Shown: positions 1 to 64,000 of the stretch, piece by piece | Layout: every line of letters starts with the position of its first letter | How positions within the stretch are numbered: the stretch's first letter is position 1 | NCBI GenBank assembly: GCA_903919315.1 | Contig: CAIXHP010000051.1 | Span: 16,166-80,165, forward strand | Origin: an uncultured Pseudomonadota bacterium | Lineage (GTDB): Bacteria > Pseudomonadota > Alphaproteobacteria > UBA9219 | Direction: 5' to 3' | Length of the DNA stretch: 64,000 bases | Made by a program: the position numbers and the translations under genes | Notes under the pieces: generated by a model | Seen by the model: the letters and a program-made list of their open reading frames with translations, nothing else | The model's database searches: none | What the model was told of the DNA's origin: nothing

Positions 1-1
1 C

Positions 2-508
2 GAACACGCGCAAGGCCGCCGCAACGTCCTCATCATCGACGAAGCGCAGGCGCTGGGTGTCGAGGGGCTGGAGGCGGTGCGCCTGCTCTCCAATCTGGAG
101 ACGGACACGGACAAGCTGCTGCAAATCGTGCTGTTTGGCCAAGCCGAGCTGGATCAGCTCTTGCGCCGTCGCGACCTGCGCCAGATGGCGCAGCGCTTGA
201 GCTTTTCCTTCACGACAAAGCCGTTCTCTGACATGTCCACGGCGGCCTATGTGCGTTTCCGTCTGGAGCGTTGCGCCGGAATTGGCATGGCCCGCGCGGT
301 TTTCTCACCTGCGGCGTTGCGGCATCTGGCGAAAACCAGCGGCGGCTTGCCGCGCATCGTCAACCGGTTGGCGGACAAAGCGCTGCTGGCGGCCTACGCC
401 GAGGACGCGGCCATCGTGGAGCCGCGCCATATCCGCGCCGCTCTGCGCGAAACGCCGGATTTGCGGCGCGGCTGGCGAACGCTGTGGTGCCGAATCGGCC
501 TCGCTTGA
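2..508 (+). CDS. ExeA/GspA-like AAA ATPase, C-terminal part (partial)
   Basis: The reading frame is open to the left edge of the window, so only the C-terminal 168 residues are present. It begins just before a Walker B-type strand (NVLIIDEAQAL), followed by a conserved sensor-like stretch (VLFGQAELDQLL) and arginine-rich helices (RQMAQRLSFSF, then GLPRIVNRLADKALLAAY). This pattern is typical of the AAA ATPases related to ExeA/GspA and of the ATPases found in exopolysaccharide/exosortase loci. Such proteins use ATP hydrolysis to remodel cell-envelope or secretion assemblies at the inner membrane. The Walker A motif must lie upstream and cannot be seen. The gene converges on ispA with only three bases between stop codons. 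The exact subfamily and partners cannot be decided without the upstream sequence. Confidence 0.75.
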   Translation, partial: EHAQGRRNVLIIDEAQALGVEGLEAVRLLSNLETDTDKLLQIVLFGQAELDQLLRRRDLRQMAQRLSFSFTTKPFSDMSTAAYVRFRLERCAGIGMARAVFSPAALRHLAKTSGGLPRIVNRLADKALLAAYAEDAAIVEPRHIRAALRETPDLRRGWRTLWCRIGLA

Positions 509-511
509 ACG

Positions 512-1411
512 TCAGGACTTGCGGTCGACCACGAACCGCGCCACGTCTTCGAGATTTTTGGCGCGTCCGTTGAAGACGCTGAGATGCTGGACGGCCTGCT
601 CGGAAAGCAGCCGCGCCTGATTGCGGGCGCGGTCGAGTCCGAGGATGGTGACGAACGTGGCTTTGCCCGCCTGCGCGTCGCGGCCCACGGATTTTCCGGT
701 TTCCGCCTCGGTGCCTTCGGCATCCAGCAAGTCGTCGATGATCTGGAACGCGAGGCCGAGGTCGTGAGCGTAAGCGCGGAGCGCGTTGTGGTGCTGCATC
801 GAAGCTTTGCCGAGGATCGAGCCCGCTTCGGCGGAGAAAGCGATCAACTCGCCGGTCTTCAAGCGTTGCAGGCGCGTGATCGCGCCGATGTCGAGTTCTG
901 AGCTTTCGGCGATGAGGTCGAGCATCTGTCCACCCACCATGCCATGCACACCCGATGCCTTCGCCAGCGCCGTCACGAGATTGCAGCGCACCTTTGGGTC
1001 TTCGTGCGTGCGCGAATCGGCCAGAATTTCGAACGCCAGAGTCAGCAAAGCGTCGCCCGCCAGAATGGCGGTGGCCTCGTCATAGACCTTATGCAGCGTC
1101 GGCTTTCCGCGCCGCAGGTCCGCATTATCCATCGCGGGCAAATCGTCGTGCACCAAAGAGTAGCAATGCACGCACTCCACGGCGGCCGCGACGCGCAACG
1201 CGCAGTCCTGATCGACACCGAACAATTGCGCCGCGCTCATGACCAAAAAAGGGCGGAGGCGTTTGCCGCCGCCGAGCGCGCTGTAGCGCATCGCGTCGAA
1301 CAATTTCTGCTCGGCGAAATCGGATTTGGGAAGAATGCGCTCCAGCGCATCGGTGACGGAATTGGCGGCATCCGCCATGGCGGCGGCGAGGGTCGGGCTG
1401 ACGGAGGGCAT
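512..1411 (-). CDS. ispA: Polyprenyl (farnesyl/geranylgeranyl) diphosphate synthase
   Basis: This 299-residue protein is a trans-isoprenyl diphosphate synthase that condenses isopentenyl diphosphate with allylic diphosphates in the cytosol. Both aspartate-rich motifs are intact: DDLPAMD at residues 89-95 (first DDxxD) and DDLLD at 226-230 (second). The GGGKRLRP substrate-binding segment lies near residues 47-54, and length is normal for the family. The small residues just before the first motif suggest a short-chain product, but product length cannot be fixed from sequence. It lies downstream of xseB on the same strand, with the 28-bp gap typical of an xseB-ispA operon. In many alphaproteobacteria dxs would follow, but here the next gene downstream is on the opposite strand. 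Confidence 0.93.
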   Translation of the reverse strand: MPSVSPTLAAAMADAANSVTDALERILPKSDFAEQKLFDAMRYSALGGGKRLRPFLVMSAAQLFGVDQDCALRVAAAVECVHCYSLVHDDLPAMDNADLRRGKPTLHKVYDEATAILAGDALLTLAFEILADSRTHEDPKVRCNLVTALAKASGVHGMVGGQMLDLIAESSELDIGAITRLQRLKTGELIAFSAEAGSILGKASMQHHNALRAYAHDLGLAFQIIDDLLDAEGTEAETGKSVGRDAQAGKATFVTILGLDRARNQARLLSEQAVQHLSVFNGRAKNLEDVARFVVDRKS

Positions 1412-1439
1412 GAGGGGGGATCCGCTGTTGGGGGAAAAG

Positions 1440-1691
1440 TTAGGGTTTAAAAGGAGTTAGGCTGACACCCGCTTCGGTGGTGGCAATTTGCTCGATGCGG
1501 GCCTGCGCCTCGCGGAGCTTGGCTTCGCAGTGCCGTTTGAGAAGCGCACCGCGTTCGTACGCGCCGATGGCATCGTCCAGCTTGGCCTTGCCGTCTTCGA
1601 GCTGCTTGACGAGCTTTTCCAGCTCGGCGAGCGCGTCCTCAAAGCTCAGCTTGGCGATATCGGAGGGGAGGGGTGACGATGCCTGATTCAT
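1440..1691 (-). CDS. xseB: Exodeoxyribonuclease VII small subunit
   Basis: XseB is the small subunit of exonuclease VII, which degrades single-stranded DNA into oligonucleotides; several copies bind one XseA. The 83-residue product carries the family core (LSFEDALAELEKLVKQLEDG, then LDDAIGAYERGALLKRHCEAKL), which forms two antiparallel helices. The frame stays open upstream to 1790, but that extension is proline- and cysteine-rich and unlike the family. I therefore chose the ATG at 1691, which gives the usual length of about 80 residues. It precedes ispA on the same strand, a common bacterial arrangement. The large subunit gene xseA is not in the window. Confidence 0.92.
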   Translation of the reverse strand: MNQASSPLPSDIAKLSFEDALAELEKLVKQLEDGKAKLDDAIGAYERGALLKRHCEAKLREAQARIEQIATTEAGVSLTPFKP

Positions 1692-1882
1692 AACGGGGAC
1701 TTTAAGCCGATCCGGGGGCGCGGAGCAAGGGCTGGGTTGTGTGCAACCGCCACGCGCAGAGCCAGAATCGCGAGGGTAAGGTTGCGTCAAGGGCCATTCC
1801 CCTGTATAGGTGGGAGCTTGCGCCTCAGAGAGCGGAACAAGCCCTGTTCGGGGCTTGGACGATGCGGAAATGAGGCACAGAC

Positions 1883-1926
1883 TTGACTTTCTTCCTCGGC
1901 AGGTTAATTGTACTCAGATGGTACCA
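1883..1926 (+). promoter_or_regulatory. Candidate promoter/operator of the suf operon
   Basis: A TTGACT hexamer at 1883-1888 is followed 16 bases later by TAATTG at 1905-1910. An 8-bp palindrome, TGGTACCA, lies at 1919-1926, about 17 bases before the Rrf2 regulator start. The position fits autoregulation by the Rrf2 protein encoded first in the operon, but I do not recognise a known operator consensus. Confidence 0.35.
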
Positions 1927-1942
1927 TTTCAGGCGGTGACCC

Positions 1943-2395
1943 ATGATACGGATGAGTAAACTGGCTGACTATTCGTTTGTCATTCTGAATCAGATGATGA
2001 GCGCGGGCGGCGAGCCGAGTTCGGCGTCGGATTTGGCGACAAAAACGACGTTGCCGTTGCCGACTGTGGCCAAATTGATGAAAATGCTCGCCAAAAACGG
2101 GCTCGTAACAGCGCACCGCGGCGCGACGGGTGGTTATCGTTTGGCGCTGCCGCCCGAGAGTATCTCCATTGCCCGCATCATCGAAGCCGTGGATGGCCCG
2201 ATCACTCTGACCGAATGCGTGGACGAAACCGAACCCGCCTGCGCGGTGCAACGCTATTGCCCGATGTACAGGGGCTGGGGCCGCGTTAATGAGGCCATGC
2301 GCCATGCGCTGGAAAATGTGTTTCTGGCGGATATGGTCGGCTGCCCGTCGTGTACCTGCCATCCCGAACCGGGAGCGGCGACGGTAAGCGTGTGA
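1943..2395 (+). CDS. Rrf2-family iron-sulfur regulator of the SUF operon
   Basis: This 150-residue protein is an Rrf2/IscR-type winged-helix repressor. Residues 1-65 form the DNA-binding domain ([22 protein letters not shown]). Cysteines at 92, 100 and 106 sit where IscR coordinates its [2Fe-2S] cluster, and three more lie near the C-terminus (134, 137, 139). It is the first gene before sufB, as in the SufR-like class of alphaproteobacteria and Xanthomonas-type bacteria that represses suf genes when Fe-S status is adequate. The start at 1943 has an AGGCGG ribosome-binding sequence six to seven bases upstream; a second ATG lies three codons in. Sensing of a cluster is inferred from the cysteine pattern. 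Confidence 0.9.
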
Positions 2396-2421
2396 CCCCA
2401 CGCGCAGTGGAGAGGCTTTTC

Positions 2422-3888
2422 ATGGACGCTAAGGTCGGTACGGCGACGCAGATCGAAACTCTGGTCGGGGCCGGATACAAATACGGCTTTGTCTCTCCCA
2501 TCGAAACCGAAACCGCGCCCCAGGGACTCAGCGAAGACACGGTTCGTTTCATCTCTGCGAAAAAAGGCGAACCGGAGTGGCTTTTGGACTGGCGGCTCAA
2601 GGCGTACCGGCTCTGGGTGACGCTCCGCGAGCCGGACTGGGCCCATCTGAAACACCCGCCGATTGATTATCAAGCCTCCAGTTACTACGCCGCGCCCAAG
2701 AAAAAGGCGCAACCGGCGAGCCTCGACGAAGTTGATCCCGAACTGCTGCGCGCCTACGCCAAGCTCGGCATCCCGCTGCGCGAACAGGCGATGCTGGCCG
2801 GAGTCGCGCCCAAGGTCGCGGTGGATGCCGTGTTCGACAGCGTGTCCGTCGCGACGACCTACAAAAAGGTGCTGGCCGAGCAAGGCATCATCTTCTGCTC
2901 GATCGCCGAAGCCGTGCGCGAACATCCCGATTTGGTGAGAAAATACCTCGGCTCGGTCGTGCCCGTTGCCGACAATTTCTTCGCGACTCTGAACACCGCC
3001 GTCTTCACCGACGGTTCCTTTGTCTATATCCCCAAGGGCGTGCGCTGCCCGATGGAACTGTCCACCTATTTTCGCATCAACGCCGCGAATACGGGCCAGT
3101 TCGAACGCACCCTCATCATCGCCGACGACGACAGCTATGTCAGCTATCTCGAAGGCTGCACCGCGCCCAAGCGGGACGAAAACCAGCTGCATGCGGCGGT
3201 GGTGGAACTGGTGGCGCTGGATCGGGCGCAGATCAAATACGCCACGGTGCAAAACTGGTACCCCGGCGACGCTGAGGGCAAGGGCGGCATCTACAATTTT
3301 GTCACCAAGCGCGGCCTGTGCCGTGGCATCGCCTCGCGCATTTCATGGACGCAGGTGGAAACCGGTTCGGCCATCACATGGAAGTATCCCAGCTGCGTGT
3401 TGCAGGGCGACGATTCGGCGGGCGCGTTCTATTCCATCGCCATCACCAACCATCATCAGCAAGCCGACACCGGCACCAAGATGATCCACATCGGCAAGAA
3501 CACGCGCTCGACCATCGTTTCCAAAGGTATCAGCGCCGGACACGCGCAGAACACCTATCGCGGTCTCGTCAAAATCCTCCGCACCGCCACGGGCGCGCGC
3601 AACAAGACGCAGTGCGACTCGCTGTTGATAGGGGCCACCTGCGGCGCACATACCGTGCCCTATATCGAATCCCGCAACCCCACGGCGCGGGTGGAGCATG
3701 AAGCCACCACGTCAAAGATCAGCGAAGACCAGTTGTTCTATTGCCAACAGCGCGGCCTCGACCCCGAAGAAGCCATGGCCCTTATCGTCAACGGATTTTG
3801 CAAAGAGGTTTTGCAGGAACTCCCCATGGAATTCGCCGTCGAAGCCCAAAAATTGGTAGGGATCAGTCTGGAAGGAAGCGTAGGCTGA
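2422..3888 (+). CDS. sufB: Fe-S cluster assembly scaffold protein SufB
   Basis: SufB forms the SufBC2D scaffold on which Fe-S clusters are assembled in the cytosol. The 488-residue product has the conserved segments [29 protein letters not shown] and [17 protein letters not shown], the last two near the catalytic cysteine and cluster site at the C-terminus. The frame runs upstream to 2350, but the ATG at 2422 is preceded by GGAGAGG and gives the normal family length, so I chose it. It follows the Rrf2 gene by 26 bases. Downstream, the expected immediate sufC is displaced by an inverted-repeat element carrying a DUF559 gene, which begins two bases after the sufB stop. Confidence 0.97.
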
Positions 3889-3890
3889 AT

Positions 3891-3931
3891 CCCCTCCCCC
3901 TCGTGGGGAGGGTTAGGGAGGGGGGAGCGCC
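3891..3931. repeat. G-rich palindromic repeat, copy A (left arm of DUF559 element)
   Basis: The repeat contains CCCTCCCCCTCGTGGGGAGG followed by GTTAGGGAGGGGGG and GCGCC. It starts two bases after the sufB stop codon. Its reverse complement recurs at 4358-4400, so the two copies form inverted arms around the DUF559 gene. Confidence 0.9.
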
Positions 3932-3966
3932 GCTTGGCGCAAACCGCCCAGACAAGAGGAACGGAG

Positions 3967-4431
3967 ATGCGGCTCAACGACCACCAAAACACGCCCCACG
4001 ACCACCAGCGGGCCAAAGCCCTACGCAACGGCGCTTCGTCGGTTGAGCGAAAGCTATGGCGGTTGCTGCGCGTGAAAGCCGCCCGGAAAGGTTTAAAGTT
4101 CCGCAGGCAATGCGCGGTGCATCCGTACTTCGCCGACTTTGCGTGCCTTGAGGCGCGGCTGTTGGTAGAGTTGGACGGATCGTCGCATGAGACGCGGCTT
4201 GCGTATGACCAAGCGCGGGACGATGATTTGCGGCGGCGCGGCTTTGTGATCGCGCGGTTTAGTAACGACGATGTGCTGCGCAACGGCGAAGGTGTCGTGG
4301 CGGCGATTTTGGAGAAGGCGGAAGTTTTGGCGCATAGTGATAAGCCTTGCGCCGGGCGGAACGCCCCCCTCCCCAACCCTCCCCACGAGGGGGAGGGAGC
4401 ATTGAAGGCGGAAGAAAGACATCATGCTTGA
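3967..4431 (+). CDS. DUF559 endonuclease-fold protein
   Basis: The 154-residue protein has the DUF559 core, related to very-short-patch and restriction-type endonuclease folds: SVERKLWRLLR, then LKFRRQCAVHPYFADFAC, LLVELDGSSHE and DDDLRRRGFVIARF. The D...E-x-D arrangement (DFAC, VELDG) is the expected metal-binding site. The ATG at 3967 follows a GAGGAACGGAG ribosome-binding stretch; a TTG at 3934 is a weaker alternative. The last 20 or so residues (PLPNPPHEGEG) are encoded by the right repeat arm, and the stop overlaps the sufC start by eight bases. Its cellular substrate is unknown. Its position between inverted repeats suggests it serves the repeat element rather than Fe-S assembly. Confidence 0.8.
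   Translation: MRLNDHQNTPHDHQRAKALRNGASSVERKLWRLLRVKAARKGLKFRRQCAVHPYFADFACLEARLLVELDGSSHETRLAYDQARDDDLRRRGFVIARFSNDDVLRNGEGVVAAILEKAEVLAHSDKPCAGRNAPLPNPPHEGEGALKAEERHHA
4358..4400. repeat. G-rich palindromic repeat, copy B (right arm of DUF559 element)
   Basis: This is the reverse complement of copy A with minor changes: CCCCCCTCCCCAACCCTCCC followed by CACGAGGGGGAGGG. It is translated as the PLPNPPHEGEG tail of the DUF559 protein. It ends 23 bases before the sufC start codon. Confidence 0.9.
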
Positions 4432-5176
4432 TATCAACAACCTCCACGCCGTCGTTGACGGTAAGGAAATTCTCAAAGGCATCAACCTGCATGTTCCGGC
4501 GGGCGAGGTGCATGCCGTCATGGGCCCGAACGGCGCGGGCAAGAGTACGCTGTCCTATGTGCTGGCGGGACGCAGCGGGTACGATGTGACGCAAGGTTCG
4601 GTGGCGTTCCGGGGACAAGACCTGCTGGCGCTAAAGCCGGAGGAACGCGCGGCGGCGGGCCTCTTTCTGGCGTTTCAATATCCGGTGGAAATTCCGGGCG
4701 TGACCAACATGAATTTCCTCAAGACCGCCCTGAACGCCGTGCGCGAGGCGCGGGGCGAAAGCCCACTCGACGCGATGCAGATGCTCAAGCTGCTGCGCGA
4801 CAAGGCGAAAAACATCGGCATGACGGAAGACATGTTAAAGCGCGCCGTCAACGCCGGCTTTTCCGGCGGCGAGAAAAAGCGCAACGAAATCCTGCAAATG
4901 GCCGTGCTGGAGCCGCGTTTCTGCGTGCTGGACGAAACCGACAGCGGCCTCGACATTGACGCGCTCAAGGTCGTCGCCGATGGCGTCAACGCGCTGCGCG
5001 GGCCTGATCGCGGCATGCTGGTCATCACCCACTATCAACGCCTGTTGGACTATATCAAGCCCGACCGCGTGCATGTGCTGGCGCAAGGCCGCATCCAACG
5101 CGAAGGCGGCCCGGAACTGGCGTTGGAACTGGAAGAAAACGGCTACGCCGCTTTCGGCGGGGACGCGGCGGCATGA
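4424..5176 (+). CDS. sufC: Fe-S assembly ATPase SufC
   Basis: SufC is the ABC-type ATPase of the SufBC2D complex and drives its conformational changes. The 250-residue product has Walker A GPNGAGKST at residues 34-42, a Q-loop in FLAFQYPVEIPG, the signature FSGGEKKR at 146-153 and Walker B CVLDETDSGLD from 167. These match the SufC subgroup, and no membrane domain is attached. The start ATG at 4424 overlaps the end of the upstream DUF559 gene. The stop overlaps the HAD gene start by four bases (ATGA), implying translational coupling. It would normally follow sufB directly; here about 535 bases, mostly the repeat-bounded element, separate them. Confidence 0.97.
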   Translation: MLDINNLHAVVDGKEILKGINLHVPAGEVHAVMGPNGAGKSTLSYVLAGRSGYDVTQGSVAFRGQDLLALKPEERAAAGLFLAFQYPVEIPGVTNMNFLKTALNAVREARGESPLDAMQMLKLLRDKAKNIGMTEDMLKRAVNAGFSGGEKKRNEILQMAVLEPRFCVLDETDSGLDIDALKVVADGVNALRGPDRGMLVITHYQRLLDYIKPDRVHVLAQGRIQREGGPELALELEENGYAAFGGDAAA

Positions 5177-5859
5177 AAGCGGACGCGAAATTCATCGTCT
5201 GGGATTGGAACGGCACGTTGCTGGACGATGCCGCGCTGTGGATGCAGGCGATGAATTCCATTCTGGTGCGCACGAACCGCCGTCCGGTCGATCTGGACTA
5301 TTTCCGCACCGTGTGCGTGTTTCCGGTGCATACAACCTATCGCAACCTCGGCTTTACCGAGGACGAAATCGAAAACCAGCTCTCCGTTCTGCACGGCCTC
5401 GCGCAGGAACATTACGCCCGCGCCGCCGTGGCGGCGGCGCTGCGGCCCTCCGTTCCCGCTCTGCTGGAACAATGGGTGCGGCAGGGATTGTCGCAACTTA
5501 TCCTAAGCAATCACTTCGTCACCGCGATCGAAGCCGATCTGGAACGCTTTGGCGTGCGCCAGCATTTCACGCGCGTTCTGGCCATGAACCATGTGCAGGA
5601 ACAGGTGGTGGGGACGATACGAAAGGGCGAGCGGTTGCGACTCTATCTGCAGGAACAGGGGGGCAAGCCCGCCAACGGCTTGATCGTCGGCGATACCGAG
5701 GAAGAAGTGGAAATCGCGCGTGCGCACGGCATGGTCAGTGTCGCCATCACCGGCGGCGTGGCCTCGGAAGAGCGCCTCCGCGCGGCGCAGCCCGACTATG
5801 TGATCCATGATCTGAGCGAGATGCAGCCCATCCTCGCCGCGCAGGGGTTTGTCTCATGA
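5173..5859 (+). CDS. HAD-family phosphatase embedded in the suf operon
   Basis: The 228-residue protein is a HAD-superfamily hydrolase of the phosphoglycolate-phosphatase-like type. The first motif reads VWDWNGTLLDD, with the nucleophile aspartate in WDWNG and Asn where many members have the general acid Asp. The second motif is LILSNH, and the third and fourth lie around GLIVGDTEEEVEIARAHGM. A helical cap separates motifs 1 and 2. It overlaps sufC by four bases and sufD by four bases, so it is translated with the operon. No HAD protein is a core part of SUF machinery. Its substrate and reason for being here are unknown; it may be a housekeeping phosphatase captured by the operon. Confidence 0.85.
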   Translation: MKADAKFIVWDWNGTLLDDAALWMQAMNSILVRTNRRPVDLDYFRTVCVFPVHTTYRNLGFTEDEIENQLSVLHGLAQEHYARAAVAAALRPSVPALLEQWVRQGLSQLILSNHFVTAIEADLERFGVRQHFTRVLAMNHVQEQVVGTIRKGERLRLYLQEQGGKPANGLIVGDTEEEVEIARAHGMVSVAITGGVASEERLRAAQPDYVIHDLSEMQPILAAQGFVS

Positions 5860-6953
5860 CCTTCGCCGCCGTCCTCCAGCGCAGCCAAACTGAGCGCGAG
5901 GCGTGGAAATACACCTCGCTCAAGGATTGGGCGGCGGTGGCGTTCGCACAGGCTATGCCGTTCGCGGTGCCGGTCGCGCCCATGGTCCGGACAGCGTCGT
6001 TGCCGCCGTTTCATCGCCTTGTGTTCGTCAACGGCGTGTGGGACGCGGCGGCTTCGCAGCTCAACGATTTGCCGAACACCGTGATGCAAGGCGATCCCCA
6101 ACAAGGTTATCGGCTGACGCTGGCGGGCCAGACCTGCCTCGTTACCGCGCCGATTGAACTTCTGTTCATCAACAAGGCCGAAGCGCGGCCTGTGGAAGCC
6201 GCGACGAATCTCCGCATCGCGCTGGGCGAAAGCGGACGGTTGACGCTGATCGAACGCCACCTCGGCGCGGGCGAAGACCTGTTCGCCCATGTGCTGGCCA
6301 CCGAAATCGAATTGGAGCCTCAGGCCAAGCTGGTCCATGGAAAAATCGTGCACGGCGATGCGTCCACGGTGCATTTGGCGCGGACGCGGGTGCGGGCGGA
6401 CAGGGGCGCGTATTACGACAACTTCGCGTTGCTGTGCGGCGGCAAGCTGGTGCGCAACGAAATCGACGTGACGCTGGCGGATGAAATGGCGCAAAGCCGC
6501 CTTAACGGGCTGATGCTGCTGCGCGAAGGCGACCACGCCGACACGACCACGCGCCTCACGCACGCCGCGCCGCACGGTACCAGCCGCCAGTTCTACAAAT
6601 CCGTCGTCTCTGAAAAGGCGAAGGCCGTGTTTCAGGGCAAGATCGTTGTGGCCGAAGGCGCACAGAAAACCGACGGACATCAACTCAGCCGCGCTCTCCT
6701 GTTGTCGGATCGAGCGGAGATGGACGCGAAACCGGAATTGGAAATCTACGCCGACGATGTGAAATGCAGTCACGGCAGCACCGTCGGCGATCTGGACGAA
6801 CAGGCCATGTTTTACCTGCGTTCGCGCGGCATCGGCGAGGCCGAAGCGCGCACGTTGTTGATCGAGGCTTTTGTCACCGAACTGGTTGACAATATTCAAG
6901 TATCTGAACTGCGCCGGGCTGTACGTAACGAGGTGAGTGAATGGCTGCGATGA
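5856..6953 (+). CDS. sufD: Fe-S cluster assembly protein SufD
   Basis: SufD is a SufB paralogue that completes the SufBC2D scaffold and helps deliver iron. The 365-residue product has the family C-terminal core: RQFYKSVVSEKAKAVFQGKI, DGHQLSRALLLSD, KCSHGSTVGDLDEQAMFYL and GEAEARTLLIEAF. The N-terminal region is variable, as usual (EREAWKYTSLKDW near residues 12-24). The ATG overlaps the HAD gene stop by four bases, and its own end overlaps sufS by 13 bases, so the block is tightly coupled. Length and order are normal for alphaproteobacterial suf operons apart from the HAD gene upstream. Confidence 0.95.
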   Translation: MTFAAVLQRSQTEREAWKYTSLKDWAAVAFAQAMPFAVPVAPMVRTASLPPFHRLVFVNGVWDAAASQLNDLPNTVMQGDPQQGYRLTLAGQTCLVTAPIELLFINKAEARPVEAATNLRIALGESGRLTLIERHLGAGEDLFAHVLATEIELEPQAKLVHGKIVHGDASTVHLARTRVRADRGAYYDNFALLCGGKLVRNEIDVTLADEMAQSRLNGLMLLREGDHADTTTRLTHAAPHGTSRQFYKSVVSEKAKAVFQGKIVVAEGAQKTDGHQLSRALLLSDRAEMDAKPELEIYADDVKCSHGSTVGDLDEQAMFYLRSRGIGEAEARTLLIEAFVTELVDNIQVSELRRAVRNEVSEWLR

Positions 6954-8167
6954 ACTCTGTCGCGGAGCGCCGCGCCGATTTTCCCGTTTTGACGCAAACG
7001 GTGCATGGCAAGCCGCTCGTTTATCTCGACACCGGCGCAAGCGCTCAGAAGCCCCGCGCGGTGCTGGAGGCGATGCAAAGCTTTTACGAGCGCGAGTACG
7101 CCAACATCCATCGTGGCGTGCATGAATTGAGCGCGCGCGCGACCGAGCGGTACGAAACGGTGCGCGGCGACGTGCGCCGTTTCCTGAACGCCGCGCATGC
7201 GGATGAAATTGTCTTCACGCACGGCGCGACCGAGGCGATCAATCTGGTGGCGCAAGGCTGGGGCCGAACCTTTCTCAAGGCGGGCGACGAAGTCCTCGTC
7301 ACGCAGTTGGAGCATCACGCCAACATCGTGCCGTGGCAGTTGTTGCAACAACAAACCGGAATCACCCTGCGCGTCGTGCCGATCACGCCCGACGGCGACG
7401 TGTTGATCGCGGACGTTGCGGCGGCGCTTTCACCGCGCACGAAATTGGTGGCGGTGGCGCACGTCTCCAACGCGCTGGGCACCGTGCTGCCGGTCGCGGC
7501 CATCGCCGAAATGGCGCACGAAGCGGGGGCACTGATCCTGATCGACGGTTGTCAGGCGGCCAGCCACATGTCGGTCGACGTGCAGGCCTTGGGCGCGGAT
7601 TTTTATGTGTTCGCAGGGCACAAATTGTACGGCCCCACGGGCATCGGCGTGTTGTATGGCCGCCGCGACATTTTGAACGCCATGCCGCCCTATCAGGGCG
7701 GCGGCGACATGATCGAGTCCGTGCGTTTCTCCGGCACGACTTTCCGCGAGCCGCCATACCGCTTCGAAGCGGGAACGCCGCCGATTGTCGAAGTGATCGG
7801 CCTCGGCGCGGCGCTGGCCTACGTCAACGCCATCGGCCTCGACAACATCGCGCGGCACGAAGATTTACTGCTGCGCTACGCCACGGAAAAACTTTCGGCC
7901 ATCGAAGGCTTGCGGATCATCGGCACCGCGCCGCGCAAGGCGGGGATCGTGTCCTTTGTGATGGCGAACATTCACCCGCACGACATCGGCACCATCCTCG
8001 ACCGCCACGGCATCGCCATCCGCGCGGGGCATCATTGCGCCCAGCCGGTCATGGAGGCGTTGGGTCTTCCGGCGACGGCGCGGGCCTCGTTCGGCCTCTA
8101 CAACACGACCGCCGACATCGACGCGCTGGCGGCGGCGGTGATCCGGGCGCGGGAGCTTTTCGCATGA
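6941..8167 (+). CDS. sufS: Cysteine desulfurase SufS (class II)
   Basis: SufS is a pyridoxal-phosphate enzyme that takes sulfur from cysteine and passes it to SufU. The 408-residue protein has the PLP lysine at 228 in FAGHKLYGPTG and the persulfide cysteine at 366 in RAGHHCAQP, within the short loop typical of group II desulfurases. HGATEAINLVAQ and VAHVSNALGT are further family blocks. Two starts are possible, 6941 and 6950; I prefer 6941, since GAGG at 6931-6934 is correctly spaced for it. The gene overlaps sufD by 13 bases and sufU by four. Confidence 0.96.
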   Translation: MAAMNSVAERRADFPVLTQTVHGKPLVYLDTGASAQKPRAVLEAMQSFYEREYANIHRGVHELSARATERYETVRGDVRRFLNAAHADEIVFTHGATEAINLVAQGWGRTFLKAGDEVLVTQLEHHANIVPWQLLQQQTGITLRVVPITPDGDVLIADVAAALSPRTKLVAVAHVSNALGTVLPVAAIAEMAHEAGALILIDGCQAASHMSVDVQALGADFYVFAGHKLYGPTGIGVLYGRRDILNAMPPYQGGGDMIESVRFSGTTFREPPYRFEAGTPPIVEVIGLGAALAYVNAIGLDNIARHEDLLLRYATEKLSAIEGLRIIGTAPRKAGIVSFVMANIHPHDIGTILDRHGIAIRAGHHCAQPVMEALGLPATARASFGLYNTTADIDALAAAVIRARELFA

Positions 8168-8646
8168 ACGACACGCCGCTCAACGACGATCTGCGCGATC
8201 TGTATCAGGACTTGATCCTCGACCACGGCAAACATCCGCGCAATTTCCGCGTTCTCGACGGCGCGAACCGCGAAGCGTTGGGCCACAACCCGCTGTGCGG
8301 CGACCGTTTAGTGCTGTCGTTGAAAGTCGATGCCGACAACGTGGTGCGGGACGCGGCGTTTCAGGGCAGCGGTTGCGCCATCTCGACCGCCTCCGCCTCG
8401 ATGATGACCGAAATGCTGAAGGGCCGCAGCGTCGCCGAAGTGGAAAAACTGTTCGACTATTTCCACGCGCTTTGCACCGGCGCGACACCGAGCGCCGAAG
8501 GTGTGGCGGCGGACGATGTCGAACGGCTCAACGCTCTGGCGGGCGTGCGGCATTATCCGGTGCGCGTGAAGTGCGCGACTTTGGCGTGGCACACGCTCCG
8601 CAACGCGCTGGTGCCAAGCGACGAAAAGAAGGCGAGCACGGAATGA
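8164..8646 (+). CDS. sufU: SufU-type sulfur-transfer/scaffold protein
   Basis: The 160-residue protein belongs to the IscU/SufU family. Three conserved cysteines are present at 45 (NPLCGD), 71 (GSGCAIS) and 137 (VKCATL), with Asp47 beside the first. SufU types accept sulfur from SufS through a zinc-bound site, while IscU types build clusters; the SUF context and insertion (ALCTGATPSAEGV) between the second and third cysteines favour SufU. The start overlaps sufS by four bases (ATGA) and the stop overlaps sufT by four. No sufE gene is present, consistent with SufU filling that role. Confidence 0.94.
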   Translation: MNDTPLNDDLRDLYQDLILDHGKHPRNFRVLDGANREALGHNPLCGDRLVLSLKVDADNVVRDAAFQGSGCAISTASASMMTEMLKGRSVAEVEKLFDYFHALCTGATPSAEGVAADDVERLNALAGVRHYPVRVKCATLAWHTLRNALVPSDEKKASTE

Positions 8647-8972
8647 CGACCGCGCCGCCCGACCTCATGGAGAAAATCCTCGCCGGATTGCGCACGGTGT
8701 ACGACCCGGAAATTCCTGTGAATCTCTACGATCTGGGCCTGATCTACCGGATCGAGCCGATGCCTGTCGCCGATGGGAAATATGATCTGGCCATCGACAT
8801 GACCTTGACCGCCCCCGGCTGCCCCGTGGCGGGCGAGATGCCCGACATGGTGCGCGACGCGCTCATTGATATGCCCGAACTGAACGAAATAACCGTCCGT
8901 CTGGTGTGGGATCCCCCGTGGGATCAATCGCGCCTGTCGGACGAAGCGCGGTTGCAGCTGAATATGTTTTAG
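8643..8972 (+). CDS. sufT: SufT / MIP18-family Fe-S maturation factor
   Basis: The 109-residue protein is a DUF59 (MIP18-like) protein that aids Fe-S protein maturation. It shows the core TVYDPEIPVNLYDLGLIY, TLTAPGCPVAGEMPDMV with the conserved cysteine, and VRLVWDPPWD near the C-terminus. It overlaps sufU by four bases and is the last gene of the operon. A G-rich repeat pair begins 12 bases after its stop. No A-type carrier (sufA) gene follows, although many suf operons carry one. Confidence 0.93.
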   Translation: MTTAPPDLMEKILAGLRTVYDPEIPVNLYDLGLIYRIEPMPVADGKYDLAIDMTLTAPGCPVAGEMPDMVRDALIDMPELNEITVRLVWDPPWDQSRLSDEARLQLNMF

Positions 8973-8984
8973 CGCCTCCCTATC

Positions 8985-9026
8985 CTCCCTCCCCCTCGTG
9001 GGGAGGGTCGGGGAGGGGGAAGAACG
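8985..9026. repeat. G-rich palindromic repeat, copy C
   Basis: It contains CCCTCCCCCTCGTGGGGAGG followed by GTCGGGGAGGGGG, matching copy A. It is paired in inverted orientation with copy D 75 bases further on. Confidence 0.9.
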
Positions 9027-9100
9027 ACTGGGATGTGGCGTGTGTGATAGGGGGATAGGATAGCGGGCAGTACCGTTCTTTTTCTCCAACATTCTCCTTG

Positions 9101-9142
9101 CGGAACGCCCCCCTCCCTAACCCTCCCCACGAGGGGGCGGGG
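9101..9142. repeat. G-rich palindromic repeat, copy D
   Basis: It contains CGGAACGCCCCCCTCCCTAA followed by CCCTCCCCACGAGGGGG, matching copy B. With copy C it frames a 158-bp unit that carries no gene, as if the DUF559 gene had been lost or never present. The rest of 8973-9230 is non-coding with nothing else recognisable. Confidence 0.9.
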
Positions 9143-9230
9143 ATTGTTTTTTTCATCGCTCTTTTGCTTCTTTCCGTACGCTTCCGGTGCTAAAGACGGG
9201 GGCGAACCTTTAACTTTTTTCGGTGATTTC

Positions 9231-11876
9231 ATGTCTGCTGCCAAAACCGCCCGCTCCAAAAAAGATACGCCCGCGCCGGAAGTGCGCTTGGCCGATTACG
9301 CGCCGCCCGCTTTTCTGGTGGATCGGGTGGAGTTGGATGTCGACATTCAGGCCAAGCACACGCGCGTGCGTTCGCGCCTGCAACTGCGGCGCAATCCGAT
9401 GGCCAAGGATAAAAAGGCCGCGCTCGTGCTGAACGGCGAGAGCCAGCGGTTGGTGGGCGTGACGCTCGACGGCAAAAAGCTGACGGCCAAAGCCTACAAA
9501 CTCACGCCGCACGACATCACGATTCCCGACATGCCCGACGCGTGCTGTCTTGAGGTCGAAAGCACCAACGAGCCGGAGAAGAACACGGCGCTGTCGGGCC
9601 TCTACGCCGCCGGAGCGATGCTCTGCACCCAATGCGAGGCCGAAGGCTTTCGCCGCATCACCTTTTATCCCGACCGCCCCGACGTGCTGGCGAAATTCAC
9701 CGTCACCATCCGCGCGGATCGGAAACGCTATCCCGTTCTGTTGGCCAACGGCAATCTGGTGGCCAAGGGCAGCGCCAAGGACGGGCGGCATTGGGCGAAG
9801 TGGGAAGACCCGTTCCCCAAGCCCTGCTATCTCTTCGCGCTGGTGGCGGGCAAGCTCGACAAAGTCGCCGACCACTTTGTGACCAAGTCGAAACGCAAGG
9901 TTCTGATCGAAATCTATGTCGAGCCGGGCAAGAAAAAGGAAACCGGTTTCGCGCTCGACGCGATCAAGAAAAGCATGAAGTGGGACGAAGACACCTACGG
10001 CCTCGAATATGACCTCGACCGCTTTATGATCGTCGCCGTCAGCTTCTTCAACATGGGGGCGATGGAGAACAAGGGGCTGAATATCTTCAACGATGCCTGC
10101 GTGCTGGGCCGTCCCGACACCGCGACCGATCATGACATCGCCTTCATCGAGCGCGTGGTGGGCCACGAATATTTCCACAATTGGACCGGCGACCGCATCA
10201 CCTGCCGCGACTGGTTCCAATTAAGCCTCAAGGAAGGCCTGACGGTCTTCCGCGAGCAGGAATTCTGCGGCGACATGAACGCGCGGGCGTTGGAACGCCT
10301 GATGACCGTGTGGAGCCTCCGCCGCTCGCAGTTCGCTGAGGACGCGGGCGCGATGGCGCACCCGATCCGCCCCGCCTCGTATCAGACGATCGACAATTTC
10401 TACACCTCGACCGTCTATCAAAAAGGCTCCGAAGTCGTGCGCATGATCCAGACCCTCGTGGGCCGCAAAGGCTTCCGCAAGGGCATGGATTTGTATGTGA
10501 AGCGCCACGACGGACAGGCCGCCACCTGCGAAAACTTCGTCGCGGCGATGGCCGACGCGAACAAGATCGACCTCGGCCAATTCATGCTGTGGTACAGTCA
10601 GGCGGGAACGCCCGTCCTTGACATCACGGGCCGTTACGACGCGAAGAAAAAGACCTTTACGCTGCGCGTGAAGCAGTCCGTTCCACCCACGCCCGGCCAA
10701 GCGAAGAAACAGCCGATGCATATTCCGCTGGCGGTAGGCTTGTTGGATGAAAAGGGCAGGGACATCGCGAACACTTTTGTTCTCGATCTCTACAAGGCCG
10801 AAGAGGAATTCGTGTTCAAGAACGTCGCCGGAAAACCGACGCCGTCGCTGTTGCGGAACTTCTCCGCGCCGGTGCGCGTGAATTACCCCTACACCGACGA
10901 CGATCTGCTGTTCCTCATGGCGCATGACTCGGACGCTTTCAACCGCTGGGAATCCGCGCAAAAGCTGTTCATGAAATACATCCTCGGCAGTCTGACGGCG
11001 CGGCGCGGCGCGGGCGTGCCGGACGCGTTCATCGCGGCGCTGGGCGCGGTGCTGCGCGACCGCAAGATGGACGCGGCGACCAAGGCGATGACCCTGACGT
11101 TGCCGAGCGAGGCCGAACTGGGCCTCGCCCTGCGGGCGCAGGGCAAGTTGATCGATCCCGTGACGCTGTACCACGCGCGGCAGAGCGTGATACGCGCCGT
11201 GGCCGGTGGTCTGGAAGACCAGCTCTGGACAACCTATGAAAAGCTCGCCTCCACGCTGGCCGAAAAAGCGAGCGACGGCGCGGCGCGCGGCCAGCGCAGC
11301 CTCAAGAATCTCTGCCTCGCCTATCTGGGCAAGGTGGCGGAGGCGGACATTGTGCCTTTGGCCGCCGAACGCGTGGCGCAAGCGCGCAACATGACCGACA
11401 CGATGACGGGACTCGACATTTTGGTCGACACCGACACGCCGACAAAGGCCGCGATGCTGGCCCTGTTCGACAAGCGCTACCGCAGCCAGCCGAACGTCAT
11501 GGATCACTGGTTGGGCGCGCAAGCGGCGGCGCGGCGCTCCGGCGTGTTGAAGGACGTGCAAAAGCTGATAAAGCATCCGGCCTTCGCGCTCAACAACCCC
11601 AACCGTGTGGCGGCGTTGCTCGGCGCGTTCACGGCCAATCCGCTGGGCTTTCATGCCGAGGACGGCAGCGGCTATCGCTTCATCGCCCGAATCATCCCCA
11701 AATTGGATCGACTCAACCCCCAAGCGGCAGCCCGGCTGGCGAAGCCCTTCCTGCGCTGGCGCGATTTCGACGCGGGACGGCAGAAGCGGATGAAGGCGGA
11801 ACTCAAGAAACTCGCGACGCGCAAGGCGTTGTCCGTCAACGTCCGCGAGGTGGTGGAGAAAAGCCTGAAGGGCTGA
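9231..11876 (+). CDS. pepN: Aminopeptidase N (M1 family)
   Basis: PepN is a cytosolic zinc metallopeptidase that removes N-terminal residues from peptides. The 881-residue product has GAMEN at residues 276-280 and the zinc motif HEYFH at 312-316 with the third ligand Glu335 (LKEGLTVF). The bacterial M1 C-terminal helical domain is present and the length matches the E. coli-type enzyme. The frame is open upstream to a TTG at 9144, but that stretch is repeat-derived and hydrophobic; the ATG at 9231 gives the expected N-terminus. It stands alone behind the suf operon and its repeat unit. Confidence 0.96.
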   Translation: MSAAKTARSKKDTPAPEVRLADYAPPAFLVDRVELDVDIQAKHTRVRSRLQLRRNPMAKDKKAALVLNGESQRLVGVTLDGKKLTAKAYKLTPHDITIPDMPDACCLEVESTNEPEKNTALSGLYAAGAMLCTQCEAEGFRRITFYPDRPDVLAKFTVTIRADRKRYPVLLANGNLVAKGSAKDGRHWAKWEDPFPKPCYLFALVAGKLDKVADHFVTKSKRKVLIEIYVEPGKKKETGFALDAIKKSMKWDEDTYGLEYDLDRFMIVAVSFFNMGAMENKGLNIFNDACVLGRPDTATDHDIAFIERVVGHEYFHNWTGDRITCRDWFQLSLKEGLTVFREQEFCGDMNARALERLMTVWSLRRSQFAEDAGAMAHPIRPASYQTIDNFYTSTVYQKGSEVVRMIQTLVGRKGFRKGMDLYVKRHDGQAATCENFVAAMADANKIDLGQFMLWYSQAGTPVLDITGRYDAKKKTFTLRVKQSVPPTPGQAKKQPMHIPLAVGLLDEKGRDIANTFVLDLYKAEEEFVFKNVAGKPTPSLLRNFSAPVRVNYPYTDDDLLFLMAHDSDAFNRWESAQKLFMKYILGSLTARRGAGVPDAFIAALGAVLRDRKMDAATKAMTLTLPSEAELGLALRAQGKLIDPVTLYHARQSVIRAVAGGLEDQLWTTYEKLASTLAEKASDGAARGQRSLKNLCLAYLGKVAEADIVPLAAERVAQARNMTDTMTGLDILVDTDTPTKAAMLALFDKRYRSQPNVMDHWLGAQAAARRSGVLKDVQKLIKHPAFALNNPNRVAALLGAFTANPLGFHAEDGSGYRFIARIIPKLDRLNPQAAARLAKPFLRWRDFDAGRQKRMKAELKKLATRKALSVNVREVVEKSLKG

Positions 11877-11953
11877 TTCGCGGACTTGCCATTTCGGGTT
11901 GTATCGGCAAGACTGCGCTTCCCGCCTCGTTCCTCTTGCTTCAGGATGGCCCC

Positions 11954-12526
11954 ATGAAATTCCCGCGTTTGTTGCTTGCGCTCGCTACCGTTGTGTCCGT
12001 CGCATGGCCCTCCATGGCGGCACGGGCCGAAACGGCGCCGTCGCTCCCCAATCTGGTGTCGTTCGGCGCGGGTTGGTTCGACGTCACCCCCAACACGCCG
12101 CGCAAGCAGGCGATTGAGTTCCGCTTGGAACATCGCTGGGGCGCGTCCCTGTTGCCGATGACCAGCGATTACTTCACCAGTTGGAATTCATGGCTCCAGA
12201 TTCATCCCTTCGCCGGTCTTCAGACCACCACGCACGCCTACCTGTATGGTTTCGGCGGTTTTGTGTTCGACTTTCTGATCGGCGACCACTGGGTGATTTC
12301 GCCCAATGTCGCCGTCGGCGCCTATGATCGGGGCAACGGCAAGAATCTCGGCTGCAGGGTTGAGTTCCGCTCGACGATGGAGGCGGGCTACCGCTTTGAA
12401 AATGAAATGCGCGTGACCGCCTATTTCGGCCACACGTCGAACGCGCGGATGACGCACCTGAATCCGGGGGTCAACTCGCTTGGCCTCTATGTCCATGTGC
12501 CGACCAGCGTGATTTTCGGCCTCTGA
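11954..12526 (+). CDS. PagL-like lipid A deacylase (outer-membrane barrel)
   Basis: The 190-residue precursor has a signal peptide of about 25 residues (MKFPRLLLALATVVSVAW, cleavage near ARAETA). It then shows alternating beta strands and a C-terminal aromatic/hydrophobic strand ending in FGL. The motif HTSNARM (His160, Ser162) followed by LNPGVNSLGL matches the acyloxyacyl hydrolase/PagL family, which removes the 3-O acyl chain of lipid A at the outer membrane. I cannot assign the third catalytic residue (an acid in PagL) with certainty. I chose the ATG at 11954 over the upstream TTG at 11936 because it starts the signal peptide. A strong terminator follows. Confidence 0.75.
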   Translation: MKFPRLLLALATVVSVAWPSMAARAETAPSLPNLVSFGAGWFDVTPNTPRKQAIEFRLEHRWGASLLPMTSDYFTSWNSWLQIHPFAGLQTTTHAYLYGFGGFVFDFLIGDHWVISPNVAVGAYDRGNGKNLGCRVEFRSTMEAGYRFENEMRVTAYFGHTSNARMTHLNPGVNSLGLYVHVPTSVIFGL

Positions 12527-12547
12527 GCCGCGCCGACCGCACGAACG

Positions 12548-12577
12548 AAAAGCCGCCCTTCGCCGGGCGGCTTTTTT
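12548..12577. terminator. Bidirectional rho-independent terminator
   Basis: AGCCGCCC at 12551-12558 pairs with GGGCGGCT at 12565-12572, flanked by an A run on the left and a T run on the right. It can terminate both the PagL-like gene and the convergent FliL-like gene. Confidence 0.9.
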
Positions 12578-12581
12578 CGTG

Positions 12582-13010
12582 TCAGAGTACGATAAGTTCG
12601 CGGAAGGACAGACCACGGACATGCACCGGCCCGCTGGCCTGATTGATTTCGATCAGCAACTCGCCGCGCAGCCAGCGCAGTTCGGGCGTTTCCTGAAAGT
12701 CCTTGGCGGTGAGGCGTTGTGAGAAGGCTTGCAGCCGATCCATGATGCGCGGCAGGTAGGATTCGACCAAGGCCGTGTCTTTGGCATCCACCTCAAGATT
12801 GATTCCCAAGCGCACCGATCCGCCGCGCATATCGGCGTTCATCATCTTCAGCGTGACCACGGGCATCTCGTAGTAGCCGGTGACCGGAGCCGGTTCACGC
12901 AACAACTTGCGGATGTTGCCGGTGATATCGAAGTGATAGCCGATAAACGCCATAACGATGGTAAAGGCGAGGTAGAGGCCCAGAAACAGAAAAAACTTTT
13001 GCATACCCAT
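12582..13010 (-). CDS. FliL-like single-pass membrane protein
   Basis: The 142-residue protein has one N-terminal membrane segment (FFLFLGLYLAFTIVMAFIGY). A periplasmic domain follows with PVVTLKMMNADMRGGSVRLG, IMDRLQAFSQRLTAKDF and GELLIEINQASG. Its pattern (strand, helix ending in an L/T-x-x-D/F turn, then ELLxxIN and a final strand) resembles FliL, the flagellar basal-body protein that affects stator function. No flagellar gene is near it, so the role is uncertain and it could be a FliL-fold protein with another task. Starts at 13010 and 13004 are both possible; neither has a clear ribosome-binding site. Confidence 0.55.
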   Translation of the reverse strand: MGMQKFFLFLGLYLAFTIVMAFIGYHFDITGNIRKLLREPAPVTGYYEMPVVTLKMMNADMRGGSVRLGINLEVDAKDTALVESYLPRIMDRLQAFSQRLTAKDFQETPELRWLRGELLIEINQASGPVHVRGLSFRELIVL

Positions 13011-13410
13011 GAAAGGAACTCGCTAGAACGCCAGAAAACCCGCGCAACGGCGGTCGCGCGACCCGGGTGAGTATAGTTGACGAAAGATAAGGAGCCTTTA
13101 ATCCCATACCGCGTACCGATGAGCGGCCGTCTGTCCAAAAAAGATCCTTAATTACCCATGGTTAAAATGTGGGATTTTGCCGAGTCGCCCGGCAGATCGG
13201 CCTTAAGAAACGGCGGCTTAACCTTCTTTTTGCTGGGGCGAAACCACTATGTTGTTGTGTAATATGCTAACATTACGCCGGAAAGTTGTAATAATCTTTC
13301 TGGGGCTTTAACGTGGAAAAAAGTTTACAAATCGTTTATAGTGAGGACACTCTTTTCGTTGTCGACAGCTCCGTTCAGAAGTCGATGAGTGGTTTTGAGA
13401 GGATGCATTA
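13011..13410. other. 400-bp AT-rich intergenic region before the sugar phosphotransferase gene
   Basis: No gene is visible. The right half is AT-rich for this genome and holds several TTAA words, one GANTC site (13182-13186) and a short inverted repeat, GTAAT-N8-ATTAC, at 13259-13276. A TATAGT lies at 13337-13342 without a well-spaced -35. It probably contains the promoter and control sites of the polysaccharide gene that follows. Confidence 0.4.
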
Positions 13411-14985
13411 ATGCTACTTCGCGATGGTTCGACGGCTCGCCAGTCGAATTTCCAGAACGCCGAACCGGTCTACCCTAAGTCGCCAGTCACCACGCTAAAA
13501 GGTGCGGAAGCGAATTTGGCAAGCCTGCTGACCGAAGTTCAACGCGATGATGTCGCGGCTCAATGCGCGCCCGTGCGCCTGCGGCGTGATGTCCGCAAGG
13601 CGCTGCGCTGGTATGTCCCCGCCGACATTGTCGCTCTGGTGCTGAGCTTTGTCGGCGCGTGGGGCGTGGCATCTTTGATCGATGGGATGCTGTTCGGCCG
13701 GTCGATCGATCTGCTTGACGAGTCCGGCATCATGCGCCTCGCGCAGTTTTTGGTCATCGCGGCGGGTGTCGTCCTGTGGTTCCACCATACCGGCCATTAC
13801 AGTGTGCGGATGCCGTTTTGGCTGGAAGGCAAAAAAATCGTCGGCACGCTGATGTTCGCGACCGTCATTGACGGTTTCCTGCAATTTGCCTCCAAACAGG
13901 ACGCGTCGCGCCTCTGGTTGATGAGCGCGTGGGCGGTGGCGGCTCTCGGCATCGTCGTTTTGCGGATAGTTCTGCGTGGTGCGATGCGCCGTCGGGGCGC
14001 GTGGCAGGTTCCTACCCTTTTGGTGGGCGCGGGCGTGACGGCGCAGGAAGCGCGCGCTGCCCTCCAGTCCGAACCGGGCCTTGGTTATGAAATTACGGCG
14101 CAGGTCAAGGACTTGCCGGACGCGTTCCTTCAGGCCGGACGTTCATGGGAAGCGCTGTGCGCCCGTCACGACGTTGATTATATTGTGGTGGCGCTGGACG
14201 GCGCGGAGTTGGGTCGCGCAGGGCAACCTTTGTCCCAGCTGACGCGCGAAGCCGTGCCCTTTGCGGTGGCCCCGCCGTTGGGAAATCTGCCGGTGCTGGG
14301 GATGATGCCGCAGTATTTCTTCAACCACAACATCATGCTTTTGGCGCGTCGGAGCGGGCTGGAGCAGCCCTTGCCGCGCTTTATCAAGCGCAGTTTCGAC
14401 ATCGTGGCTTCGGGCGTGGCGTTGCTCGCGCTGAGTCCTCTGTTTCTGTCGCTGGCGCTGCTGGTGCGGCTCGATGGCGGTTCGGCCTTGTTTCCCAACC
14501 GGCGCGTGGGGATGGACGGCAAGCGGTTTGGCTGTCTCAAATTCCGCTCGATGGTGCCGGAATCCGACAAGGTGTTGCGCCAGTATCTGAACGTGGCGGG
14601 CCCCGCCGTGCGCGAGGAATGGCATCTCTACAAAAAGCTGCGCGGCGAAGACCCGCGCGTGACGCGCATTGGCCGTTTGCTGCGCAAAACCAGCCTCGAC
14701 GAATTGCCGCAGCTCCTCAACGTCCTGAAAGGCGATATGAGTCTGGTCGGCCCCCGTCCTATCCTGCCGAGCGAGTTGGACGAATACGACAACGATATCG
14801 CGCATTACTACCGCGTGCGCCCCGGCATCACCGGCCTATGGCAGGTCAGCGGCCGCAACGAGGTCACCTACGCCCAGCGGGTGCAGATGGACAGCTGGTA
14901 CGTTCGTAACTGGTCTCTGTGGCACGACATCGTCATCCTGTGCAAAACCGTCCCGGTCTTGCTCAAGCGCAGGGGCGCCTACTGA
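13411..14985 (+). CDS. Undecaprenyl-phosphate sugar phosphotransferase (WbaP-type)
   Basis: This 524-residue membrane enzyme belongs to the polyprenyl glycosylphosphotransferase family, which transfers a sugar-1-phosphate from a nucleotide sugar to undecaprenyl phosphate and starts polysaccharide assembly. An N-terminal set of membrane helices (about residues 65-190) precedes a cytoplasmic CoA-binding-like domain. The C-terminal catalytic domain begins with [19 protein letters not shown] and continues with [30 protein letters not shown] and [11 protein letters not shown], all typical. The full topology fits WbaP-like enzymes rather than short PglC types. The sugar cannot be predicted. No other polysaccharide gene is adjacent. 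Confidence 0.88.
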
Positions 14986-15131
14986 CCGGCGTGTTTCTTT
15001 GCCGCAGGGGTTGTTCCGAACATCCTAATCATGCCACAATTCACAGGCTTGATTCGCCTCGGCATCCCCGGCGGCGTTAGGCTGTAGTGCGCGGTTTTGT
15101 CTCAAGTTGTCCCAACAGGAAGGAAACAGAC

Positions 15132-16019
15132 ATGTCGAAGACGTTTCGTATGGCCGTATTGGCTTTGGCTCTGGGCGCGATAGCCCTGCCGGTTACGGCG
15201 GCGGAAAAGGCGGGCGAAGATCCCGTCGTGGCGCGGGTCAACGGTCAGGAACTGCACCGTTCGGACGTGGTGCGCGAATTGCAGGCTTTGGGGCCGCAGG
15301 CGCAGCAAGTCCCGCCGCAAATGATCTATCCGCAATTGCTGCAAAAGCTGATCGACACAAATCTGGTGTCGGCTCAGGGCTATAAGCAGGGCGTGCAGAA
15401 CGACAAGGAAGTCAAGGATCGCCTCAAGGATGCGGAAGCGCAGATCGTCGCCGACGTCTATGTCCGCAAGACGGTCACCCCCAAGATCACGGACGAAAAG
15501 CTCAAGGCGCGTTACAACGAATTGTCCGCCAAGTTCAAGCCTGAGGACGAAGTCCGCGCGCGGCACATCCTTGTGCCCACCGAAGCGGAAGCCAACGATA
15601 TCCTCAAGCAGCTGAAGGACGGCGCCGATTTCGCCAAGCTCGCGGCTGAAAAGTCGAAGGACTCCGGGTCGGCCAAGCAGGGCGGCGATCTGAGCTATTT
15701 CGCCAAGTCAGCGATGGTGAAGCCCTTCGCCGATGCCGCGTTTGGCATGAAGACGGGCGAAGTCAGCGAAAAGCCGGTGAAGACCGAATTCGGCTATCAC
15801 ATCATCAAGGTCGAAGACCGCCGCAAGTCTTCGCCCCCGCCGATGGCCGAAGTAAAGGATCAGCTCACCAACCAAGTCGGGCAGGAACTGGTGCAGCAGA
15901 TGGTGAAGGATCTTGAAGCCAAGGCCAAGATCGAACGCTTCAACATCGACGGCACCCCCCTGAAGGCCGCCGAAGCGACCGTCAAGGACGAACCCAAGCC
16001 CGAAGAAGACAAGAAGTAA
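15132..16019 (+). CDS. Periplasmic parvulin-type peptidyl-prolyl isomerase
   Basis: The 295-residue protein has a signal peptide (residues 1-23, ending VTAA), a SurA/PrsA-like helical N-terminal domain and one parvulin domain at about residues 140-232. Diagnostic blocks are ARHILVPTEAEA, GADFAKLAAEKSKD, GGDLSYF, MVKPFADAAF and TEFGYHIIKVEDR. Such proteins help fold exported or outer-membrane proteins. The ATG at 15132 follows AGGAAGGAAA. The C-terminus is lysine- and glutamate-rich. A G-rich repeat follows directly after the stop, then a terminator. Confidence 0.9.
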   Translation: MSKTFRMAVLALALGAIALPVTAAEKAGEDPVVARVNGQELHRSDVVRELQALGPQAQQVPPQMIYPQLLQKLIDTNLVSAQGYKQGVQNDKEVKDRLKDAEAQIVADVYVRKTVTPKITDEKLKARYNELSAKFKPEDEVRARHILVPTEAEANDILKQLKDGADFAKLAAEKSKDSGSAKQGGDLSYFAKSAMVKPFADAAFGMKTGEVSEKPVKTEFGYHIIKVEDRRKSSPPPMAEVKDQLTNQVGQELVQQMVKDLEAKAKIERFNIDGTPLKAAEATVKDEPKPEEDKK

Positions 16020-16023
16020 CCCC

Positions 16024-16064
16024 TAAAAGCCCTCCCCCCTTGGGGGGAGGGTTGGGTGGGGGGT
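16024..16064. repeat. G-rich palindromic repeat, copy E (solo)
   Basis: It contains CCCTCCCCCCTTGGGGGGAG and then GGTTGGGTGGGGGGTC, the same subtype as the right arms of the tandem block at 24 kb. It lies five bases after the parvulin gene stop and has no partner arm nearby. Confidence 0.85.
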
Positions 16065-16108
16065 CTCTTCCCGCAAGAGCAGGCCCCTCCATCCCACGCA
16101 CCCAAAAC

Positions 16109-16138
16109 AAAAAAGGCCCGGTAAACCCGGGCCTTTTT
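16109..16138. terminator. Rho-independent terminator between convergent genes
   Basis: AGGCCCGG at 16114-16121 pairs with CCGGGCCT, flanked by A and T runs. It serves the parvulin gene and, in the other direction, nadC. Confidence 0.9.
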
Positions 16139-16156
16139 CTATGCCTTCACCAAAAC

Positions 16157-17014
16157 TCAGCCGTGCGCTTCGTCCAGCCCGATGTCCAGAACCGGCGCGC
16201 TGTGCGTGAGCCAGCCGCAGGAAATGCGATCCACGCCCGTCGCCGCGATGGCGGGAACGGTGGCCAGCGTTACGCCGCCCGAAGCCTCGGTGATAAAGCG
16301 CCCGTTCACGCGCCGCACCGCCTCGGCCAGCGTCGCTGGGTCCATGTTGTCGAGCAGCACCGCGTCGATCGGCAAATCCATCGCCTCGGCCAGTTGATCG
16401 AGACTGTCCACCTCCAGCTCGATCTTCACGAGATGCCCGGCGGCCGCTCGCGCCCTCTCCACGGCGGGACGCACGCCGCCCGCGACGGCGATGTGGTTGT
16501 CCTTGATGAGGATCGCGTCGTCCAGCCCAAAGCGGTGATTGCTGCCGCCCCCAGCCCGCACCGCGTATTTCTCGATGGCGCGAAGGCCCGGTGTCGTCTT
16601 GCGCGTGTCGCAAATCCGCGCCTTGTGTGGCCTGGCCGCCTCGACCAACGCGCGGGTGGCCGTGGCGATACCGCTGAGATGTCCCAGAAAATTCAGCGCC
16701 GTGCGTTCCGCCGCCAGCATGGCCCGCGCCGATCCTTCGACCGTGGCGATCACCGCTCCGGGCGCGACGGGTGATCCGTCGGGAATCCGCACATCGAACG
16801 CGATGTTCTTGTCACAAAGATGAAACGCGAGCCGCGCCAGATCAAGCCCTGCCACAACGCCCGCCTGACGCGCCACCATCGTCGCCCGCCAGACGCAAGC
16901 CGCCGGAACAATCGCGTCGGTCGTCACATCGCCCGCCCGCCCCAAATCCTCAACCAACGCGGCGCGGACAAGCGGTTCGATAAGCAAATCGGATAGTGGA
17001 GAAAGCGACATCAT
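16157..17014 (-). CDS. nadC: Quinolinate (nicotinate-nucleotide) phosphoribosyltransferase
   Basis: NadC converts quinolinate and PRPP into nicotinate mononucleotide, the third step of de novo NAD synthesis. The 285-residue product shows [48 protein letters not shown] and [11 protein letters not shown]. The frame extends to 17047, overlapping nadB, but the ATG at 17014 has GGAG five bases upstream and gives the family N-terminus. It is the last gene of a nadABC operon. Confidence 0.95.
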
Positions 17015-17040
17015 AAACTCCGTTGAAAGATCAACCTGTA

Positions 17041-18621
17041 TCACCAAAACCGCCCCATCAACGTCATTCCGGAAAATTTGCGCCGCAAATTTGTCCGGAA
17101 CCCCGTGAAAGCAGCCGCTCGCGCTTTCGCGCCGTTTCCGTCAGCCGTCGCCGGAATCGCCAGCCCCAGTTCGTCAAGCGTCAGACTCCGCGACTCCGCC
17201 TTCGCCAACGTCGCCGGAAAATCCATGCGCGTGTGAGCGCCACGGCTTTCTTCACGCCGCAACGCCGCCGTGGCGATCATCAAGCCCACCAGCGCCCGAT
17301 CATCCCGCGCCGCCAGAGGCGCGAGTTCCGCCACGGCCTGTTCCAACCCCGCTTTGTCGCGCAGCACACCAACATGGCGCGTCATGAGAGCGCGAACCCG
17401 CGACTCGTTGGAATCAAGCCGCGCCGCAGGCGCTTGGGGAAGCGCTCCGTTCAAGCCTTCCGCCCGCCCACGCAAGCTCCGCCCCACGCGCTGCCCCATC
17501 ACGACCGCTTCCAGCAGCGAATTGCTGGCCAAACGGTTGGCCCCGTGCAACCCCGTCGCCGCCACTTCGCCGCAAGCCCACAGCCCCGGCACCGACGCGC
17601 AGCCGTCGGCATCCACCGCCACGCCGCCCATGTGGTAATGCGCGGCGGGCAGGATGGGGATAGGCTGGCGCGACGGATCGATTCCGGCGGCGACGCACGA
17701 AGCATGAATGGTCGGAAACCGCGTCGCGAAATGCGCGATGTTCCGCACGTCGAGAAACACCCGCTGCCCCTGCCGCAGTTGTTGCCAGATGGCGCGAACG
17801 ACGATGTCGCGCGGCTCCAAATCGCGGCGCGGCGCGAATTGCATAAAGGCTTCGCCAGTGGAATTCACCAGCGCCGCGCCTTCGCCGCGCAGCGCCTCGC
17901 TGGCCAAGGGCATGGGATCAAGCGCGACATCCATCGCCGTAGGATGAAACTGCACGAATTCCAAATCGCGCAACGCCGCGCCACATCGCGCCGCCAACGC
18001 CAAGCCCTGTCCCCACGATCCCAGCGGATTGGTGGTGTGCTGCCACAACGCGCCCACGCCGCCGGTGGCCAACACGACCTGCCGCGTAGCCACGTCATGG
18101 AACGCGCCGGATGAATCCCGGTAACGCACACCGACCACAATGCCGTCGCGGGTCAGAAGGTCCGTCGCCTCGGCATCTTCGATGAATGTGATCGACGGCG
18201 TATCCTTCGCCCGCGCTACCAGCGCCTGCATGATCGCCGCGCCGGTGCTGTCGCCCTGCGCGTGGACGACGCGGCGGCGGCTGTGCGCGCCTTCGAGGCT
18301 GAGTTGGCGCTGGCCGTCGGCGGCGCGGTCAAAGGCCACGCCCCATTGTTCCAGTTGTTCGATCGCGTCCGGCCCGGCCCCGGTCACCAAACGCACGATG
18401 GCCGGATCGCACAAGCCCGCCCCTGCGGCCAACGTATCGGCGGCATGAAGTTCCGGGTTGTCATCCCCGCCCACGGCGGCGGCGATGCCGCCTTGCGCCC
18501 ACGCGCTGCTCGTCCATGTCCCCGTCGCGCGTCGCGCCAGCACCGTCACGGGCTGCGGCGCGAGCGTGAGCGCCGCGCTTAGTCCCGCGAGGCCGGAACC
18601 GATGATGAGGGGAGGGGGCAT
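17041..18621 (-). CDS. nadB: L-aspartate oxidase
   Basis: NadB is a flavoenzyme that oxidises L-aspartate to iminoaspartate, which NadA uses. The 526-residue protein has an FAD-binding [11 protein letters not shown] at the N-terminus, [59 protein letters not shown] and [20 protein letters not shown], all characteristic. It lies between nadA (seven-base gap) and nadC, consistent with one transcript. Length is normal. Confidence 0.96.
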
Positions 18622-18628
18622 GGCGGGT

Positions 18629-19627
18629 TTAGCGAACCGCCATCATGCGCTCGACCGCGCGGCGGGCGCGGACGGCGACATCGTCGGGAACCGTCACTTC
18701 GTGCGTCATGGTCTCCAACGCGGAACGGATGTTCTTGAGCGTGATGCGTTTCATGTGCGGGCACATCTGGCACGGACGCACAAAGGCGATGTCCGGATGC
18801 CGCGCCGCGATGTTGTCGCTCATCGAACATTCGGTGAGGAGAAGGACGCGGGCGGGATGCTCGGTGTCCACATAATCGCTCATCCGAGCGGTGGAACCGG
18901 CGAAATCGGCTTCGGCCACGACATCGGGGGGGCATTCGGGATGCGCCAGAACGACGAGGCCCGGAGTCTGGGCGCGATAGGCGCGAATCTCCGCCGCCGT
19001 GAACCGCTCATGCACTTCGCAATGGCCCTTCCACGCGATGATCTTGACGCGCGTTTCCGCCGCGACGTTTTGCGCCAGATATTCGTCGGGAATCATGATG
19101 ACCTGCGGAACGCCCAGTGATTCCACGATTTGCTTTGCGTTGCCGGAGGTGCAGCAAATGTCCGACTCCGCCTTCACCGCCGCCGAAGTGTTGACATAGG
19201 TAATGACCGGCACGTCGGGATACTTTTGGCGCAGCAACCGCACATCCGCCGCCGTGATGGATTCCGCCAGCGAGCAACCCGCCCGCAAATCGGGGATCAG
19301 AACCGTGCGCGAAGGGTTGAGCAGCTTGGCCGTCTCGGCCATGAAATGCACGCCCGCCAGAACGATGACATCCGCCTGCGCCGTTGCGGCTTCCCGCGCC
19401 AAGGCCAGCGAGTCGCCGACAATGTCGGCCACGCCGTGGAAAATTTCAGGTGTCTGGTAATTGTGGGCGAGGACGATGGCGTTGCGCTGGCGCTTCAGGT
19501 CTTGGATTGCCAGCACGTCGCCCGCGAAACCGGCCCATTCCTCCGGCGGAATGACGGTTTTGACGCGCTCATACAACGCCGCCGTCGCCGCTATCGCCTC
19601 GCGCACCGAACCAAAGGAACCATCCAT
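18629..19627 (-). CDS. nadA: Quinolinate synthase A
   Basis: NadA condenses iminoaspartate with dihydroxyacetone phosphate to form quinolinate and needs a [4Fe-4S] cluster. The 332-residue protein carries the three cluster cysteines in [20 protein letters not shown] and [10 protein letters not shown], plus [10 protein letters not shown] chose the ATG at 19627 because AAAGGGAG lies seven bases before it; an upstream ATG at 19660 would put the operator inside the gene. A candidate operator overlaps the ribosome-binding site. It is first in the nadABC operon. Confidence 0.96.
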
Positions 19628-19630
19628 ATT

Positions 19631-19707
19631 ATGCTCCCTTTGAGCATTATGAGAGGCCAAAAAATGTGACCCTCGCGGCCACCCCCGAATATGATCATGC
19701 TGAGCAT
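19631..19707 (-). promoter_or_regulatory. Paired ATGCTC/GAGCAT operators before nadA
   Basis: An inverted repeat ATGCTC-N5-GAGCAT spans 19631-19647 and covers the nadA ribosome-binding site. A second near-palindrome, ATGCTGAGCAT, lies at 19697-19707, 66 bases further upstream. Two similar sites before the first gene of NAD synthesis suggest a repressor of the NadQ/NrtR kind. The repeats are seen; the regulator is inferred and none is recognised in this window. Confidence 0.5.
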
Positions 19708-19770
19708 AAGCGCGTCAAGCGAATTTCGGCGCAGAACACGGTTGTATTGGCCCTGAAAACAAGGCCGTGG

Positions 19771-20490
19771 TCAGGGTTTCTGATGTCGTTTTCGGGTGGC
19801 GGCCTTCTTTCTGAGGCCTTCGACATAGGCGGGGTTGTCGAGCACACGGGCGACTTTGCCCGGAATTTTTCGCCCCAACGTCCACAAATAATGAAATTGA
19901 GCCCGAAAGCTGTCGGCGATGGCCTGATTTTTGACGATCACCGTACGCTGTTCTTCCCACATGATCAGGACAAAGCGGTTCTTGTAGACCAGATAGGGAA
20001 CTTTCCCCATCAGCTCCTTGGGGATCCAGCGATAGACGTTGGGCTGCGCCATGAGGAAAACATCGCCTTCCTCCGCCAGAATCTTTTCCTTGAAACGTGT
20101 CTTTTGATGATGCGCTTCGTAACGCAGCACCTGATCGGGGGCGTGCTTCTCGAACAGCCGTTCGTTCAGTGAGCACATCAGAGCCTCATCATCCGGCCCC
20201 TGCATACAGGCAAACAGGTCGTCGTTTTGCTTTTCGATAAAGTCAGGCCCGTCGTACTGCAGGATTTCAAAGAGTTCACGGCGCTGTTTGATGCCCGAGT
20301 CCTCGGTGAACACGATGCCCGCGCCTTCAAAGGCGTTGCGGAGACGTTGCAGCGTTCCGGCGCGTGGCGAGATGAGGTCGCGCTCAATATTGTTGACGCT
20401 GGGCAGCGACACGCCGGACGCTTTGACGAGATCCGCCTGTTTCCATTTCAACATCGCCCGCGCTGCGCGAATTTGCCCCGGTGTGATCAT
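19771..20490 (-). CDS. XRE-family regulator with an unassigned C-terminal domain
   Basis: The 239-residue protein has an N-terminal Cro/C1-type helix-turn-helix (residues 1-60: ARAMLKWKQADLVKASGVSL, SVNNIERDL). Its larger C-terminal domain (about residues 70-215) has no motif I can name. That domain is shared with the regulator at 51974-52624: both have FEIL/FEGS, a segment ending in RWIP/RWLP, then a VIVKNQ/VVVIQS strand, and FRAQFHYLW versus YRQNFNIAW. The start at 20490 follows AAAGGA. The C-terminal domain may bind a ligand or partner. It lies upstream of the nadA operator region in the same orientation, but nothing links it to NAD control. Confidence 0.75.
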   Translation of the reverse strand: MITPGQIRAARAMLKWKQADLVKASGVSLPSVNNIERDLISPRAGTLQRLRNAFEGAGIVFTEDSGIKQRRELFEILQYDGPDFIEKQNDDLFACMQGPDDEALMCSLNERLFEKHAPDQVLRYEAHHQKTRFKEKILAEEGDVFLMAQPNVYRWIPKELMGKVPYLVYKNRFVLIMWEEQRTVIVKNQAIADSFRAQFHYLWTLGRKIPGKVARVLDNPAYVEGLRKKAATRKRHQKP

Positions 20491-20623
20491 CTAGTGTTCC
20501 TTTCGCGTTTTCTGCCGCAAAGTATGCGCAGCACCTATATAAAGATGCTCAGAAACTATTAAATTTGTGTTTCACTGCGTCCAGAACAAAAAGCGCATTT
20601 CAAAAAGATGAAAGGATAAAGAG

Positions 20624-21373
20624 ATGTTGACGCAAAACGTGATTGTTTTGGGCGCAAGTTCGGCCATAGGCCGAGTGCTGGCGCACCGCGCAGCGTCGAG
20701 CGGCGAACGCCGCGTTCTGGCCGTCGCGCGATCCGAGGTGCCAGAGTCGCTGGCCCCGTTGCGCGGCGTTACCTGCCTTTCGGGCATTGATCTGTGCAGC
20801 GAGAAAAGTTTGAACACTCTCGCCGCCACGGCGCAGACTGTCTTTCAGGGGCGAGGACCGTTCGCGGCCGTGCATTGCGTCGGTGATTTCTGGCGGCACG
20901 CGCCGTTGACGCGTACGCCTTTGGCCGAAAGCCTGAGGGTCGTGCAAAGCAACATCAACACCCTGATCGGCGCGGCGACGGCCTTAACGCCGGTGATGAT
21001 CGCGGCAGGCGGCGGGCGGTTCGTGACGTTCAGCTGCAATTCCGTGCGCCACAATTTTCCCAACATGGCGCCGTTCACGGCGGCCAAAGCGGCGGTGGAA
21101 TCGTTCACGCGATCCCTGTCCAACGAGTGCGCCCCACAGGGCGTGTCGGCCTTTGCCGTCGCCTTGTCGTCGGTGGCGACGGAAAAAGTAATGCGCGACG
21201 AGCCGAACGGCGATCATGCCCATTACCTCACGCCGGAGGTTGTCGCCGATTTTGTTCTTGCGCAGGTTCTGACCCTGCCGCATCAGGCGACGGGAAATGT
21301 CCTTAGCCTGTTCGAAGCCAGCCCCAGTTTCTTTGGAACGGGCTATTTCGATCGACATCCCCAACCGGCCTAA
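20624..21373 (+). CDS. Atypical short-chain dehydrogenase/reductase-like protein
   Basis: The 249-residue protein has a Rossmann fold of the SDR family: VLGASSAIGRVLA binds the dinucleotide at the N-terminus. The catalytic YxxxK position reads FTAAK, so Phe151 replaces the active-site tyrosine while Lys155 is kept. The serine region reads FVTFSCNSVRHNF. The C-terminal LSSVATEKVM is normal for SDR folds. Loss of the tyrosine argues against ordinary dehydrogenase chemistry, and the protein may be a binding or regulatory SDR. The ATG follows AAAGGATAAAGAG. Its end overlaps the convergent envC-like gene by four bases. Confidence 0.8.
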   Translation: MLTQNVIVLGASSAIGRVLAHRAASSGERRVLAVARSEVPESLAPLRGVTCLSGIDLCSEKSLNTLAATAQTVFQGRGPFAAVHCVGDFWRHAPLTRTPLAESLRVVQSNINTLIGAATALTPVMIAAGGGRFVTFSCNSVRHNFPNMAPFTAAKAAVESFTRSLSNECAPQGVSAFAVALSSVATEKVMRDEPNGDHAHYLTPEVVADFVLAQVLTLPHQATGNVLSLFEASPSFFGTGYFDRHPQPA

Positions 21374-22518
21374 GGCGCGTTCGCGTGTTGGGTGGCGCCG
21401 TTGGCCATCGGGTCGAGGGGGTCGCCGTTGTGACGCCATTCGAAATACAGTTCGGGCCGCGCGCTGCCGCCGCTGGGCAGAACGCCGAGCGGCTCGCCCG
21501 CCGCCACATTTTGCCCCATGTCGGCATCGATCCGGCCAAAGCCGGACAGAAAGCTGTGATAGCCGTCGCCGTGCTGCAAAATGACGATCTGGCCATAGCC
21601 CCGGAACGGCCCGGCGAACACCACGCGCCCGTCGCGCGGAGCGACCACGGGGCTGTCCGGCGCGGCGGTGAGCGTTAGGCCTTGGCTGGACACGCCTGCC
21701 TCGTCCTTTGCGCCGAATGTGCGCGTGATGCGTCCCGCCACCGGCAGCCTGAGACCGGCGCGCAAACGCTGCGCTCCCTTGGGCGCGACGGGGCGGCTGA
21801 CCTTTTCCATCAGTTGCCGCAGATCCTTGGCTTCGGCGGCCAGAGCCTCAAGCTGTTTGGCGATGGCGGCTTTTTGCGCGGCCGTCTTTTGCAGCAAGCC
21901 TTGGCGCGTGCGCATCAGTTGATCGAGGTTGCTGCGCTGCCATGCCAGATTCTGCCGCGCGGCGGCGACGATGCGCTTTTTTTCGGTGAGCGTTTGCAAC
22001 GTGGCTTCGAGATCGCCCAACTCGTTCGTCAAACCCTCCGTCTCCGCCTGCAGGCGCGGCAATAACGTGCGCAGCAGGATGGCGCGATGAACGTGATCCT
22101 CCGTCGGCGCGTCGCGGAGCAGGAAACTTTCCGGCGGTTGAAGGCTCAACTGCGTCAACGCGCTCGTCAACTGCACCAGCCGCGCACGGGACGCGCCGAG
22201 CGTGCCGGAACGGTTGGAGACTTTCTGCTCCAGCTCCGCGAGACTGTCCTCCAGCCGATCCTGTTCTTCCTGCTTGTCCTGCAACGCTTCGGTGGCGGTG
22301 ATCAACTGGCCTTTGAGGAGGTCGAGGTCTTGCGTCGTCGCCTGTTCGCGTTGCTCCAACGCCTCGGCTTCCTGCTTTTGCTGCGCCAGAGATTGCTCGA
22401 TCTGCTGCAGTTCCTCAGCCGTTTCGGCGCGCGCGGGCGGCGCGGCGATCAGGGCAAACAGCACCAATCCGGCGACGCTCTTCAACGTGGCGGTGGACAA
22501 ACGAAACTCAACCGACAA
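21370..22518 (-). CDS. EnvC-like murein hydrolase activator (degenerate LytM domain)
   Basis: The 382-residue protein has a signal peptide (ending PPARAETAEE), a long coiled coil (about residues 35-250, rich in Q, E and L) and a C-terminal LytM/M23 domain. The zinc ligands are lost: the usual HxGxD region reads SSQGLTLTA and the HLHFE-type motif reads ELYFEWR. EnvC proteins with such dead domains activate periplasmic amidases during cell division. The start is TTG at 22518, preceded by GGGGAGAG, lying within the 3' end of gpmI; the genes overlap by 11 bases. The gpmI-envC order is common in alphaproteobacteria, where ctpA often follows, but here ctpA is absent. Confidence 0.85.
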   Translation of the reverse strand: MSVEFRLSTATLKSVAGLVLFALIAAPPARAETAEELQQIEQSLAQQKQEAEALEQREQATTQDLDLLKGQLITATEALQDKQEEQDRLEDSLAELEQKVSNRSGTLGASRARLVQLTSALTQLSLQPPESFLLRDAPTEDHVHRAILLRTLLPRLQAETEGLTNELGDLEATLQTLTEKKRIVAAARQNLAWQRSNLDQLMRTRQGLLQKTAAQKAAIAKQLEALAAEAKDLRQLMEKVSRPVAPKGAQRLRAGLRLPVAGRITRTFGAKDEAGVSSQGLTLTAAPDSPVVAPRDGRVVFAGPFRGYGQIVILQHGDGYHSFLSGFGRIDADMGQNVAAGEPLGVLPSGGSARPELYFEWRHNGDPLDPMANGATQHANAP

Positions 22519-24052
22519 TCAAACTCTCCCCGTCCATTTCCGGTGGCTGAGGCATGCCCATCAGCGCGAGCAAAGTGGGCGCGACATCGGCGAGTTTGCC
22601 GTCGCGGAGTTTTGTGACCGACTTGGGCGCGTTGATCAACGCGACGGGCACGCGGGCCAGCGTGTGCGCCGTGTGCGGGCCGTGGGTGGTGGAATCGTAC
22701 ATCGTCTCGCAGTTGCCGTGATCCGCCGTGAGCAGCACGACGCCGCCCTGCCGCTCCACCGCCGCGAACAGCCGTCCGAGGCATTGATCCAACGCTTCCA
22801 AAGCCTTGATAACGGCATCGAGCATGCCGGTATGGCCGACCATGTCGGGGTTGGCGTAGTTCAGGACGACGAAATCGACTTTGCCCGCGTCGATGGCGGC
22901 CACGACCTTATCCGTCACCTCCGGCGCGGACATTTCCGGTTGCAGGTCATAGGTCGCCACTTTGGGCGAAGGCACTAGAATGCGCGTCTCGTCGGGATAA
23001 GGCTCCTCGCGCCCGCCGTTGAAATAGAACGTGACGTGCGGGTATTTCTCGGTCTCGGCGATGCGGAGTTGCTTCAATCCGGCGCGGGCCACCAACTCGC
23101 CCATCCCGTTGTCGATCTGCTTGGGCGGGAACAACGCGGTCAGGTATTTGTTGAGCAGCGCGGAATACTCCACCATGCCTGTGGCGGCAGCAAAGGCGAG
23201 AGTTTTCTTGCGGGCAAAGCCGTCGAACGCGGGATCCAGCAACGCTTGCAGCATTTGCCGCGAACGATCGGCGCGAAAATTGGCGAACAAAACGCCGTCG
23301 CCGTCCTTCATGCCCGCATAGCCGTTCAGAGCCACGGGCAGCACGAATTCGTCGCCTCCGGCATTGACCGCGTAACTGGCGCGAATCGCGGCAACGGGGT
23401 CGGTGGCCGCCGCCCCCGTTCCTTGGGTGAGAAGGTCATAGGCGGTTTCGATGCGCTCCCAAATCTTGTTGCGATCCATGGCGTAATAACGGCCGCAGAG
23501 CGTGGCGAGCTTGACCCCTGGCAAAACCCGCAGACGGTCATGCAGGTGCGCGATCTGCTCCGCGCCGCTTTGCGGCGGCATGTCGCGGCCATCGAGGAAG
23601 GCATGGACGGCGACCGGGACTCCGGCGGCGGCGACGATTCGGGCCAGCGCGACGATGTGGTCCTGATGCGCATGAACGCCTCCGGGCGAGGCGAGGCCCA
23701 TGATATGGCAGGTGCCGCCGCTTTGCTTCAGCGCGGCGATGTGCGCCACAAGCGCGGGGTTGTGGTCAAGCTCGCCGCGCGCGATGGCGCGGTCGATCAT
23801 CGGCAAATCCTGAAACACCACGCGCCCCGCGCCCAGATTCATGTGGCCGACTTCGGAATTACCGATCTGCCCCTTTGGCAGACCGACGTTTTCCTCCGCC
23901 GCGTCCAGCAGCGCGTGCGGGCTGGCCGCCCAGTATTTCCTGAACACCGGCACATGGGCGCGAGTCGTGGCATTGTCGGGCGCGTCGTCGCGATAACCCC
24001 AGCCATCCAAAACGCACAGAACGACGGGGCGGGGGCGGGTGGTCGGTGTCAT
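22508..24052 (-). CDS. gpmI: 2,3-bisphosphoglycerate-independent phosphoglycerate mutase
   Basis: GpmI interconverts 3- and 2-phosphoglycerate in glycolysis using two manganese ions. The 514-residue protein shows LCVLDGWGY at the N-terminus, the phosphorylated serine in GNSEVGHMNLGAGR (Ser66), VHAFLDGRDMPP, GRYYAMDRD-like GRYYAMDRNKIWER, FNGGREEP and LLTADHGNCE, all diagnostic. The start at 24052 follows AAGGA. It is followed by the envC-like gene in the same transcript. Confidence 0.96.
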   Translation of the reverse strand: MTPTTRPRPVVLCVLDGWGYRDDAPDNATTRAHVPVFRKYWAASPHALLDAAEENVGLPKGQIGNSEVGHMNLGAGRVVFQDLPMIDRAIARGELDHNPALVAHIAALKQSGGTCHIMGLASPGGVHAHQDHIVALARIVAAAGVPVAVHAFLDGRDMPPQSGAEQIAHLHDRLRVLPGVKLATLCGRYYAMDRNKIWERIETAYDLLTQGTGAAATDPVAAIRASYAVNAGGDEFVLPVALNGYAGMKDGDGVLFANFRADRSRQMLQALLDPAFDGFARKKTLAFAAATGMVEYSALLNKYLTALFPPKQIDNGMGELVARAGLKQLRIAETEKYPHVTFYFNGGREEPYPDETRILVPSPKVATYDLQPEMSAPEVTDKVVAAIDAGKVDFVVLNYANPDMVGHTGMLDAVIKALEALDQCLGRLFAAVERQGGVVLLTADHGNCETMYDSTTHGPHTAHTLARVPVALINAPKSVTKLRDGKLADVAPTLLALMGMPQPPEMDGESLIVG

Positions 24053-24125
24053 CGGTTCAGTCCTTAAAGTTGGGCGCAGAGCGGCGATTCTAGCGCGTCT
24101 TCACGCCAGCGCCACATCCTTTCGT

Positions 24126-24503
24126 CCGTCCCCTGAAACAATCCCCGCCCAAATTCCTCCCCCCTTGAGGGGGAGGTTAGGAGGGGGGTGGGTTCCGCAA
24201 GGACGAAGTCGGCAAGTCCATCTCCCGCCCGCCGCAAAGCTCGCGCCATGAACCGGCACCTACGGACCACGACCCCCCACCCAACCCTCCCCCCAAGGGG
24301 GGGAGGGCTTTTGTTCCGTCCACTGAAACAACCCCCGCCCCAATTCCTCCCCCCTTGAGGGGGAGGTTAGGAGGGGGGTGGGTTCCGCAAGGGCAAAGTC
24401 AGCCAATCCATCCCCAGCCGCAAAGCTCGCGCCATGAACCGGCACCTACGGGCCATGACCCCCCACCCAACCCTCCCCCTCAAGGGGGGATGGCTTTTTG
24501 TTC
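24126..24503. repeat. Tandem duplication of an inverted-repeat unit (copies F-I)
   Basis: Two direct copies of a unit of about 190 bp lie at about 24126-24315 and 24316-24503. Each begins near a CTGAAACAA word and holds a left arm (24151-24198, 24341-24388) and an inverted right arm (24271-24312, 24458-24499) of the G-rich repeat family. Between the arms is a shared stretch with CGCAAAGCTCGCGCCATGAA. The arms here resemble solo copy E more than copies A-D. The block fills most of the 24053-24479 gap, with no other gene visible. The end of the second unit supplies the last codons and stop of the YejA-like gene. Confidence 0.85.
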
Positions 24504-26324
24504 CGTCCCCCACCACGTCTCCAAAATCGCGCCATAAATCGGCGTGACGGCGGGGTGGGCGACGCGGGCGGGCCAAAAGGCGACGTGATCCGCGCCCAGA
24601 TGATAGAACGGGACGACATAATGCCCCGCCAGCAAAACGCGATCCAGCGCCCGCGTCGCGGCGACCAGATCCTCGCGCGTCAGGGCGGCGGGAATGGCGG
24701 TTGCCAGAGCGTCCACCACCGGATCGCGCACGCCGGGATAATTGCGGCTGCCGTTCTGCGCCGCCGAAGCCGCGCTCCAATAGGCCGACTGTTCGTTCCC
24801 CGGCGACAGGCTGTTGAACCAGCGCCCCGTGGTGACGTCAAAGTCAAAGCTCGTCAACCGCGCCTGAAACTGGGCGCTGTCCACCACACGCGCATGCGCC
24901 ATGATGCCGATGCGCTTGAGCGCCCGCGCCCACTCCAGCGCGATCTTCTCTTCGGCGGGATCGCTGAGCAAGACCTCAAAGCTCACGGGAGTCGCATCCG
25001 GCGTGTACAACTGCCCGTCTTTCAACACATACCCCGCCGCTTTCAGTTTGTCCGAAGCCTTGAGCAGATTGGCGCGTAACGACTCCTCGCCATCGGTCGC
25101 GGGCGGAGCTGGCGACGTGGTGAAGATGGCGGGCGGCAGTTGCGCGCGGAACGGCTCCAACCGCTCCAACTCTTTCCCTTGCGGCAAGCCCGTGGCGGCG
25201 AGTTCCGAGTTGGGGAAAAAACTCTCCGTCCTGCGGTACAGACCATGAAACAGCGATCGGTTGATCCAGCCGAAATCGAACGCATAGCCGACCGCTTCGC
25301 GCAGCGCAGAGTCTTGAAACAGCGGGCGGCGCGTGTTGAGGATAAAGCCGGAAATGGCTTCGGGCCTCTGATGTTCGAAACGCTCCAGCTTGAGCCGTCC
25401 GTCGCGCAAGGCTGGCGATTCATAGGCCGTCGCCCATTTGTTCGGATCCGGCTCGCGGCGCAAATCGAATTGTCCGGCTTTAAACGCCTGCAACGCGATG
25501 CTGTCGTCGCGGTAATAGTCGAAGCGGATCGTGGCGAAATTATACAGCCCGCGCTGCGCCGGAACGTCGCGCCCCCAATACTGCGGATCGCGGGTGTAGG
25601 TGACGGAGCGCCCCGGCTCCAGCTTTGTCAGCTTGTAAGGGCCGCTGCCCACAGGCGGGCGCAAGGTGGTACGGTTAAAGTCGCGGTCAAGCCAGTCATG
25701 CTGCGGCAACACGGGCATGAGCGCCATGATTAGCGGCATCTCGCGGTCAATGCCGCCGTCGGGATTGCGCTTAAAGGCAAAACGTACGCAGCGCTCGCCG
25801 CATTTTTCCGCGCTCTCCACCTTTTTGTAATAGGTGCGGTGGTTGGGGCGGCCTTTTTCGCGCAGCGTGGCGTAGGAGAACAAAACATCGTCCGCCGTGA
25901 TCGGCACGCCGTCCTGCCAGTGCGCGGCGGGATTGAGGTTAAAGGTGATGGCGGAACGGTCTTCGGAAACCTCGACGCTCTCGGCGATGAGACCATAGAG
26001 CGAAAAAGGCTCGTCCCAGCTCCGCGCCATCAGGCTTTCATACACCAGCGCAAACGCGCCCAATCCCAAACCCTGCGGCGTTTGCCCGCGAATGATAAAG
26101 GGGTTCAGACTATCAAACGACCCCACCACGCCGAGGCGTAATGTCCCACCCTGCGGCGCGTTCGGATTGGTGTAATCGAAATGCGTGAAGCCGGGAGCGT
26201 ATTTCGGCGTTCCATGCATGGCGATGGCCGTCTCCGCCGCCGTAGCGGGGAGAGCCGTTAACGAAAGGCCCAAACAGACAAAACGGACAAAACGGCGCAT
26301 GGCGACCAACCGGAAAAAACGCAT
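24480..26324 (-). CDS. Extracellular solute-binding protein, family 5 (YejA-like)
   Basis: The 614-residue precursor has an N-terminal signal peptide (ending LPATAAETA) and the SBP_bac_5 peptide-binding fold. Markers are APQGGTLRLGVVGSFDSLNP, WQDGVPITADDVLFSYATL, VGSGPYKLTKLEPGRSVTY and REAVGYAFDFGWINRSLF; the last, with ESFFPNSELAATGLP, is typical of YejA-like oligopeptide binders. It would deliver peptides to an ABC permease, but no permease genes adjoin it. Starts at 26324 and 26300 are both possible. The last nine residues and the stop codon are encoded by the adjacent G-rich repeat block, so the original C-terminus may have been replaced. Confidence 0.88.
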   Translation of the reverse strand: MRFFRLVAMRRFVRFVCLGLSLTALPATAAETAIAMHGTPKYAPGFTHFDYTNPNAPQGGTLRLGVVGSFDSLNPFIIRGQTPQGLGLGAFALVYESLMARSWDEPFSLYGLIAESVEVSEDRSAITFNLNPAAHWQDGVPITADDVLFSYATLREKGRPNHRTYYKKVESAEKCGERCVRFAFKRNPDGGIDREMPLIMALMPVLPQHDWLDRDFNRTTLRPPVGSGPYKLTKLEPGRSVTYTRDPQYWGRDVPAQRGLYNFATIRFDYYRDDSIALQAFKAGQFDLRREPDPNKWATAYESPALRDGRLKLERFEHQRPEAISGFILNTRRPLFQDSALREAVGYAFDFGWINRSLFHGLYRRTESFFPNSELAATGLPQGKELERLEPFRAQLPPAIFTTSPAPPATDGEESLRANLLKASDKLKAAGYVLKDGQLYTPDATPVSFEVLLSDPAEEKIALEWARALKRIGIMAHARVVDSAQFQARLTSFDFDVTTGRWFNSLSPGNEQSAYWSAASAAQNGSRNYPGVRDPVVDALATAIPAALTREDLVAATRALDRVLLAGHYVVPFYHLGADHVAFWPARVAHPAVTPIYGAILETWWGTEQKAIPP

Positions 26325-26448
26325 CGACCCGCGATCTTTACCATATTGGCCGCCGTTTCAAGGAAGAAACCATTTTGTGCGGCTGGACAGACGGTTAGGT
26401 CGCGCCGTAACGTCGCGCCATTACACCAGAAACTGGGAACGGGCCTTT

Positions 26449-26967
26449 ATGACGGATTCTCTATTATCAGGACGTTCACAGTCGATTGAAACCGCCTTTG
26501 CAACCTGCGCGCGTGAATTGGGGTTGCCGCCGCTTCTCCTCGATCAGAACATCACCTACAACACGCGGTTGCGGTTGAGCGATGCGGGATTCGACTGTCT
26601 GACGGTCTCCCGAATCGGCTTGAGGAGTGCGCCGGACTGGGTTTTGTTGAAGCAGGCGCATGATTTAAGTCGTGTTCTCGTGACGCATGACAAGGATTTT
26701 GTGCGCAAAGCCGAGCTTATCGCCAGCAACAAAGCGGGCATCGTCGTTCTTCCGGCGGTCGGCCCGCGCCCGAAATTCGCGCCGCCCTTTGCCGCGTACG
26801 CCCTCGACCATTTTATGTATCAACTGGGTCGTGGAAACGTGACCTGGCCGCGTTTGCTCGCTCATTATGGCCGGGACGGCGAACTCAAGCTGTTCCGCGT
26901 CAACGCGGGGACAGGCGAACTCCATCTCCGCAGAAGCACACCCTATATGAAAGGCCCGAACCCTTAA
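26449..26967 (+). CDS. DUF5615-type PIN-like protein (orphan)
   Basis: The 172-residue protein has a PIN-like nuclease fold of the DUF5615/Mut7-C kind. Visible motifs are PLLLDQNI (Asp32), LSDAGFDCLTV, SAPDWVLLKQA (Asp63) and VLVTHDKDF (Asp81, Asp83), which place acidic residues as in metal-dependent PIN ribonucleases. DUF5615 proteins are often toxins paired with DUF433 antitoxins, but no partner gene lies on either side. The ATG at 26449 is chosen because the upstream extension to 26185 runs antisense over the YejA-like gene. Nuclease activity is inferred. Confidence 0.7.
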   Translation: MTDSLLSGRSQSIETAFATCARELGLPPLLLDQNITYNTRLRLSDAGFDCLTVSRIGLRSAPDWVLLKQAHDLSRVLVTHDKDFVRKAELIASNKAGIVVLPAVGPRPKFAPPFAAYALDHFMYQLGRGNVTWPRLLAHYGRDGELKLFRVNAGTGELHLRRSTPYMKGPNP

Positions 26968-26994
26968 TCGTCGTCGGCGCAAGCTTTCGGTCAA

Positions 26995-28260
26995 TCAATG
27001 CTCCGCCATCCATTTGATCAGCGGCAGCCACACCTCGCGGGGTGCCCTGCTGCTGGCGAGAAGCCCGATATGGCCCATCATCGGCTCGTGCAGCGTCGCG
27101 CCGTGCAAGAGCCGCGCGAGGGGCAGGGCGGAATCCGGCGGCACGATCTTGTCGCGGCCCGGCACCAGAACATACGATGGAATGTTGAGCTTCTGCGGAT
27201 CAATCACTTGGCCGTCGATTTTCCAGCGCAGCGTTGCCGTGCGGTTTTCGCCGTACCACTCCCTCAAACATGTGCGGGCGACGGGCGCGGTGAGCGGCAC
27301 GCCGTCGTTCAGCCAGTCTTCCGTCAGCACAAAGCGCCGCGCTTCGGGGCTGGCGGGGTCAAAGGTGGCAAAGCGCGTGAATTTCCGCGCCGCGTGCATC
27401 GGTTGAAACGCCGCGAACAAATGTTGGATCACAGAGACCGGAAGACAGCCCAACTCGCGCAGGAACGGCTCAACCTTGTCGGCCACCTCGCAGAAAACGT
27501 CGCCATCGCCAAAGTCCCACGGTGTTGCCATGAGCGCGAGCGACCGCGCCTTTTCCGGCCACAGAGCCGCCAAGGCCAACGCCAACAGTCCCCCCATGCA
27601 ATAACCGAGAATATGCACATCGCCCCGGCGCGAGGCGGGAGCGTCCTGACTCGTCACGAAATCCACGATGGGGAGCAGGCGCTGCATGACGTAATCCGCA
27701 ACCCTGAAATCGCGCTCGTCGTCGCCGGGCGCGTCCCAGTCCACCACGAGAGGCCGCAGTCCCACCGAGGCCATGAGGCGCAACAGCGAGTGATCGGCAT
27801 CGAGGTCGAGAATATCAAAACGGTTGATGAGCGACGGAATGACCAGAATCACGGTCCCGCCCGCCGGGTTATAGTCGCGCAGCTTGGTCGTGCCGCTCTG
27901 CCAAATGACGGGCGCTTCCGGCGCGTCGCGGCGCACGGGGCTTTGGTGATAGGTGCGAAGACCCGTGACGAACCGCTGCGCGCGCGCGATGGCTTCGTCA
28001 GCGATGGCCTGTCGTAGATTTTCCGCCTGTTCGGGATCCTGAAGGCTTGCGCGTTCGCGGCTGAGCCTCGCCGCCAGCGGTTGCAGCGTCGTGGGCAGGT
28101 GGGGTGGCCACACGGGACTTGAGTTCAGCAACTTGTCGCTCAAGCTCGGCCAGATGAGCGGTAAGCTCAGCCAAGCTCCCATCGCCAGCGGCAGTTGGCG
28201 CGCTGTTTCGGTTTGCAGTCTTTTGATTATCTTGAACTCCGTCCGTTCCATGCGACCCAT
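26995..28260 (-). CDS. PhaC-like polyhydroxyalkanoate synthase (short form)
   Basis: The 421-residue protein is an alpha/beta hydrolase of the PHA synthase family, which polymerises hydroxyacyl-CoA. The lipase-like box GYCMGG carries the catalytic Cys221; VPGRDKIVPP and MMGHIGLL supply the Asp and His. VIPSLINRFDILDL and RPLVVDWDAPG are also family-typical. It is shorter than class I synthases (about 580 residues) and closer in size to class III PhaC, which works with a PhaE subunit. It faces phaR across a divergent region. Its first 88 codons overlap, in another frame on the same strand, a small upstream gene. Confidence 0.82.
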   Translation of the reverse strand: MGRMERTEFKIIKRLQTETARQLPLAMGAWLSLPLIWPSLSDKLLNSSPVWPPHLPTTLQPLAARLSRERASLQDPEQAENLRQAIADEAIARAQRFVTGLRTYHQSPVRRDAPEAPVIWQSGTTKLRDYNPAGGTVILVIPSLINRFDILDLDADHSLLRLMASVGLRPLVVDWDAPGDDERDFRVADYVMQRLLPIVDFVTSQDAPASRRGDVHILGYCMGGLLALALAALWPEKARSLALMATPWDFGDGDVFCEVADKVEPFLRELGCLPVSVIQHLFAAFQPMHAARKFTRFATFDPASPEARRFVLTEDWLNDGVPLTAPVARTCLREWYGENRTATLRWKIDGQVIDPQKLNIPSYVLVPGRDKIVPPDSALPLARLLHGATLHEPMMGHIGLLASSRAPREVWLPLIKWMAEH

Positions 28261-28441
28261 GTTGCATCATGGCTGTCCATTCGGCAAACATCTGGCTCAT
28301 CGGAGCCACCATCCGCGCCAGATCGGCCTTCGCCTTGGGATCGGTGGCATAGGAGCCGAGGTGTTCCTGCCACAAATCGAGCGCGTCTTGCGCCAGCGTC
28401 GTCCATTCCGGAGGCTGCGGTGGTTGTTGTTTTGTCGCCAT
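27998..28441 (-). CDS. Possible PhaE-like/phasin-like small protein overlapping phaC-like gene
   Basis: The 147-residue product has an N-terminal helical stretch (TTLAQDALDLWQEHLGSYA, then SQMFAEWTAMMQHG), a heptad-like coiled coil (SLAELTAHLAELERQVAELK, residues 89-108) and a basic Gly/Ser/Thr tail. Amphipathic helices plus a coiled coil fit PHA synthase accessory subunits or phasins, and the position before the phaC-like gene supports that. The start is the ATG at 28441. The last 263 bases run through the 5' end of the phaC-like gene in a different frame. Either the two are truly overlapping or one is shorter than drawn; the N-terminal half, outside the overlap, is the safer part. Confidence 0.55.
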   Translation of the reverse strand: MATKQQPPQPPEWTTLAQDALDLWQEHLGSYATDPKAKADLARMVAPMSQMFAEWTAMMQHGSHGTDGVQDNQKTANRNSAPTAAGDGSLAELTAHLAELERQVAELKSRVATPPAHDAATAGGEAQPRTRKPSGSRTGGKSTTGHR

Positions 28442-28636
28442 GCGCCGAATTAAGCACAATCGATTGCGCTGCGCCAGAGGTCGCGCGACGAAATCCGTGA
28501 TCTGTGGCGGCGAAAAGACCGCGAAAAAAATCTGTGCGCGCGGTTGCGAATTCAGCTTGAGTTTTTGCCTGCGTGCGATCAATATTAACCTTGCTTACTT
28601 TTCTCGCATGGAAGCCACAGGATCGGGAACATTGCC

Positions 28637-29602
28637 ATGAACGACGCCTCTGCCAAGCCCACGGTCACCATCAAGAAATACGCCAACCGCCGCCTTTACA
28701 ACACCGCGACCAGCTCATACGTGACGCTGGAGAATCTGTCGGTGATGGTCAAAGAGGGCACCGAATTCAACGTTTACGATGCCAAAACCGGCGAAGACCT
28801 GACCCGTTCCGTCCTGACGCAGATCATCGTCGAGGAAGAGGGCAAATCCGGCCAGCAAAACCTGCTGCCCATCAGCTTTTTGCGCCAGTTGATCGGCTTT
28901 TACGGCGACAATATGCAGTGGATGGTGCCGAAATACCTCGAACAAAGCATGGACGCGCTTTCCAAGAACCAAGACCAGATGCGCGGCTATCTGCAATCCA
29001 CGTTCGGCCACATGTTCCCCTTTGGCACCACGCTGGAGGAGATGGGCAAGCAAAATCTGTCGATGTTCGAACGCACCATGCGCCTGTTCGCGCCGTTCGC
29101 GGCGATTGACGGCGCGACCGACAACGGTGCCACGACCGCCACGGGTGCGGACAGCGACGCTGCGGCAACCGCCGATGGCGCTCCTGCCCCCACGACGGAT
29201 ACAGCCACAACAACCAAGGCCGCAACGCCCATGACCGCGACCGAAGAAGCGCGGGCAACGGCGGCGGCAGCGGCGGTTTCCGCCTTGGCCTCCGTCACGA
29301 ACATCAACCGTCGTCTTGAATCCGTGGCTCCGGCGGTGTCGGCGGCGATCATGAGCGAAGAAGCGGCGGCTCCGGCCTACGCTTCGGGCGGCGGCGCGGC
29401 GACCCCCGTCTATGCCTCCACAACGTCTGCTAGCTCCGCAGCCTCGTCCTATGGCAGCAGCAGCGCGACGTCCGCGCCGATGTCCATGCCGATGGCCAAC
29501 GTGCAAAACACCATGTCGAGCGCTCCCAGCGCCGACGACATGCAGCAAAAAATCGCCAATCTGCAACGCCAACTGGCCGAGCTGGCAAAAAACCGGGGCT
29601 GA
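28637..29602 (+). CDS. phaR: Polyhydroxyalkanoate synthesis repressor PhaR
   Basis: PhaR represses phasin and PHA genes and senses polymer by binding it. Residues 10-120 contain the PHB accumulation regulator DNA-binding domain (TIKKYANRRLYNTATSSYVT, then LTRSVLTQIIVEEE) and the following helical domain (LLPISFLRQLIGFYGDNMQW). From about residue 155 to 300 the protein is low-complexity Ala/Thr/Ser/Gly, then ends in a short coiled coil (QQKIANLQRQLAELAKNRG). At 321 residues it is longer than many PhaR proteins (about 190) because of that linker. It is divergent from the small PHA gene and phaC-like gene, with a 195-bp shared control region. Confidence 0.93.
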   Translation: MNDASAKPTVTIKKYANRRLYNTATSSYVTLENLSVMVKEGTEFNVYDAKTGEDLTRSVLTQIIVEEEGKSGQQNLLPISFLRQLIGFYGDNMQWMVPKYLEQSMDALSKNQDQMRGYLQSTFGHMFPFGTTLEEMGKQNLSMFERTMRLFAPFAAIDGATDNGATTATGADSDAAATADGAPAPTTDTATTTKAATPMTATEEARATAAAAAVSALASVTNINRRLESVAPAVSAAIMSEEAAAPAYASGGGAATPVYASTTSASSAASSYGSSSATSAPMSMPMANVQNTMSSAPSADDMQQKIANLQRQLAELAKNRG

Positions 29603-29621
29603 TTTCAATCCCCTCCCATCG

Positions 29622-29652
29622 CAATCGCGCGGAACCCCTGTCCGCGCGATTG
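29622..29652. terminator. Hairpin after phaR
   Basis: CAATCGCGCGGA at 29622-29633 pairs perfectly with TCCGCGCGATTG at 29641-29652, giving a 12-bp stem and seven-base loop followed by TCGTTT. It is a likely transcription terminator, though the T run is short. Confidence 0.6.
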
Positions 29653-29680
29653 TCGTTTGAGCAGCCCGCCACACACACCC

Positions 29681-29771
29681 GCGTCATTTCCGCGAAAGCG
29701 GAAATCCATCTCCTGTCCGTGACGCGGGCGCTGCGTTCGGAGGCTTGGGCGCTCAAGGCAACGCCGGGTGA
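29681..29771. repeat. Repeat family 2, first copy
   Basis: It starts with GCGTCATTTCCGCGAAAGCG and runs through CTGTCCGTGACGCGGGCGCT to CAACGCCGGGTGA. The same sequence recurs at 29801 with two or three changes. This copy lacks the closing inverted arm. Apart from these repeats and the phaR hairpin, 29603-30070 shows no gene and no riboswitch I recognise before ahcY. Confidence 0.85.
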
Positions 29772-29800
29772 GGCAAGACAAAGCTCGCCATAACCACCAG

Positions 29801-29917
29801 CGTCATTTCCGCGAAGGCGGAAATCCATCTCCTGTCCGTGACGCGGGCGCTGCGTTCGGAGACTTGGGCGCTCAAGGCAACGCCGGGTGATGGATTTCCG
29901 CCTTCGCGGAAATGACG
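29801..29917. repeat. Repeat family 2, second copy with both arms
   Basis: The left arm CGTCATTTCCGCGAAGGCGG and the right arm CCGCCTTCGCGGAAATGACG are exact inverted repeats, with a middle part identical to the first copy apart from a base change. The arms are variants of the repeat inserted in addA at 41278-41383 (TTTCC in place of CCCCG). Confidence 0.88.
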
Positions 29918-30070
29918 CGGGGGGAGTGGCTACCCCGTTATCCCCTTGAATAAAACCGCATTCCGCCCCTCGCGGGCAGGGCGCGGGCGGGAGATTTCGA
30001 TTCCCCTTTGGCAGGGAATGCTCTAGGTTGCCCGAACTCTTTTCCTCCTCCCATCCCCGCCGAGGTTTCC

Positions 30071-31372
30071 ATGTCGCACGCCGCTTCCCACGATTTCAAA
30101 GTCAAGGATCAAAGCCTCGCCGCTTGGGGCCGCAAGGAAATCACGATCGCGGAAATCGAGATGCCCGGCCTGATGGCCCTCCGCGCGGAATACGGCAAGG
30201 CGCAGCCGTTGAAAGGCGCGCGAATCGTCGGCTGTCTGCACATGACGATCCAGACGGCGGTTCTGATCGAAACCCTGATCGCGCTGGGCGCGTCGGTGCG
30301 TTGGTCGTCGTGCAACATTTTCTCGACGCAGGATCACGCGGCGGCGGCCATCGCGGCGGCGGGCGTGCCCGTGTTCGCATGGAAAGGCCTGACCGAAGAC
30401 GAATATTGGTGGTGCATCGAACAGACCTTGTCCGGCCCCGACGGCTGGAAGCCCAACATGCTGCTCGACGACGGCGGCGACCTGACGCGTCTGGTGCATG
30501 AAAAGCATGCCGACCTTCTCGCGGATATTCGCGGCGTGTCCGAAGAAACCACGACCGGCGTGCATCGCCTCTATGACATGATGAAGGCGGGAACGTTGAA
30601 GATTCCGGCGTTCAACGTCAACGACAGCGTGACGAAATCAAAGTTCGACAATCTGTACGGTTGCCGCGAAAGCCTCGTGGACGGCATCCGCCGCGCCACC
30701 GACGTGATGATGGCGGGCAAAGTCGCGGTGGTGTGCGGCTATGGCGACGTGGGCAAAGGCTCCGCCGCCAGCCTCCGCAACGCCGGAGCGCGCGTCCTCG
30801 TGACGGAAATCGACCCCATCAACGCGCTGCAGGCCTCGATGGAAGGCTACGAAGTCGTGACGATGGAAACGGCGGCCCCGCGCGGCGACATTTTCGTGAC
30901 GGCGACCGGCAACGTCGATGTCATTACGCTCGATCACATGCGCGCGATGAAAGACCGCGCCATCGTTTGCAACATCGGTCACTTTGATTCGGAAATCCAG
31001 ATCGACGCGCTGCGCAATTACACATGGGACGAAGTCAAACCGCAGGTGGACGAAGTGGTGTTCCCCGACGGCAAGCGCCTGATCGTCCTCGCCAAGGGCC
31101 GTCTGGTCAACCTCGGCTGCGCGACGGGCCACCCCAGCTTTGTGATGAGCGCGTCCTTCACCAACCAGACGTTGGCGCAGATCGAACTGTGGACGCATCC
31201 GGGCCAGTACGAGCGCAAGGTCTACACGCTGCCCAAACACCTCGACGAAAAAGTGGCGCGCCTGCATCTCGCCAAGCTCGGCGTTCAGTTGACGCAGTTG
31301 AGCGCGAAACAGGCCGACTACCTCGGCGTAACCATCGCCGGACCGTACAAGCCCGACCACTACAGGTATTAA
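30071..31372 (+). CDS. ahcY: Adenosylhomocysteinase
   Basis: AhcY hydrolyses S-adenosylhomocysteine to adenosine and homocysteine using bound NAD, relieving inhibition of methyltransferases such as CcrM. The 433-residue protein has the Rossmann segment [59 protein letters not shown] and the C-terminal KPDHYRY. The ATG at 30071 gives the family N-terminus; the frame extends to 30008 without similarity. It is followed in the same direction by divL after 118 bases. Confidence 0.97.
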
Positions 31373-31490
31373 GGCGGCAGGAATTAACCATTTCCTTGCG
31401 GGGCAAGATGGCCTATTTAGGTCGTCTCCCGCCGAGGCTCGCGCAAAGCGGGAAACAGTCTGATTTTGGGAAGGCCTCGCTCGTTTCGTC

Positions 31491-33986
31491 ATGTTGCACC
31501 GTTTGCCCACCAAAGCCCCCGTCATCGCCGCCGCCACGGCTGTCGTCGCCATCGCTTTGGTGTTCGGCGGCGTGAAGGCCGGACTCGAAGCCAGCCAATT
31601 GGCGCTGGGCGTTTTGTCCGTGCTGACGCTGGTATTGGGTTGGCGCACATGGATGCTCAGCCGCGCCCAGCAACAGCGCGAACGCCACATGCGCCAGATG
31701 CGCTTCATCGCCGACCGTTTCTTGGGCTTGGCGCGTACGCTGCCGGGCGGTTACTGCCTGTTCACGCAGCAAGGCGTGTTGCGCGAAGAATTGGGCGTCG
31801 CCGAACGCGTAGGGCTGGAGAAAATCGGTCACTTCGACGATCTGGTCGCCGCCGTCAAGGAAGGCCCGGAACTGGTCGAAAAATTCCGCAACCTTCAACG
31901 CATCGGCGAAGCCTTCACGTTGCAGGTCAAGGCCAACAACGATTTCGATCTGCAAGTGACGGGCCGCCGTTTCCGCATCGGGCGCGAAGGGCCGCAGGTC
32001 GACGTGTTGTGGTTCAGCGACAACCCCGCCGCCGCCCGTCAGGTCGAGCAGAAATCCGCCGCCTTGGCCGATGCCGAAGCGCGTATGCGCGCGACGCAGG
32101 CGATGCTTGACGCTCTTCCGTTCCCCATCTGGGGCCGTTCGCCCGATCTGCGTCTCGCGATGTGCAACGCGGCCTACGCCAAGGCCGTGGACGCTTCCGC
32201 AGCGGCGGTTCTGCAGGAACAACATGAACTCGTGTCGCAAACCGCGCACGGCGGCAACGGCCGAGCCTTGGCGGCCAGCGTGCTCAGCCGTGGCGAATCG
32301 CAGCGCGAGCGCCGCCACGTCATCATCAACGGCAAGCGCCGTTTGCTGGAAATCACCGAACTCCCCTTCCGCCCCGGCGTGCCGGACGGGCAGGGCAAGG
32401 ACGCGCCCGTGCAAGCCTTGCTCGGCTTTGCGGTTGATGTGACCGTGGAGGAGGAAAAGGAAACCGAACTGCAGCGCCATCTGGCCGCGCATCACGAAGT
32501 GATGGAGCATCTCGGCTCCGCCATCGCGATCTACGGCCCCGGCATGCGCCTTGAATTCTACAACCGCGCCTATCAACGGCTGTGGGAAGCGGATGAAGCC
32601 TTCCTCGACAGCAAGCCGACCTTTGGCGAAGTGCTGGAAGATTTGCGCACGCGCCGCCGCGCCCCGGAACAGGCCGATTTCCAGCGTTACAAGAAAGAGC
32701 GTCTGGCGCTGTTCACCTCGCTTTTGGAGCCGCGCGAAGATCAGATGCATCTGCCGGACGGCACCTCGCTGCGCATTCTGGCGGTGCCGCATCCCTTTGG
32801 CGGCCTGATGTTCGTGCATGAGGACGTGACCGACAAGCTGGCGATGGAATCCTCCTACAACACGTTGATCGCGGTGCAACGCGAAACGCTCGACAACCTT
32901 GCCGAAGGCATCGCCGTGTTCGGACAAGACGGCAAGCTGCGTCTGTTCAACCCCGCCTTTGCGCGGATATGGAAATTGCCGCACGATTATCTGGCGGGCG
33001 AACCCCACGTCGGCGAGCTTTTGGAGCATATGAAGCCGCTGTTCGACTTCGGCGACGACTGGAACGCGTTCAAGAGCGAAATGGTCGGTTACACCCTCGA
33101 CCGCCACCCGCGCACCGGGCGCATCGAACGCGCCGATCTGGCCGTGATCGAATTCCTGACCGTGCCGCTGCCCGACGGCGCGGTGCTGAACAGCTATCTC
33201 GACGTGAGCGATTCGGTTCGGATCGAGCAAGCGCTCCGCGCCAGCAACGCCGCGCTGGCGACGGCGGATCGCTTGAAATCGGACTTTGTCGCCAACGTGT
33301 CGTACCAATTGCGCACGCCGCTCAACACCATCACCGGCTTTGCCGAAATTTTGACCGAGCAGTATTTCGGCACGCTGAACGACCGCCAGCTCGAATACAC
33401 GCGCACCATCAAGGAGGCGAGCGAGAATCTGTCGCGCCTCATCAACGATGTCCTCGACCTCGCCACCATCGAAGCCGGGCGCATGTCGCTGGATCGCAAG
33501 CCCGTCGCGGTCGCCGACCTCCTCAACGCCGCCAAACAAATGACGGCGGAATGGGCGCGGCAGCAGGCGTTGGAAATCATTATCGACTGCCCGTCCGATC
33601 TGGGCCGCTTTGACGTGGACGAACACCGCATGAAGCAGGTGTTGTTCAACCTCATCAGCAACGCCATCAAATACACGCCCGAAGGCGGCCGCATCACGCT
33701 CGGCGGACGGCGGCAGGCCGAGTGGATCGTGTTGAGCGTGGCCGACACCGGCATCGGCATTCCCGAAGCCGACCGCGAACGCGTGTTCGGCAAATTCGAA
33801 CGCGCCAACCCGCAGGCGCGGCAGAGCGGCGCGGGTCTGGGCCTCAGCCTCGTGAAGAGCTTCGTCGAACTCCACGGCGGCCGCATTGAGATCACCAGCG
33901 ACATCGACAAGGGCACCTGCATCAGCTGCACCATCCCCGTTCATGCGTCGGCCGGGGAAGAGCCAAAGCGCCGTGTCGCCGAATAA
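31491..33986 (+). CDS. divL: DivL-like PAS sensor kinase with Tyr in place of the phospho-acceptor His
   Basis: The 831-residue membrane protein has two N-terminal membrane segments (about residues 9-27 and 36-54), several PAS-like domains through about residue 580, a HisKA dimerisation helix and an intact HATPase domain (N box FNLISNAIKYTPEGG, G1 VADTGIGIPE, G2 GAGLGLSLVK). The H-box reads FVANVSYQLRTPL, so Tyr605 replaces the histidine. Caulobacter DivL shows the same substitution and works as a non-canonical regulator of the CckA-CtrA pathway. The following tsaE gene overlaps it, an order I expect for alphaproteobacterial divL. Assignment as DivL rests on the tyrosine, architecture and context. 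Confidence 0.8.
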   Translation: MLHRLPTKAPVIAAATAVVAIALVFGGVKAGLEASQLALGVLSVLTLVLGWRTWMLSRAQQQRERHMRQMRFIADRFLGLARTLPGGYCLFTQQGVLREELGVAERVGLEKIGHFDDLVAAVKEGPELVEKFRNLQRIGEAFTLQVKANNDFDLQVTGRRFRIGREGPQVDVLWFSDNPAAARQVEQKSAALADAEARMRATQAMLDALPFPIWGRSPDLRLAMCNAAYAKAVDASAAAVLQEQHELVSQTAHGGNGRALAASVLSRGESQRERRHVIINGKRRLLEITELPFRPGVPDGQGKDAPVQALLGFAVDVTVEEEKETELQRHLAAHHEVMEHLGSAIAIYGPGMRLEFYNRAYQRLWEADEAFLDSKPTFGEVLEDLRTRRRAPEQADFQRYKKERLALFTSLLEPREDQMHLPDGTSLRILAVPHPFGGLMFVHEDVTDKLAMESSYNTLIAVQRETLDNLAEGIAVFGQDGKLRLFNPAFARIWKLPHDYLAGEPHVGELLEHMKPLFDFGDDWNAFKSEMVGYTLDRHPRTGRIERADLAVIEFLTVPLPDGAVLNSYLDVSDSVRIEQALRASNAALATADRLKSDFVANVSYQLRTPLNTITGFAEILTEQYFGTLNDRQLEYTRTIKEASENLSRLINDVLDLATIEAGRMSLDRKPVAVADLLNAAKQMTAEWARQQALEIIIDCPSDLGRFDVDEHRMKQVLFNLISNAIKYTPEGGRITLGGRRQAEWIVLSVADTGIGIPEADRERVFGKFERANPQARQSGAGLGLSLVKSFVELHGGRIEITSDIDKGTCISCTIPVHASAGEEPKRRVAE

Positions 33987-34434
33987 AATCGTCCCTCTGC
34001 CCGACCTCGCCGCGACCGAGGCGCTGGCGGCGCGACTCGCGCCGTTGCTGCGCGCGGGCGATGCCGTGACGTTGCAAGGCGATCTGGGCGCGGGTAAAAC
34101 GGCTTTGGCGCGGGCCTTGCTGCGTTCCTTGGGCGTGACCGGCGATGTTCCGAGTCCGACCTTTACCTTGGTGCAAAGCTACGACACGGCGCGGTTTCCG
34201 GTTTATCATTTCGACCTCTACCGCCTGAAACGCGGCGACGAGGTGGAGGAACTGGGCTGGGACGATGCCTTGGCCGAAGGTGTGGTGCTTGTCGAGTGGC
34301 CGGAACGCGCCGCCGCCTTTATGCCGCGTGACCGTCTGGCGCTGACACTGGACATGGACGCAAACGGCCAGCGCCGCGCGACGCTGGAGACGCATGGCGC
34401 ATGGATAGCGCGGGCAGGGGACGTGTGGCCATGA
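33973..34434 (+). CDS. tsaE: tRNA threonylcarbamoyladenosine biosynthesis ATPase TsaE
   Basis: TsaE is the small P-loop ATPase that works with TsaB and TsaD to make t6A at position 37 of ANN-decoding tRNAs. The 153-residue product has Walker A GDLGAGKTALARAL, VPSPTFTLVQSY, VYHFDLYRL and LVEWPERAAAFMP, all characteristic. The best start is the GTG at 33973, overlapping divL by 14 bases; an ATG at 33943 would add an unrelated leader. The stop overlaps amgK by four bases. The window also holds mtaB, which modifies t6A further. Confidence 0.93.
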   Translation: MSPNKIVPLPDLAATEALAARLAPLLRAGDAVTLQGDLGAGKTALARALLRSLGVTGDVPSPTFTLVQSYDTARFPVYHFDLYRLKRGDEVEELGWDDALAEGVVLVEWPERAAAFMPRDRLALTLDMDANGQRRATLETHGAWIARAGDVWP

Positions 34435-35408
34435 CCCCGTCCGTCGCCGCGTTTCTGGAACAGGCCGGATGGGCGCAGGCGCGGATAACGCCGATGCAAG
34501 CCGACTTCTCGCCGCGCCGTTACGCGCGGCTGGAACGCGCTGATGGCCGCCGCGCTATCCTGATGCAGGCCGCCGCCGACCAGAAAACGCCCGCCTTCGT
34601 CGCCATCGCCTGCCTGTTGCGCGATCTGGAACTTTCCGCCCCCGTCCTGTACGCGGCCGAGCCGGACAACGGCCTCGTTCTGATGGAGGATTTCGGCGAC
34701 CGCAACTTCGGCGCTTTGCTGGACGCGGGCGAAGACGCGTGGCCGCTTTACCGCCGCGCCACGGATGTGCTGGCGCATTTGCATCAAGCGTTTGACGCGG
34801 CGAACGCCATGCCTCTCCCGCTTTTCGACGCCGCGCTGTTCACGGCGCAGGCGGAATTGTTCCTTGATGCCTACATCCCTTTCGCCCAAAGCCGCGAAGC
34901 CACGCCGGGCGAGCGCGAAGGATTCCGCGCAGCATGGCTTGAGGCATTAAAGCCTTTGGACTCCCTGCCGCAAACGCTGCTGCTGCGCGATTATATGCCC
35001 GACAATCTGATGGACTTGCCGGAGCGTGAGGCTTGGCGCGGCGTCGGCGTGCTGGATTTTCAGGACGCGGGACGCGGCCCCATCGCCTATGACCTCGCCT
35101 CGCTGTGCGAGGCCGTGCGCCGCGACGGCGGCCCCGCGCTGCAGGAGGATGTCTTGGCGCAATATCACCGCCAAAATCCCGCCGTGGCTTTGCCGGACCT
35201 CCGCCGCGCCTGCCGCGTGCTGGCCGCGCAAAGACACACCCGCATCCTCGGCATCATCGCGCGTCTGGCGCAACAGGGACGGCGCGAAAAGCTGGCCCTC
35301 TTGCCCCGCGTCGGCGGTTATCTGGCGACGTTGTTGAAGGACGACGCGCTGCGCGATGTCGCAAAGATCATCGGAACGACAGAGTCGGCGTTTGCGACGC
35401 GACCTTGA
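34431..35408 (+). CDS. amgK: AmgK-type sugar kinase (aminoglycoside phosphotransferase fold)
   Basis: The 325-residue protein has the APH fold: VLMEDFGDRNFG, then the catalytic loop LLRDYMPDNLM and GVLDFQDAGRGPIAYDLAS with the metal-binding aspartate. AmgK phosphorylates N-acetylmuramate and N-acetylglucosamine at the anomeric carbon in peptidoglycan recycling, bypassing MurA and fosfomycin sensitivity. A MurU-like nucleotidyltransferase lies 1.4 kb downstream on the same strand, which supports the call. The catalytic loop has Leu-Arg-Asp where classical APH enzymes have His-x-Asp. Its start overlaps tsaE (ATGA). Two antisense genes now separate it from murU. Confidence 0.82.
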   Translation: MTPSVAAFLEQAGWAQARITPMQADFSPRRYARLERADGRRAILMQAAADQKTPAFVAIACLLRDLELSAPVLYAAEPDNGLVLMEDFGDRNFGALLDAGEDAWPLYRRATDVLAHLHQAFDAANAMPLPLFDAALFTAQAELFLDAYIPFAQSREATPGEREGFRAAWLEALKPLDSLPQTLLLRDYMPDNLMDLPEREAWRGVGVLDFQDAGRGPIAYDLASLCEAVRRDGGPALQEDVLAQYHRQNPAVALPDLRRACRVLAAQRHTRILGIIARLAQQGRREKLALLPRVGGYLATLLKDDALRDVAKIIGTTESAFATRP

Positions 35409-36018
35409 GCGGTTGACGAATAAGCGCATCGCAACCATAGCCCTGAAGCGACCCCTCGACCGCGAATTCCGGAGCGCCAACCACGGATGTTCCGACGTAA
35501 GCATAGCCTTTCGGGCGCTTAAAACTCCGGCAGCTTATCTCCATCTCATCGTAAGGTGGAAGGCCGGAAAAAGCGACGACGGCGTGGGGGTTCAATCGCT
35601 GTACGGTTTCTTGCCACGCGGTCGGCGTGCTGCGGGGACTTGTGAGAAAATTGGGATCGTCCTCGAATAGCTTTGCCAACGCATAGGCTTCTTTGGTCGG
35701 GTCAAGGATGAACCCAACCACCATAAGATCCGTGCGGGGCAGCGACAGATCGGGGTTAAGGATGTCGTGTCCGTTGCGACAATCCACCGGCGTATACCGG
35801 AAATCCGGATCGACGTTGATGCCTCCGCTGGCGCAAAAGATCATGGCATGGGCGAGCCAGTATTGATCCCTCAAACTCAGCTCGCCGCCCTCAACCACCG
35901 CCCCGACGGCGGTTATGTTCCTGACAACTGGCGCGCTGCGGTCTGTTATCTGCCCGCAGTACTGCCGGAAAGTTTGCAGAGAGGGGGAGCTGGAAGAAAT
36001 GGTAATGATTTTGCTCAT
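35368..36018 (-). CDS. Unknown protein, tandem paralogue 1
   Basis: I do not recognise this 216-residue protein. It has no signal peptide or membrane segment. It is clearly paralogous to the next gene (36083-36721): both share PVVRNITA-x-GA, LSxRDxxWLxH, VDPDFRxTPV, NGHDIL, PTAWxETVQRLNP, RSFxRPxGY, VG and a C-terminal DALIRQ-x2-KV. The conserved Asp, His, Arg and Asn could form an active site, but this is inference. The start at 36018 follows AGGAAAATTTTC. The 3' end overlaps amgK by 41 bases on the opposite strand. The pair interrupts an otherwise co-directional amgK-murU operon, suggesting later insertion. Confidence 0.75.
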   Translation of the reverse strand: MSKIITISSSSPSLQTFRQYCGQITDRSAPVVRNITAVGAVVEGGELSLRDQYWLAHAMIFCASGGINVDPDFRYTPVDCRNGHDILNPDLSLPRTDLMVVGFILDPTKEAYALAKLFEDDPNFLTSPRSTPTAWQETVQRLNPHAVVAFSGLPPYDEMEISCRSFKRPKGYAYVGTSVVGAPEFAVEGSLQGYGCDALIRQPLKVASQTPTLSFR

Positions 36019-36082
36019 GAAAATTTTCCTGTTAGGCGTGCTTCAATCGCCATGATTCGCGTCGTGAGACTGGCTTGCGCAA

Positions 36083-36721
36083 TTAGGGGGCCGGCTTTTG
36101 CCCCGTGACTTTGACGGCTTGGCGGATCAGCGCATCACGGCCAAAGGGCTTCAAGGGGCCAGAGGTCGTCGCCGTGGGGGCCATAACTGGCTGTGGCCCC
36201 ACGGTGGTATAGCCGTCAGGTCGTGGAAAGCTTCGGGAACAGACTTCTATCTGCCTAAAAGGCAGAGCAAAAAAAGTAACGACAACGAGCGGATTGAGCC
36301 GCTGCACCGTCTCCGTCCACGCGGTTGGCTGGCAGCGAGGGCTTACGCTATAGCCTGCCTGATGACCTCGCCTATGTTCCTTGTTACCTGCGACGGTGCT
36401 GCGGTTGATGATGAAACAGACCACGAGAAGATCGGTGGGAGGCAGCGCGAGTTTGGGATCCAGAATGTCGTGCCCATTGTTGTAATTCACGGGCGTTACA
36501 CGGAAGTCGGGATCGACGGCGATATTTTGGTCGTTACATAGAGCCAGCGTATGGTGCAGCCAGTGGCGATCCCTAAAACTCAGTCCGTTGTTTTCAAGCA
36601 TGGCCCCGGCGGCGGTTATGTTCCTGACAACCGGCTGGTCTCGTTCTGTCGCCGTGCGGCAAAGAGAGCGGAATTCGCTCAGGCTTTGGTTCGAGGAGGG
36701 CAGGGTAATAAATCTGCTCAT
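36083..36721 (-). CDS. Unknown protein, tandem paralogue 2
   Basis: The 212-residue protein is the second member of the unknown pair and lies 64 bases upstream of the first on the same strand. It has no membrane segment or signal. Shared blocks (PVVRNITAAGA, VDPDFRVTPV, NNGHDIL, PTAWTETVQRLNP, RSFPRPDGY, GRDALIRQAVKV) are spread along the whole length, so the two diverged after gene duplication. The ATG at 36721 is preceded by AGGAACC; the frame runs on to 36775, but that would reach towards murU. Only 76 bases separate it from the divergent murU start. No known family or function is apparent. Confidence 0.75.
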   Translation of the reverse strand: MSRFITLPSSNQSLSEFRSLCRTATERDQPVVRNITAAGAMLENNGLSFRDRHWLHHTLALCNDQNIAVDPDFRVTPVNYNNGHDILDPKLALPPTDLLVVCFIINRSTVAGNKEHRRGHQAGYSVSPRCQPTAWTETVQRLNPLVVVTFFALPFRQIEVCSRSFPRPDGYTTVGPQPVMAPTATTSGPLKPFGRDALIRQAVKVTGQKPAP

Positions 36722-36797
36722 AATGGTTCCTATAAAAAGTACGATTTGAGTAGGGAAAGCATGGACTATGGGCAATTTCTATCCTTAAATTACTTTC

Positions 36798-37532
36798 ATG
36801 ATGGATTCGCTCTCTTCAACCGCCATGATTCTCGCTGCCGGTCTCGGTGCGCGGATGCGGCCCTTGACGTTAACCAAGCCCAAGCCGTTGCAGGAGGTGG
36901 GCGGGCGGACGATGCTTGATCATGCGCTGGATCGGCTGGTGGGTATCGGCATCCGGCGCGTCGTCGTCAACGCCTTTCATCTGGCCGAGCAGATCGCGGC
37001 CCATGCCTCGCGGCGGTCGGATGTGGAGATCGTCGTCATCCGCGAAACGGAATTGCTCGACACCGGCGGCGGCATTAAAAACGCGTTGCCGTGGTTCGGC
37101 GGCAAGCCCTTCTTTGCGCTCAACGCCGACCTGCCGTGGGTGGACGGGGCCATGCCGTCGCTGCAGCGCCTCGCCGCCTTTTGGGAGCCGTCGCGCATGG
37201 ACGCCGCCCTCCTGCTCATGCCGACCGCCAAGGCGCGGGGGTTCGGGGCGGAGGGCGACTTTATGCTGGAGCCGGATGGCCGCGTGTGGCGGCAAAACGC
37301 CCCCGTGCCGCGCTCCCACGTCTGGATCGCCGCCCAAATTTTGAAACCTCACTTGTTCGATGAAGTTCAGGAAAAAGCTTTTTCCAACAATGTGATATGG
37401 AATGCTGTTGAAGCGCGGTCTGCGCTGTTTGGGCTGGAGCATGACGGCGCTTGCTACCACGTCGGCACCCCGGAAGACTTGGTCGAAGCCAACCGCCTGT
37501 TGGCCAGCGGCGCGGGGTGGGGCGTGGCATGA
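36798..37532 (+). CDS. murU: MurU-like sugar-1-phosphate nucleotidyltransferase
   Basis: The 244-residue enzyme has the nucleotidyltransferase signature MILAAGLGARMRPLTLTKPK at the N-terminus, then VVVNAFHLAEQI and FFALNADLPW. MurU activates N-acetylmuramate-1-phosphate with UTP in the recycling pathway that begins with AmgK. The partner amgK lies upstream, which is why I prefer MurU to a mannose-1-phosphate guanylyltransferase. The start may be 36798 or 36801 and has no clear ribosome-binding site. Its stop overlaps addB by four bases. Confidence 0.82.
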   Translation: MMDSLSSTAMILAAGLGARMRPLTLTKPKPLQEVGGRTMLDHALDRLVGIGIRRVVVNAFHLAEQIAAHASRRSDVEIVVIRETELLDTGGGIKNALPWFGGKPFFALNADLPWVDGAMPSLQRLAAFWEPSRMDAALLLMPTAKARGFGAEGDFMLEPDGRVWRQNAPVPRSHVWIAAQILKPHLFDEVQEKAFSNNVIWNAVEARSALFGLEHDGACYHVGTPEDLVEANRLLASGAGWGVA

Positions 37533-40483
37533 CGCAGGCTTTGGCGGTCTTCACCATCCCCCCCCACGTCGCCTTCGTCGAGGCGCTGGCCGGAGACTTG
37601 TGGCGGCAGGCCGAGGCGGATCCCCTGCGGCTGGCCTCGATGCTGGTGCTGCTGCCGACGCGGCGCAGTTGTCGCCTTTTGCGCGAAGCCTTTCTGCGTG
37701 TGACGGGCGGCAAGGCGGCGCTGCTGCCCCGCATGCAACCTTTGGGCGACGTGGACGAGGTCGAGCTTTATTTCGCCGCCGGAGCGTCCAGCCTCGCGAT
37801 CCCTCCCGCCATCCCGCCGTTGCGGCGGCAGATGTTGTTGACTCGCTTGATCCTAAAAAAGGACTCCGGCCTGCCGGTGGACCAGGCGGCGCAATTGGCG
37901 GCGGCCTTGGGCGATTTGCTGGATCAGGTGCAAACCGAACGCCGCGACTTCGCCGATTTGGAAAAACTGGTGCCGGAGAATCTCGCCGCGCATTGGCAAC
38001 AGACGTTGGATTTCCTCAAGATCGTCACGGCGGCATGGCCGTTGGTGCTGGCGGAGGAGGGGTGTCTCGACTCCGCCGCGCGGCGCAACCGCATTCTGGA
38101 AACGCAGGCGGAAACATGGCGCGCCGCGCCGCCGCCGCTTCCGGTGATCGCGGCGGGTTCAACCGGATCGGTGCCCGCCGTGGCCGACTTGCTCACCGTC
38201 ATCGCCGGATTGCCGCAGGGCCGCGTGGTGCTGCCGGGCCTCGATCAGGCGCTTGACGAAGCCGCATGGCAAGCCTTGGACGAAAGCCACCCGCAATTCG
38301 GCATGAAGCAATGGCTGGAACAGGCAGGCGTACGGCGCGAGGACGTGGCGGCGTTCGGTTCCGGCGGCGCGAGCGTCCACCGCGTGCGCTTGCTGCAAGA
38401 AGCGATGCGTCCCGCCGAAGAGACGCAGGCTTGGCGCGATTTAACGCCGGAAGTGATTACGCGCGACGCGCTGACAGGCTTGTCGCGTCTGGAGCTCGAC
38501 CACCAGCAGGAGGAAGCCGAAGTCATCGCGCTGCGCCTCCGCGCCGCGTTGGAGGAACCGGGAAAAACCGCTTCGTTGGTCACGCCGGATCGAGCGTTGG
38601 CCGAGCGCGTTGCGGCGGCGTTGCGGCGCTGGGGTATTGAGGCCAACGATTCGGCGGGCGCGTCGCTGGCGGCGTTGCCGACCGGAAGTTTTCTCTTGGA
38701 AGCGCTGCGCGCCGCCGCGCCGCAGGCCTCGCCCGTGGATGATCTCGCGCTGTTGAAACACCCGCTGGCCGCGTGCGGACTCGACGCCGCCGAATGCCGT
38801 CGTCGCGCGCGGCAGATCGAAGTGAAAGTCTGGCGCGGCGTGCGTCGCGCCGACGGCTGGCGCGGCGTGGCGACGGCGCAGGACGACAATGGCGCGGCGC
38901 TCATCGCCTCGACCCAGCTGGCCGACTGGATCAACGCCCTCGCCGATTTGTTTGAGCCCGTGACGGCGACATGGAATGAAAAACGGCCCCTCACCGAACG
39001 CCTGAGCCAGCATATCGCCTTGGCGGAAGGATTGGCCGCGAAGGACGAAGTCCCCGGCGCGGCGCGTCTGTGGCGCGGCGAAGCGGGCGAGGCCGCCGCG
39101 CTGTGGCTGGACGACTGGCGGCAAGCGGCGCAGGATTTTCCGCCCATCACCGGCAATGATTATACGCAGTTGTTCGCCAGCCTGTTGCGTCAAGTCATGG
39201 TGCGCCCCGCCTATGGCCAGCACCCGCGTCTTAGCATTCTGGGGCCGTTGGAAGCGCGGCTGCATCACGCCGATCTGGTGATCCTCGGCGGCCTGAACGA
39301 AGGCACTTGGCCGCCCGAAGCGACGATCGACCCGTGGTTGTCGCGGCCCATGAAGAAAGAATTCGGCTTGCCGTTGCCGGAACGGCGCTTGGGGCTGGCA
39401 GCGCATGACTTTGTGCAGTTGGCGAGCGCCCCCGAAGTCCTCCTCACCCGCGCGCGCCGCGTCGGCACAGCGCCCACGGTGCCATCGCGCTATGTGCTGC
39501 AGATCGAAGCGGTGCTGCAAGCGCTGGGCTATCACGGGCCGGAGCAAGACGCGTTGGCCCCCGCCGAACCGTGGCAATACTGGGCGCGGCAGCTCGACAA
39601 GCCGGAGGTGATCGCGCCGTGTCGCCGCCCCGAACCTTGTCCTCCTGTGGCGGTGCGGCCCCGTCGTTTGTCGGTGACGGAAATCGGCACATGGCTACGC
39701 AACCCTTATGCCATTTACGCAAAGCATGTTTTGAAGCTGAAGAAACTCGACGACATCGACGCCGACGTGACGGCATCGGAACGCGGCACGATGATTCACG
39801 CGGCGCTGGAGCGACTCGTCGTCCGGCACAAAGACGCGTGGCCGTCGGAGCCGGAAGCGCTGCGCGACCTGCTGGCCATTGGGCGCGAGCTGTTCGCGCC
39901 GTTCGCGGACAGGCCGCAGGTGGCCGCGTTCTGGTGGCCGCGCTTTGAGCGCATCGCCGCGTGGTTCGTTGAAAACGAAGCCAAGCGGCGGAAAACGGGA
40001 ATCCGCATTCTGGCGGCGGAGCGCGACGGCGCGATGAGCTTGGCGGGCGGCGCGTTCACCTTGCGGGGCCGCGTGGATCGCATCGACCTGCTGCCGGATG
40101 GCCGCGCCGCGATCCTCGATTACAAAACCGGCGGCGTGCCGTCGCAGAAAGACGTCGCCTCCGGTATCGAACCGCAACTGCCGCTGTTGGCGCTGATGCT
40201 GGAAGCGGGCGGCTTTGCCGAACTGGGACGCTTTGAGGCGGGCGAATTGGAATACTGGCATTTGCAGGGCGCGACCAGTGGCGAGAAACTCACGACGATC
40301 AAAGGCGACATCGCCGCCCTGATGGCGGAGGCGCAAGATGGGCTTGAGGCGTTGCTGGCGGCATTCGCCAAGCCTTCCACCGCCTACGAAGCCGTGCCCA
40401 GGCCGCGTTTTGCGCTGCGCTACGACGATTACGCGCATCTGGCGCGGTTGGAAGAATGGGGAAGATTCGAGGGCGAAGCATGA
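37529..40483 (+). CDS. addB: Double-strand break repair protein AddB
   Basis: AddB is the partner of AddA in the helicase-nuclease that processes double-strand breaks and loads RecA. The 984-residue protein begins with a degenerate helicase-like domain (VLLPTRRSCRLLREAFL) and ends in a RecB-type PD-(D/E)xK nuclease: GRVDRIDLLPDGRAAILDYK. SVTEIGTWLRNPYAIYA and ERGTMIHAALERLV are typical of the nuclease module. The start at 37529 overlaps murU by four bases and the end overlaps addA by four. Length matches alphaproteobacterial AddB. Confidence 0.93.
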   Translation: MTQALAVFTIPPHVAFVEALAGDLWRQAEADPLRLASMLVLLPTRRSCRLLREAFLRVTGGKAALLPRMQPLGDVDEVELYFAAGASSLAIPPAIPPLRRQMLLTRLILKKDSGLPVDQAAQLAAALGDLLDQVQTERRDFADLEKLVPENLAAHWQQTLDFLKIVTAAWPLVLAEEGCLDSAARRNRILETQAETWRAAPPPLPVIAAGSTGSVPAVADLLTVIAGLPQGRVVLPGLDQALDEAAWQALDESHPQFGMKQWLEQAGVRREDVAAFGSGGASVHRVRLLQEAMRPAEETQAWRDLTPEVITRDALTGLSRLELDHQQEEAEVIALRLRAALEEPGKTASLVTPDRALAERVAAALRRWGIEANDSAGASLAALPTGSFLLEALRAAAPQASPVDDLALLKHPLAACGLDAAECRRRARQIEVKVWRGVRRADGWRGVATAQDDNGAALIASTQLADWINALADLFEPVTATWNEKRPLTERLSQHIALAEGLAAKDEVPGAARLWRGEAGEAAALWLDDWRQAAQDFPPITGNDYTQLFASLLRQVMVRPAYGQHPRLSILGPLEARLHHADLVILGGLNEGTWPPEATIDPWLSRPMKKEFGLPLPERRLGLAAHDFVQLASAPEVLLTRARRVGTAPTVPSRYVLQIEAVLQALGYHGPEQDALAPAEPWQYWARQLDKPEVIAPCRRPEPCPPVAVRPRRLSVTEIGTWLRNPYAIYAKHVLKLKKLDDIDADVTASERGTMIHAALERLVVRHKDAWPSEPEALRDLLAIGRELFAPFADRPQVAAFWWPRFERIAAWFVENEAKRRKTGIRILAAERDGAMSLAGGAFTLRGRVDRIDLLPDGRAAILDYKTGGVPSQKDVASGIEPQLPLLALMLEAGGFAELGRFEAGELEYWHLQGATSGEKLTTIKGDIAALMAEAQDGLEALLAAFAKPSTAYEAVPRPRFALRYDDYAHLARLEEWGRFEGEA

Positions 40484-43400
40484 GCGAACCTGCGCATCCT
40501 TTCAGCGACGGGCTGATCGTCCCCTTGGCCCCCGCCGATCCGCAGCCGGACGCGGAACAACGCCGCGCCTCGCATCCGACGGCTTCGGTCTGGGTCGGCG
40601 CTTCGGCGGGATCGGGCAAGACCAAGGTGCTGGCGGATCGCGTGACGCGGTTGCTGTTGGCGGGGGTCAAGCCCCAGAAAATCCTGTGCCTCACCTTCAC
40701 CCGCGCGGCGGCGGCGGAAATGTCGATCCGCCTGACGCGGCGGCTGGCGCGTTGGGCGACATGCTCCGACGACGCGTTGCGGCACGATCTGGACGAATTG
40801 CAAAACGCCGCGCCGGAGCCGGAGCAACTCGACGCGGCGCGGCGGTTGTTCGCGACGGTGCTGGCTTGCCCCGGCGGCATGAGGATTCGCACGCTGCACG
40901 CCTTCGCGCAGGAAATCCTGCGCCGCTTTCCGCTCGAAGCGGGCCTGTCCCCGCATTTCGCGTTGCAGGAGGAAGCGGATGCCGCCGCGCTGCTGCATGA
41001 AACGCAAAACGATCTGCTGCAGGAGGCCGCCGCGAATCCCGACGGCGCGGAGGGAAGGGCGCTTCGTCTGTTGGTCAAAGACCTCGGCGAAGACAGCTTC
41101 ACCAGCATCCTGCGCGAAGCCAGCAAAGACCCGCAACGTCTGAATGCCGCGCTCGACAAGGCCGGAGGCTTCGCCCAACTGGTGAACGCGCTGCGCGGAT
41201 TGCTGGCGCTGGAACCGGACGACACCGAAACCTCCATCCTCCGCGCGGCGGTGGAGACAATGGACTCTCCCTCCCGCGTCATCCCCGCGAAGGCGGGGAT
41301 CCATCACCTAACGCCGACACCGTCACCGTCGGCCCCGACTCTGCCCCCGCATGAGATGGATCCCCGCCTTCGCGGGGATGACGCAAGGGGAGAAGCGGCC
41401 ATAAAACAAGCGGCAACGTGGCTGGCGGCAGGCTCGTCGACGGACGCGGAGAATGCGAAGCGCATCACGGACTGGCTCGCCGCGCCGCTCGAAGAACGCA
41501 TGGCGACGTTTCATGACTATTGCCGAGGCTATCTGACCGCCAAGGGCGAAGTTTACGCTAGGCCAGCCACCAAAAAAGTGGTGGCCGCTCACCCGGAAAT
41601 TCTGGACATTCTGGCCGCCGAAGCCACGCGCGTAAGCCTCGTCAAGGAACGCCTCGATGCCGTGCGCACCGCCGAACAGACGGAAGCCTTGCTGACTTTG
41701 GCCGTCACGCTGATCGAACGTTACGCGGCGCGCAAGGCGGCGCAGGGCATGCTTGATTACGACGACCTCATCCGCCACACCGTCGCGCTGCTGCGCCGTC
41801 CCGGCATCGCGCCGTGGGTGTTGTTCAAGCTGGACGGCGGTGTTGATCATATTTTGGTGGACGAAGCGCAGGACACCAGCCCCGAACAATGGGACATCAT
41901 CCGCGCCTTGGCCGAGGATTTCTTCGCGGGCGACAGCGCGTGGACGCAGAACCGCACGTTGTTCGTCGTCGGCGACGAAAAGCAATCCATCTATAGTTTT
42001 CTCAAGGCCGACCCCGACGCTTTTGACCGGATGCGGACGCACTTCCGCCAGCGCATCAACGAATCCGGCAAGGATTACCGCGACGTGGCGTTGAATGTCT
42101 CCTTCCGCTCGACCCCCGCCGTTTTGAAGGCGGTCGATGCCGTGTTCGCGGCGGATCACGCCCGGCGCGGCGTGGCGCGGGACGAGGTGCGCCATTATCC
42201 CCACCGCCGCGAGGCCGTGGGCCGCGTGGAAGTGTGGCCGTTGAAGGAATTGACCAAGGACGAGGCGACAGAGGGCGCATGGACTTTGCCCGTGGGGTAC
42301 GAACCGGAACAAGACCCCGCCGTGGAGCTGGCCGCGACGCTGGCGGAGCGGATCAAGGCGTGGGTGAAAAGCGGCGCGACCGTCTATGACCGCACACTCA
42401 AACAAGACCGTCCCCTCACGCCCGGCGACGTGATGATTCTGGTGCAGACGCGCGGCCGCTTCGTCGATCATCTGGTGCGCCAGCTCAAGGAGCGGAATGT
42501 TCCGGTGACGGGCGTTGACCGCATGACGCTGGCCGCGCAGCTCGCGGTGATGGATCTGGTCGCGCTGCTGCAATTCACGTTGCTGCCGGAGGATGATCTA
42601 ACGCTGGCGACGGCGCTGCGCGGGCCTTTGCTCGGAGGCTCCGAAGACCAACTGATGCAACTCGCCATCGGCAGGACGGGAAGCCTGTGGCAAAGCCTGA
42701 AGGCAAACGAAGCGTACGCGCCTTGGCGCGATTATCTCCAACGCTGCCTCGATGCCGCCGACAACATCACGCCCTTTGCGATGCTGGCGCGGCTGCTCAG
42801 CGAACCGTGCCCCGCCGACGAACACAGCGGCCGCCGCGCGTTGTGGGCGCGGCTCGGCCCCGACGCGCAAGACCCGATGGACGAATTGCTGAACGCCGCG
42901 CAGGATTACGGCGCGCGGCACACGCCGTCGCTGCAAGGCTTCCTGCATTGGCTGATGGCCTCGGAAGCCGAGATCAAGCGCGAACTCGACTCCGGCGCAG
43001 GCCAAGTGCGAATCACGACGGTTCACGCCGCCAAGGGGCTGGAGGCTCCCGTGGTGATCCTGCCCGACACTGTGCGCGTGCCGAACAAAAACAAACTGCC
43101 GAAATTTCTGTGGGACTCCGAACGCCAAATTCCGTTCTATCTGGCGCGCGAACCGATCAACGGCGCCATGCGCCGCTTGCGCGAAGGGGCGCGGCAAAAA
43201 CAGTTGGAGGAATACCGCCGTCTGCTCTACGTCGCGCTGACCCGCGCCGCCGACCGGCTTTATGTGTGCGGCTGGAAACCGTCCAGAACGGAAGGCTTTG
43301 ACGAGTCGTGGTACCACCTGATCCACAGCGCGTTAAAGCCCCTGCACGAACCCTCCGCCGAAGCGGGCGAAGCCGTCGTCGCTTTCGCCGATCCTGACGT

Positions 43401-44052
43401 GCGTGGCGCGATGGCCTCCCTCCCCCTCGTGGGGAGGGTCGGGGAGGGCGGCGTTCCACCCGCCGAACCGCTGGCCATCCCCTCATGGCTCCACCGCGTC
43501 CCGCCGCCTGAACCCTCGCCGCCACGGCCCCTCACGCCGTCGCGCCCCACCGAGGACGAACCTGCGTTGGCGCCGCCCCAAGACGCGCGGCGCTTCGCGC
43601 GTGGCCGGATCATCCACCGCTTGCTGCAAAGCTTGCCAGAGGTCGAGGCCGCGCAGCAGGAAAGCGTCGCTTTGCGTTTTCTTGCCAACCCGCAACACGC
43701 CCTCACGCCGGACGAACAGGCCGACGTGGGCCGCGAGGTTCTGGCCTTGTTGCGCCATCCCGATCACGCGCCGTTGTTCGCGCCGGGCAGCCGCGCCGAA
43801 GTTCCCATCGTGGGGCGTTGCGAGGATCGTCTGATCGCGGGGCAGGTGGATCGCCTGTGCGTGCGGGACGGCGAAGTCTGGATCGTCGATTACAAAACCA
43901 ACCGCCCGCCGCCGCAAGATGCCGCGAACGTTCCCGCCATCTACCGCCGCCAAATGGAGGCCTACCGCTCTGTGCTGCGGGAAATCTATCCCGACAAAAT
44001 GGTGCGTTGCTTCCTGCTCTGGACGTACGACCTGCGGCTGATGGAGCTGTGA
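40480..44052 (+). CDS. addA: AddA helicase-nuclease with two in-frame repeat insertions
   Basis: AddA is the UvrD-type helicase and nuclease subunit of AddAB. The 1190-residue protein has Walker A VGASAGSGKTKVLADRV near residues 39-55, LCLTFTRAAAAEMS, DHILVDEAQDTSPEQWDII, VGDEKQSIYSF, ITTVHAAKGLEAPVVIL, RRLLYVALTRAADRLYV and the C-terminal nuclease WIVDYKTNRPP. Two palindromic repeats lie in frame: family 2 at residues about 267-302 (VIPAKAGIH ... MDPRLRGDDA) and the G-rich family at about 978-993 (SLPLVGRVGEGGVP). Both fall between conserved motifs, so activity is probably kept. A trxA gene often follows addA; here a hypothetical gene on the other strand does. Confidence 0.95.
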   Translation: MSEPAHPFSDGLIVPLAPADPQPDAEQRRASHPTASVWVGASAGSGKTKVLADRVTRLLLAGVKPQKILCLTFTRAAAAEMSIRLTRRLARWATCSDDALRHDLDELQNAAPEPEQLDAARRLFATVLACPGGMRIRTLHAFAQEILRRFPLEAGLSPHFALQEEADAAALLHETQNDLLQEAAANPDGAEGRALRLLVKDLGEDSFTSILREASKDPQRLNAALDKAGGFAQLVNALRGLLALEPDDTETSILRAAVETMDSPSRVIPAKAGIHHLTPTPSPSAPTLPPHEMDPRLRGDDARGEAAIKQAATWLAAGSSTDAENAKRITDWLAAPLEERMATFHDYCRGYLTAKGEVYARPATKKVVAAHPEILDILAAEATRVSLVKERLDAVRTAEQTEALLTLAVTLIERYAARKAAQGMLDYDDLIRHTVALLRRPGIAPWVLFKLDGGVDHILVDEAQDTSPEQWDIIRALAEDFFAGDSAWTQNRTLFVVGDEKQSIYSFLKADPDAFDRMRTHFRQRINESGKDYRDVALNVSFRSTPAVLKAVDAVFAADHARRGVARDEVRHYPHRREAVGRVEVWPLKELTKDEATEGAWTLPVGYEPEQDPAVELAATLAERIKAWVKSGATVYDRTLKQDRPLTPGDVMILVQTRGRFVDHLVRQLKERNVPVTGVDRMTLAAQLAVMDLVALLQFTLLPEDDLTLATALRGPLLGGSEDQLMQLAIGRTGSLWQSLKANEAYAPWRDYLQRCLDAADNITPFAMLARLLSEPCPADEHSGRRALWARLGPDAQDPMDELLNAAQDYGARHTPSLQGFLHWLMASEAEIKRELDSGAGQVRITTVHAAKGLEAPVVILPDTVRVPNKNKLPKFLWDSERQIPFYLAREPINGAMRRLREGARQKQLEEYRRLLYVALTRAADRLYVCGWKPSRTEGFDESWYHLIHSALKPLHEPSAEAGEAVVAFADPDVRGAMASLPLVGRVGEGGVPPAEPLAIPSWLHRVPPPEPSPPRPLTPSRPTEDEPALAPPQDARRFARGRIIHRLLQSLPEVEAAQQESVALRFLANPQHALTPDEQADVGREVLALLRHPDHAPLFAPGSRAEVPIVGRCEDRLIAGQVDRLCVRDGEVWIVDYKTNRPPPQDAANVPAIYRRQMEAYRSVLREIYPDKMVRCFLLWTYDLRLMEL
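41278..41383. repeat. Repeat family 2 inserted in frame in addA
   Basis: The left arm CGTCATCCCCGCGAAGGCGG (41278-41305 in full) and right arm (41356-41383) are a perfect 28-bp inverted repeat around a 50-base middle. The whole is translated without a stop as part of AddA. Confidence 0.95.
43413..43457. repeat. G-rich palindromic repeat, copy J, in frame in addA
   Basis: It contains CCCTCCCCCTCGTGGGGAGG then GTCGGGGAGGGCGGCG, closely matching copies A and C. It is a single arm and encodes SLPLVGRVGEGGVP in the linker before the AddA nuclease domain. Confidence 0.92.
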
Positions 44053-44055
44053 GCG

Positions 44056-44556
44056 CTAGACGGCAGGGGCGAGTGTGTTGTTGCGCGGTTTCGGAGCCTC
44101 AGCTCTCGGCGCAGCCTCAGGGGTTGTCGCAGCCGGAGCCTCCCAAGCATCCCTGAACCGATGCGTCGCCATGCGAAGCTTGTGCGCTTGCTCAAAAGTC
44201 AGCAAATCGGCTTTGTGCAAGGCCGTCGGGAGGCGTTCCGCCACGGCGACGAGAGCTTCGCGGTCGCGGGCCTCGGCACCAAGGACACCCAGAGTGTAGG
44301 TGCTGTTCTGTCCCGGCACGTACGGCATTTTCGTTAGCTCAATCTTCTTTCCGCCGGGCAGCAGGGAACTTTTGTCGTTGACGAACTCCTGCAAGGCGGC
44401 ATCGACTTCGGTGTCATAGCCTCGGCGGAACGAGAGAGAGACATGGCCCGCCGCAACGCATCCCGCCTCGGCCACTTTCAGCGCGACCGAGTCGCATAAA
44501 TCGCTGCCCCCAAATTTGACGGCGAAGGAACCACCGCTTGGATTGCCTCTGCCCAT
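44056..44556 (-). CDS. Hypothetical protein
   Basis: I do not recognise this 166-residue protein. It has no signal peptide or membrane helix. The N-terminal part (SFAVKFGGSDLCDSVALKVA) and central part (TALHKADLLTFEQAHKLRMA) look like a small folded domain, and the C-terminus is a Pro/Ala/Thr-rich tail (APAATTPEAAPRAEAPKP). The ATG at 44556 follows GAGGAG. It converges with addA, three bases apart, and is separated from asd by about 150 bases of AT-rich sequence in which I see nothing else. Confidence 0.6.
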   Translation of the reverse strand: MGRGNPSGGSFAVKFGGSDLCDSVALKVAEAGCVAAGHVSLSFRRGYDTEVDAALQEFVNDKSSLLPGGKKIELTKMPYVPGQNSTYTLGVLGAEARDREALVAVAERLPTALHKADLLTFEQAHKLRMATHRFRDAWEAPAATTPEAAPRAEAPKPRNNTLAPAV

Positions 44557-44705
44557 GTTAACGGCTCCTCAAAACACTTTCGATCAAACACAGTCCGACT
44601 ATGGCCTTACGTCGAACCATCATGCCCGAGAATGATTGTTGCGGGGTTAATGGCGGCGTAAAAAGCCTGAAATAAACGATTTATTTACCGATTCTTGGCT
44701 TCGCC

Positions 44706-45722
44706 TCAGAGGTAGCTCTTGACCATCGTTTCCGCGATCTGGACGGCGTTGAGGGCCGCGCCCTTGCGGAGGTTGTCGCCGACGATCCAGAGGTTGAGGC
44801 CGTTTTCGACCGAGATGTCCTCGCGGATGCGGCTGACATAGACGTTGTCTTCGCCGGCGCATTCGACGGGCGTGACAAAGCCTTCCTCGTGCTGATAGTC
44901 GATGACGGTGATGCCGGGAGCCTTCTTCAGCGCGGCGCGGGCCTCGTCGGCGCTGATCGGATTCTCGAATTCGACGTTGACGGCTTCGGCGTGGCAAAGG
45001 AAGACCGGGACGCGCACACACGTGGCCGCGACCTTGATCTTGGGGTCGAGAATCTTCTTGGTCTCCACCACCATCTTCCATTCTTCCTTTGTCATGCCGT
45101 CTTCCATGAACACGTCGATTTGCGGAATGACGTTAAAGGCGATCTGTTTTGTAAACTGTTCCTTCACCAACGCGTCGTTGACGAAGATAGCGCGAGTCTG
45201 GGTGAACAACTCGTCCATCGCCTCGCGGCCCGCGCCGGACACGGATTGATAGGTTGCGACGACGATGCGTTTGATCTTGGCGATGTCGTGCAGCGGCTTG
45301 AGCGCCACCAGCATCTGGATCGTCGAGCAGTTCGGGTTGGCGATGATGTGGCGCTTCTTGTAACCGGCCAAGGCTTCGGGGTTCACCTCCGGCACGACCA
45401 ACGGAACATCGGGATCCATGCGGAATTGCGAGGTGTTGTCGATGACGATGCACCCGGCGGCGGCGGCGCGCGGCGCGAATTCTTCCGAAATCTTGGCCCC
45501 CGCCGACGACAGGCAGAAATCCACGCCCTTAAAATCGAATTTCGCAAGGTCATAGACGGTGAGAACCTGATCCTCGCCAAAGCTGACCTGCCCCCCGGCG
45601 GAACGGCCCGAAGCCAGCGCGATCACGTCGCTGACCGGAAAGGCGCGCTCGGCGACCGTTTTCAACATCTCCTGCCCAACGGCTCCGGTGGCTCCGACAA
45701 CGGCGACTTTGAATTTTTTCAT
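44706..45722 (-). CDS. asd: Aspartate-semialdehyde dehydrogenase
   Basis: Asd reduces aspartyl phosphate to aspartate semialdehyde with NADPH, feeding lysine, diaminopimelate, threonine and methionine synthesis. The 338-residue protein has VAVVGATGAVGQEMLKTV at the N-terminus, NTSQFRMDPDVPLVVPEVN, the catalytic cysteine in ANPNCSTIQM and TYQSVSGAGREAMDEL. The start follows AGGATCAC. It is divergent from the thiolase operon, sharing a 193-bp control region that holds a TATAGT word. Confidence 0.96.
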   Translation of the reverse strand: MKKFKVAVVGATGAVGQEMLKTVAERAFPVSDVIALASGRSAGGQVSFGEDQVLTVYDLAKFDFKGVDFCLSSAGAKISEEFAPRAAAAGCIVIDNTSQFRMDPDVPLVVPEVNPEALAGYKKRHIIANPNCSTIQMLVALKPLHDIAKIKRIVVATYQSVSGAGREAMDELFTQTRAIFVNDALVKEQFTKQIAFNVIPQIDVFMEDGMTKEEWKMVVETKKILDPKIKVAATCVRVPVFLCHAEAVNVEFENPISADEARAALKKAPGITVIDYQHEEGFVTPVECAGEDNVYVSRIREDISVENGLNLWIVGDNLRKGAALNAVQIAETMVKSYL

Positions 45723-45915
45723 TTTGTGATCCTGCGGTTATATTCCGTGTACCCATATGCTATAGTGAACGGGACGTGGAGCGGCAACCCCTATGTTGCG
45801 GTTCGGCGCGATCGTTAAGCTCTGCACGCAAGCGTTTTCGCGGCTTGCAGGCGGGTGCTTAACGCTTTGTTCAGTGTTCTTAATGAATGATTGCCGTTCT
45901 CAATCGGAGGCCATG

Positions 45916-47055
45916 ATGAAGTCAGTCGTCCTTGCGGGCTACGCGCGCACGCCCTTTTGTTTTGCCGGAAAAGGCGAGTTTGCGCGGGTGCGCCCGGACG
46001 ATCTGGCGGCGGCGGCGGTCAAGGGGCTGGTGGCGCGCTCGGGCGTGAGCCCTGAGCATATCGAAGACCTGCTGATGGGCTGCGCTTTTCCCGAAGGCGA
46101 GCAGGGGTTGAACGTGGCGCGACTGGTGGGCTTCCTCGCCGGATTGCCGGACACGGTGGCGGGCGCGACGGTGAACCGCTTTTGCGGCTCGTCGATGCAG
46201 GCGATCCACATGGCGGCGGGCGCGATCCAGATGGGCGCGGGCGAGGTTTTCATCTGCGCCGGAGTCGAATCCATGTCGCGAATCCCGATGTCGGGCTTTA
46301 ACCCGATGCCGAACCCGGTCTTGGCCGCGACGATGCGCTCGGCCTATATGAGCATGGGCGAAACGGCGGAAAACGTGGCCCGCAAATACAAAATCGCCCG
46401 CAAACAGCAGGAGCTGTTCGCGGTTCAGTCGCACACAAAGGCGGCGGCGGCGCAGAAGGCGGGCCTTTTGAAAGACGAAATCGTCCCCATCGCGACGGAA
46501 GACGGCGTGGTGGAAAAAGACGGCTGCATCCGCCCGGATTCGACGGCGGAAAAAATGTCGCTGCTCAAGCCCGCGTTTGACGAAAAGGGCAGTGTGACGG
46601 CGGCGACATCCTCGCCCCTGACCGACGGCGCGTCGGCGGTGCTGGTGGCGAGCGAAGATTACGCCCGCGCCCACAATCTGCCCATTCTGGCGCGGATCAA
46701 ATCCATCGCCGTCGCCGGATGCGCCCCCGAAATCATGGGCATCGGCCCCGTCGCCGCGTCGCGCAAAGCCTTGGCGCGGGCCGGATTGGCGATCAAGGAC
46801 ATCGATATCGTCGAACTCAACGAAGCCTTCGCCAGTCAGGCGCTGGCCTGTCTTTGGGATTTGGAAATCAACGAAAGCCGGGTTAATCTCGATGGCGGCG
46901 CGATCGCGCTGGGCCATCCTCTCGGCGCGACGGGCGCGCGCATCACCGGCAAGGCGGCTCAATTGCTCAAACGAACCGGCGCGCGCTACGCCTTGGCCAC
47001 GCAATGCATCGGCGGCGGTCAGGGGATTGCAACGGTTCTGGAGGCGGTGACGTAA
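45916..47055 (+). CDS. Acetyl-CoA acyltransferase (thiolase)
   Basis: The 379-residue thiolase performs the last beta-oxidation step, cleaving 3-ketoacyl-CoA. Active residues are Cys90 (VNRFCGSSMQAIH), His334 (GHPLGATGAR) and Cys364 (ATQCIGGGQG). GGAGG at 45907-45911 is best spaced for the ATG at 45916; one at 45913 is equally in frame, and the frame extends to 45793 without similarity. Its stop overlaps the next gene by one base (TAATG), and the operon encodes the other beta-oxidation enzymes, so a degradative FadA/FadI role is favoured over biosynthetic PhaA. Confidence 0.92.
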   Translation: MKSVVLAGYARTPFCFAGKGEFARVRPDDLAAAAVKGLVARSGVSPEHIEDLLMGCAFPEGEQGLNVARLVGFLAGLPDTVAGATVNRFCGSSMQAIHMAAGAIQMGAGEVFICAGVESMSRIPMSGFNPMPNPVLAATMRSAYMSMGETAENVARKYKIARKQQELFAVQSHTKAAAAQKAGLLKDEIVPIATEDGVVEKDGCIRPDSTAEKMSLLKPAFDEKGSVTAATSSPLTDGASAVLVASEDYARAHNLPILARIKSIAVAGCAPEIMGIGPVAASRKALARAGLAIKDIDIVELNEAFASQALACLWDLEINESRVNLDGGAIALGHPLGATGARITGKAAQLLKRTGARYALATQCIGGGQGIATVLEAVT

Positions 47056-49391
47056 TGGCCACGGACATTCAACAAGTCGCCGTCATCGGCTCAGGCGTGA
47101 TGGGCAGCCAGATCGCGGCGCATATCACCAACGCAGGCGTTTCCGTCCTGCTGCTCGATATCGTCCCCAAGGACGCCACCGACCGGAACATGCTGGCCAA
47201 GGGCGCGCTCGACAAGCTACAAAAGATGGACCCCGCGCCGTTCATGCACCCCAAGAACGCTAAGCTGATCATGCCCGGCAATCTCGACGACGATCTGCAC
47301 AAGCTCAAGGATTGCGACTGGATCATCGAAGCCGTTCTGGAAAACCCGCAGGTGAAAAGCGACCTGTACAAAAAGATCGACGCGGTGCGCAAGCCCGGCT
47401 CCATCGTCTCGTCCAACACCTCCACCATTCCGCTGAACGTGTTGACGGGCGGACAGTCGGACGCGTTCGCCGCCGATTTCCTCATCACGCATTTCTTTAA
47501 CCCCCCGCGCTACATGCGCTTGCTCGAAGTGGTGACGGGCCCCAAGACGCGCAGCGGCGCGGCGGAACTTGTGCGCGATTTCTGCGACAAGCGTTTGGGC
47601 AAAGGCGTGGTGACGTGCAAAGACACGGCGGGTTTCATCGCCAACCGCCTCGGCGTCTATTTTCTCCAAGTCGCCGTCAACGAGACCATCGCGCTTGGTC
47701 TGACGGTTGAAGAGGCCGACGCGGTGTTCAGCCGACCGGTCGGCATGCCCAAGACGGGCGTATTCGGCCTGCTGGATCTCGTCGGCATTGACCTGATGCC
47801 GCTGATTGCCAAAAGCTTTATGACCACGCTGCCGCCGGGCGATAACTATCGCGTCGTCAACCGCGAACACCCGCTGATCGCCAAAATGATCGCGGACGGC
47901 TACACAGGACGCAAAGGCAAGGGCGGATTCTATCGCCTGAACAAAACCGAGACAGGCAAGGTCAAGGAATCGATCAATCTGAAAACCGGCGTTTACGCCC
48001 CTTCGGAAAAGCCCAAGCTCCCCACCATCAAGAACGCCGGAAAAAATCTCCGCGCCCTGTGCGGCGCGCCGGACAAGATCGGCACCTTCGCATGGCGGGT
48101 GTTGTCGCAAACGCTGTCTTACGCCGCGTCGCTGGTGCCGCAAATCGCGGACGACATCGTGGCGGTGGATACGGCCATGCGCCTCGGCTTCAACTGGGAT
48201 CTGGGGCCGTTCGAACTGATCGACCGCTTGGGCGCGAGCTGGCTGGCCGAAAGGCTGAGGGTCGAAGGCCGGGTCGTGCCGGAATTCCTGCAACGCGCCG
48301 CCGAAAAATCCTTTTACCGCGTCGAAGGCGGCAAACTGGAATACCTGACGCGCGAAGGCGGCTACGCGCGAGTCCGCCGCGCGTCGGGCGTTCTGCTGCT
48401 GGCGGACGTGAAGCGCGCCGGAAAGCCTGTCACAAAGAACGGCTCCGCGAGCTTGTGGGACATCGGCGACGACGTGCTGTGCCTCGAATTTCACTCCAAG
48501 ATGAACGCGGTCGATCCCGACACGCTGGGCATGGTCAAAAAAGCCGTCGCCATCATCGGCGAGAGCAAGGGCCGCTGGAAAGGCCTCGTCGTCCACAACG
48601 AAGCCGACAATTTCTCGGTAGGTGCCAATCTGGGGCTGGCCCTGTTCGCCATCAACATCGCCATGTGGCCCGCCATTGATGATCTGGTGAAGCAGGGGCA
48701 GGAATCCTATCAGGCGCTGCGTTTCGCGCCGTTCCCGTCCGTGGCCGCGCCGACCGGCCTCGCGCTCGGCGGCGGCTGCGAAGTCACGCTGAATTGCTCG
48801 GCGGTGCAGGCGCACGCGGAACTGTACATCGGTTTGGTGGAAGTCGGTGTCGGCCTGATTCCCGGCTGGGGCGGCTGCGCCCAAATGCTGGGCCGCGCCT
48901 TTAACGCCAAGAAACGCTTCGGCGGCCCGATCCCGCCCGTCAGCCAAGTGTTCGAAACCATCAGCCTCGCCCGCGTGGCCAAGTCGGCGGCGGAGGCGAT
49001 GGAGCTGAATTATCTGCGCCCCACGGACGGCATCACGATGAACCGCGACCGCCTGTTGTTTGACGCCAAGCAGCACGTTCTGGAACTGGCGAAGGACTAT
49101 CAACCGCCGGAGCCGTGGAAAATCAATCTGCCGGGTCCGACAGGCCGCGCCGCGCTCAATTTGGCGATCGAAGGCTTTAAGCTGCTCGGCAAAGCCCTGC
49201 CGCACGACGTGACGGTGTCGAAGGCGCTTGCTTCGGTTCTGTGCGGCGGCGACGGCGACTTCACCAGCGAAACCGACGAAGGCCGCGTCCTCGAGTTGGA
49301 GCGCCGCGCGTTCATGCGCCTCGTCCGCATGCCGGAAACCATCGCGCGGATCGAACATATGCTGGAAACCGGCAAACCGCTGAGGAACTGA
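47055..49391 (+). CDS. 3-hydroxyacyl-CoA dehydrogenase / enoyl-CoA hydratase
   Basis: The 778-residue multifunctional beta-oxidation enzyme has the dehydrogenase at the N-terminus (VAVIGSGVMGSQIAAHI, DWIIEAVLENPQVKSDLY, FLITHFFNPPRYM, CKDTAGFIANRLG). The crotonase domain lies at the C-terminus (MNAVDPDTLGM, APTGLALGGGCEVTLNCSAV, IGLVEVGVGLIPGWGG). This order is reversed compared with E. coli FadB and typical of a separate bacterial group. It overlaps the thiolase gene by one base and precedes an acyl-CoA dehydrogenase, so the operon supplies all core steps of fatty-acid beta-oxidation except activation. Confidence 0.94.
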   Translation: MATDIQQVAVIGSGVMGSQIAAHITNAGVSVLLLDIVPKDATDRNMLAKGALDKLQKMDPAPFMHPKNAKLIMPGNLDDDLHKLKDCDWIIEAVLENPQVKSDLYKKIDAVRKPGSIVSSNTSTIPLNVLTGGQSDAFAADFLITHFFNPPRYMRLLEVVTGPKTRSGAAELVRDFCDKRLGKGVVTCKDTAGFIANRLGVYFLQVAVNETIALGLTVEEADAVFSRPVGMPKTGVFGLLDLVGIDLMPLIAKSFMTTLPPGDNYRVVNREHPLIAKMIADGYTGRKGKGGFYRLNKTETGKVKESINLKTGVYAPSEKPKLPTIKNAGKNLRALCGAPDKIGTFAWRVLSQTLSYAASLVPQIADDIVAVDTAMRLGFNWDLGPFELIDRLGASWLAERLRVEGRVVPEFLQRAAEKSFYRVEGGKLEYLTREGGYARVRRASGVLLLADVKRAGKPVTKNGSASLWDIGDDVLCLEFHSKMNAVDPDTLGMVKKAVAIIGESKGRWKGLVVHNEADNFSVGANLGLALFAINIAMWPAIDDLVKQGQESYQALRFAPFPSVAAPTGLALGGGCEVTLNCSAVQAHAELYIGLVEVGVGLIPGWGGCAQMLGRAFNAKKRFGGPIPPVSQVFETISLARVAKSAAEAMELNYLRPTDGITMNRDRLLFDAKQHVLELAKDYQPPEPWKINLPGPTGRAALNLAIEGFKLLGKALPHDVTVSKALASVLCGGDGDFTSETDEGRVLELERRAFMRLVRMPETIARIEHMLETGKPLRN

Positions 49392-49403
49392 GGGAGAACC
49401 GCC

Positions 49404-51194
49404 ATGCCCATCTACAAAGCTCCTCTCGAAGATGTCCGGTTTGTGCTGAACGAAGTGATCGGCGCGGCGCAGTTGGCGCAGCTGCCGGGCTACGGCGAAG
49501 CGACCCCCGAAGCCATCGATGCCGTTCTCGAAGAAGCCGCGAAGATTTGCGAGGACCTGCTGTTTCCGTTGAACCAGTCCGGCGATGCCGAGGGCTGCAC
49601 GTTCGAACACGGCGTTGTGAAAACCCCGCCGGGATTCAAGGACGCGTACACGACGTTTTGCCAAGGGGGTTGGGCCGGTCTGTCGTGCGATCCCGAATTC
49701 GGCGGGCAGGGGCTGCCGACGCTGCTCAGTCTGGCCATCGACGAAATGGTGTGTTCGGCGAACTTGTCGTTCGGCATGTACCCCGGCCTGTCGCACGGCG
49801 CGTACAACGCGATTGAAAAACACGCCACCGCCGAATTGAAAAAGCTGTATCTGCCTAAACTGGCGGCGGGAACTTGGACGGGCACCATGTGCCTGACCGA
49901 ACCGCAATGCGGCACCGACCTCGGCCTCATCCGCACCAAGGCCGTCCCGCAGCCGGACGGCACCTACAAGATCACCGGCGCGAAGATTTTCATTTCGGCG
50001 GGCGAGCATGATCTGGCCGAAAATATCGTCCACCTCGTGCTGGCGCGTCTGCCGGACGCGCCGCCGGACATTCGGGGGCTGAGCCTCTTCCTCACGCCCA
50101 AATTCATTCCCGACGCGCAGGGGAAGGTGGGCGCGCGCAACGCGCTTTCATGCGGCAGGCTTGAACACAAAATGGGTATCAAGGCTTCGGCCACCTGCGC
50201 GATGAACTTTGACGGCGCGACCGCGTGGCTGGTCGGCAAGCCCAACCAAGGCCTGCGCGCCATGTTCACGATGATGAACGAAGCGCGCCTCGCCGTGGGC
50301 ATGCAAGGCTTGGGCGTGGCCGAGATCAGCTACCAGAACGCCGCGCGTTACGCGCAGGAACGCTTGCAGGGCCGAGGCTTGAAAGGCGCGGTCTTTCCCG
50401 AAAAGCCTGCCGACCCCATCGTCGTCCACCCCGACGTGCGGCGCAGCCTGATGACCATGCGGGCGTTGGTGGAAGGTTGCCGCGCGTTGGCCTATTCCAT
50501 CGGGCTGGAACTCGATATCGAAGCGCGTCACGTTGACCCCGCGCGGCGTGAAGCGGCGGGGCAACTGGTCGCGCTGATGATCCCGGTCGTCAAAGCTTTT
50601 GTCACCGATGTCGGCTTTGACGTGGCCAACATGGGGATGCAAGTTTTCGGCGGCCACGGCTACATCCGCGATACCGGCGTTGAGCAATATGTGCGCGATG
50701 CCCGCATCGCCCAGATTTACGAAGGCACCAACGGCGTTCAGGCGCTCGACCTCGTGGGCCGCAAGATGCCCGACAACTATGGCCGCCTGATGCGCCAGTT
50801 TTTCCACCCGGTGGCGGATTTCCTGCAAGCGGAAAAAGACAACCCCGCGTTGGCCGATATGTTGCCGTTGTTCATGAGCGCGTTCGGCAAGCTGCAAATG
50901 TCGTCGCTCACGGTGGCCACGCGTGGCGTGGTCAATCCCGACGAAGCGGGCGCGGCGGCCACCGATTACCTGCGCCTGTTCGCGCTCGTGGCGCTTGGGT
51001 TCATGTGGTTGCGTATGGCGAAAGTGGCGGCAGAGAAACTGCCGCAAGCGGGCGCGCGGGCCGGATTCTACGACTCGAAACTGAAAACGGCGCGCTTCTT
51101 CTTCAGCAAAATCCTCCCCCAAGCCAACGCCCTCAACCTCGCCATCCTCTCCGGCGCCAAAACCGTGATGGACATGCCCGCCGAGGCGTTTTAG
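49404..51194 (+). CDS. Acyl-CoA dehydrogenase
   Basis: The 596-residue flavoprotein catalyses the first oxidation of acyl-CoA and passes electrons to ETF. Visible blocks are the N-terminal helical region found in the long form (YKAPLEDVRFVLNEVI), GTWTGTMCLTEPQCGTDLGL, KITGAKIFISAGEHD, HKMGIKASATCAMNFDGA, MQVFGGHGYIRDTGVEQYVR and DARIAQIYEGTNGVQALDL. The long form carries an extra C-terminal domain, which accounts for residues beyond about 460. It follows the dehydrogenase/hydratase by 12 bases in the beta-oxidation operon. Confidence 0.95.
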   Translation: MPIYKAPLEDVRFVLNEVIGAAQLAQLPGYGEATPEAIDAVLEEAAKICEDLLFPLNQSGDAEGCTFEHGVVKTPPGFKDAYTTFCQGGWAGLSCDPEFGGQGLPTLLSLAIDEMVCSANLSFGMYPGLSHGAYNAIEKHATAELKKLYLPKLAAGTWTGTMCLTEPQCGTDLGLIRTKAVPQPDGTYKITGAKIFISAGEHDLAENIVHLVLARLPDAPPDIRGLSLFLTPKFIPDAQGKVGARNALSCGRLEHKMGIKASATCAMNFDGATAWLVGKPNQGLRAMFTMMNEARLAVGMQGLGVAEISYQNAARYAQERLQGRGLKGAVFPEKPADPIVVHPDVRRSLMTMRALVEGCRALAYSIGLELDIEARHVDPARREAAGQLVALMIPVVKAFVTDVGFDVANMGMQVFGGHGYIRDTGVEQYVRDARIAQIYEGTNGVQALDLVGRKMPDNYGRLMRQFFHPVADFLQAEKDNPALADMLPLFMSAFGKLQMSSLTVATRGVVNPDEAGAAATDYLRLFALVALGFMWLRMAKVAAEKLPQAGARAGFYDSKLKTARFFFSKILPQANALNLAILSGAKTVMDMPAEAF

Positions 51195-51204
51195 GGGCAG
51201 GAGG

Positions 51205-51531
51205 TTAGCCCCCCATCTCCCGCACATGCCGTAGGGCCACTTCGGCATCGTGTTCGGTGGACCAGTCGGGGTGGTCGCGTTCGAGGCTGTCGGTGACGAC
51301 GGCGCTCAGTTCGCCGATCAGTTGTTGCAGTTTATCTACCTGAGTCTGGCCGCCGGGCTTTTTCCGCATCGCCGAGGCGCAATCGGGGCGCGATGTCAAA
51401 CAAAAGCCCTCGATCAACCCCGCCAAAGCCCGCGCCCGCGCGGCATCGTCCTTCGTGCGCGGCTTCTCCTGCATGATGACGAGCGCGAACCCCAGAGCGG
51501 TGCACAAAGTCTTCAAATCCACCTGAGCCAT
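51205..51531 (-). CDS. Hypothetical protein
   Basis: The 108-residue protein is unrecognised. It is helical, with KTLCTALGFALVIMQEKP near the N-terminus and VDKLQQLIGELSAVVTDSLE in the second half, and contains three cysteines. There is no signal peptide. The ATG at 51531 is preceded by GAGGGG; the frame runs on to 51615 but that extension looks non-coding. It lies nine bases downstream of another small gene and probably forms a two-gene transcript with it. Confidence 0.6.
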   Translation of the reverse strand: MAQVDLKTLCTALGFALVIMQEKPRTKDDAARARALAGLIEGFCLTSRPDCASAMRKKPGGQTQVDKLQQLIGELSAVVTDSLERDHPDWSTEHDAEVALRHVREMGG

Positions 51532-51539
51532 AAAACCCC

Positions 51540-51734
51540 TCACGCCGCCGCGCGGCCATCGCACAACACATCTTGGTCTTGTTGCTGCCGTCCATCCCCC
51601 ATCACCGCCGCCCAACGCTCCTCCAGCGGAACTTCCAGTCGCGAGCCAACGCCTTCGTTCCGCTCGATCTGCTCAACCACCGCCAACACCCCGGCTTCCC
51701 CATGGCGCATCAGATAATCGTCAAATCCCAACAT
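51540..51734 (-). CDS. Small hypothetical protein
   Basis: The 64-residue product (starting MLGFDDYLMRHGEAGVLAVV) is unrecognised, acidic and helical, without a membrane segment. GGAG seven bases before the ATG and close spacing to the next gene support its being real. The two genes may encode partners, but nothing identifies a function. Confidence 0.5.
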   Translation of the reverse strand: MLGFDDYLMRHGEAGVLAVVEQIERNEGVGSRLEVPLEERWAAVMGDGRQQQDQDVLCDGRAAA

Positions 51735-51910
51735 GTTTTCGCTCCGTCACAATGGGTGGGCCGCGTTTATGCTTTGGAGATTAGCGGGCGGAGGCGGTGA
51801 AAGCAATGAAATTGACATTATGATGTGCGAAAATTGTGGAAGAATGATGGCGATAACAGAGAAAAATGGCAATGAATCTATAAAAACAATAAAAACACAA
51901 TACAATGATC

Positions 51911-51940
51911 TTGTCAGACACGGGTGTATGCTGGCATTAT
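51911..51940 (+). promoter_or_regulatory. Candidate promoter of the second XRE regulator
   Basis: TTGTCA at 51911-51916 and CATTAT at 51935-51940 are separated by 18 bases and lie about 35 bases before the regulator start. The surrounding 51780-51970 region is strikingly AT-rich. A perfect TTGACA also occurs at 51812-51817. Autoregulation would be usual for this protein class. Confidence 0.4.
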
Positions 51941-51973
51941 AGAAGCCTACGCTTATCACAAAGGAAACTGCCT

Positions 51974-52624
51974 ATGCCTACAGGAAAGCAAATTCGTGCC
52001 GCCCGAATGCTCGTTGATTGGGATGCGGAGGACTTGGCGATGCGAGTCGGCATGAGCCGCGTGTCGATACAAAATATTGAACGCGGTGACTCGCGCCCTA
52101 AAGTTGAAACGGTGGAAAAAATCGTCCGCGCCTTTTTCGAGGTCGGCATTGAATTTACGGAGAACGAAGGCTTACGTCGACGTCCGAACGGTGTCGAAAT
52201 CTTTGAAGGTTCGGAGCGCTTCGAAGAGTTTTATGACTTTTTATACGCTCATTTATGTCGGTATGGCGGCGATGTTTGTTTCAGCATTTACGATGAGACG
52301 CTATTAGCTAAAAACCGAAAAAATCCGGAAATACACCGTAGGCGCATGAAGGAATTGATAGATCGTGGCGATGTGGCCTTGCGCTTGCTGGTGACCAAAA
52401 GCGATTTCCTGACCTATGGTTATGCTCAGTTCAGGTGGTTGCCTGATCAACATGAAACGCCCACGGGCTTTTGGGCCTTTGGCGATTGCCTGGCCCTGCT
52501 GTCTTTCACGAATGACCGCTCGCCGCATGTGGTGGTTATTCAGTCGGCGACATTGGCGGAAGGATACCGCCAAAACTTCAACATAGCGTGGGAGCATGCG
52601 CTTCCGCCTCCGATTGTAGGCTGA
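51974..52624 (+). CDS. XRE-family regulator, paralogue of the 19.8-kb regulator
   Basis: The 216-residue protein has an N-terminal helix-turn-helix (ARMLVDWDAEDLAMRVGMSR, VSIQNIERGDSRPKVETVEK) and the same unassigned C-terminal domain as the product of 19771-20490. Shared landmarks include a FEGSERFEEFYDFL start, a segment ending FRWLP, and a VVVIQS strand leading to YRQNFNIAW. The start at 51974 is supported by AAGGAAA. The gene and its upstream 200 bases are AT-richer than neighbours, which suggests transfer or relaxed constraint. No target or partner gene is obvious. Confidence 0.75.
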   Translation: MPTGKQIRAARMLVDWDAEDLAMRVGMSRVSIQNIERGDSRPKVETVEKIVRAFFEVGIEFTENEGLRRRPNGVEIFEGSERFEEFYDFLYAHLCRYGGDVCFSIYDETLLAKNRKNPEIHRRRMKELIDRGDVALRLLVTKSDFLTYGYAQFRWLPDQHETPTGFWAFGDCLALLSFTNDRSPHVVVIQSATLAEGYRQNFNIAWEHALPPPIVG

Positions 52625-52682
52625 TGCACAGAATATGCTCGTCGTGCCGCCATCCCTGCGCAAGCACCCGTGTGACTCCCCC

Positions 52683-55600
52683 TCACGCCGCCTGCGCGTT
52701 CGCCAGCGCGGTTTCGGCGTTGGCGGTGGGGGTTTCGCCGTCGCGGAGGGCTACGGCTCCGGCGAGGTCGACGGAGACGAGTTGAGAGACGCCTTTTTCG
52801 CTCATCGTCACGCCGTACAGGCGATCCATGCGCGCCATCGTCAGGCGTTGGTGGGTGATGATGAGGAAGCGTGTGCCGGTGTCGCGGGCGATGGTTTCCA
52901 CCAGCTCGCAGAAACGTCCGATGTTGCTTTCATCCAGCGCCGCTTCGGCTTCGTCGAGGACGCAGATCGGCGAGGGGTTGGTCTGGAACACCGCGAACAG
53001 CAGCGCCAGCGCCGTGAGCGTGCGCTCGCCGCCCGACAACAGCGACAATACTTGCCCCTTTTTCCCCGGAGGCGCGGCGAAGATTTCGAGCCCCGCGTTC
53101 ATCGGGTCTTCGTTGTCGATCAACTCCAGATGCGCCTTGCCGCCGCCGAACAAGCCCTTGAACAAAACTTCGAAACGTTCGTTGACCAGCGTGAACGCGC
53201 CCTGCAACCGTTCCCGCGCCTCGCGGTTCAGCTGCCCGATGCCTTGGCGCAGTTTGGCGATGGCGGCGGTGAGGTCGTCTTTTTCTTTTTGCAAGCGCGT
53301 GATGTCGGCCTGCACCGTCTCCGACTCCACCTCGGCGCGAAGATTGACCGGCCCCATGTTGTCGCGCTCGCGGACATAGCGTCCCAGCACTTGCTCCAAC
53401 TCGAACACGCTCGGCCAACTGTCCTTTTCGCCCAATTCGGCGATGACTTTCAGGTCGTCGGGCGTGCAGCTTAGCTTTTCCGTGACGCGTTCGCGCAGCG
53501 TGTTGAAGTGTTCGGCGGCGGCCTCGACGGCGGCTTCGGCGCGGACGCGTTCTTCGCGCGCGGCGGCGAGGGCGGCTTCGTCCTGCTTCAACTGATGTTC
53601 GGTGACGCTAAGTTTTTGCTCGGTGGCGATCAGAATATCGGCGGCTTCGCGGCGGACGGCTTCGGCGGCGCTGAGTTCGCTCAACAACTGCCCGCGCGAA
53701 GCGGCCAGCGCGGCGGGCTTGTCGCGGAGTTGGCCGAGTTGCTCGTCCAGCGTCGCGATGCGGTCGGTCAGTGCGGCGCTCTGCGCGGCGGCGCTGGCCA
53801 TGCGTTCGCGCCACGCCGCCAGTTCCTGTGCGATGGCTTTCTGGCGGTCATCGCCAATCTGGCGCTCGCGGGTCAGGCGGGCGTTCTCGCCCTGCTGCTG
53901 CGCCTGTTGGCTGCGCGTTTCCGCGAGCGTGGCGCGTTTGGCGGCGATGGTGCCGCGCAGCTCGTCGATGTTCGGCAGTTTCGCGCGTTCGTCTTCGACG
54001 GCGGCGGCGCGTTCGCGCACTTGTTCCAAATCGGCGGCGGACTGTTGCAGGCCTTCGTTGAGCGTGGCGAGCTTCGCGGTCGTGGTCGCGTCTTCGCGCT
54101 CCTGCTTGGCGTAGTAATTGCGGGCATCGTTGAGCGCGGCGAAAGCGGCTTGCAGCGAGGTGCGCGTCTGCTGATCCAGCGCTTGGCATTGCTGAAAGAT
54201 CGCGGTCGCGCCTTGCAGGGTTGCGGCGGCGTGCTGGGCTTCGGCTTCGGCCACGGCGACATCGGCACGCAGCGCGGCGAGGCGGTTGCGTTGTTGCAGA
54301 CGCACGGCGGTCGCGGTCTTGGCCTCCGGCGTGACGGTGAATCCGTCCCAACGCCACGCCCAGCCGTCGCGGCTGACGAGAATTTGTCCGGCTTGCAGCG
54401 TGGCCGAGGCCTCTTCGCCCTGGTCGCGGTTTTCCACGAGTCCGATCTGGGCCAGCGTACGCGCCAGCGCGGGCGGCGCTTGGATATACTGGTTGATGGG
54501 CTTCGCGCCGAGGGGCAGCGCCGGGGTGATGTCGAGCGGCGGCAGGTCGCGCCAGTGCATGGCGGCTTCGGTGTCCAGCGCCGCCGTGAGCGCCTCGCCC
54601 AGCGCCACGGCCAGCGCGTTTTCAAGTCCGGGCGTGACGGTGATGAGGTCGAGAACTTGCTCGGCGTGGTCGTCATGATGCTGGAGCAGGGCGGCGATGG
54701 CTTCGGCCTCGGCCCTGAGCTTCGTCAGTTTGGCATCGGCCTGCTGGGCGATGCCGCGCTGCGCGTCCTGCGCCTGTTCGGCATCGCGGCGGGCTTGTTC
54801 GGCTTCCTGCACTTGCTGCTGGCGCTTCGCCAATTCGCTTTCGCAGGCTTCGACCATCGAGGCGGCCAGCGACAAATCGGGACGGGCCGCGATGTCGGCG
54901 GCGAGCGCCGCGCGTTGTTCGTCCAATTGGGCGCGGCGTTCGTTGAGCGCCGTCTGGCGGCGCGTCAGGCTGTCGATGTCCTGTTGCAACGAGCGCTGCC
55001 GCGCTTCGGCATCGGCGGCGGTTTCCAACAGCTTGGCCAGCGCGCTGTCGAGCGTTTCGACCTCGGCGGTGGTCACGGCCAAAGCTTCGGCAACACCGGG
55101 CAGGGTCGCCGCGATGTCGGCGGCCTTGGCCGTCAGCTCGGCTTGTTCGGTTTCCAGCCGTGCGATGGCGGTTTCGCCGTCGCGGTGGCGGGATTGTTCG
55201 CGCTCGGAATCGTTGCGGGCTTGGGTCAGGCGCTGTTCTTGCGCGCTGATTTCCTGATCCACGCGACGGGATTCGGTTTCGATCTGTTCGCGGGCCAGCG
55301 TCAGTTTCTGGACGATAGCGGCGGCGGCGGTCTCGGCGTTGCGCAGGTCGGGCAATCCGGCGGCGATTTCGGCGCGGGCGGTGTTGCCCTGCGTCACGAT
55401 GCTCAGAAGCTCGTTGGCGCGTTGCTCGGCGGTCTGCAACGCCTCGCGGGTCTTGACCGCGTTGTCCTCGGCCTCGATCCAGCGCAAATGCAGCAGCGCG
55501 GCTTCGGTGCGGCGGATGTGTTCGGCCAGATTGCGGTAGCGCGAGGATTGCTTCACCTGTTGCTTCAGGCTGCGCAACTGCGTGTCGAGAGTGTTTAGCA

Positions 55601-56189
55601 CATCGTCGACGCGGGTCAGGTTTTGCTCGGCGGCTTTCAGCTTCAGCTCGGCCTCGTGCCGCCGCGCTTGCAGACCGGCGGTGCCGGACGCTTCCTCAAG
55701 GATCTGCCGCCGGTCTTGCGGCTTGGCGCGGATCAAAGCGTCGATCTGGCCTTGCCCCACCACGCTTGTGGAATGCGCCCCCGTGGATTGATCGGCGAAC
55801 AGCATTTGCACGTCGCGTTGGCGCACCGGTTTGCCGTTGATGCGATAGTCGGAACCGCCGCCGCGCTCGATCTTGCGCACGACCATCAGTTCGTCGGAAT
55901 CATTGTGCTCGGCGGTGGCGGAGCGGTTACTGTTGTCGAGCGCCAGAGCGACTTCGGCCAGATTGCGTGAAGGCCGCGTGGTCGTTCCGGCAAAGATGAC
56001 ATCGTCCATCTCCGCGCCGCGCATCTTCTTGGGCGAGGTTTCGCCCATGACCCAGCGCAAAGCTTCGACCAGATTGGATTTGCCGCAGCCGTTCGGCCCG
56101 ACGATGCCGGTCATCCCGGCCTGAATGTTCAGATCCGTCGGATCGACAAAGGACTTGAAGCCCTGAAGACGCAAACGCGTGAAATGCAC
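52683..56189 (-). CDS. smc: Chromosome segregation ATPase SMC
   Basis: SMC is the core of the bacterial condensin that compacts and aligns sister chromosomes. The 1168-residue protein has Walker A GPNGCGKSNL at residues 31-40, two long coiled coils, a hinge near residue 510-570 (TPGLENALAVALGEALTAAL), the signature LSGGERTLTALALLFAVF and Walker B VLDEAEAALDESNI. The start is GTG at 56189, with GAGG upstream. The scpA/scpB partners are not in the window. The DsbA-like gene lies just upstream on the same strand, a common alphaproteobacterial neighbour. Confidence 0.97.
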   Translation of the reverse strand: MHFTRLRLQGFKSFVDPTDLNIQAGMTGIVGPNGCGKSNLVEALRWVMGETSPKKMRGAEMDDVIFAGTTTRPSRNLAEVALALDNSNRSATAEHNDSDELMVVRKIERGGGSDYRINGKPVRQRDVQMLFADQSTGAHSTSVVGQGQIDALIRAKPQDRRQILEEASGTAGLQARRHEAELKLKAAEQNLTRVDDVLNTLDTQLRSLKQQVKQSSRYRNLAEHIRRTEAALLHLRWIEAEDNAVKTREALQTAEQRANELLSIVTQGNTARAEIAAGLPDLRNAETAAAAIVQKLTLAREQIETESRRVDQEISAQEQRLTQARNDSEREQSRHRDGETAIARLETEQAELTAKAADIAATLPGVAEALAVTTAEVETLDSALAKLLETAADAEARQRSLQQDIDSLTRRQTALNERRAQLDEQRAALAADIAARPDLSLAASMVEACESELAKRQQQVQEAEQARRDAEQAQDAQRGIAQQADAKLTKLRAEAEAIAALLQHHDDHAEQVLDLITVTPGLENALAVALGEALTAALDTEAAMHWRDLPPLDITPALPLGAKPINQYIQAPPALARTLAQIGLVENRDQGEEASATLQAGQILVSRDGWAWRWDGFTVTPEAKTATAVRLQQRNRLAALRADVAVAEAEAQHAAATLQGATAIFQQCQALDQQTRTSLQAAFAALNDARNYYAKQEREDATTTAKLATLNEGLQQSAADLEQVRERAAAVEDERAKLPNIDELRGTIAAKRATLAETRSQQAQQQGENARLTRERQIGDDRQKAIAQELAAWRERMASAAAQSAALTDRIATLDEQLGQLRDKPAALAASRGQLLSELSAAEAVRREAADILIATEQKLSVTEHQLKQDEAALAAAREERVRAEAAVEAAAEHFNTLRERVTEKLSCTPDDLKVIAELGEKDSWPSVFELEQVLGRYVRERDNMGPVNLRAEVESETVQADITRLQKEKDDLTAAIAKLRQGIGQLNREARERLQGAFTLVNERFEVLFKGLFGGGKAHLELIDNEDPMNAGLEIFAAPPGKKGQVLSLLSGGERTLTALALLFAVFQTNPSPICVLDEAEAALDESNIGRFCELVETIARDTGTRFLIITHQRLTMARMDRLYGVTMSEKGVSQLVSVDLAGAVALRDGETPTANAETALANAQAA

Positions 56190-56221
56190 AACAGCCTCGA
56201 TCCGTTGGTCGGGAATGACGA

Positions 56222-56833
56222 TTAGGGCTTGGCGGCGAGAAGTTTGTCGAAGACCGTCGTGAAGTCTTCCAGAGACCGCGCACCCTCAATCTTTTGCTCG
56301 CCGTCGTTGATGATAAAGGTCGGAGTCGCCTTCACATCGTATTTCTGCACGGCGGCGCTGCGTACGGCCACGATGGCATCAAGCATCTTGGTGTCTTGCA
56401 GGCAAGCCTTGGCCTTGTCCTCGCCCAGACCGCCGAGCTTAGCGTACTGCACCAAGGTTTGATCGGGGTTGGGGCTCATGGCCCACGCTGTCAGGTTTTT
56501 GTACAGCACGCGGACAAAGGGATAATACTGGTCGGCGGGCATGCAGTGGGCCAGCGCGGCGGCTTTCAGCCCCACGCCGTCGAGCGGAAAATCGCGCAGG
56601 ATAAACCGCACTTTGCCGGTCTCGACATAGCGCTTTTCCAGCTCCGGCATAATCTCGTTGTAGAAATCAGCGCAATGCGAGCAGGTGAGCGAAGCGAATT
56701 CCTGCACCTTAATCGGCGCGTCGGCCTTGCCCAGAAAATGCTCAGAGACACCCGGATTTTCGGCGCTCTGCCCGATGGCGGGGCTGAGGAGGAGGAAAAA
56801 ACCGGTCGTGAGGACGGCGAAGATTTTTGTCAT
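56222..56833 (-). CDS. DsbA-like periplasmic thiol oxidoreductase
   Basis: The 203-residue precursor has a signal peptide (residues 1-24, ending GQSAEN) and a thioredoxin fold with an inserted helical domain. The active-site CSHC (Cys51, Cys54, in FASLTCSHCADF) and the cis-proline in KATPTFIIND are intact. It would introduce or shuffle disulfides in exported proteins. Two GANTC methylation sites lie just upstream (56850-56854 and 56876-56880). It precedes smc on the same strand by 32 bases. Confidence 0.9.
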   Translation of the reverse strand: MTKIFAVLTTGFFLLLSPAIGQSAENPGVSEHFLGKADAPIKVQEFASLTCSHCADFYNEIMPELEKRYVETGKVRFILRDFPLDGVGLKAAALAHCMPADQYYPFVRVLYKNLTAWAMSPNPDQTLVQYAKLGGLGEDKAKACLQDTKMLDAIVAVRSAAVQKYDVKATPTFIINDGEQKIEGARSLEDFTTVFDKLLAAKP

Positions 56834-56989
56834 AGGCGTTTTAGCTCCCGAATCAAGACGTTGGGAATATAGAGGGATTCGCCATATTAACTCAAGTGAA
56901 GGAAATGTTAACGCCTTAGAGGGCCGGATTGCGCGTTGGCGCGGATTTATGTATGAATTACAACAGACTTTTGGACGGGGGAGGCGGAC

Positions 56990-57250
56990 ATGTCGAACAT
57001 TGTGGGGACGCTAAAGGAGCTGTTGCTCACCGGCGTTGCGTTCATCAACGATCTTTACCAGCCCGTGTTCCCGGAATACCCCGGCATCGGAATCTGGGTT
57101 CTGGTGCTCTGCCTGCTGATTTTCCTTTTTCATCAGGGCAAAGAGGAAAACGGCTACGCGCTCAGGGCTACGGTCGGAGTCTTTGTCGGACTGTCGCTCG
57201 TGCTCTTTATGATCCATCTGTTTCAAGGGCTGATGGTCACCGGCGATTGA
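56990..57250 (+). CDS. Small two-helix membrane protein
   Basis: The 86-residue protein has an N-terminal amphipathic part and two hydrophobic helices (IGIWVLVLCLLIFLF and TVGVFVGLSLVLFMIHLF), so it should be an inner-membrane protein. I do not recognise a family. The ATG at 56990 follows GGGGGAGG. It overlaps the convergent DUF721 gene by 14 bases. Confidence 0.65.
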   Translation: MSNIVGTLKELLLTGVAFINDLYQPVFPEYPGIGIWVLVLCLLIFLFHQGKEENGYALRATVGVFVGLSLVLFMIHLFQGLMVTGD

Positions 57251-57728
57251 GCGGGGACAGGGCCGCGCCAAAGGACGCAAGCGCCGTGCGCAGCTCTTCG
57301 CTTTCAATGGGTTGCACAACTTCGTTAAGGTTCGCCAACAGCGCCGGATCCGGCGGCGGTGGCGCGGCGGATGGAGTCTTTGCCTCGCCGTAATAAGGTT
57401 CAAACACGATCCGCGCGATGGCGCTATAGCCGAAAAAAGCGGCGATGCGCTGCCGCACCTGCTCCGTCAGGAAGGTGAATTCCATCACCAGCCCTTGCGG
57501 CAGACGGATGTGCAGCGTGCCGTCTTGGCGTCGTCCCTGCGCCCATTTTTCTTCGTTCGGCTTGCCCTTGGGAAAGGATATTTTGACCGGCGTGGTGGAT
57601 CGGGCATAGTCTTCGCCGACGATCTCGCTCCAGTGCTGGAGCAAGGCGGCGTAAAGATTCCAATCCTTGCCAATCGCTTGGCGGGCGATGCTATCAATGG
57701 ACGTGGACAATGTGCGCGGAAGCTGCAT
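57237..57728 (-). CDS. DUF721 (DciA-like) protein
   Basis: The 163-residue protein carries the DUF721 domain: LYAALLQHWSEIVGEDYARS, then TLHIRLPQGLVMEFTFLTEQ and RIAAFFGYSAIARIVF. DciA members with this domain help load the replicative helicase DnaB. The C-terminal third (about residues 120-163) is proline-rich and then helical. The ATG at 57728 overlaps the mutY ATG on the other strand; the frame extends to 57770, which would overlap mutY further. The DUF721-mutY divergent pair near smc is common in alphaproteobacteria. Confidence 0.82.
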   Translation of the reverse strand: MQLPRTLSTSIDSIARQAIGKDWNLYAALLQHWSEIVGEDYARSTTPVKISFPKGKPNEEKWAQGRRQDGTLHIRLPQGLVMEFTFLTEQVRQRIAAFFGYSAIARIVFEPYYGEAKTPSAAPPPPDPALLANLNEVVQPIESEELRTALASFGAALSPLNRR

Positions 57729-58869
57729 GAAGCGGATTGTGAAGCAGGACCGGCCGGGGAACAACTCCAAAATCCGTGCGCCTCGGCGACACGCGAAGCA
57801 ACGCCCTCAAGCCGCCGACCTCCTCGCGTGGTACGACCGAAACCGCCGGTTGTTGCCGTGGCGCGCCCTGCCGGGCGTTCGACCCGATCCGTACCATGTC
57901 TGGTTGTCCGAACTGATGCTGCAGCAAACGACGGTCGGCGCGGTTGGGCCGTATTTTCGCCAATTCATCGACCGCTGGCCCTCGGTTCAGGATCTGGCCG
58001 CCGCTTCGCTCGACGATGTGATGAGGATGTGGGCCGGACTCGGCTATTACCGCCGTGCGCGGGCCTTGCACGAAGGTGCGCACATGATTTGCCGTGATCA
58101 TGACGGGCGCTTTCCGCCGGACGAGGCCGCGCTGCGTCAATTGCCCGGCTGCGGCCCCTACACGGCGGCGGCGGTGGCCGCCATCGCCTTTGACCGACGC
58201 GCCAATGTCGTGGACGGCAATGTCGAGCGCGTGATGGCGCGGCTTTTCGCGGTGGAGGTGCCGCTGCCGCAAGCGAAACGGGAGCTGACCACGCTGGCCG
58301 CGACGCTTCTCCCCAACGCGCGGTATGGCGACTATGCGCAGGCGTTGATGGATTTGGGCGCGATGGTCTGCGCGCCGCGCAACCCGAAATGCGGCGCATG
58401 CCCGTGGGCGGACGTTTGCCGGGGGCGGGCATCGGGAATGGCCGAAAGTTTGCCGCGCCGCGCCGCGCCCAAAACAAAGCCGGTGCGCCGCGCCATCGCC
58501 TTTTTCCTCACCGATGCCGACAACCGCGTCTTGTTGCGGCAGCGCCCCGCCAAGGGTTTGCTGGCGGGCATGATGGAGGTTCCGTCAAGCGCGTGGCGCG
58601 AAGCCGCGATGCCGCAACTCTCCGCCGTGCGGGCCGAAGCGCCGCTGAGAGCCGCTTGGCGGCTTCTGTCCGGCGAAGTGCGCCACAGCTTTTCGCATTT
58701 TGACCTTGAATTGCGCGTGGCGATGGCTTCAATCTCGCGTCGAGACATCGACGGGCGCGACGACGCGGCGATACGGTGGGTGTCCCGCGCAAAGCTTGAC
58801 GGCGAAGCGTTGCCCAGCGTCATGCGCAAGATCATCCGGTTCGCCGCCGGACAACGAGGAGGTTCGTGA
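57727..58869 (+). CDS. mutY: A/G-specific adenine glycosylase MutY
   Basis: MutY removes adenine mispaired with 8-oxoguanine. The 380-residue protein has a basic N-terminal extension, the HhH-GPD core with Glu62 (LSELMLQQTTV) and Asp163 (NVVDGNVERV), the helix-hairpin-helix LPGCGPYTAAAVAA, the [4Fe-4S] cysteines 215, 222, 225 and 231, and a C-terminal NUDIX-like domain that recognises 8-oxoG (AIAFFLTDADNRVLLRQRPA). The ATG overlaps the divergent DUF721 start codon by two bases. An alternative start at 57667 would add 20 residues read against DUF721. Confidence 0.95.
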   Translation: MKRIVKQDRPGNNSKIRAPRRHAKQRPQAADLLAWYDRNRRLLPWRALPGVRPDPYHVWLSELMLQQTTVGAVGPYFRQFIDRWPSVQDLAAASLDDVMRMWAGLGYYRRARALHEGAHMICRDHDGRFPPDEAALRQLPGCGPYTAAAVAAIAFDRRANVVDGNVERVMARLFAVEVPLPQAKRELTTLAATLLPNARYGDYAQALMDLGAMVCAPRNPKCGACPWADVCRGRASGMAESLPRRAAPKTKPVRRAIAFFLTDADNRVLLRQRPAKGLLAGMMEVPSSAWREAAMPQLSAVRAEAPLRAAWRLLSGEVRHSFSHFDLELRVAMASISRRDIDGRDDAAIRWVSRAKLDGEALPSVMRKIIRFAAGQRGGS

Positions 58870-58870
58870 C

Positions 58871-60810
<1,940 letters not shown>

Positions 60811-60825
60811 TTACCCTCTCGCCGG

Positions 60826-60866
60826 TTAATGCCAAGTAAATTTTTCAGGAAAGAGTCATGGGAATC
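60826..60866 (-). promoter_or_regulatory. Candidate CtrA site and GANTC sites of the ccrM promoter
   Basis: On the minus strand 60826-60840 reads TTTA-N7-TTAA, one mismatch from the CtrA consensus TTAA-N7-TTAA. GAGTC at 60853-60857 and GAATC at 60862-60866 are CcrM target sites just beyond. This mirrors the known CtrA-activated, methylation-sensitive ccrM promoter of Caulobacter. The motifs are seen; function is inferred. Confidence 0.6.
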
Positions 60867-61488
60867 ATTTGCTTGCCAACCGCGCCTGCGCGACGGGCGC
60901 GAAGCCGTCGCGGTGCCAGATGGTCGGGCCTTGTTCGCGCAGCGCGGCGAGGTGTTCGGCTGTGCCGTAACCCGCGTTGCGTTCCCAGCCATAGCCCGGA
61001 TGTTGTTCGGCCAGTTGCTTCATCAGCCGATCGCGCGTGACCTTGGCGATGATGGCGGCGATGGCGATGGACAAGCTTTTGGCATCGCCCTTCACGATGG
61101 GCGTGGCAGGACAGTCGAGTTTCGGCGCGCGGTTGCCGTCGATCAACGCCCAGTCGGGCTTTGTGCCGAGCGCCTCCACGGCGCGGCGCATCGCCAGCAT
61201 GCTGGCGTGAAGAATGTTGAGTTGCCCGATTTCCGCGACGCTCGCCTCGGCCACGGCATGGCAGCACAGTTCGGTGAGGATAGGAAACAAAGCCTCGCGT
61301 TGTTTTTCGCTGAGCTGCTTGCTGTCGCGAATGCGCGCCGCGATGTCGGGCGGCAACCCCTCGCGCGGCAGGATCGCGGCGGCGGCGAGAACCGGCCCGG
61401 CCAAAGGCCCGCGCCCGACTTCATCGACTCCGCAGATAATTTTTCCGGCCTCGCAGCCGTGCAGTATTTCATAGTGAAGATCGGGCAT
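60865..61488 (-). CDS. rnhB: Ribonuclease HII
   Basis: RnhB cuts RNA in RNA-DNA hybrids, including single embedded ribonucleotides. The 207-residue protein has the metal-binding ICGVDEVGRGPLAGPV (Asp22, Glu23), DSKQLSEKQREAL, ALIDGNRAP and IIAKVTRDRLM. It lies upstream of ccrM on the same strand, 64 bases apart. A GANTC site (61493-61497) sits immediately before the start codon. Confidence 0.95.
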   Translation of the reverse strand: MPDLHYEILHGCEAGKIICGVDEVGRGPLAGPVLAAAAILPREGLPPDIAARIRDSKQLSEKQREALFPILTELCCHAVAEASVAEIGQLNILHASMLAMRRAVEALGTKPDWALIDGNRAPKLDCPATPIVKGDAKSLSIAIAAIIAKVTRDRLMKQLAEQHPGYGWERNAGYGTAEHLAALREQGPTIWHRDGFAPVAQARLASK

Positions 61489-61895
61489 GAGCGACTCGCG
61501 TGAGTGTCCGGGCGTTCAAAGATACGACACAACGCGCCGCTTCCACGATCTCAAAACGCAGTGCCAAAAAACCACAAGTTCATACCCCATATTTATGATG
61601 TAAAATAACTGTTGTTCCTTGTTAGGAGTGAGGTTAAGGTCGTGACACTTACAGGGCAGCAGCCACCGGAAACAGGGGCTCCAGCGATCCACAGGATGGA
61701 ACTGTGGCGACAAAATGATGATGTTGCGTATCGCGCCCGGTAAAAACACTCGAACGAAAAGTACTGAAGTGCAATGCGCTGGTTGAGACGACAAGGCCTT
61801 GTGGATGACTCCGCTTCGTGTCCTCGCGTAGGGCGCAAGGTGCGTGAAGCAAGGTTAAAGAACAATAGAATCTCGAACGATAGGACGTATAGACA
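61489..61895. other. 407-bp intergenic region with candidate structured RNA leader
   Basis: No protein gene is convincing here. Two adjacent hairpins occur at 61661-61680 (AGCC-CC with GG-GGCT around GGAAACA) and 61689-61707 (CCACAG and CTGTGG around a seven-base loop). GANTC sites lie at 61493-61497, 61807-61811 and 61868-61872. The sequence is a plausible long 5' leader or small RNA ahead of the DUF4167 gene; I recognise no known riboswitch. Confidence 0.35.
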
Positions 61896-62480
61896 ATGAG
61901 ACAAGGTGGTCCGAACGGTCGGCGGCCTCGCGGTCGTCATCACAGCAACGGCGGCGGTGGCGGAAACGGCGGCGGCGGTCCTCCGCCCGGCCCGATGAAC
62001 GGCGGCGGCAACAACCGCCCGCGCTCGGCCTCGTCGCTCCGTCATCAGACATTCGACAGCAACGGCCCGGATGTCCGCGTGCGCGGCAACGCTTGGCAGG
62101 TGTATGAAAAATATCAGACGTTGGCCCGCGATGCCGCCAGCGCGAGCGACCGCGTCGCCGCTGAGAATTATCAGCAGCACGCCGAACATTACTACCGCAT
62201 CATCGAAGCCATCAACGAGGCGACGGCGGCGGAACAGCGCCAGCAACCCAGCGCCAGCAGACCGCCGCAGCCTTTCGGCCAACAACCGGAAGTGCCCGCC
62301 AACTATTACGGCCCCGACGGCAATCTGATGCCGTCGCCCGCCGCGACGGCTGGCGCCAACCCGCCCGCTCCGGCGGAAGCCGAAGTGCAAATGCGCACCC
62401 CGCCGCAAAGCTCGTTCTTTGCGCCTGAGGAATCGGACGAGTCCAACGCCGGCCCTGAGCCGCTGGTGGCGCGTCGGTAA
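61896..62480 (+). CDS. DUF4167-domain protein
   Basis: The 194-residue protein begins with a basic, glycine- and arginine-rich stretch (RQGGPNGRRPRGRHHSNGGG) of a kind that can bind RNA. The DUF4167 core follows at about residues 47-105: QTFDSNGPDVRVRGNAWQVY, then LARDAASASDRVAAENYQQH and AEHYYRII. The C-terminal half is proline/alanine-rich and disordered. The family is widespread in alphaproteobacteria, often near prfA-prmC, and its role is unknown. Here it lies between rnhB and mtaB behind a long leader. Confidence 0.9.
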   Translation: MRQGGPNGRRPRGRHHSNGGGGGNGGGGPPPGPMNGGGNNRPRSASSLRHQTFDSNGPDVRVRGNAWQVYEKYQTLARDAASASDRVAAENYQQHAEHYYRIIEAINEATAAEQRQQPSASRPPQPFGQQPEVPANYYGPDGNLMPSPAATAGANPPAPAEAEVQMRTPPQSSFFAPEESDESNAGPEPLVARR

Positions 62481-62487
62481 AACGAGG

Positions 62488-62539
62488 AGGATCGGGCTTT
62501 CAGGCTCCGGCGCATGCGCCTGTCCTGAAGACCGATCCT
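62488..62539. other. Long hairpin between DUF4167 gene and mtaB
   Basis: AGGATCGG at 62488-62495 pairs with CCGATCCT at 62532-62539. A second stem (CTTTCAGG with CCTGAAG) extends it, and the middle holds a perfect palindrome, GGCGCATGCGCC, at 62509-62520. There is no strong T run, so it may be a terminator, an RNA processing site or a translational control element for mtaB, which starts nine bases later. Confidence 0.6.
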
Positions 62540-62548
62540 TAAAGACTT

Positions 62549-63793
62549 ATGCCGACTCCTGAAATCATCACGTTCGGTTGCCGCCTTAACGCCTATGAGT
62601 CCGAGGTGATGCGCCGCCATGCGCAGGAAGCCGGACTGACAAAGGCGGTGATCGTCAACACCTGCGCCGTCACCGCCGAGGCCGAGCGTCAGGCGCGGCA
62701 ATCCATCCGCAAGCTCCGCCGCGAACATCCCGACGCCACCATCATCGTCACCGGCTGCGCCGCCCAGATCGGCCCCGCGAAATTCGCCGCGATGGACGAG
62801 GTTGATTACGTCATCGGCAACGACGTCAAGATGAAAGCGGAAACCTTCGCGGCCTTGGGGGAGACAGAGCCGCGCGTGCAGGTGCAGGATATTCAAGCCG
62901 TCCACGAAACCGCCGCGCATCTGGTGCATGGCTTCGAAGGCATCCGGCGCGGTTTCGTGCAGGTGCAAAACGGCTGCGACCACCGCTGCACTTTTTGCAT
63001 TATCCCCTATGGGCGCGGCCCGTCGCGGTCGGTGCCGGTGGGCGGAATCGTCGACCAGATGCGGGCCTTGGTGACGGCGGGCTACAACGAAATCGCGCTG
63101 ACGGGCGTGGACATCACCGCCTATGGCGCGGATCTGCCGGGCCAACCGACGCTGGGGCAGATGGTGCGGCGCGTGTTGGCGTTGGTGCCGGAACTGCCGC
63201 GCCTGCGCCTCTCGTCGCTCGATCCGGTTGAGGTGGACGAAGATTTGTGGCGCTTGATCGCCGACGAACCCCGCCTCATGCCGCATTTGCATCTCAGCCT
63301 GCAAGCGGGCGACGATATGGTGTTGAAACGCATGAAGCGCCGCCACACGGCGGCGGACGTGATCCGCTTCTGCGAACGAGCGCGGCGCTTGCGCCCCGGC
63401 ATCGCGTTCGGCGCGGACATCATCGCGGGCTTTCCCACCGAAGACGACGCGATGTTCGAAAACACGCTCCGCCTCGTGCAGGACTGCGACCTGACATGGC
63501 TGCATGTCTTTCCCTATTCGGCCCGCGCCGGAACGCCCGCCGCGAAAATGCCGCAGGTGAAAAGCGACGTACGCAAAACCCGCGCCGCGCGCCTGCGCGA
63601 CGAAGGCGCCAAAGCCGTAGGGCGGCATCTGGATAGCCTGATCGGCCAAAAGCTTGAGGTTCTGGTCGAACAACCCGGCCTCGGCTGCACCCCCACCTTC
63701 GCCAAACTCACAATCCCCAACACCGCCCCGGCGGGCGCGATCATAACGGTCGAAGTGACAGGACGCGACGGGGAACAAGGCGTGGCGCGGTAG
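62549..63793 (+). CDS. mtaB: tRNA t6A37 methylthiotransferase MtaB
   Basis: MtaB is a radical-SAM enzyme that adds a methylthio group to t6A at tRNA position 37 to give ms2t6A. The 414-residue protein has an N-terminal UPF0004 domain with cysteines at 11 (TFGCRLNAYE), 38 (VNTCAVTAEAE) and 72 (TGCAAQI), then the radical-SAM motif NGCDHRCTFCIIPYGRG and a C-terminal TRAM-like domain. It acts after the TsaE-dependent pathway whose tsaE gene is also in this window. No clear ribosome-binding site precedes the start; the hairpin just upstream may matter. Confidence 0.95.
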   Translation: MPTPEIITFGCRLNAYESEVMRRHAQEAGLTKAVIVNTCAVTAEAERQARQSIRKLRREHPDATIIVTGCAAQIGPAKFAAMDEVDYVIGNDVKMKAETFAALGETEPRVQVQDIQAVHETAAHLVHGFEGIRRGFVQVQNGCDHRCTFCIIPYGRGPSRSVPVGGIVDQMRALVTAGYNEIALTGVDITAYGADLPGQPTLGQMVRRVLALVPELPRLRLSSLDPVEVDEDLWRLIADEPRLMPHLHLSLQAGDDMVLKRMKRRHTAADVIRFCERARRLRPGIAFGADIIAGFPTEDDAMFENTLRLVQDCDLTWLHVFPYSARAGTPAAKMPQVKSDVRKTRAARLRDEGAKAVGRHLDSLIGQKLEVLVEQPGLGCTPTFAKLTIPNTAPAGAIITVEVTGRDGEQGVAR

Positions 63794-63865
63794 GGACCTC
63801 TGACGGTATGCAGTATTATGGCTGATCGTTCTGCTGGGGGTCTGCGTGGAGGATAAGCATCATTA

Positions 63866-63914
63866 GACTCGTTGCGAAAGAGGCATTGAATCTTTGTTAA
63901 CCGGCTTGTGATTC
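63866..63914 (+). promoter_or_regulatory. Cluster of three GANTC sites before the last gene
   Basis: GACTC (63866-63870), GAATC (63888-63892) and GATTC (63910-63914) are spaced 22 bases apart, start to start. GANTC is the CcrM target, and clusters in promoters allow methylation-dependent, replication-coupled control in Caulobacter. A TTAA lies at 63897-63900. Confidence 0.5.
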
Positions 63915-63920
63915 AAGGGT

Positions 63921-63943
63921 GGAGAGGCGTTGGAGGCCTCTCC
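63921..63943 (+). promoter_or_regulatory. Hairpin containing the ribosome-binding site of the last gene
   Basis: GGAGAGGC and GCCTCTCC form a perfect 8-bp stem with the loop GTTGGAG. The GGAGG ribosome-binding sequence of the next start codon begins in the loop and runs into the stem, so folding would hide it. Confidence 0.5.
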
Positions 63944-63944
63944 G

Positions 63945-64000
63945 ATGGCAAAGTTTAATAGCGCGGCGCTTTTACGCAAGCGGCAATTTCAGCGCCTGAC
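63945..64000 (+). CDS. N-terminal fragment of an unidentified gene (partial)
   Basis: An open frame starts at ATG 63945, eight bases after GGAGG, and is open to the window end (18 codons: MAKFNSAALLRKRQFQRL). Too little is present to name a family. The well-placed ribosome-binding site and the regulatory signals upstream support it as a real gene. Confidence 0.45.
   Translation, partial: MAKFNSAALLRKRQFQRL

Follow-up and report, generated by a model that had tools for sequence, protein, structure and literature searches.

A gene for a DUF559 protein stands inside the suf operon of an uncultured alphaproteobacterium of the UBA9219 lineage, set between two inverted repeats, and the locus raises the question of whether gene and repeats together form a mobile element and what would move it. 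The window, by which we mean the whole stretch of 64,000 nucleotides analyzed (contig CAIXHP010000051.1, positions 16,166 to 80,165), holds one DUF559 ORF between sufB and sufC, with SufB, SufC, SufD, and SufS as neighbors according to NCBIfam naming. The parts of the locus, in window coordinates, are the following.

2350..3888, forward strand: sufB, host gene upstream (NCBIfam)
3891..3925, forward strand: left arm core, with 5' stem 3892-3899, loop 3900-3904, 3' stem 3905-3912, spacer TTA 3913-3915, and third G-run 3916-3925; likeness to the right arm reaches 3942
3967..4431, forward strand: DUF559 (PF04480) gene of the Vsr/I-Bth0305I-fold nuclease family, 154 amino acids from ATG 3967, alternative start TTG 3934; E, D, ExD, H, and D intact
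4364..4397, reverse strand: right arm core, inverted copy of the left, spacer TTG; encodes part of the DUF559 C terminus; likeness begins at 4347
4424..5176, forward strand: sufC, host gene downstream (NCBIfam); its ATG overlaps the end of the DUF559 frame

The first-pass annotation of this DNA had described inverted repeats of about 40 bp that bracket exactly one DUF559 gene, in a unit that splits sufB from sufC two bases after the sufB stop. Both points hold when read directly from the sequence: the sufB stop occupies 3886-3888 and a C-run begins at 3891, two bases on, and a repeat search placed the inverted arms at 3892-3942 and 4347-4397 (51 nt, 88% complementary, 404 nt between them). The ORF between the arms matched PF04480 (E value of 7e-32, 110 bits against a curated cutoff of 20.6). 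Its frame continues across the right arm and beyond the sufC ATG at 4424, ending in a stop codon at 4429-4431 among the first sufC codons, which bears out the proposal that the repeat supplies the DUF559 C terminus. The unit has terminal inverted repeats, as insertion sequences and MITEs do, and DUF559 was the only family match among the ORFs scanned between the arms, where no DDE-type or other known transposase appeared. We consider it likely that this unit (window positions 3891 to 4397), a DUF559 gene bracketed by inverted BoxC-type repeats, is a mobile element and that its predicted nuclease spreads the repeats.

The encoded protein has an intact active site and is predicted to act as a nuclease. 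The residues E, D, ExD, H, and D were invariant in 19/19 and 33/33 aligned DUF559 domains, that of the window included. Using the structural model of the window protein (mean pLDDT of 85.6), a Foldseek search retrieved PDB entry 3hrl (E value of 3e-6) and, as second-best match, the I-Bth0305I domain 3r3p (8e-4), with a weak match to 1vsr (0.2). The profile kinship of YcjD, the DUF559 protein of E. coli, with Vsr was reported in 2005 (PMC1189080). In fold, DUF559 thus resembles both the Vsr mismatch endonuclease and the homing endonuclease I-Bth0305I; the former is a repair enzyme and the latter a homing enzyme, unlike the DUF559 units with their triplex-type arms and gene-free copies. To our knowledge, neither Vsr nor I-Bth0305I carries triplex-type inverted ends or gene-free satellites.

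The arms themselves point to a known repeat. Knowledge of BoxC/PIT/TM repeats in E. coli goes back to the 1990s. Their layout was described as that of an intrastrand triplex motif present in over 260 genomes; E. coli BoxC has two spacer types, TTA and CCG, which pair in an inverted arrangement, and 23 copies in strain K-12 (PMC4666352; Holder et al. 2015). That description has triplex folding demonstrated in vitro and not supported in vivo, states that transposase or integrase remnants were never found around the sites, and considers, in its discussion, replication trouble and repair as sources of their instability (PMC4666352). The left arm of the window unit forms a hairpin, CCCTCCCC-CTCGT-GGGGAGGG, which faces outward in both arms and is followed by a 3-nt spacer and a third G-run. 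Read onward from the 3' stem, the left arm is GGGGAGGG-TTA-GGGAGGGGGG, that is, a hairpin and then a G-run mirroring the 3' stem over a short spacer, as in BoxC/PIT/TM.

This mirror relation was examined in 137 distinct arms from 110 loci, using a fixed 3-nt spacer and comparing two offsets, one counted from the last A in the 3' stem to the stem end and the other along the G-run of the third strand up to its first non-G base. The two offsets were equal in 61% of the arms versus 26% after permutation (maximum of 39% in 5000 permutations), statistics that ignore kinship among the arm sequences. Equal offsets amount to the mirror symmetry that a folded-back third strand needs, and this symmetry is kept across lineages while the arm sequence itself changes. 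Judged by their sequence, the DUF559 arms are BoxC/PIT/TM repeats: they share the C-rich stem, loop, G-rich stem, short spacer of TTA or CCG type, third G-run, and inverted pairing. Unlike BoxC/PIT/TM as presented in PMC4666352, the window-type repeat goes with a nuclease gene of its own and forms the ends of discrete units that carry this gene. A repeat search in E. coli K-12 showed an inverted pair of BoxC type beside the 3' end of ycjD, and one of its arms overlaps the gene end; this gene is not bracketed, since the pair adjoins that side only. Our 22-nt pattern had no match at ycjD, where the pair is visible by repeat search, and two 50-kb stretches of the K-12 genome contained no motif match.

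The repeat also occurs away from the DUF559 gene, at four further places in the window.

8987..9141, no strand: gene-free arm pair of the same subfamily as the DUF559 arms, 155 bp, non-autonomous type; the genome has five more pairs like it at other places, each 153-156 bp long
16030..16063, forward strand: single unit of a second subfamily (pattern search)
24156..24492, no strand: two tandem arm pairs of the second subfamily, CCTCCCCCC..GGGGGAGGTTAGGAGGGGGG, near the arm type of the other two DUF559 genes in the genome
43418..43444, forward strand: single repeat unit in frame inside addA (strict pattern; gene naming by NCBIfam)

The strict arm pattern (up to 3 mismatches) had five occurrences in the window and none in 100 shuffles: the two DUF559 arms, the gene-free pair, and the copy inside addA. 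The last two had been noticed on first reading, together with a tandem block assigned to the same repeat; the block at 24156-24492 proved instead to consist of two arm pairs of the related second subfamily. In this block, a gene-free pair of the second subfamily is tandemly duplicated with a period of about 190 bp. Across the genome (2.4 Mb, 70 contigs), the strict pattern had 30 sites versus none for a reversed control pattern, and 12 of the 30 make up six gene-free inverted pairs spanning 153-156 bp. Three DUF559 genes were found in this genome, all three flanked by inverted repeats of the BoxC type; three genes against 30 sites and six gene-free pairs is the low-copy-gene proportion of REP and RAYT. 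The other two genes have arms of the second subfamily (CCTCCCCCC..GGGGGGAGG, with TGGGGGG as third run), and orientation varies, with the hairpin outward at the window locus and inward, toward the gene, at these two.

Repeat units also lie in frame inside at least seven conserved genes of the window genome, namely, those for RecG, IleRS, ValRS, PheT, KDO transferase, AddA, and a peptide-type ABC ATPase. Rickettsia palindromic elements are likewise palindromic units in frame in conserved protein genes, a likeness of layout, and we know of no nuclease gene that accompanies them. The translated repeat gives SLPLVGRVGEGG-type peptides (at 43418-43444 and in other in-frame units), which probably mark insertions in predicted proteins. 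For annotators, we suggest that peptides such as SLPLVGRVREGG in predicted bacterial proteins flag insertions of the DUF559-linked element.

To judge how regularly DUF559 genes are bracketed, we collected DUF559 loci from the window genome and its relatives in family, order, and class, 59 genomes in all. Each locus was scored by the best inverted alignment of its two 300-bp flanks and called positive when this score was at least 30 and exceeded the best of 100 shuffles. Matched inverted repeats were observed on both sides of 44 of the 50 full-domain loci, a set that excludes two loci at contig ends and seven partial domains; the remaining six were negative, and one of the seven partial-domain loci was positive. 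Controls stayed near zero, with 0/30 loci of DUF179, another small gene family (30 fetched from the same genomes), and 1/94 intervals displaced by 900 bp inside these loci. When flanks from different genomes were paired at random, a score of 30 was reached in 62/287 cases because the arms share the motif. The check proposed at the outset, whether DUF559 genes are flanked by the repeat beyond chance, thus came out in favor, within the genome (3/3) and in the wider set.

The arrangement extends well beyond the class. A phylum-wide search gave 14 bracketed loci among 30 of the best matches, the other 16 being without a pair. Among named public genomes (the best 80 of 545 confirmed stretches, found using a query from Pseudomonadota proteins), 61/79 loci were bracketed and 18/79 were not, after removal of one N-run artifact that had made the count 62/80; intervals shifted by 1200 bp gave 0/153. 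Positives in these best 80 of 545 span nine phylum-level groups, as taken from the titles of the sequence records, including Chloroflexi (3/3), Planctomycetota, Cyanobacteria (Gastranaerophilales), Aminicenantes, and Desulfobacterota; those of Nitrospirae and Patescibacteria sit at the score limit, and the single loci of Omnitrophota, Elusimicrobia, Dadabacteria, and Spirochaetes in the same set had no flanking pair. The window comes from a draft assembly of 70 contigs, which might invite an explanation by chance or misassembly, a reading that we find scarcely credible given that the same arrangement is present in strain genomes (e.g., Thiocapsa marina, Alcanivorax hongdengensis, and Pseudothauera rhizosphaerae) and is missing from shuffles and shifted intervals.

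In 14 genomes with at least two DUF559 loci, the left and right flanks of one locus aligned with a median score of 62 versus 26 across loci, and a flank's own partner beat the flanks of all other loci in 27/41 cases. One genome with eight tested loci had several clearly distinct arm types, each matched left to right. The arms belong to their own gene and are matched per gene more than per genome.

Some variation in the arms deserves mention. At eight loci, both arms of a unit contain a second hairpin, inserted after the first one and ahead of the third G-run. On a DUF559 tree of 40 rows, the arm type (plain or with extra hairpin) changed nine times, a bare count from which we draw no conclusion on co-segregation of arm type with DUF559 clade. 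At least three loci have TT as the spacer of the 5'-side arm and CC as that of the 3' arm, which recalls the type A/type B pairs reported for E. coli. The DUF559 locus of Legionella anisa has inverted arms of about 150 nt, made of a motif-like part and a long unrelated stretch.

Next to this association at single loci, we compared the presence of motif and gene genome by genome in 299 Pseudomonadota genomes at least 90% complete, using a pattern with a variable loop (an earlier pattern with a fixed 6-nt loop was too strict, with 6/59 genomes, and was replaced). At least five motif matches were present in 66/86 genomes with a full DUF559, in 11/187 without one, and in 2/26 with weak matches only; match counts include overlapping gap variants and overstate the number of sites. 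In the 13 families holding both states, the within-family odds ratio was 30 (p of 7e-11), and it was the same with two of these families left out. In the 299 genomes, the motif follows DUF559; a search of relatives for the repeat had been asked for in the first-pass annotation. A broader pattern gave 1 to 226 matches per genome versus 0 to 3 for the reversed control in ten genomes of several phyla reached through the named loci.

A close known parallel is the REP/REPIN system with its RAYT transposase (TnpA-REP), in which a low-copy gene is flanked by the repeat and accompanied by many short gene-free pairs and single units with hairpin ends. The DUF559 system shares all of these features, and ordinary REPs moved by a RAYT (Y1 HUH) transposase, with DUF559 as an accidental neighbor, would account for the REP-like anatomy; two Y1 genes exist in the window genome as well. 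These lie on other contigs, and the gene that the window repeat pair carries is DUF559, not a Y1 HUH gene. A REP hairpin has a GTAG or CGTC tag at its foot, and neither tag is present at the hairpin foot of the window arm, which reads TGAAT|CCCC. In the same 299 genomes, the Y1 transposase family (RAYT/IS200) did not predict the motif, which was present in 36/156 genomes with it versus 43/143 without (p of 0.19), whereas among Y1-negative genomes the motif was present in 35/47 with DUF559 versus 8/96 without. On this absent link, and with bracketing controls near zero, a RAYT origin of the repeats was rejected, and we give the accidental-neighbor account almost no weight. A mobile unit that spreads by its own DUF559 enzyme is, as we read it, RAYT-like in logic and unrelated in enzyme: DUF559 has a PD-(D/E)XK Vsr-like fold instead of a Y1 HUH, the arm has a mirror third strand, and there is no statistical link to Y1.

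The co-occurrence has exceptions, since 9/187 genomes without DUF559 have at least ten motif matches and 11/86 with DUF559 have none. The former would fit a different role, in which DUF559 is a housekeeping Vsr-like repair nuclease that processes or tames triplex or hairpin repeats moved by something else and is carried along with them or needed where they abound. The fold is related to Vsr, and a Caulobacter DUF559 protein is described in PMC12907096 as acting in methylation-linked DNA damage, with short-patch repair proposed. We nevertheless think such a role unlikely, though deserving of attention, given that each gene turns up together with its own pair of arms, as a single unit, at unrelated sites, that the arms are matched per gene more than per genome, and that Y1 transposases, the only other candidate mover examined, do not track the motif.

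Comparison of units supports movement of the whole. At several pairs of DUF559 loci, nucleotide similarity ends at the arm ends and the flanks look unrelated: the units of a Deltaproteobacterium and a Dadabacterium were 80% identical over 418 bp, those of Thiocapsa and Pseudothauera were 76% identical over 426 bp, and beta- and deltaproteobacterial units were 75-78% identical over about 420 bp. At the other pairs compared, similarity runs into shared neighbors or covers the domain only. Arm to arm, the units measure about 390-425 bp and occur in unrelated contexts, even across phyla. No target-site duplication was seen by eye at the unit ends in this comparison of filled loci. Among the loci compared, no genome had two closely similar DUF559 units, so that jumping of the gene itself would be rare or old.

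Filled and empty sites were sought at two slots. At the sufB-sufC junction, 24 family genomes were searched and 21 resolved; DUF559 was present in 6/21, the junction was bare in 9/21 (3-54 nt, sufB stop codon included), and other sequence was present in 6/21, in a comparison made between species and genera with ends not placed to the base. The empty junction that the first-pass annotation had asked to look for in relatives does exist. The junction appears to be a tolerant slot, its other content in the six genomes being, by eye, small ORFs or palindromes. On a quick 50-row tree, the six suf copies of DUF559 fell within one clade with others mixed in, at a cost of three changes, a pattern that a single ancestral insertion at the junction or several insertions could give. 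Neither of the two outcomes named beforehand as contrary was seen, namely, DUF559 in all relatives at suf with diverged or absent repeats, or a lack of genome-wide association between DUF559 and the repeat. The cleanest comparison of empty and filled sites is recG, at codon level: the RecG linker is uninterrupted in 17 family genomes, and five others have in-frame units that differ in sequence and lie at roughly the same codons; the three units whose length was measured add 20, 41, and 52 residues. In one of these five carriers the contig ends within the unit. One more genome ends its contig at the linker, and in one no RecG was found. Across the five genomes, this short linker has repeatedly accommodated in-frame units whose sequences differ.

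Re-use of two slots in several genera is also what a free-standing homing-endonuclease gene might leave behind, if it cut its empty target and were copied in by break repair, with the repeats as mere frayed ends, and the I-Bth0305I domain is the second-best structural match. We hold this to be quite improbable: although sufB-sufC and the RecG linker are re-used, flanks differ between the units compared and insertion contexts are varied instead of being one conserved gene site, and homing leaves unexplained both the many gene-free copies and the motif number that follows DUF559.

Other candidate sites were inspected. In one large-genome genus, perhaps Mesorhizobium (30 loci from 81 genomes), the starting genome was the only one in which inspection by eye showed a DUF559 unit, with ends not placed to the base; many of the other loci have a short junction and some have other inserts. 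The ycjD region was covered at 80% or more in 3334/5426 E. coli genomes. Its place was rejected as a clean empty site because it is a swap, with an efflux operon there in the three ycjD-less genomes opened; in PMC12817139, whose main text does not use the word "repeat," ycjD is described as an ORF that occupies the place of an efflux operon. The BoxC allele between tkt and ypfG of E. coli was likewise rejected, as it alternates with other repeat sequence, i.e., replacement.

The original idea of a nuclease-driven mobile repeat with short non-autonomous relatives, in the manner of RAYT, is supported by bracketing and co-occurrence, and we infer the nuclease-driven part, that is, recognition, cutting, and copying by the DUF559 enzyme. 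The course that we favor would begin with an arm becoming single-stranded, for example, during replication. The C-rich and G-rich stems would then pair, and the third G-run would fold back as the triplex strand. The Vsr-like DUF559 enzyme could recognize the folded arm and cut at or near its foot, after which repair or copying of single-stranded DNA would put a new copy elsewhere, mostly dispersing short gene-free units. Gene-free arm pairs and single arms would be non-autonomous passengers, and the DUF559 gene would remain low in copy number, much like a RAYT gene among its REPINs; the absence, among the loci compared, of closely similar DUF559 copies within any one genome agrees with an enzyme of few copies that serves many passengers.

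In its widest form, the proposal is for a new class of mobile elements, in which a lone PD-(D/E)XK (Vsr-like) nuclease recognizes and copies ends of the intrastrand-triplex type. At about 0.4-0.5 kb, such units would rank with the smallest autonomous mobile elements, and they would be the source of BoxC/PIT/TM repeats in many phyla, YcjD being the enzyme that belongs to BoxC in E. coli; we judge the case for this class to be evenly balanced. We know of no lone PD-(D/E)XK enzyme that moves repeats. The open-access literature searched, which leaves most subscription papers outside, showed no report linking DUF559 to inverted repeats or to BoxC, and as far as these searches go, the link between DUF559 and the repeat is new.

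If true, the tie between DUF559 and BoxC/PIT/TM explains at once the repeats and a large family of unknown function, and it brings a nuclease fold into the set of enzymes that are known to spread repeats. The nature and spread of triplex-prone repeats would then be reduced to one question, whether a DUF559 protein cuts its own folded arm.
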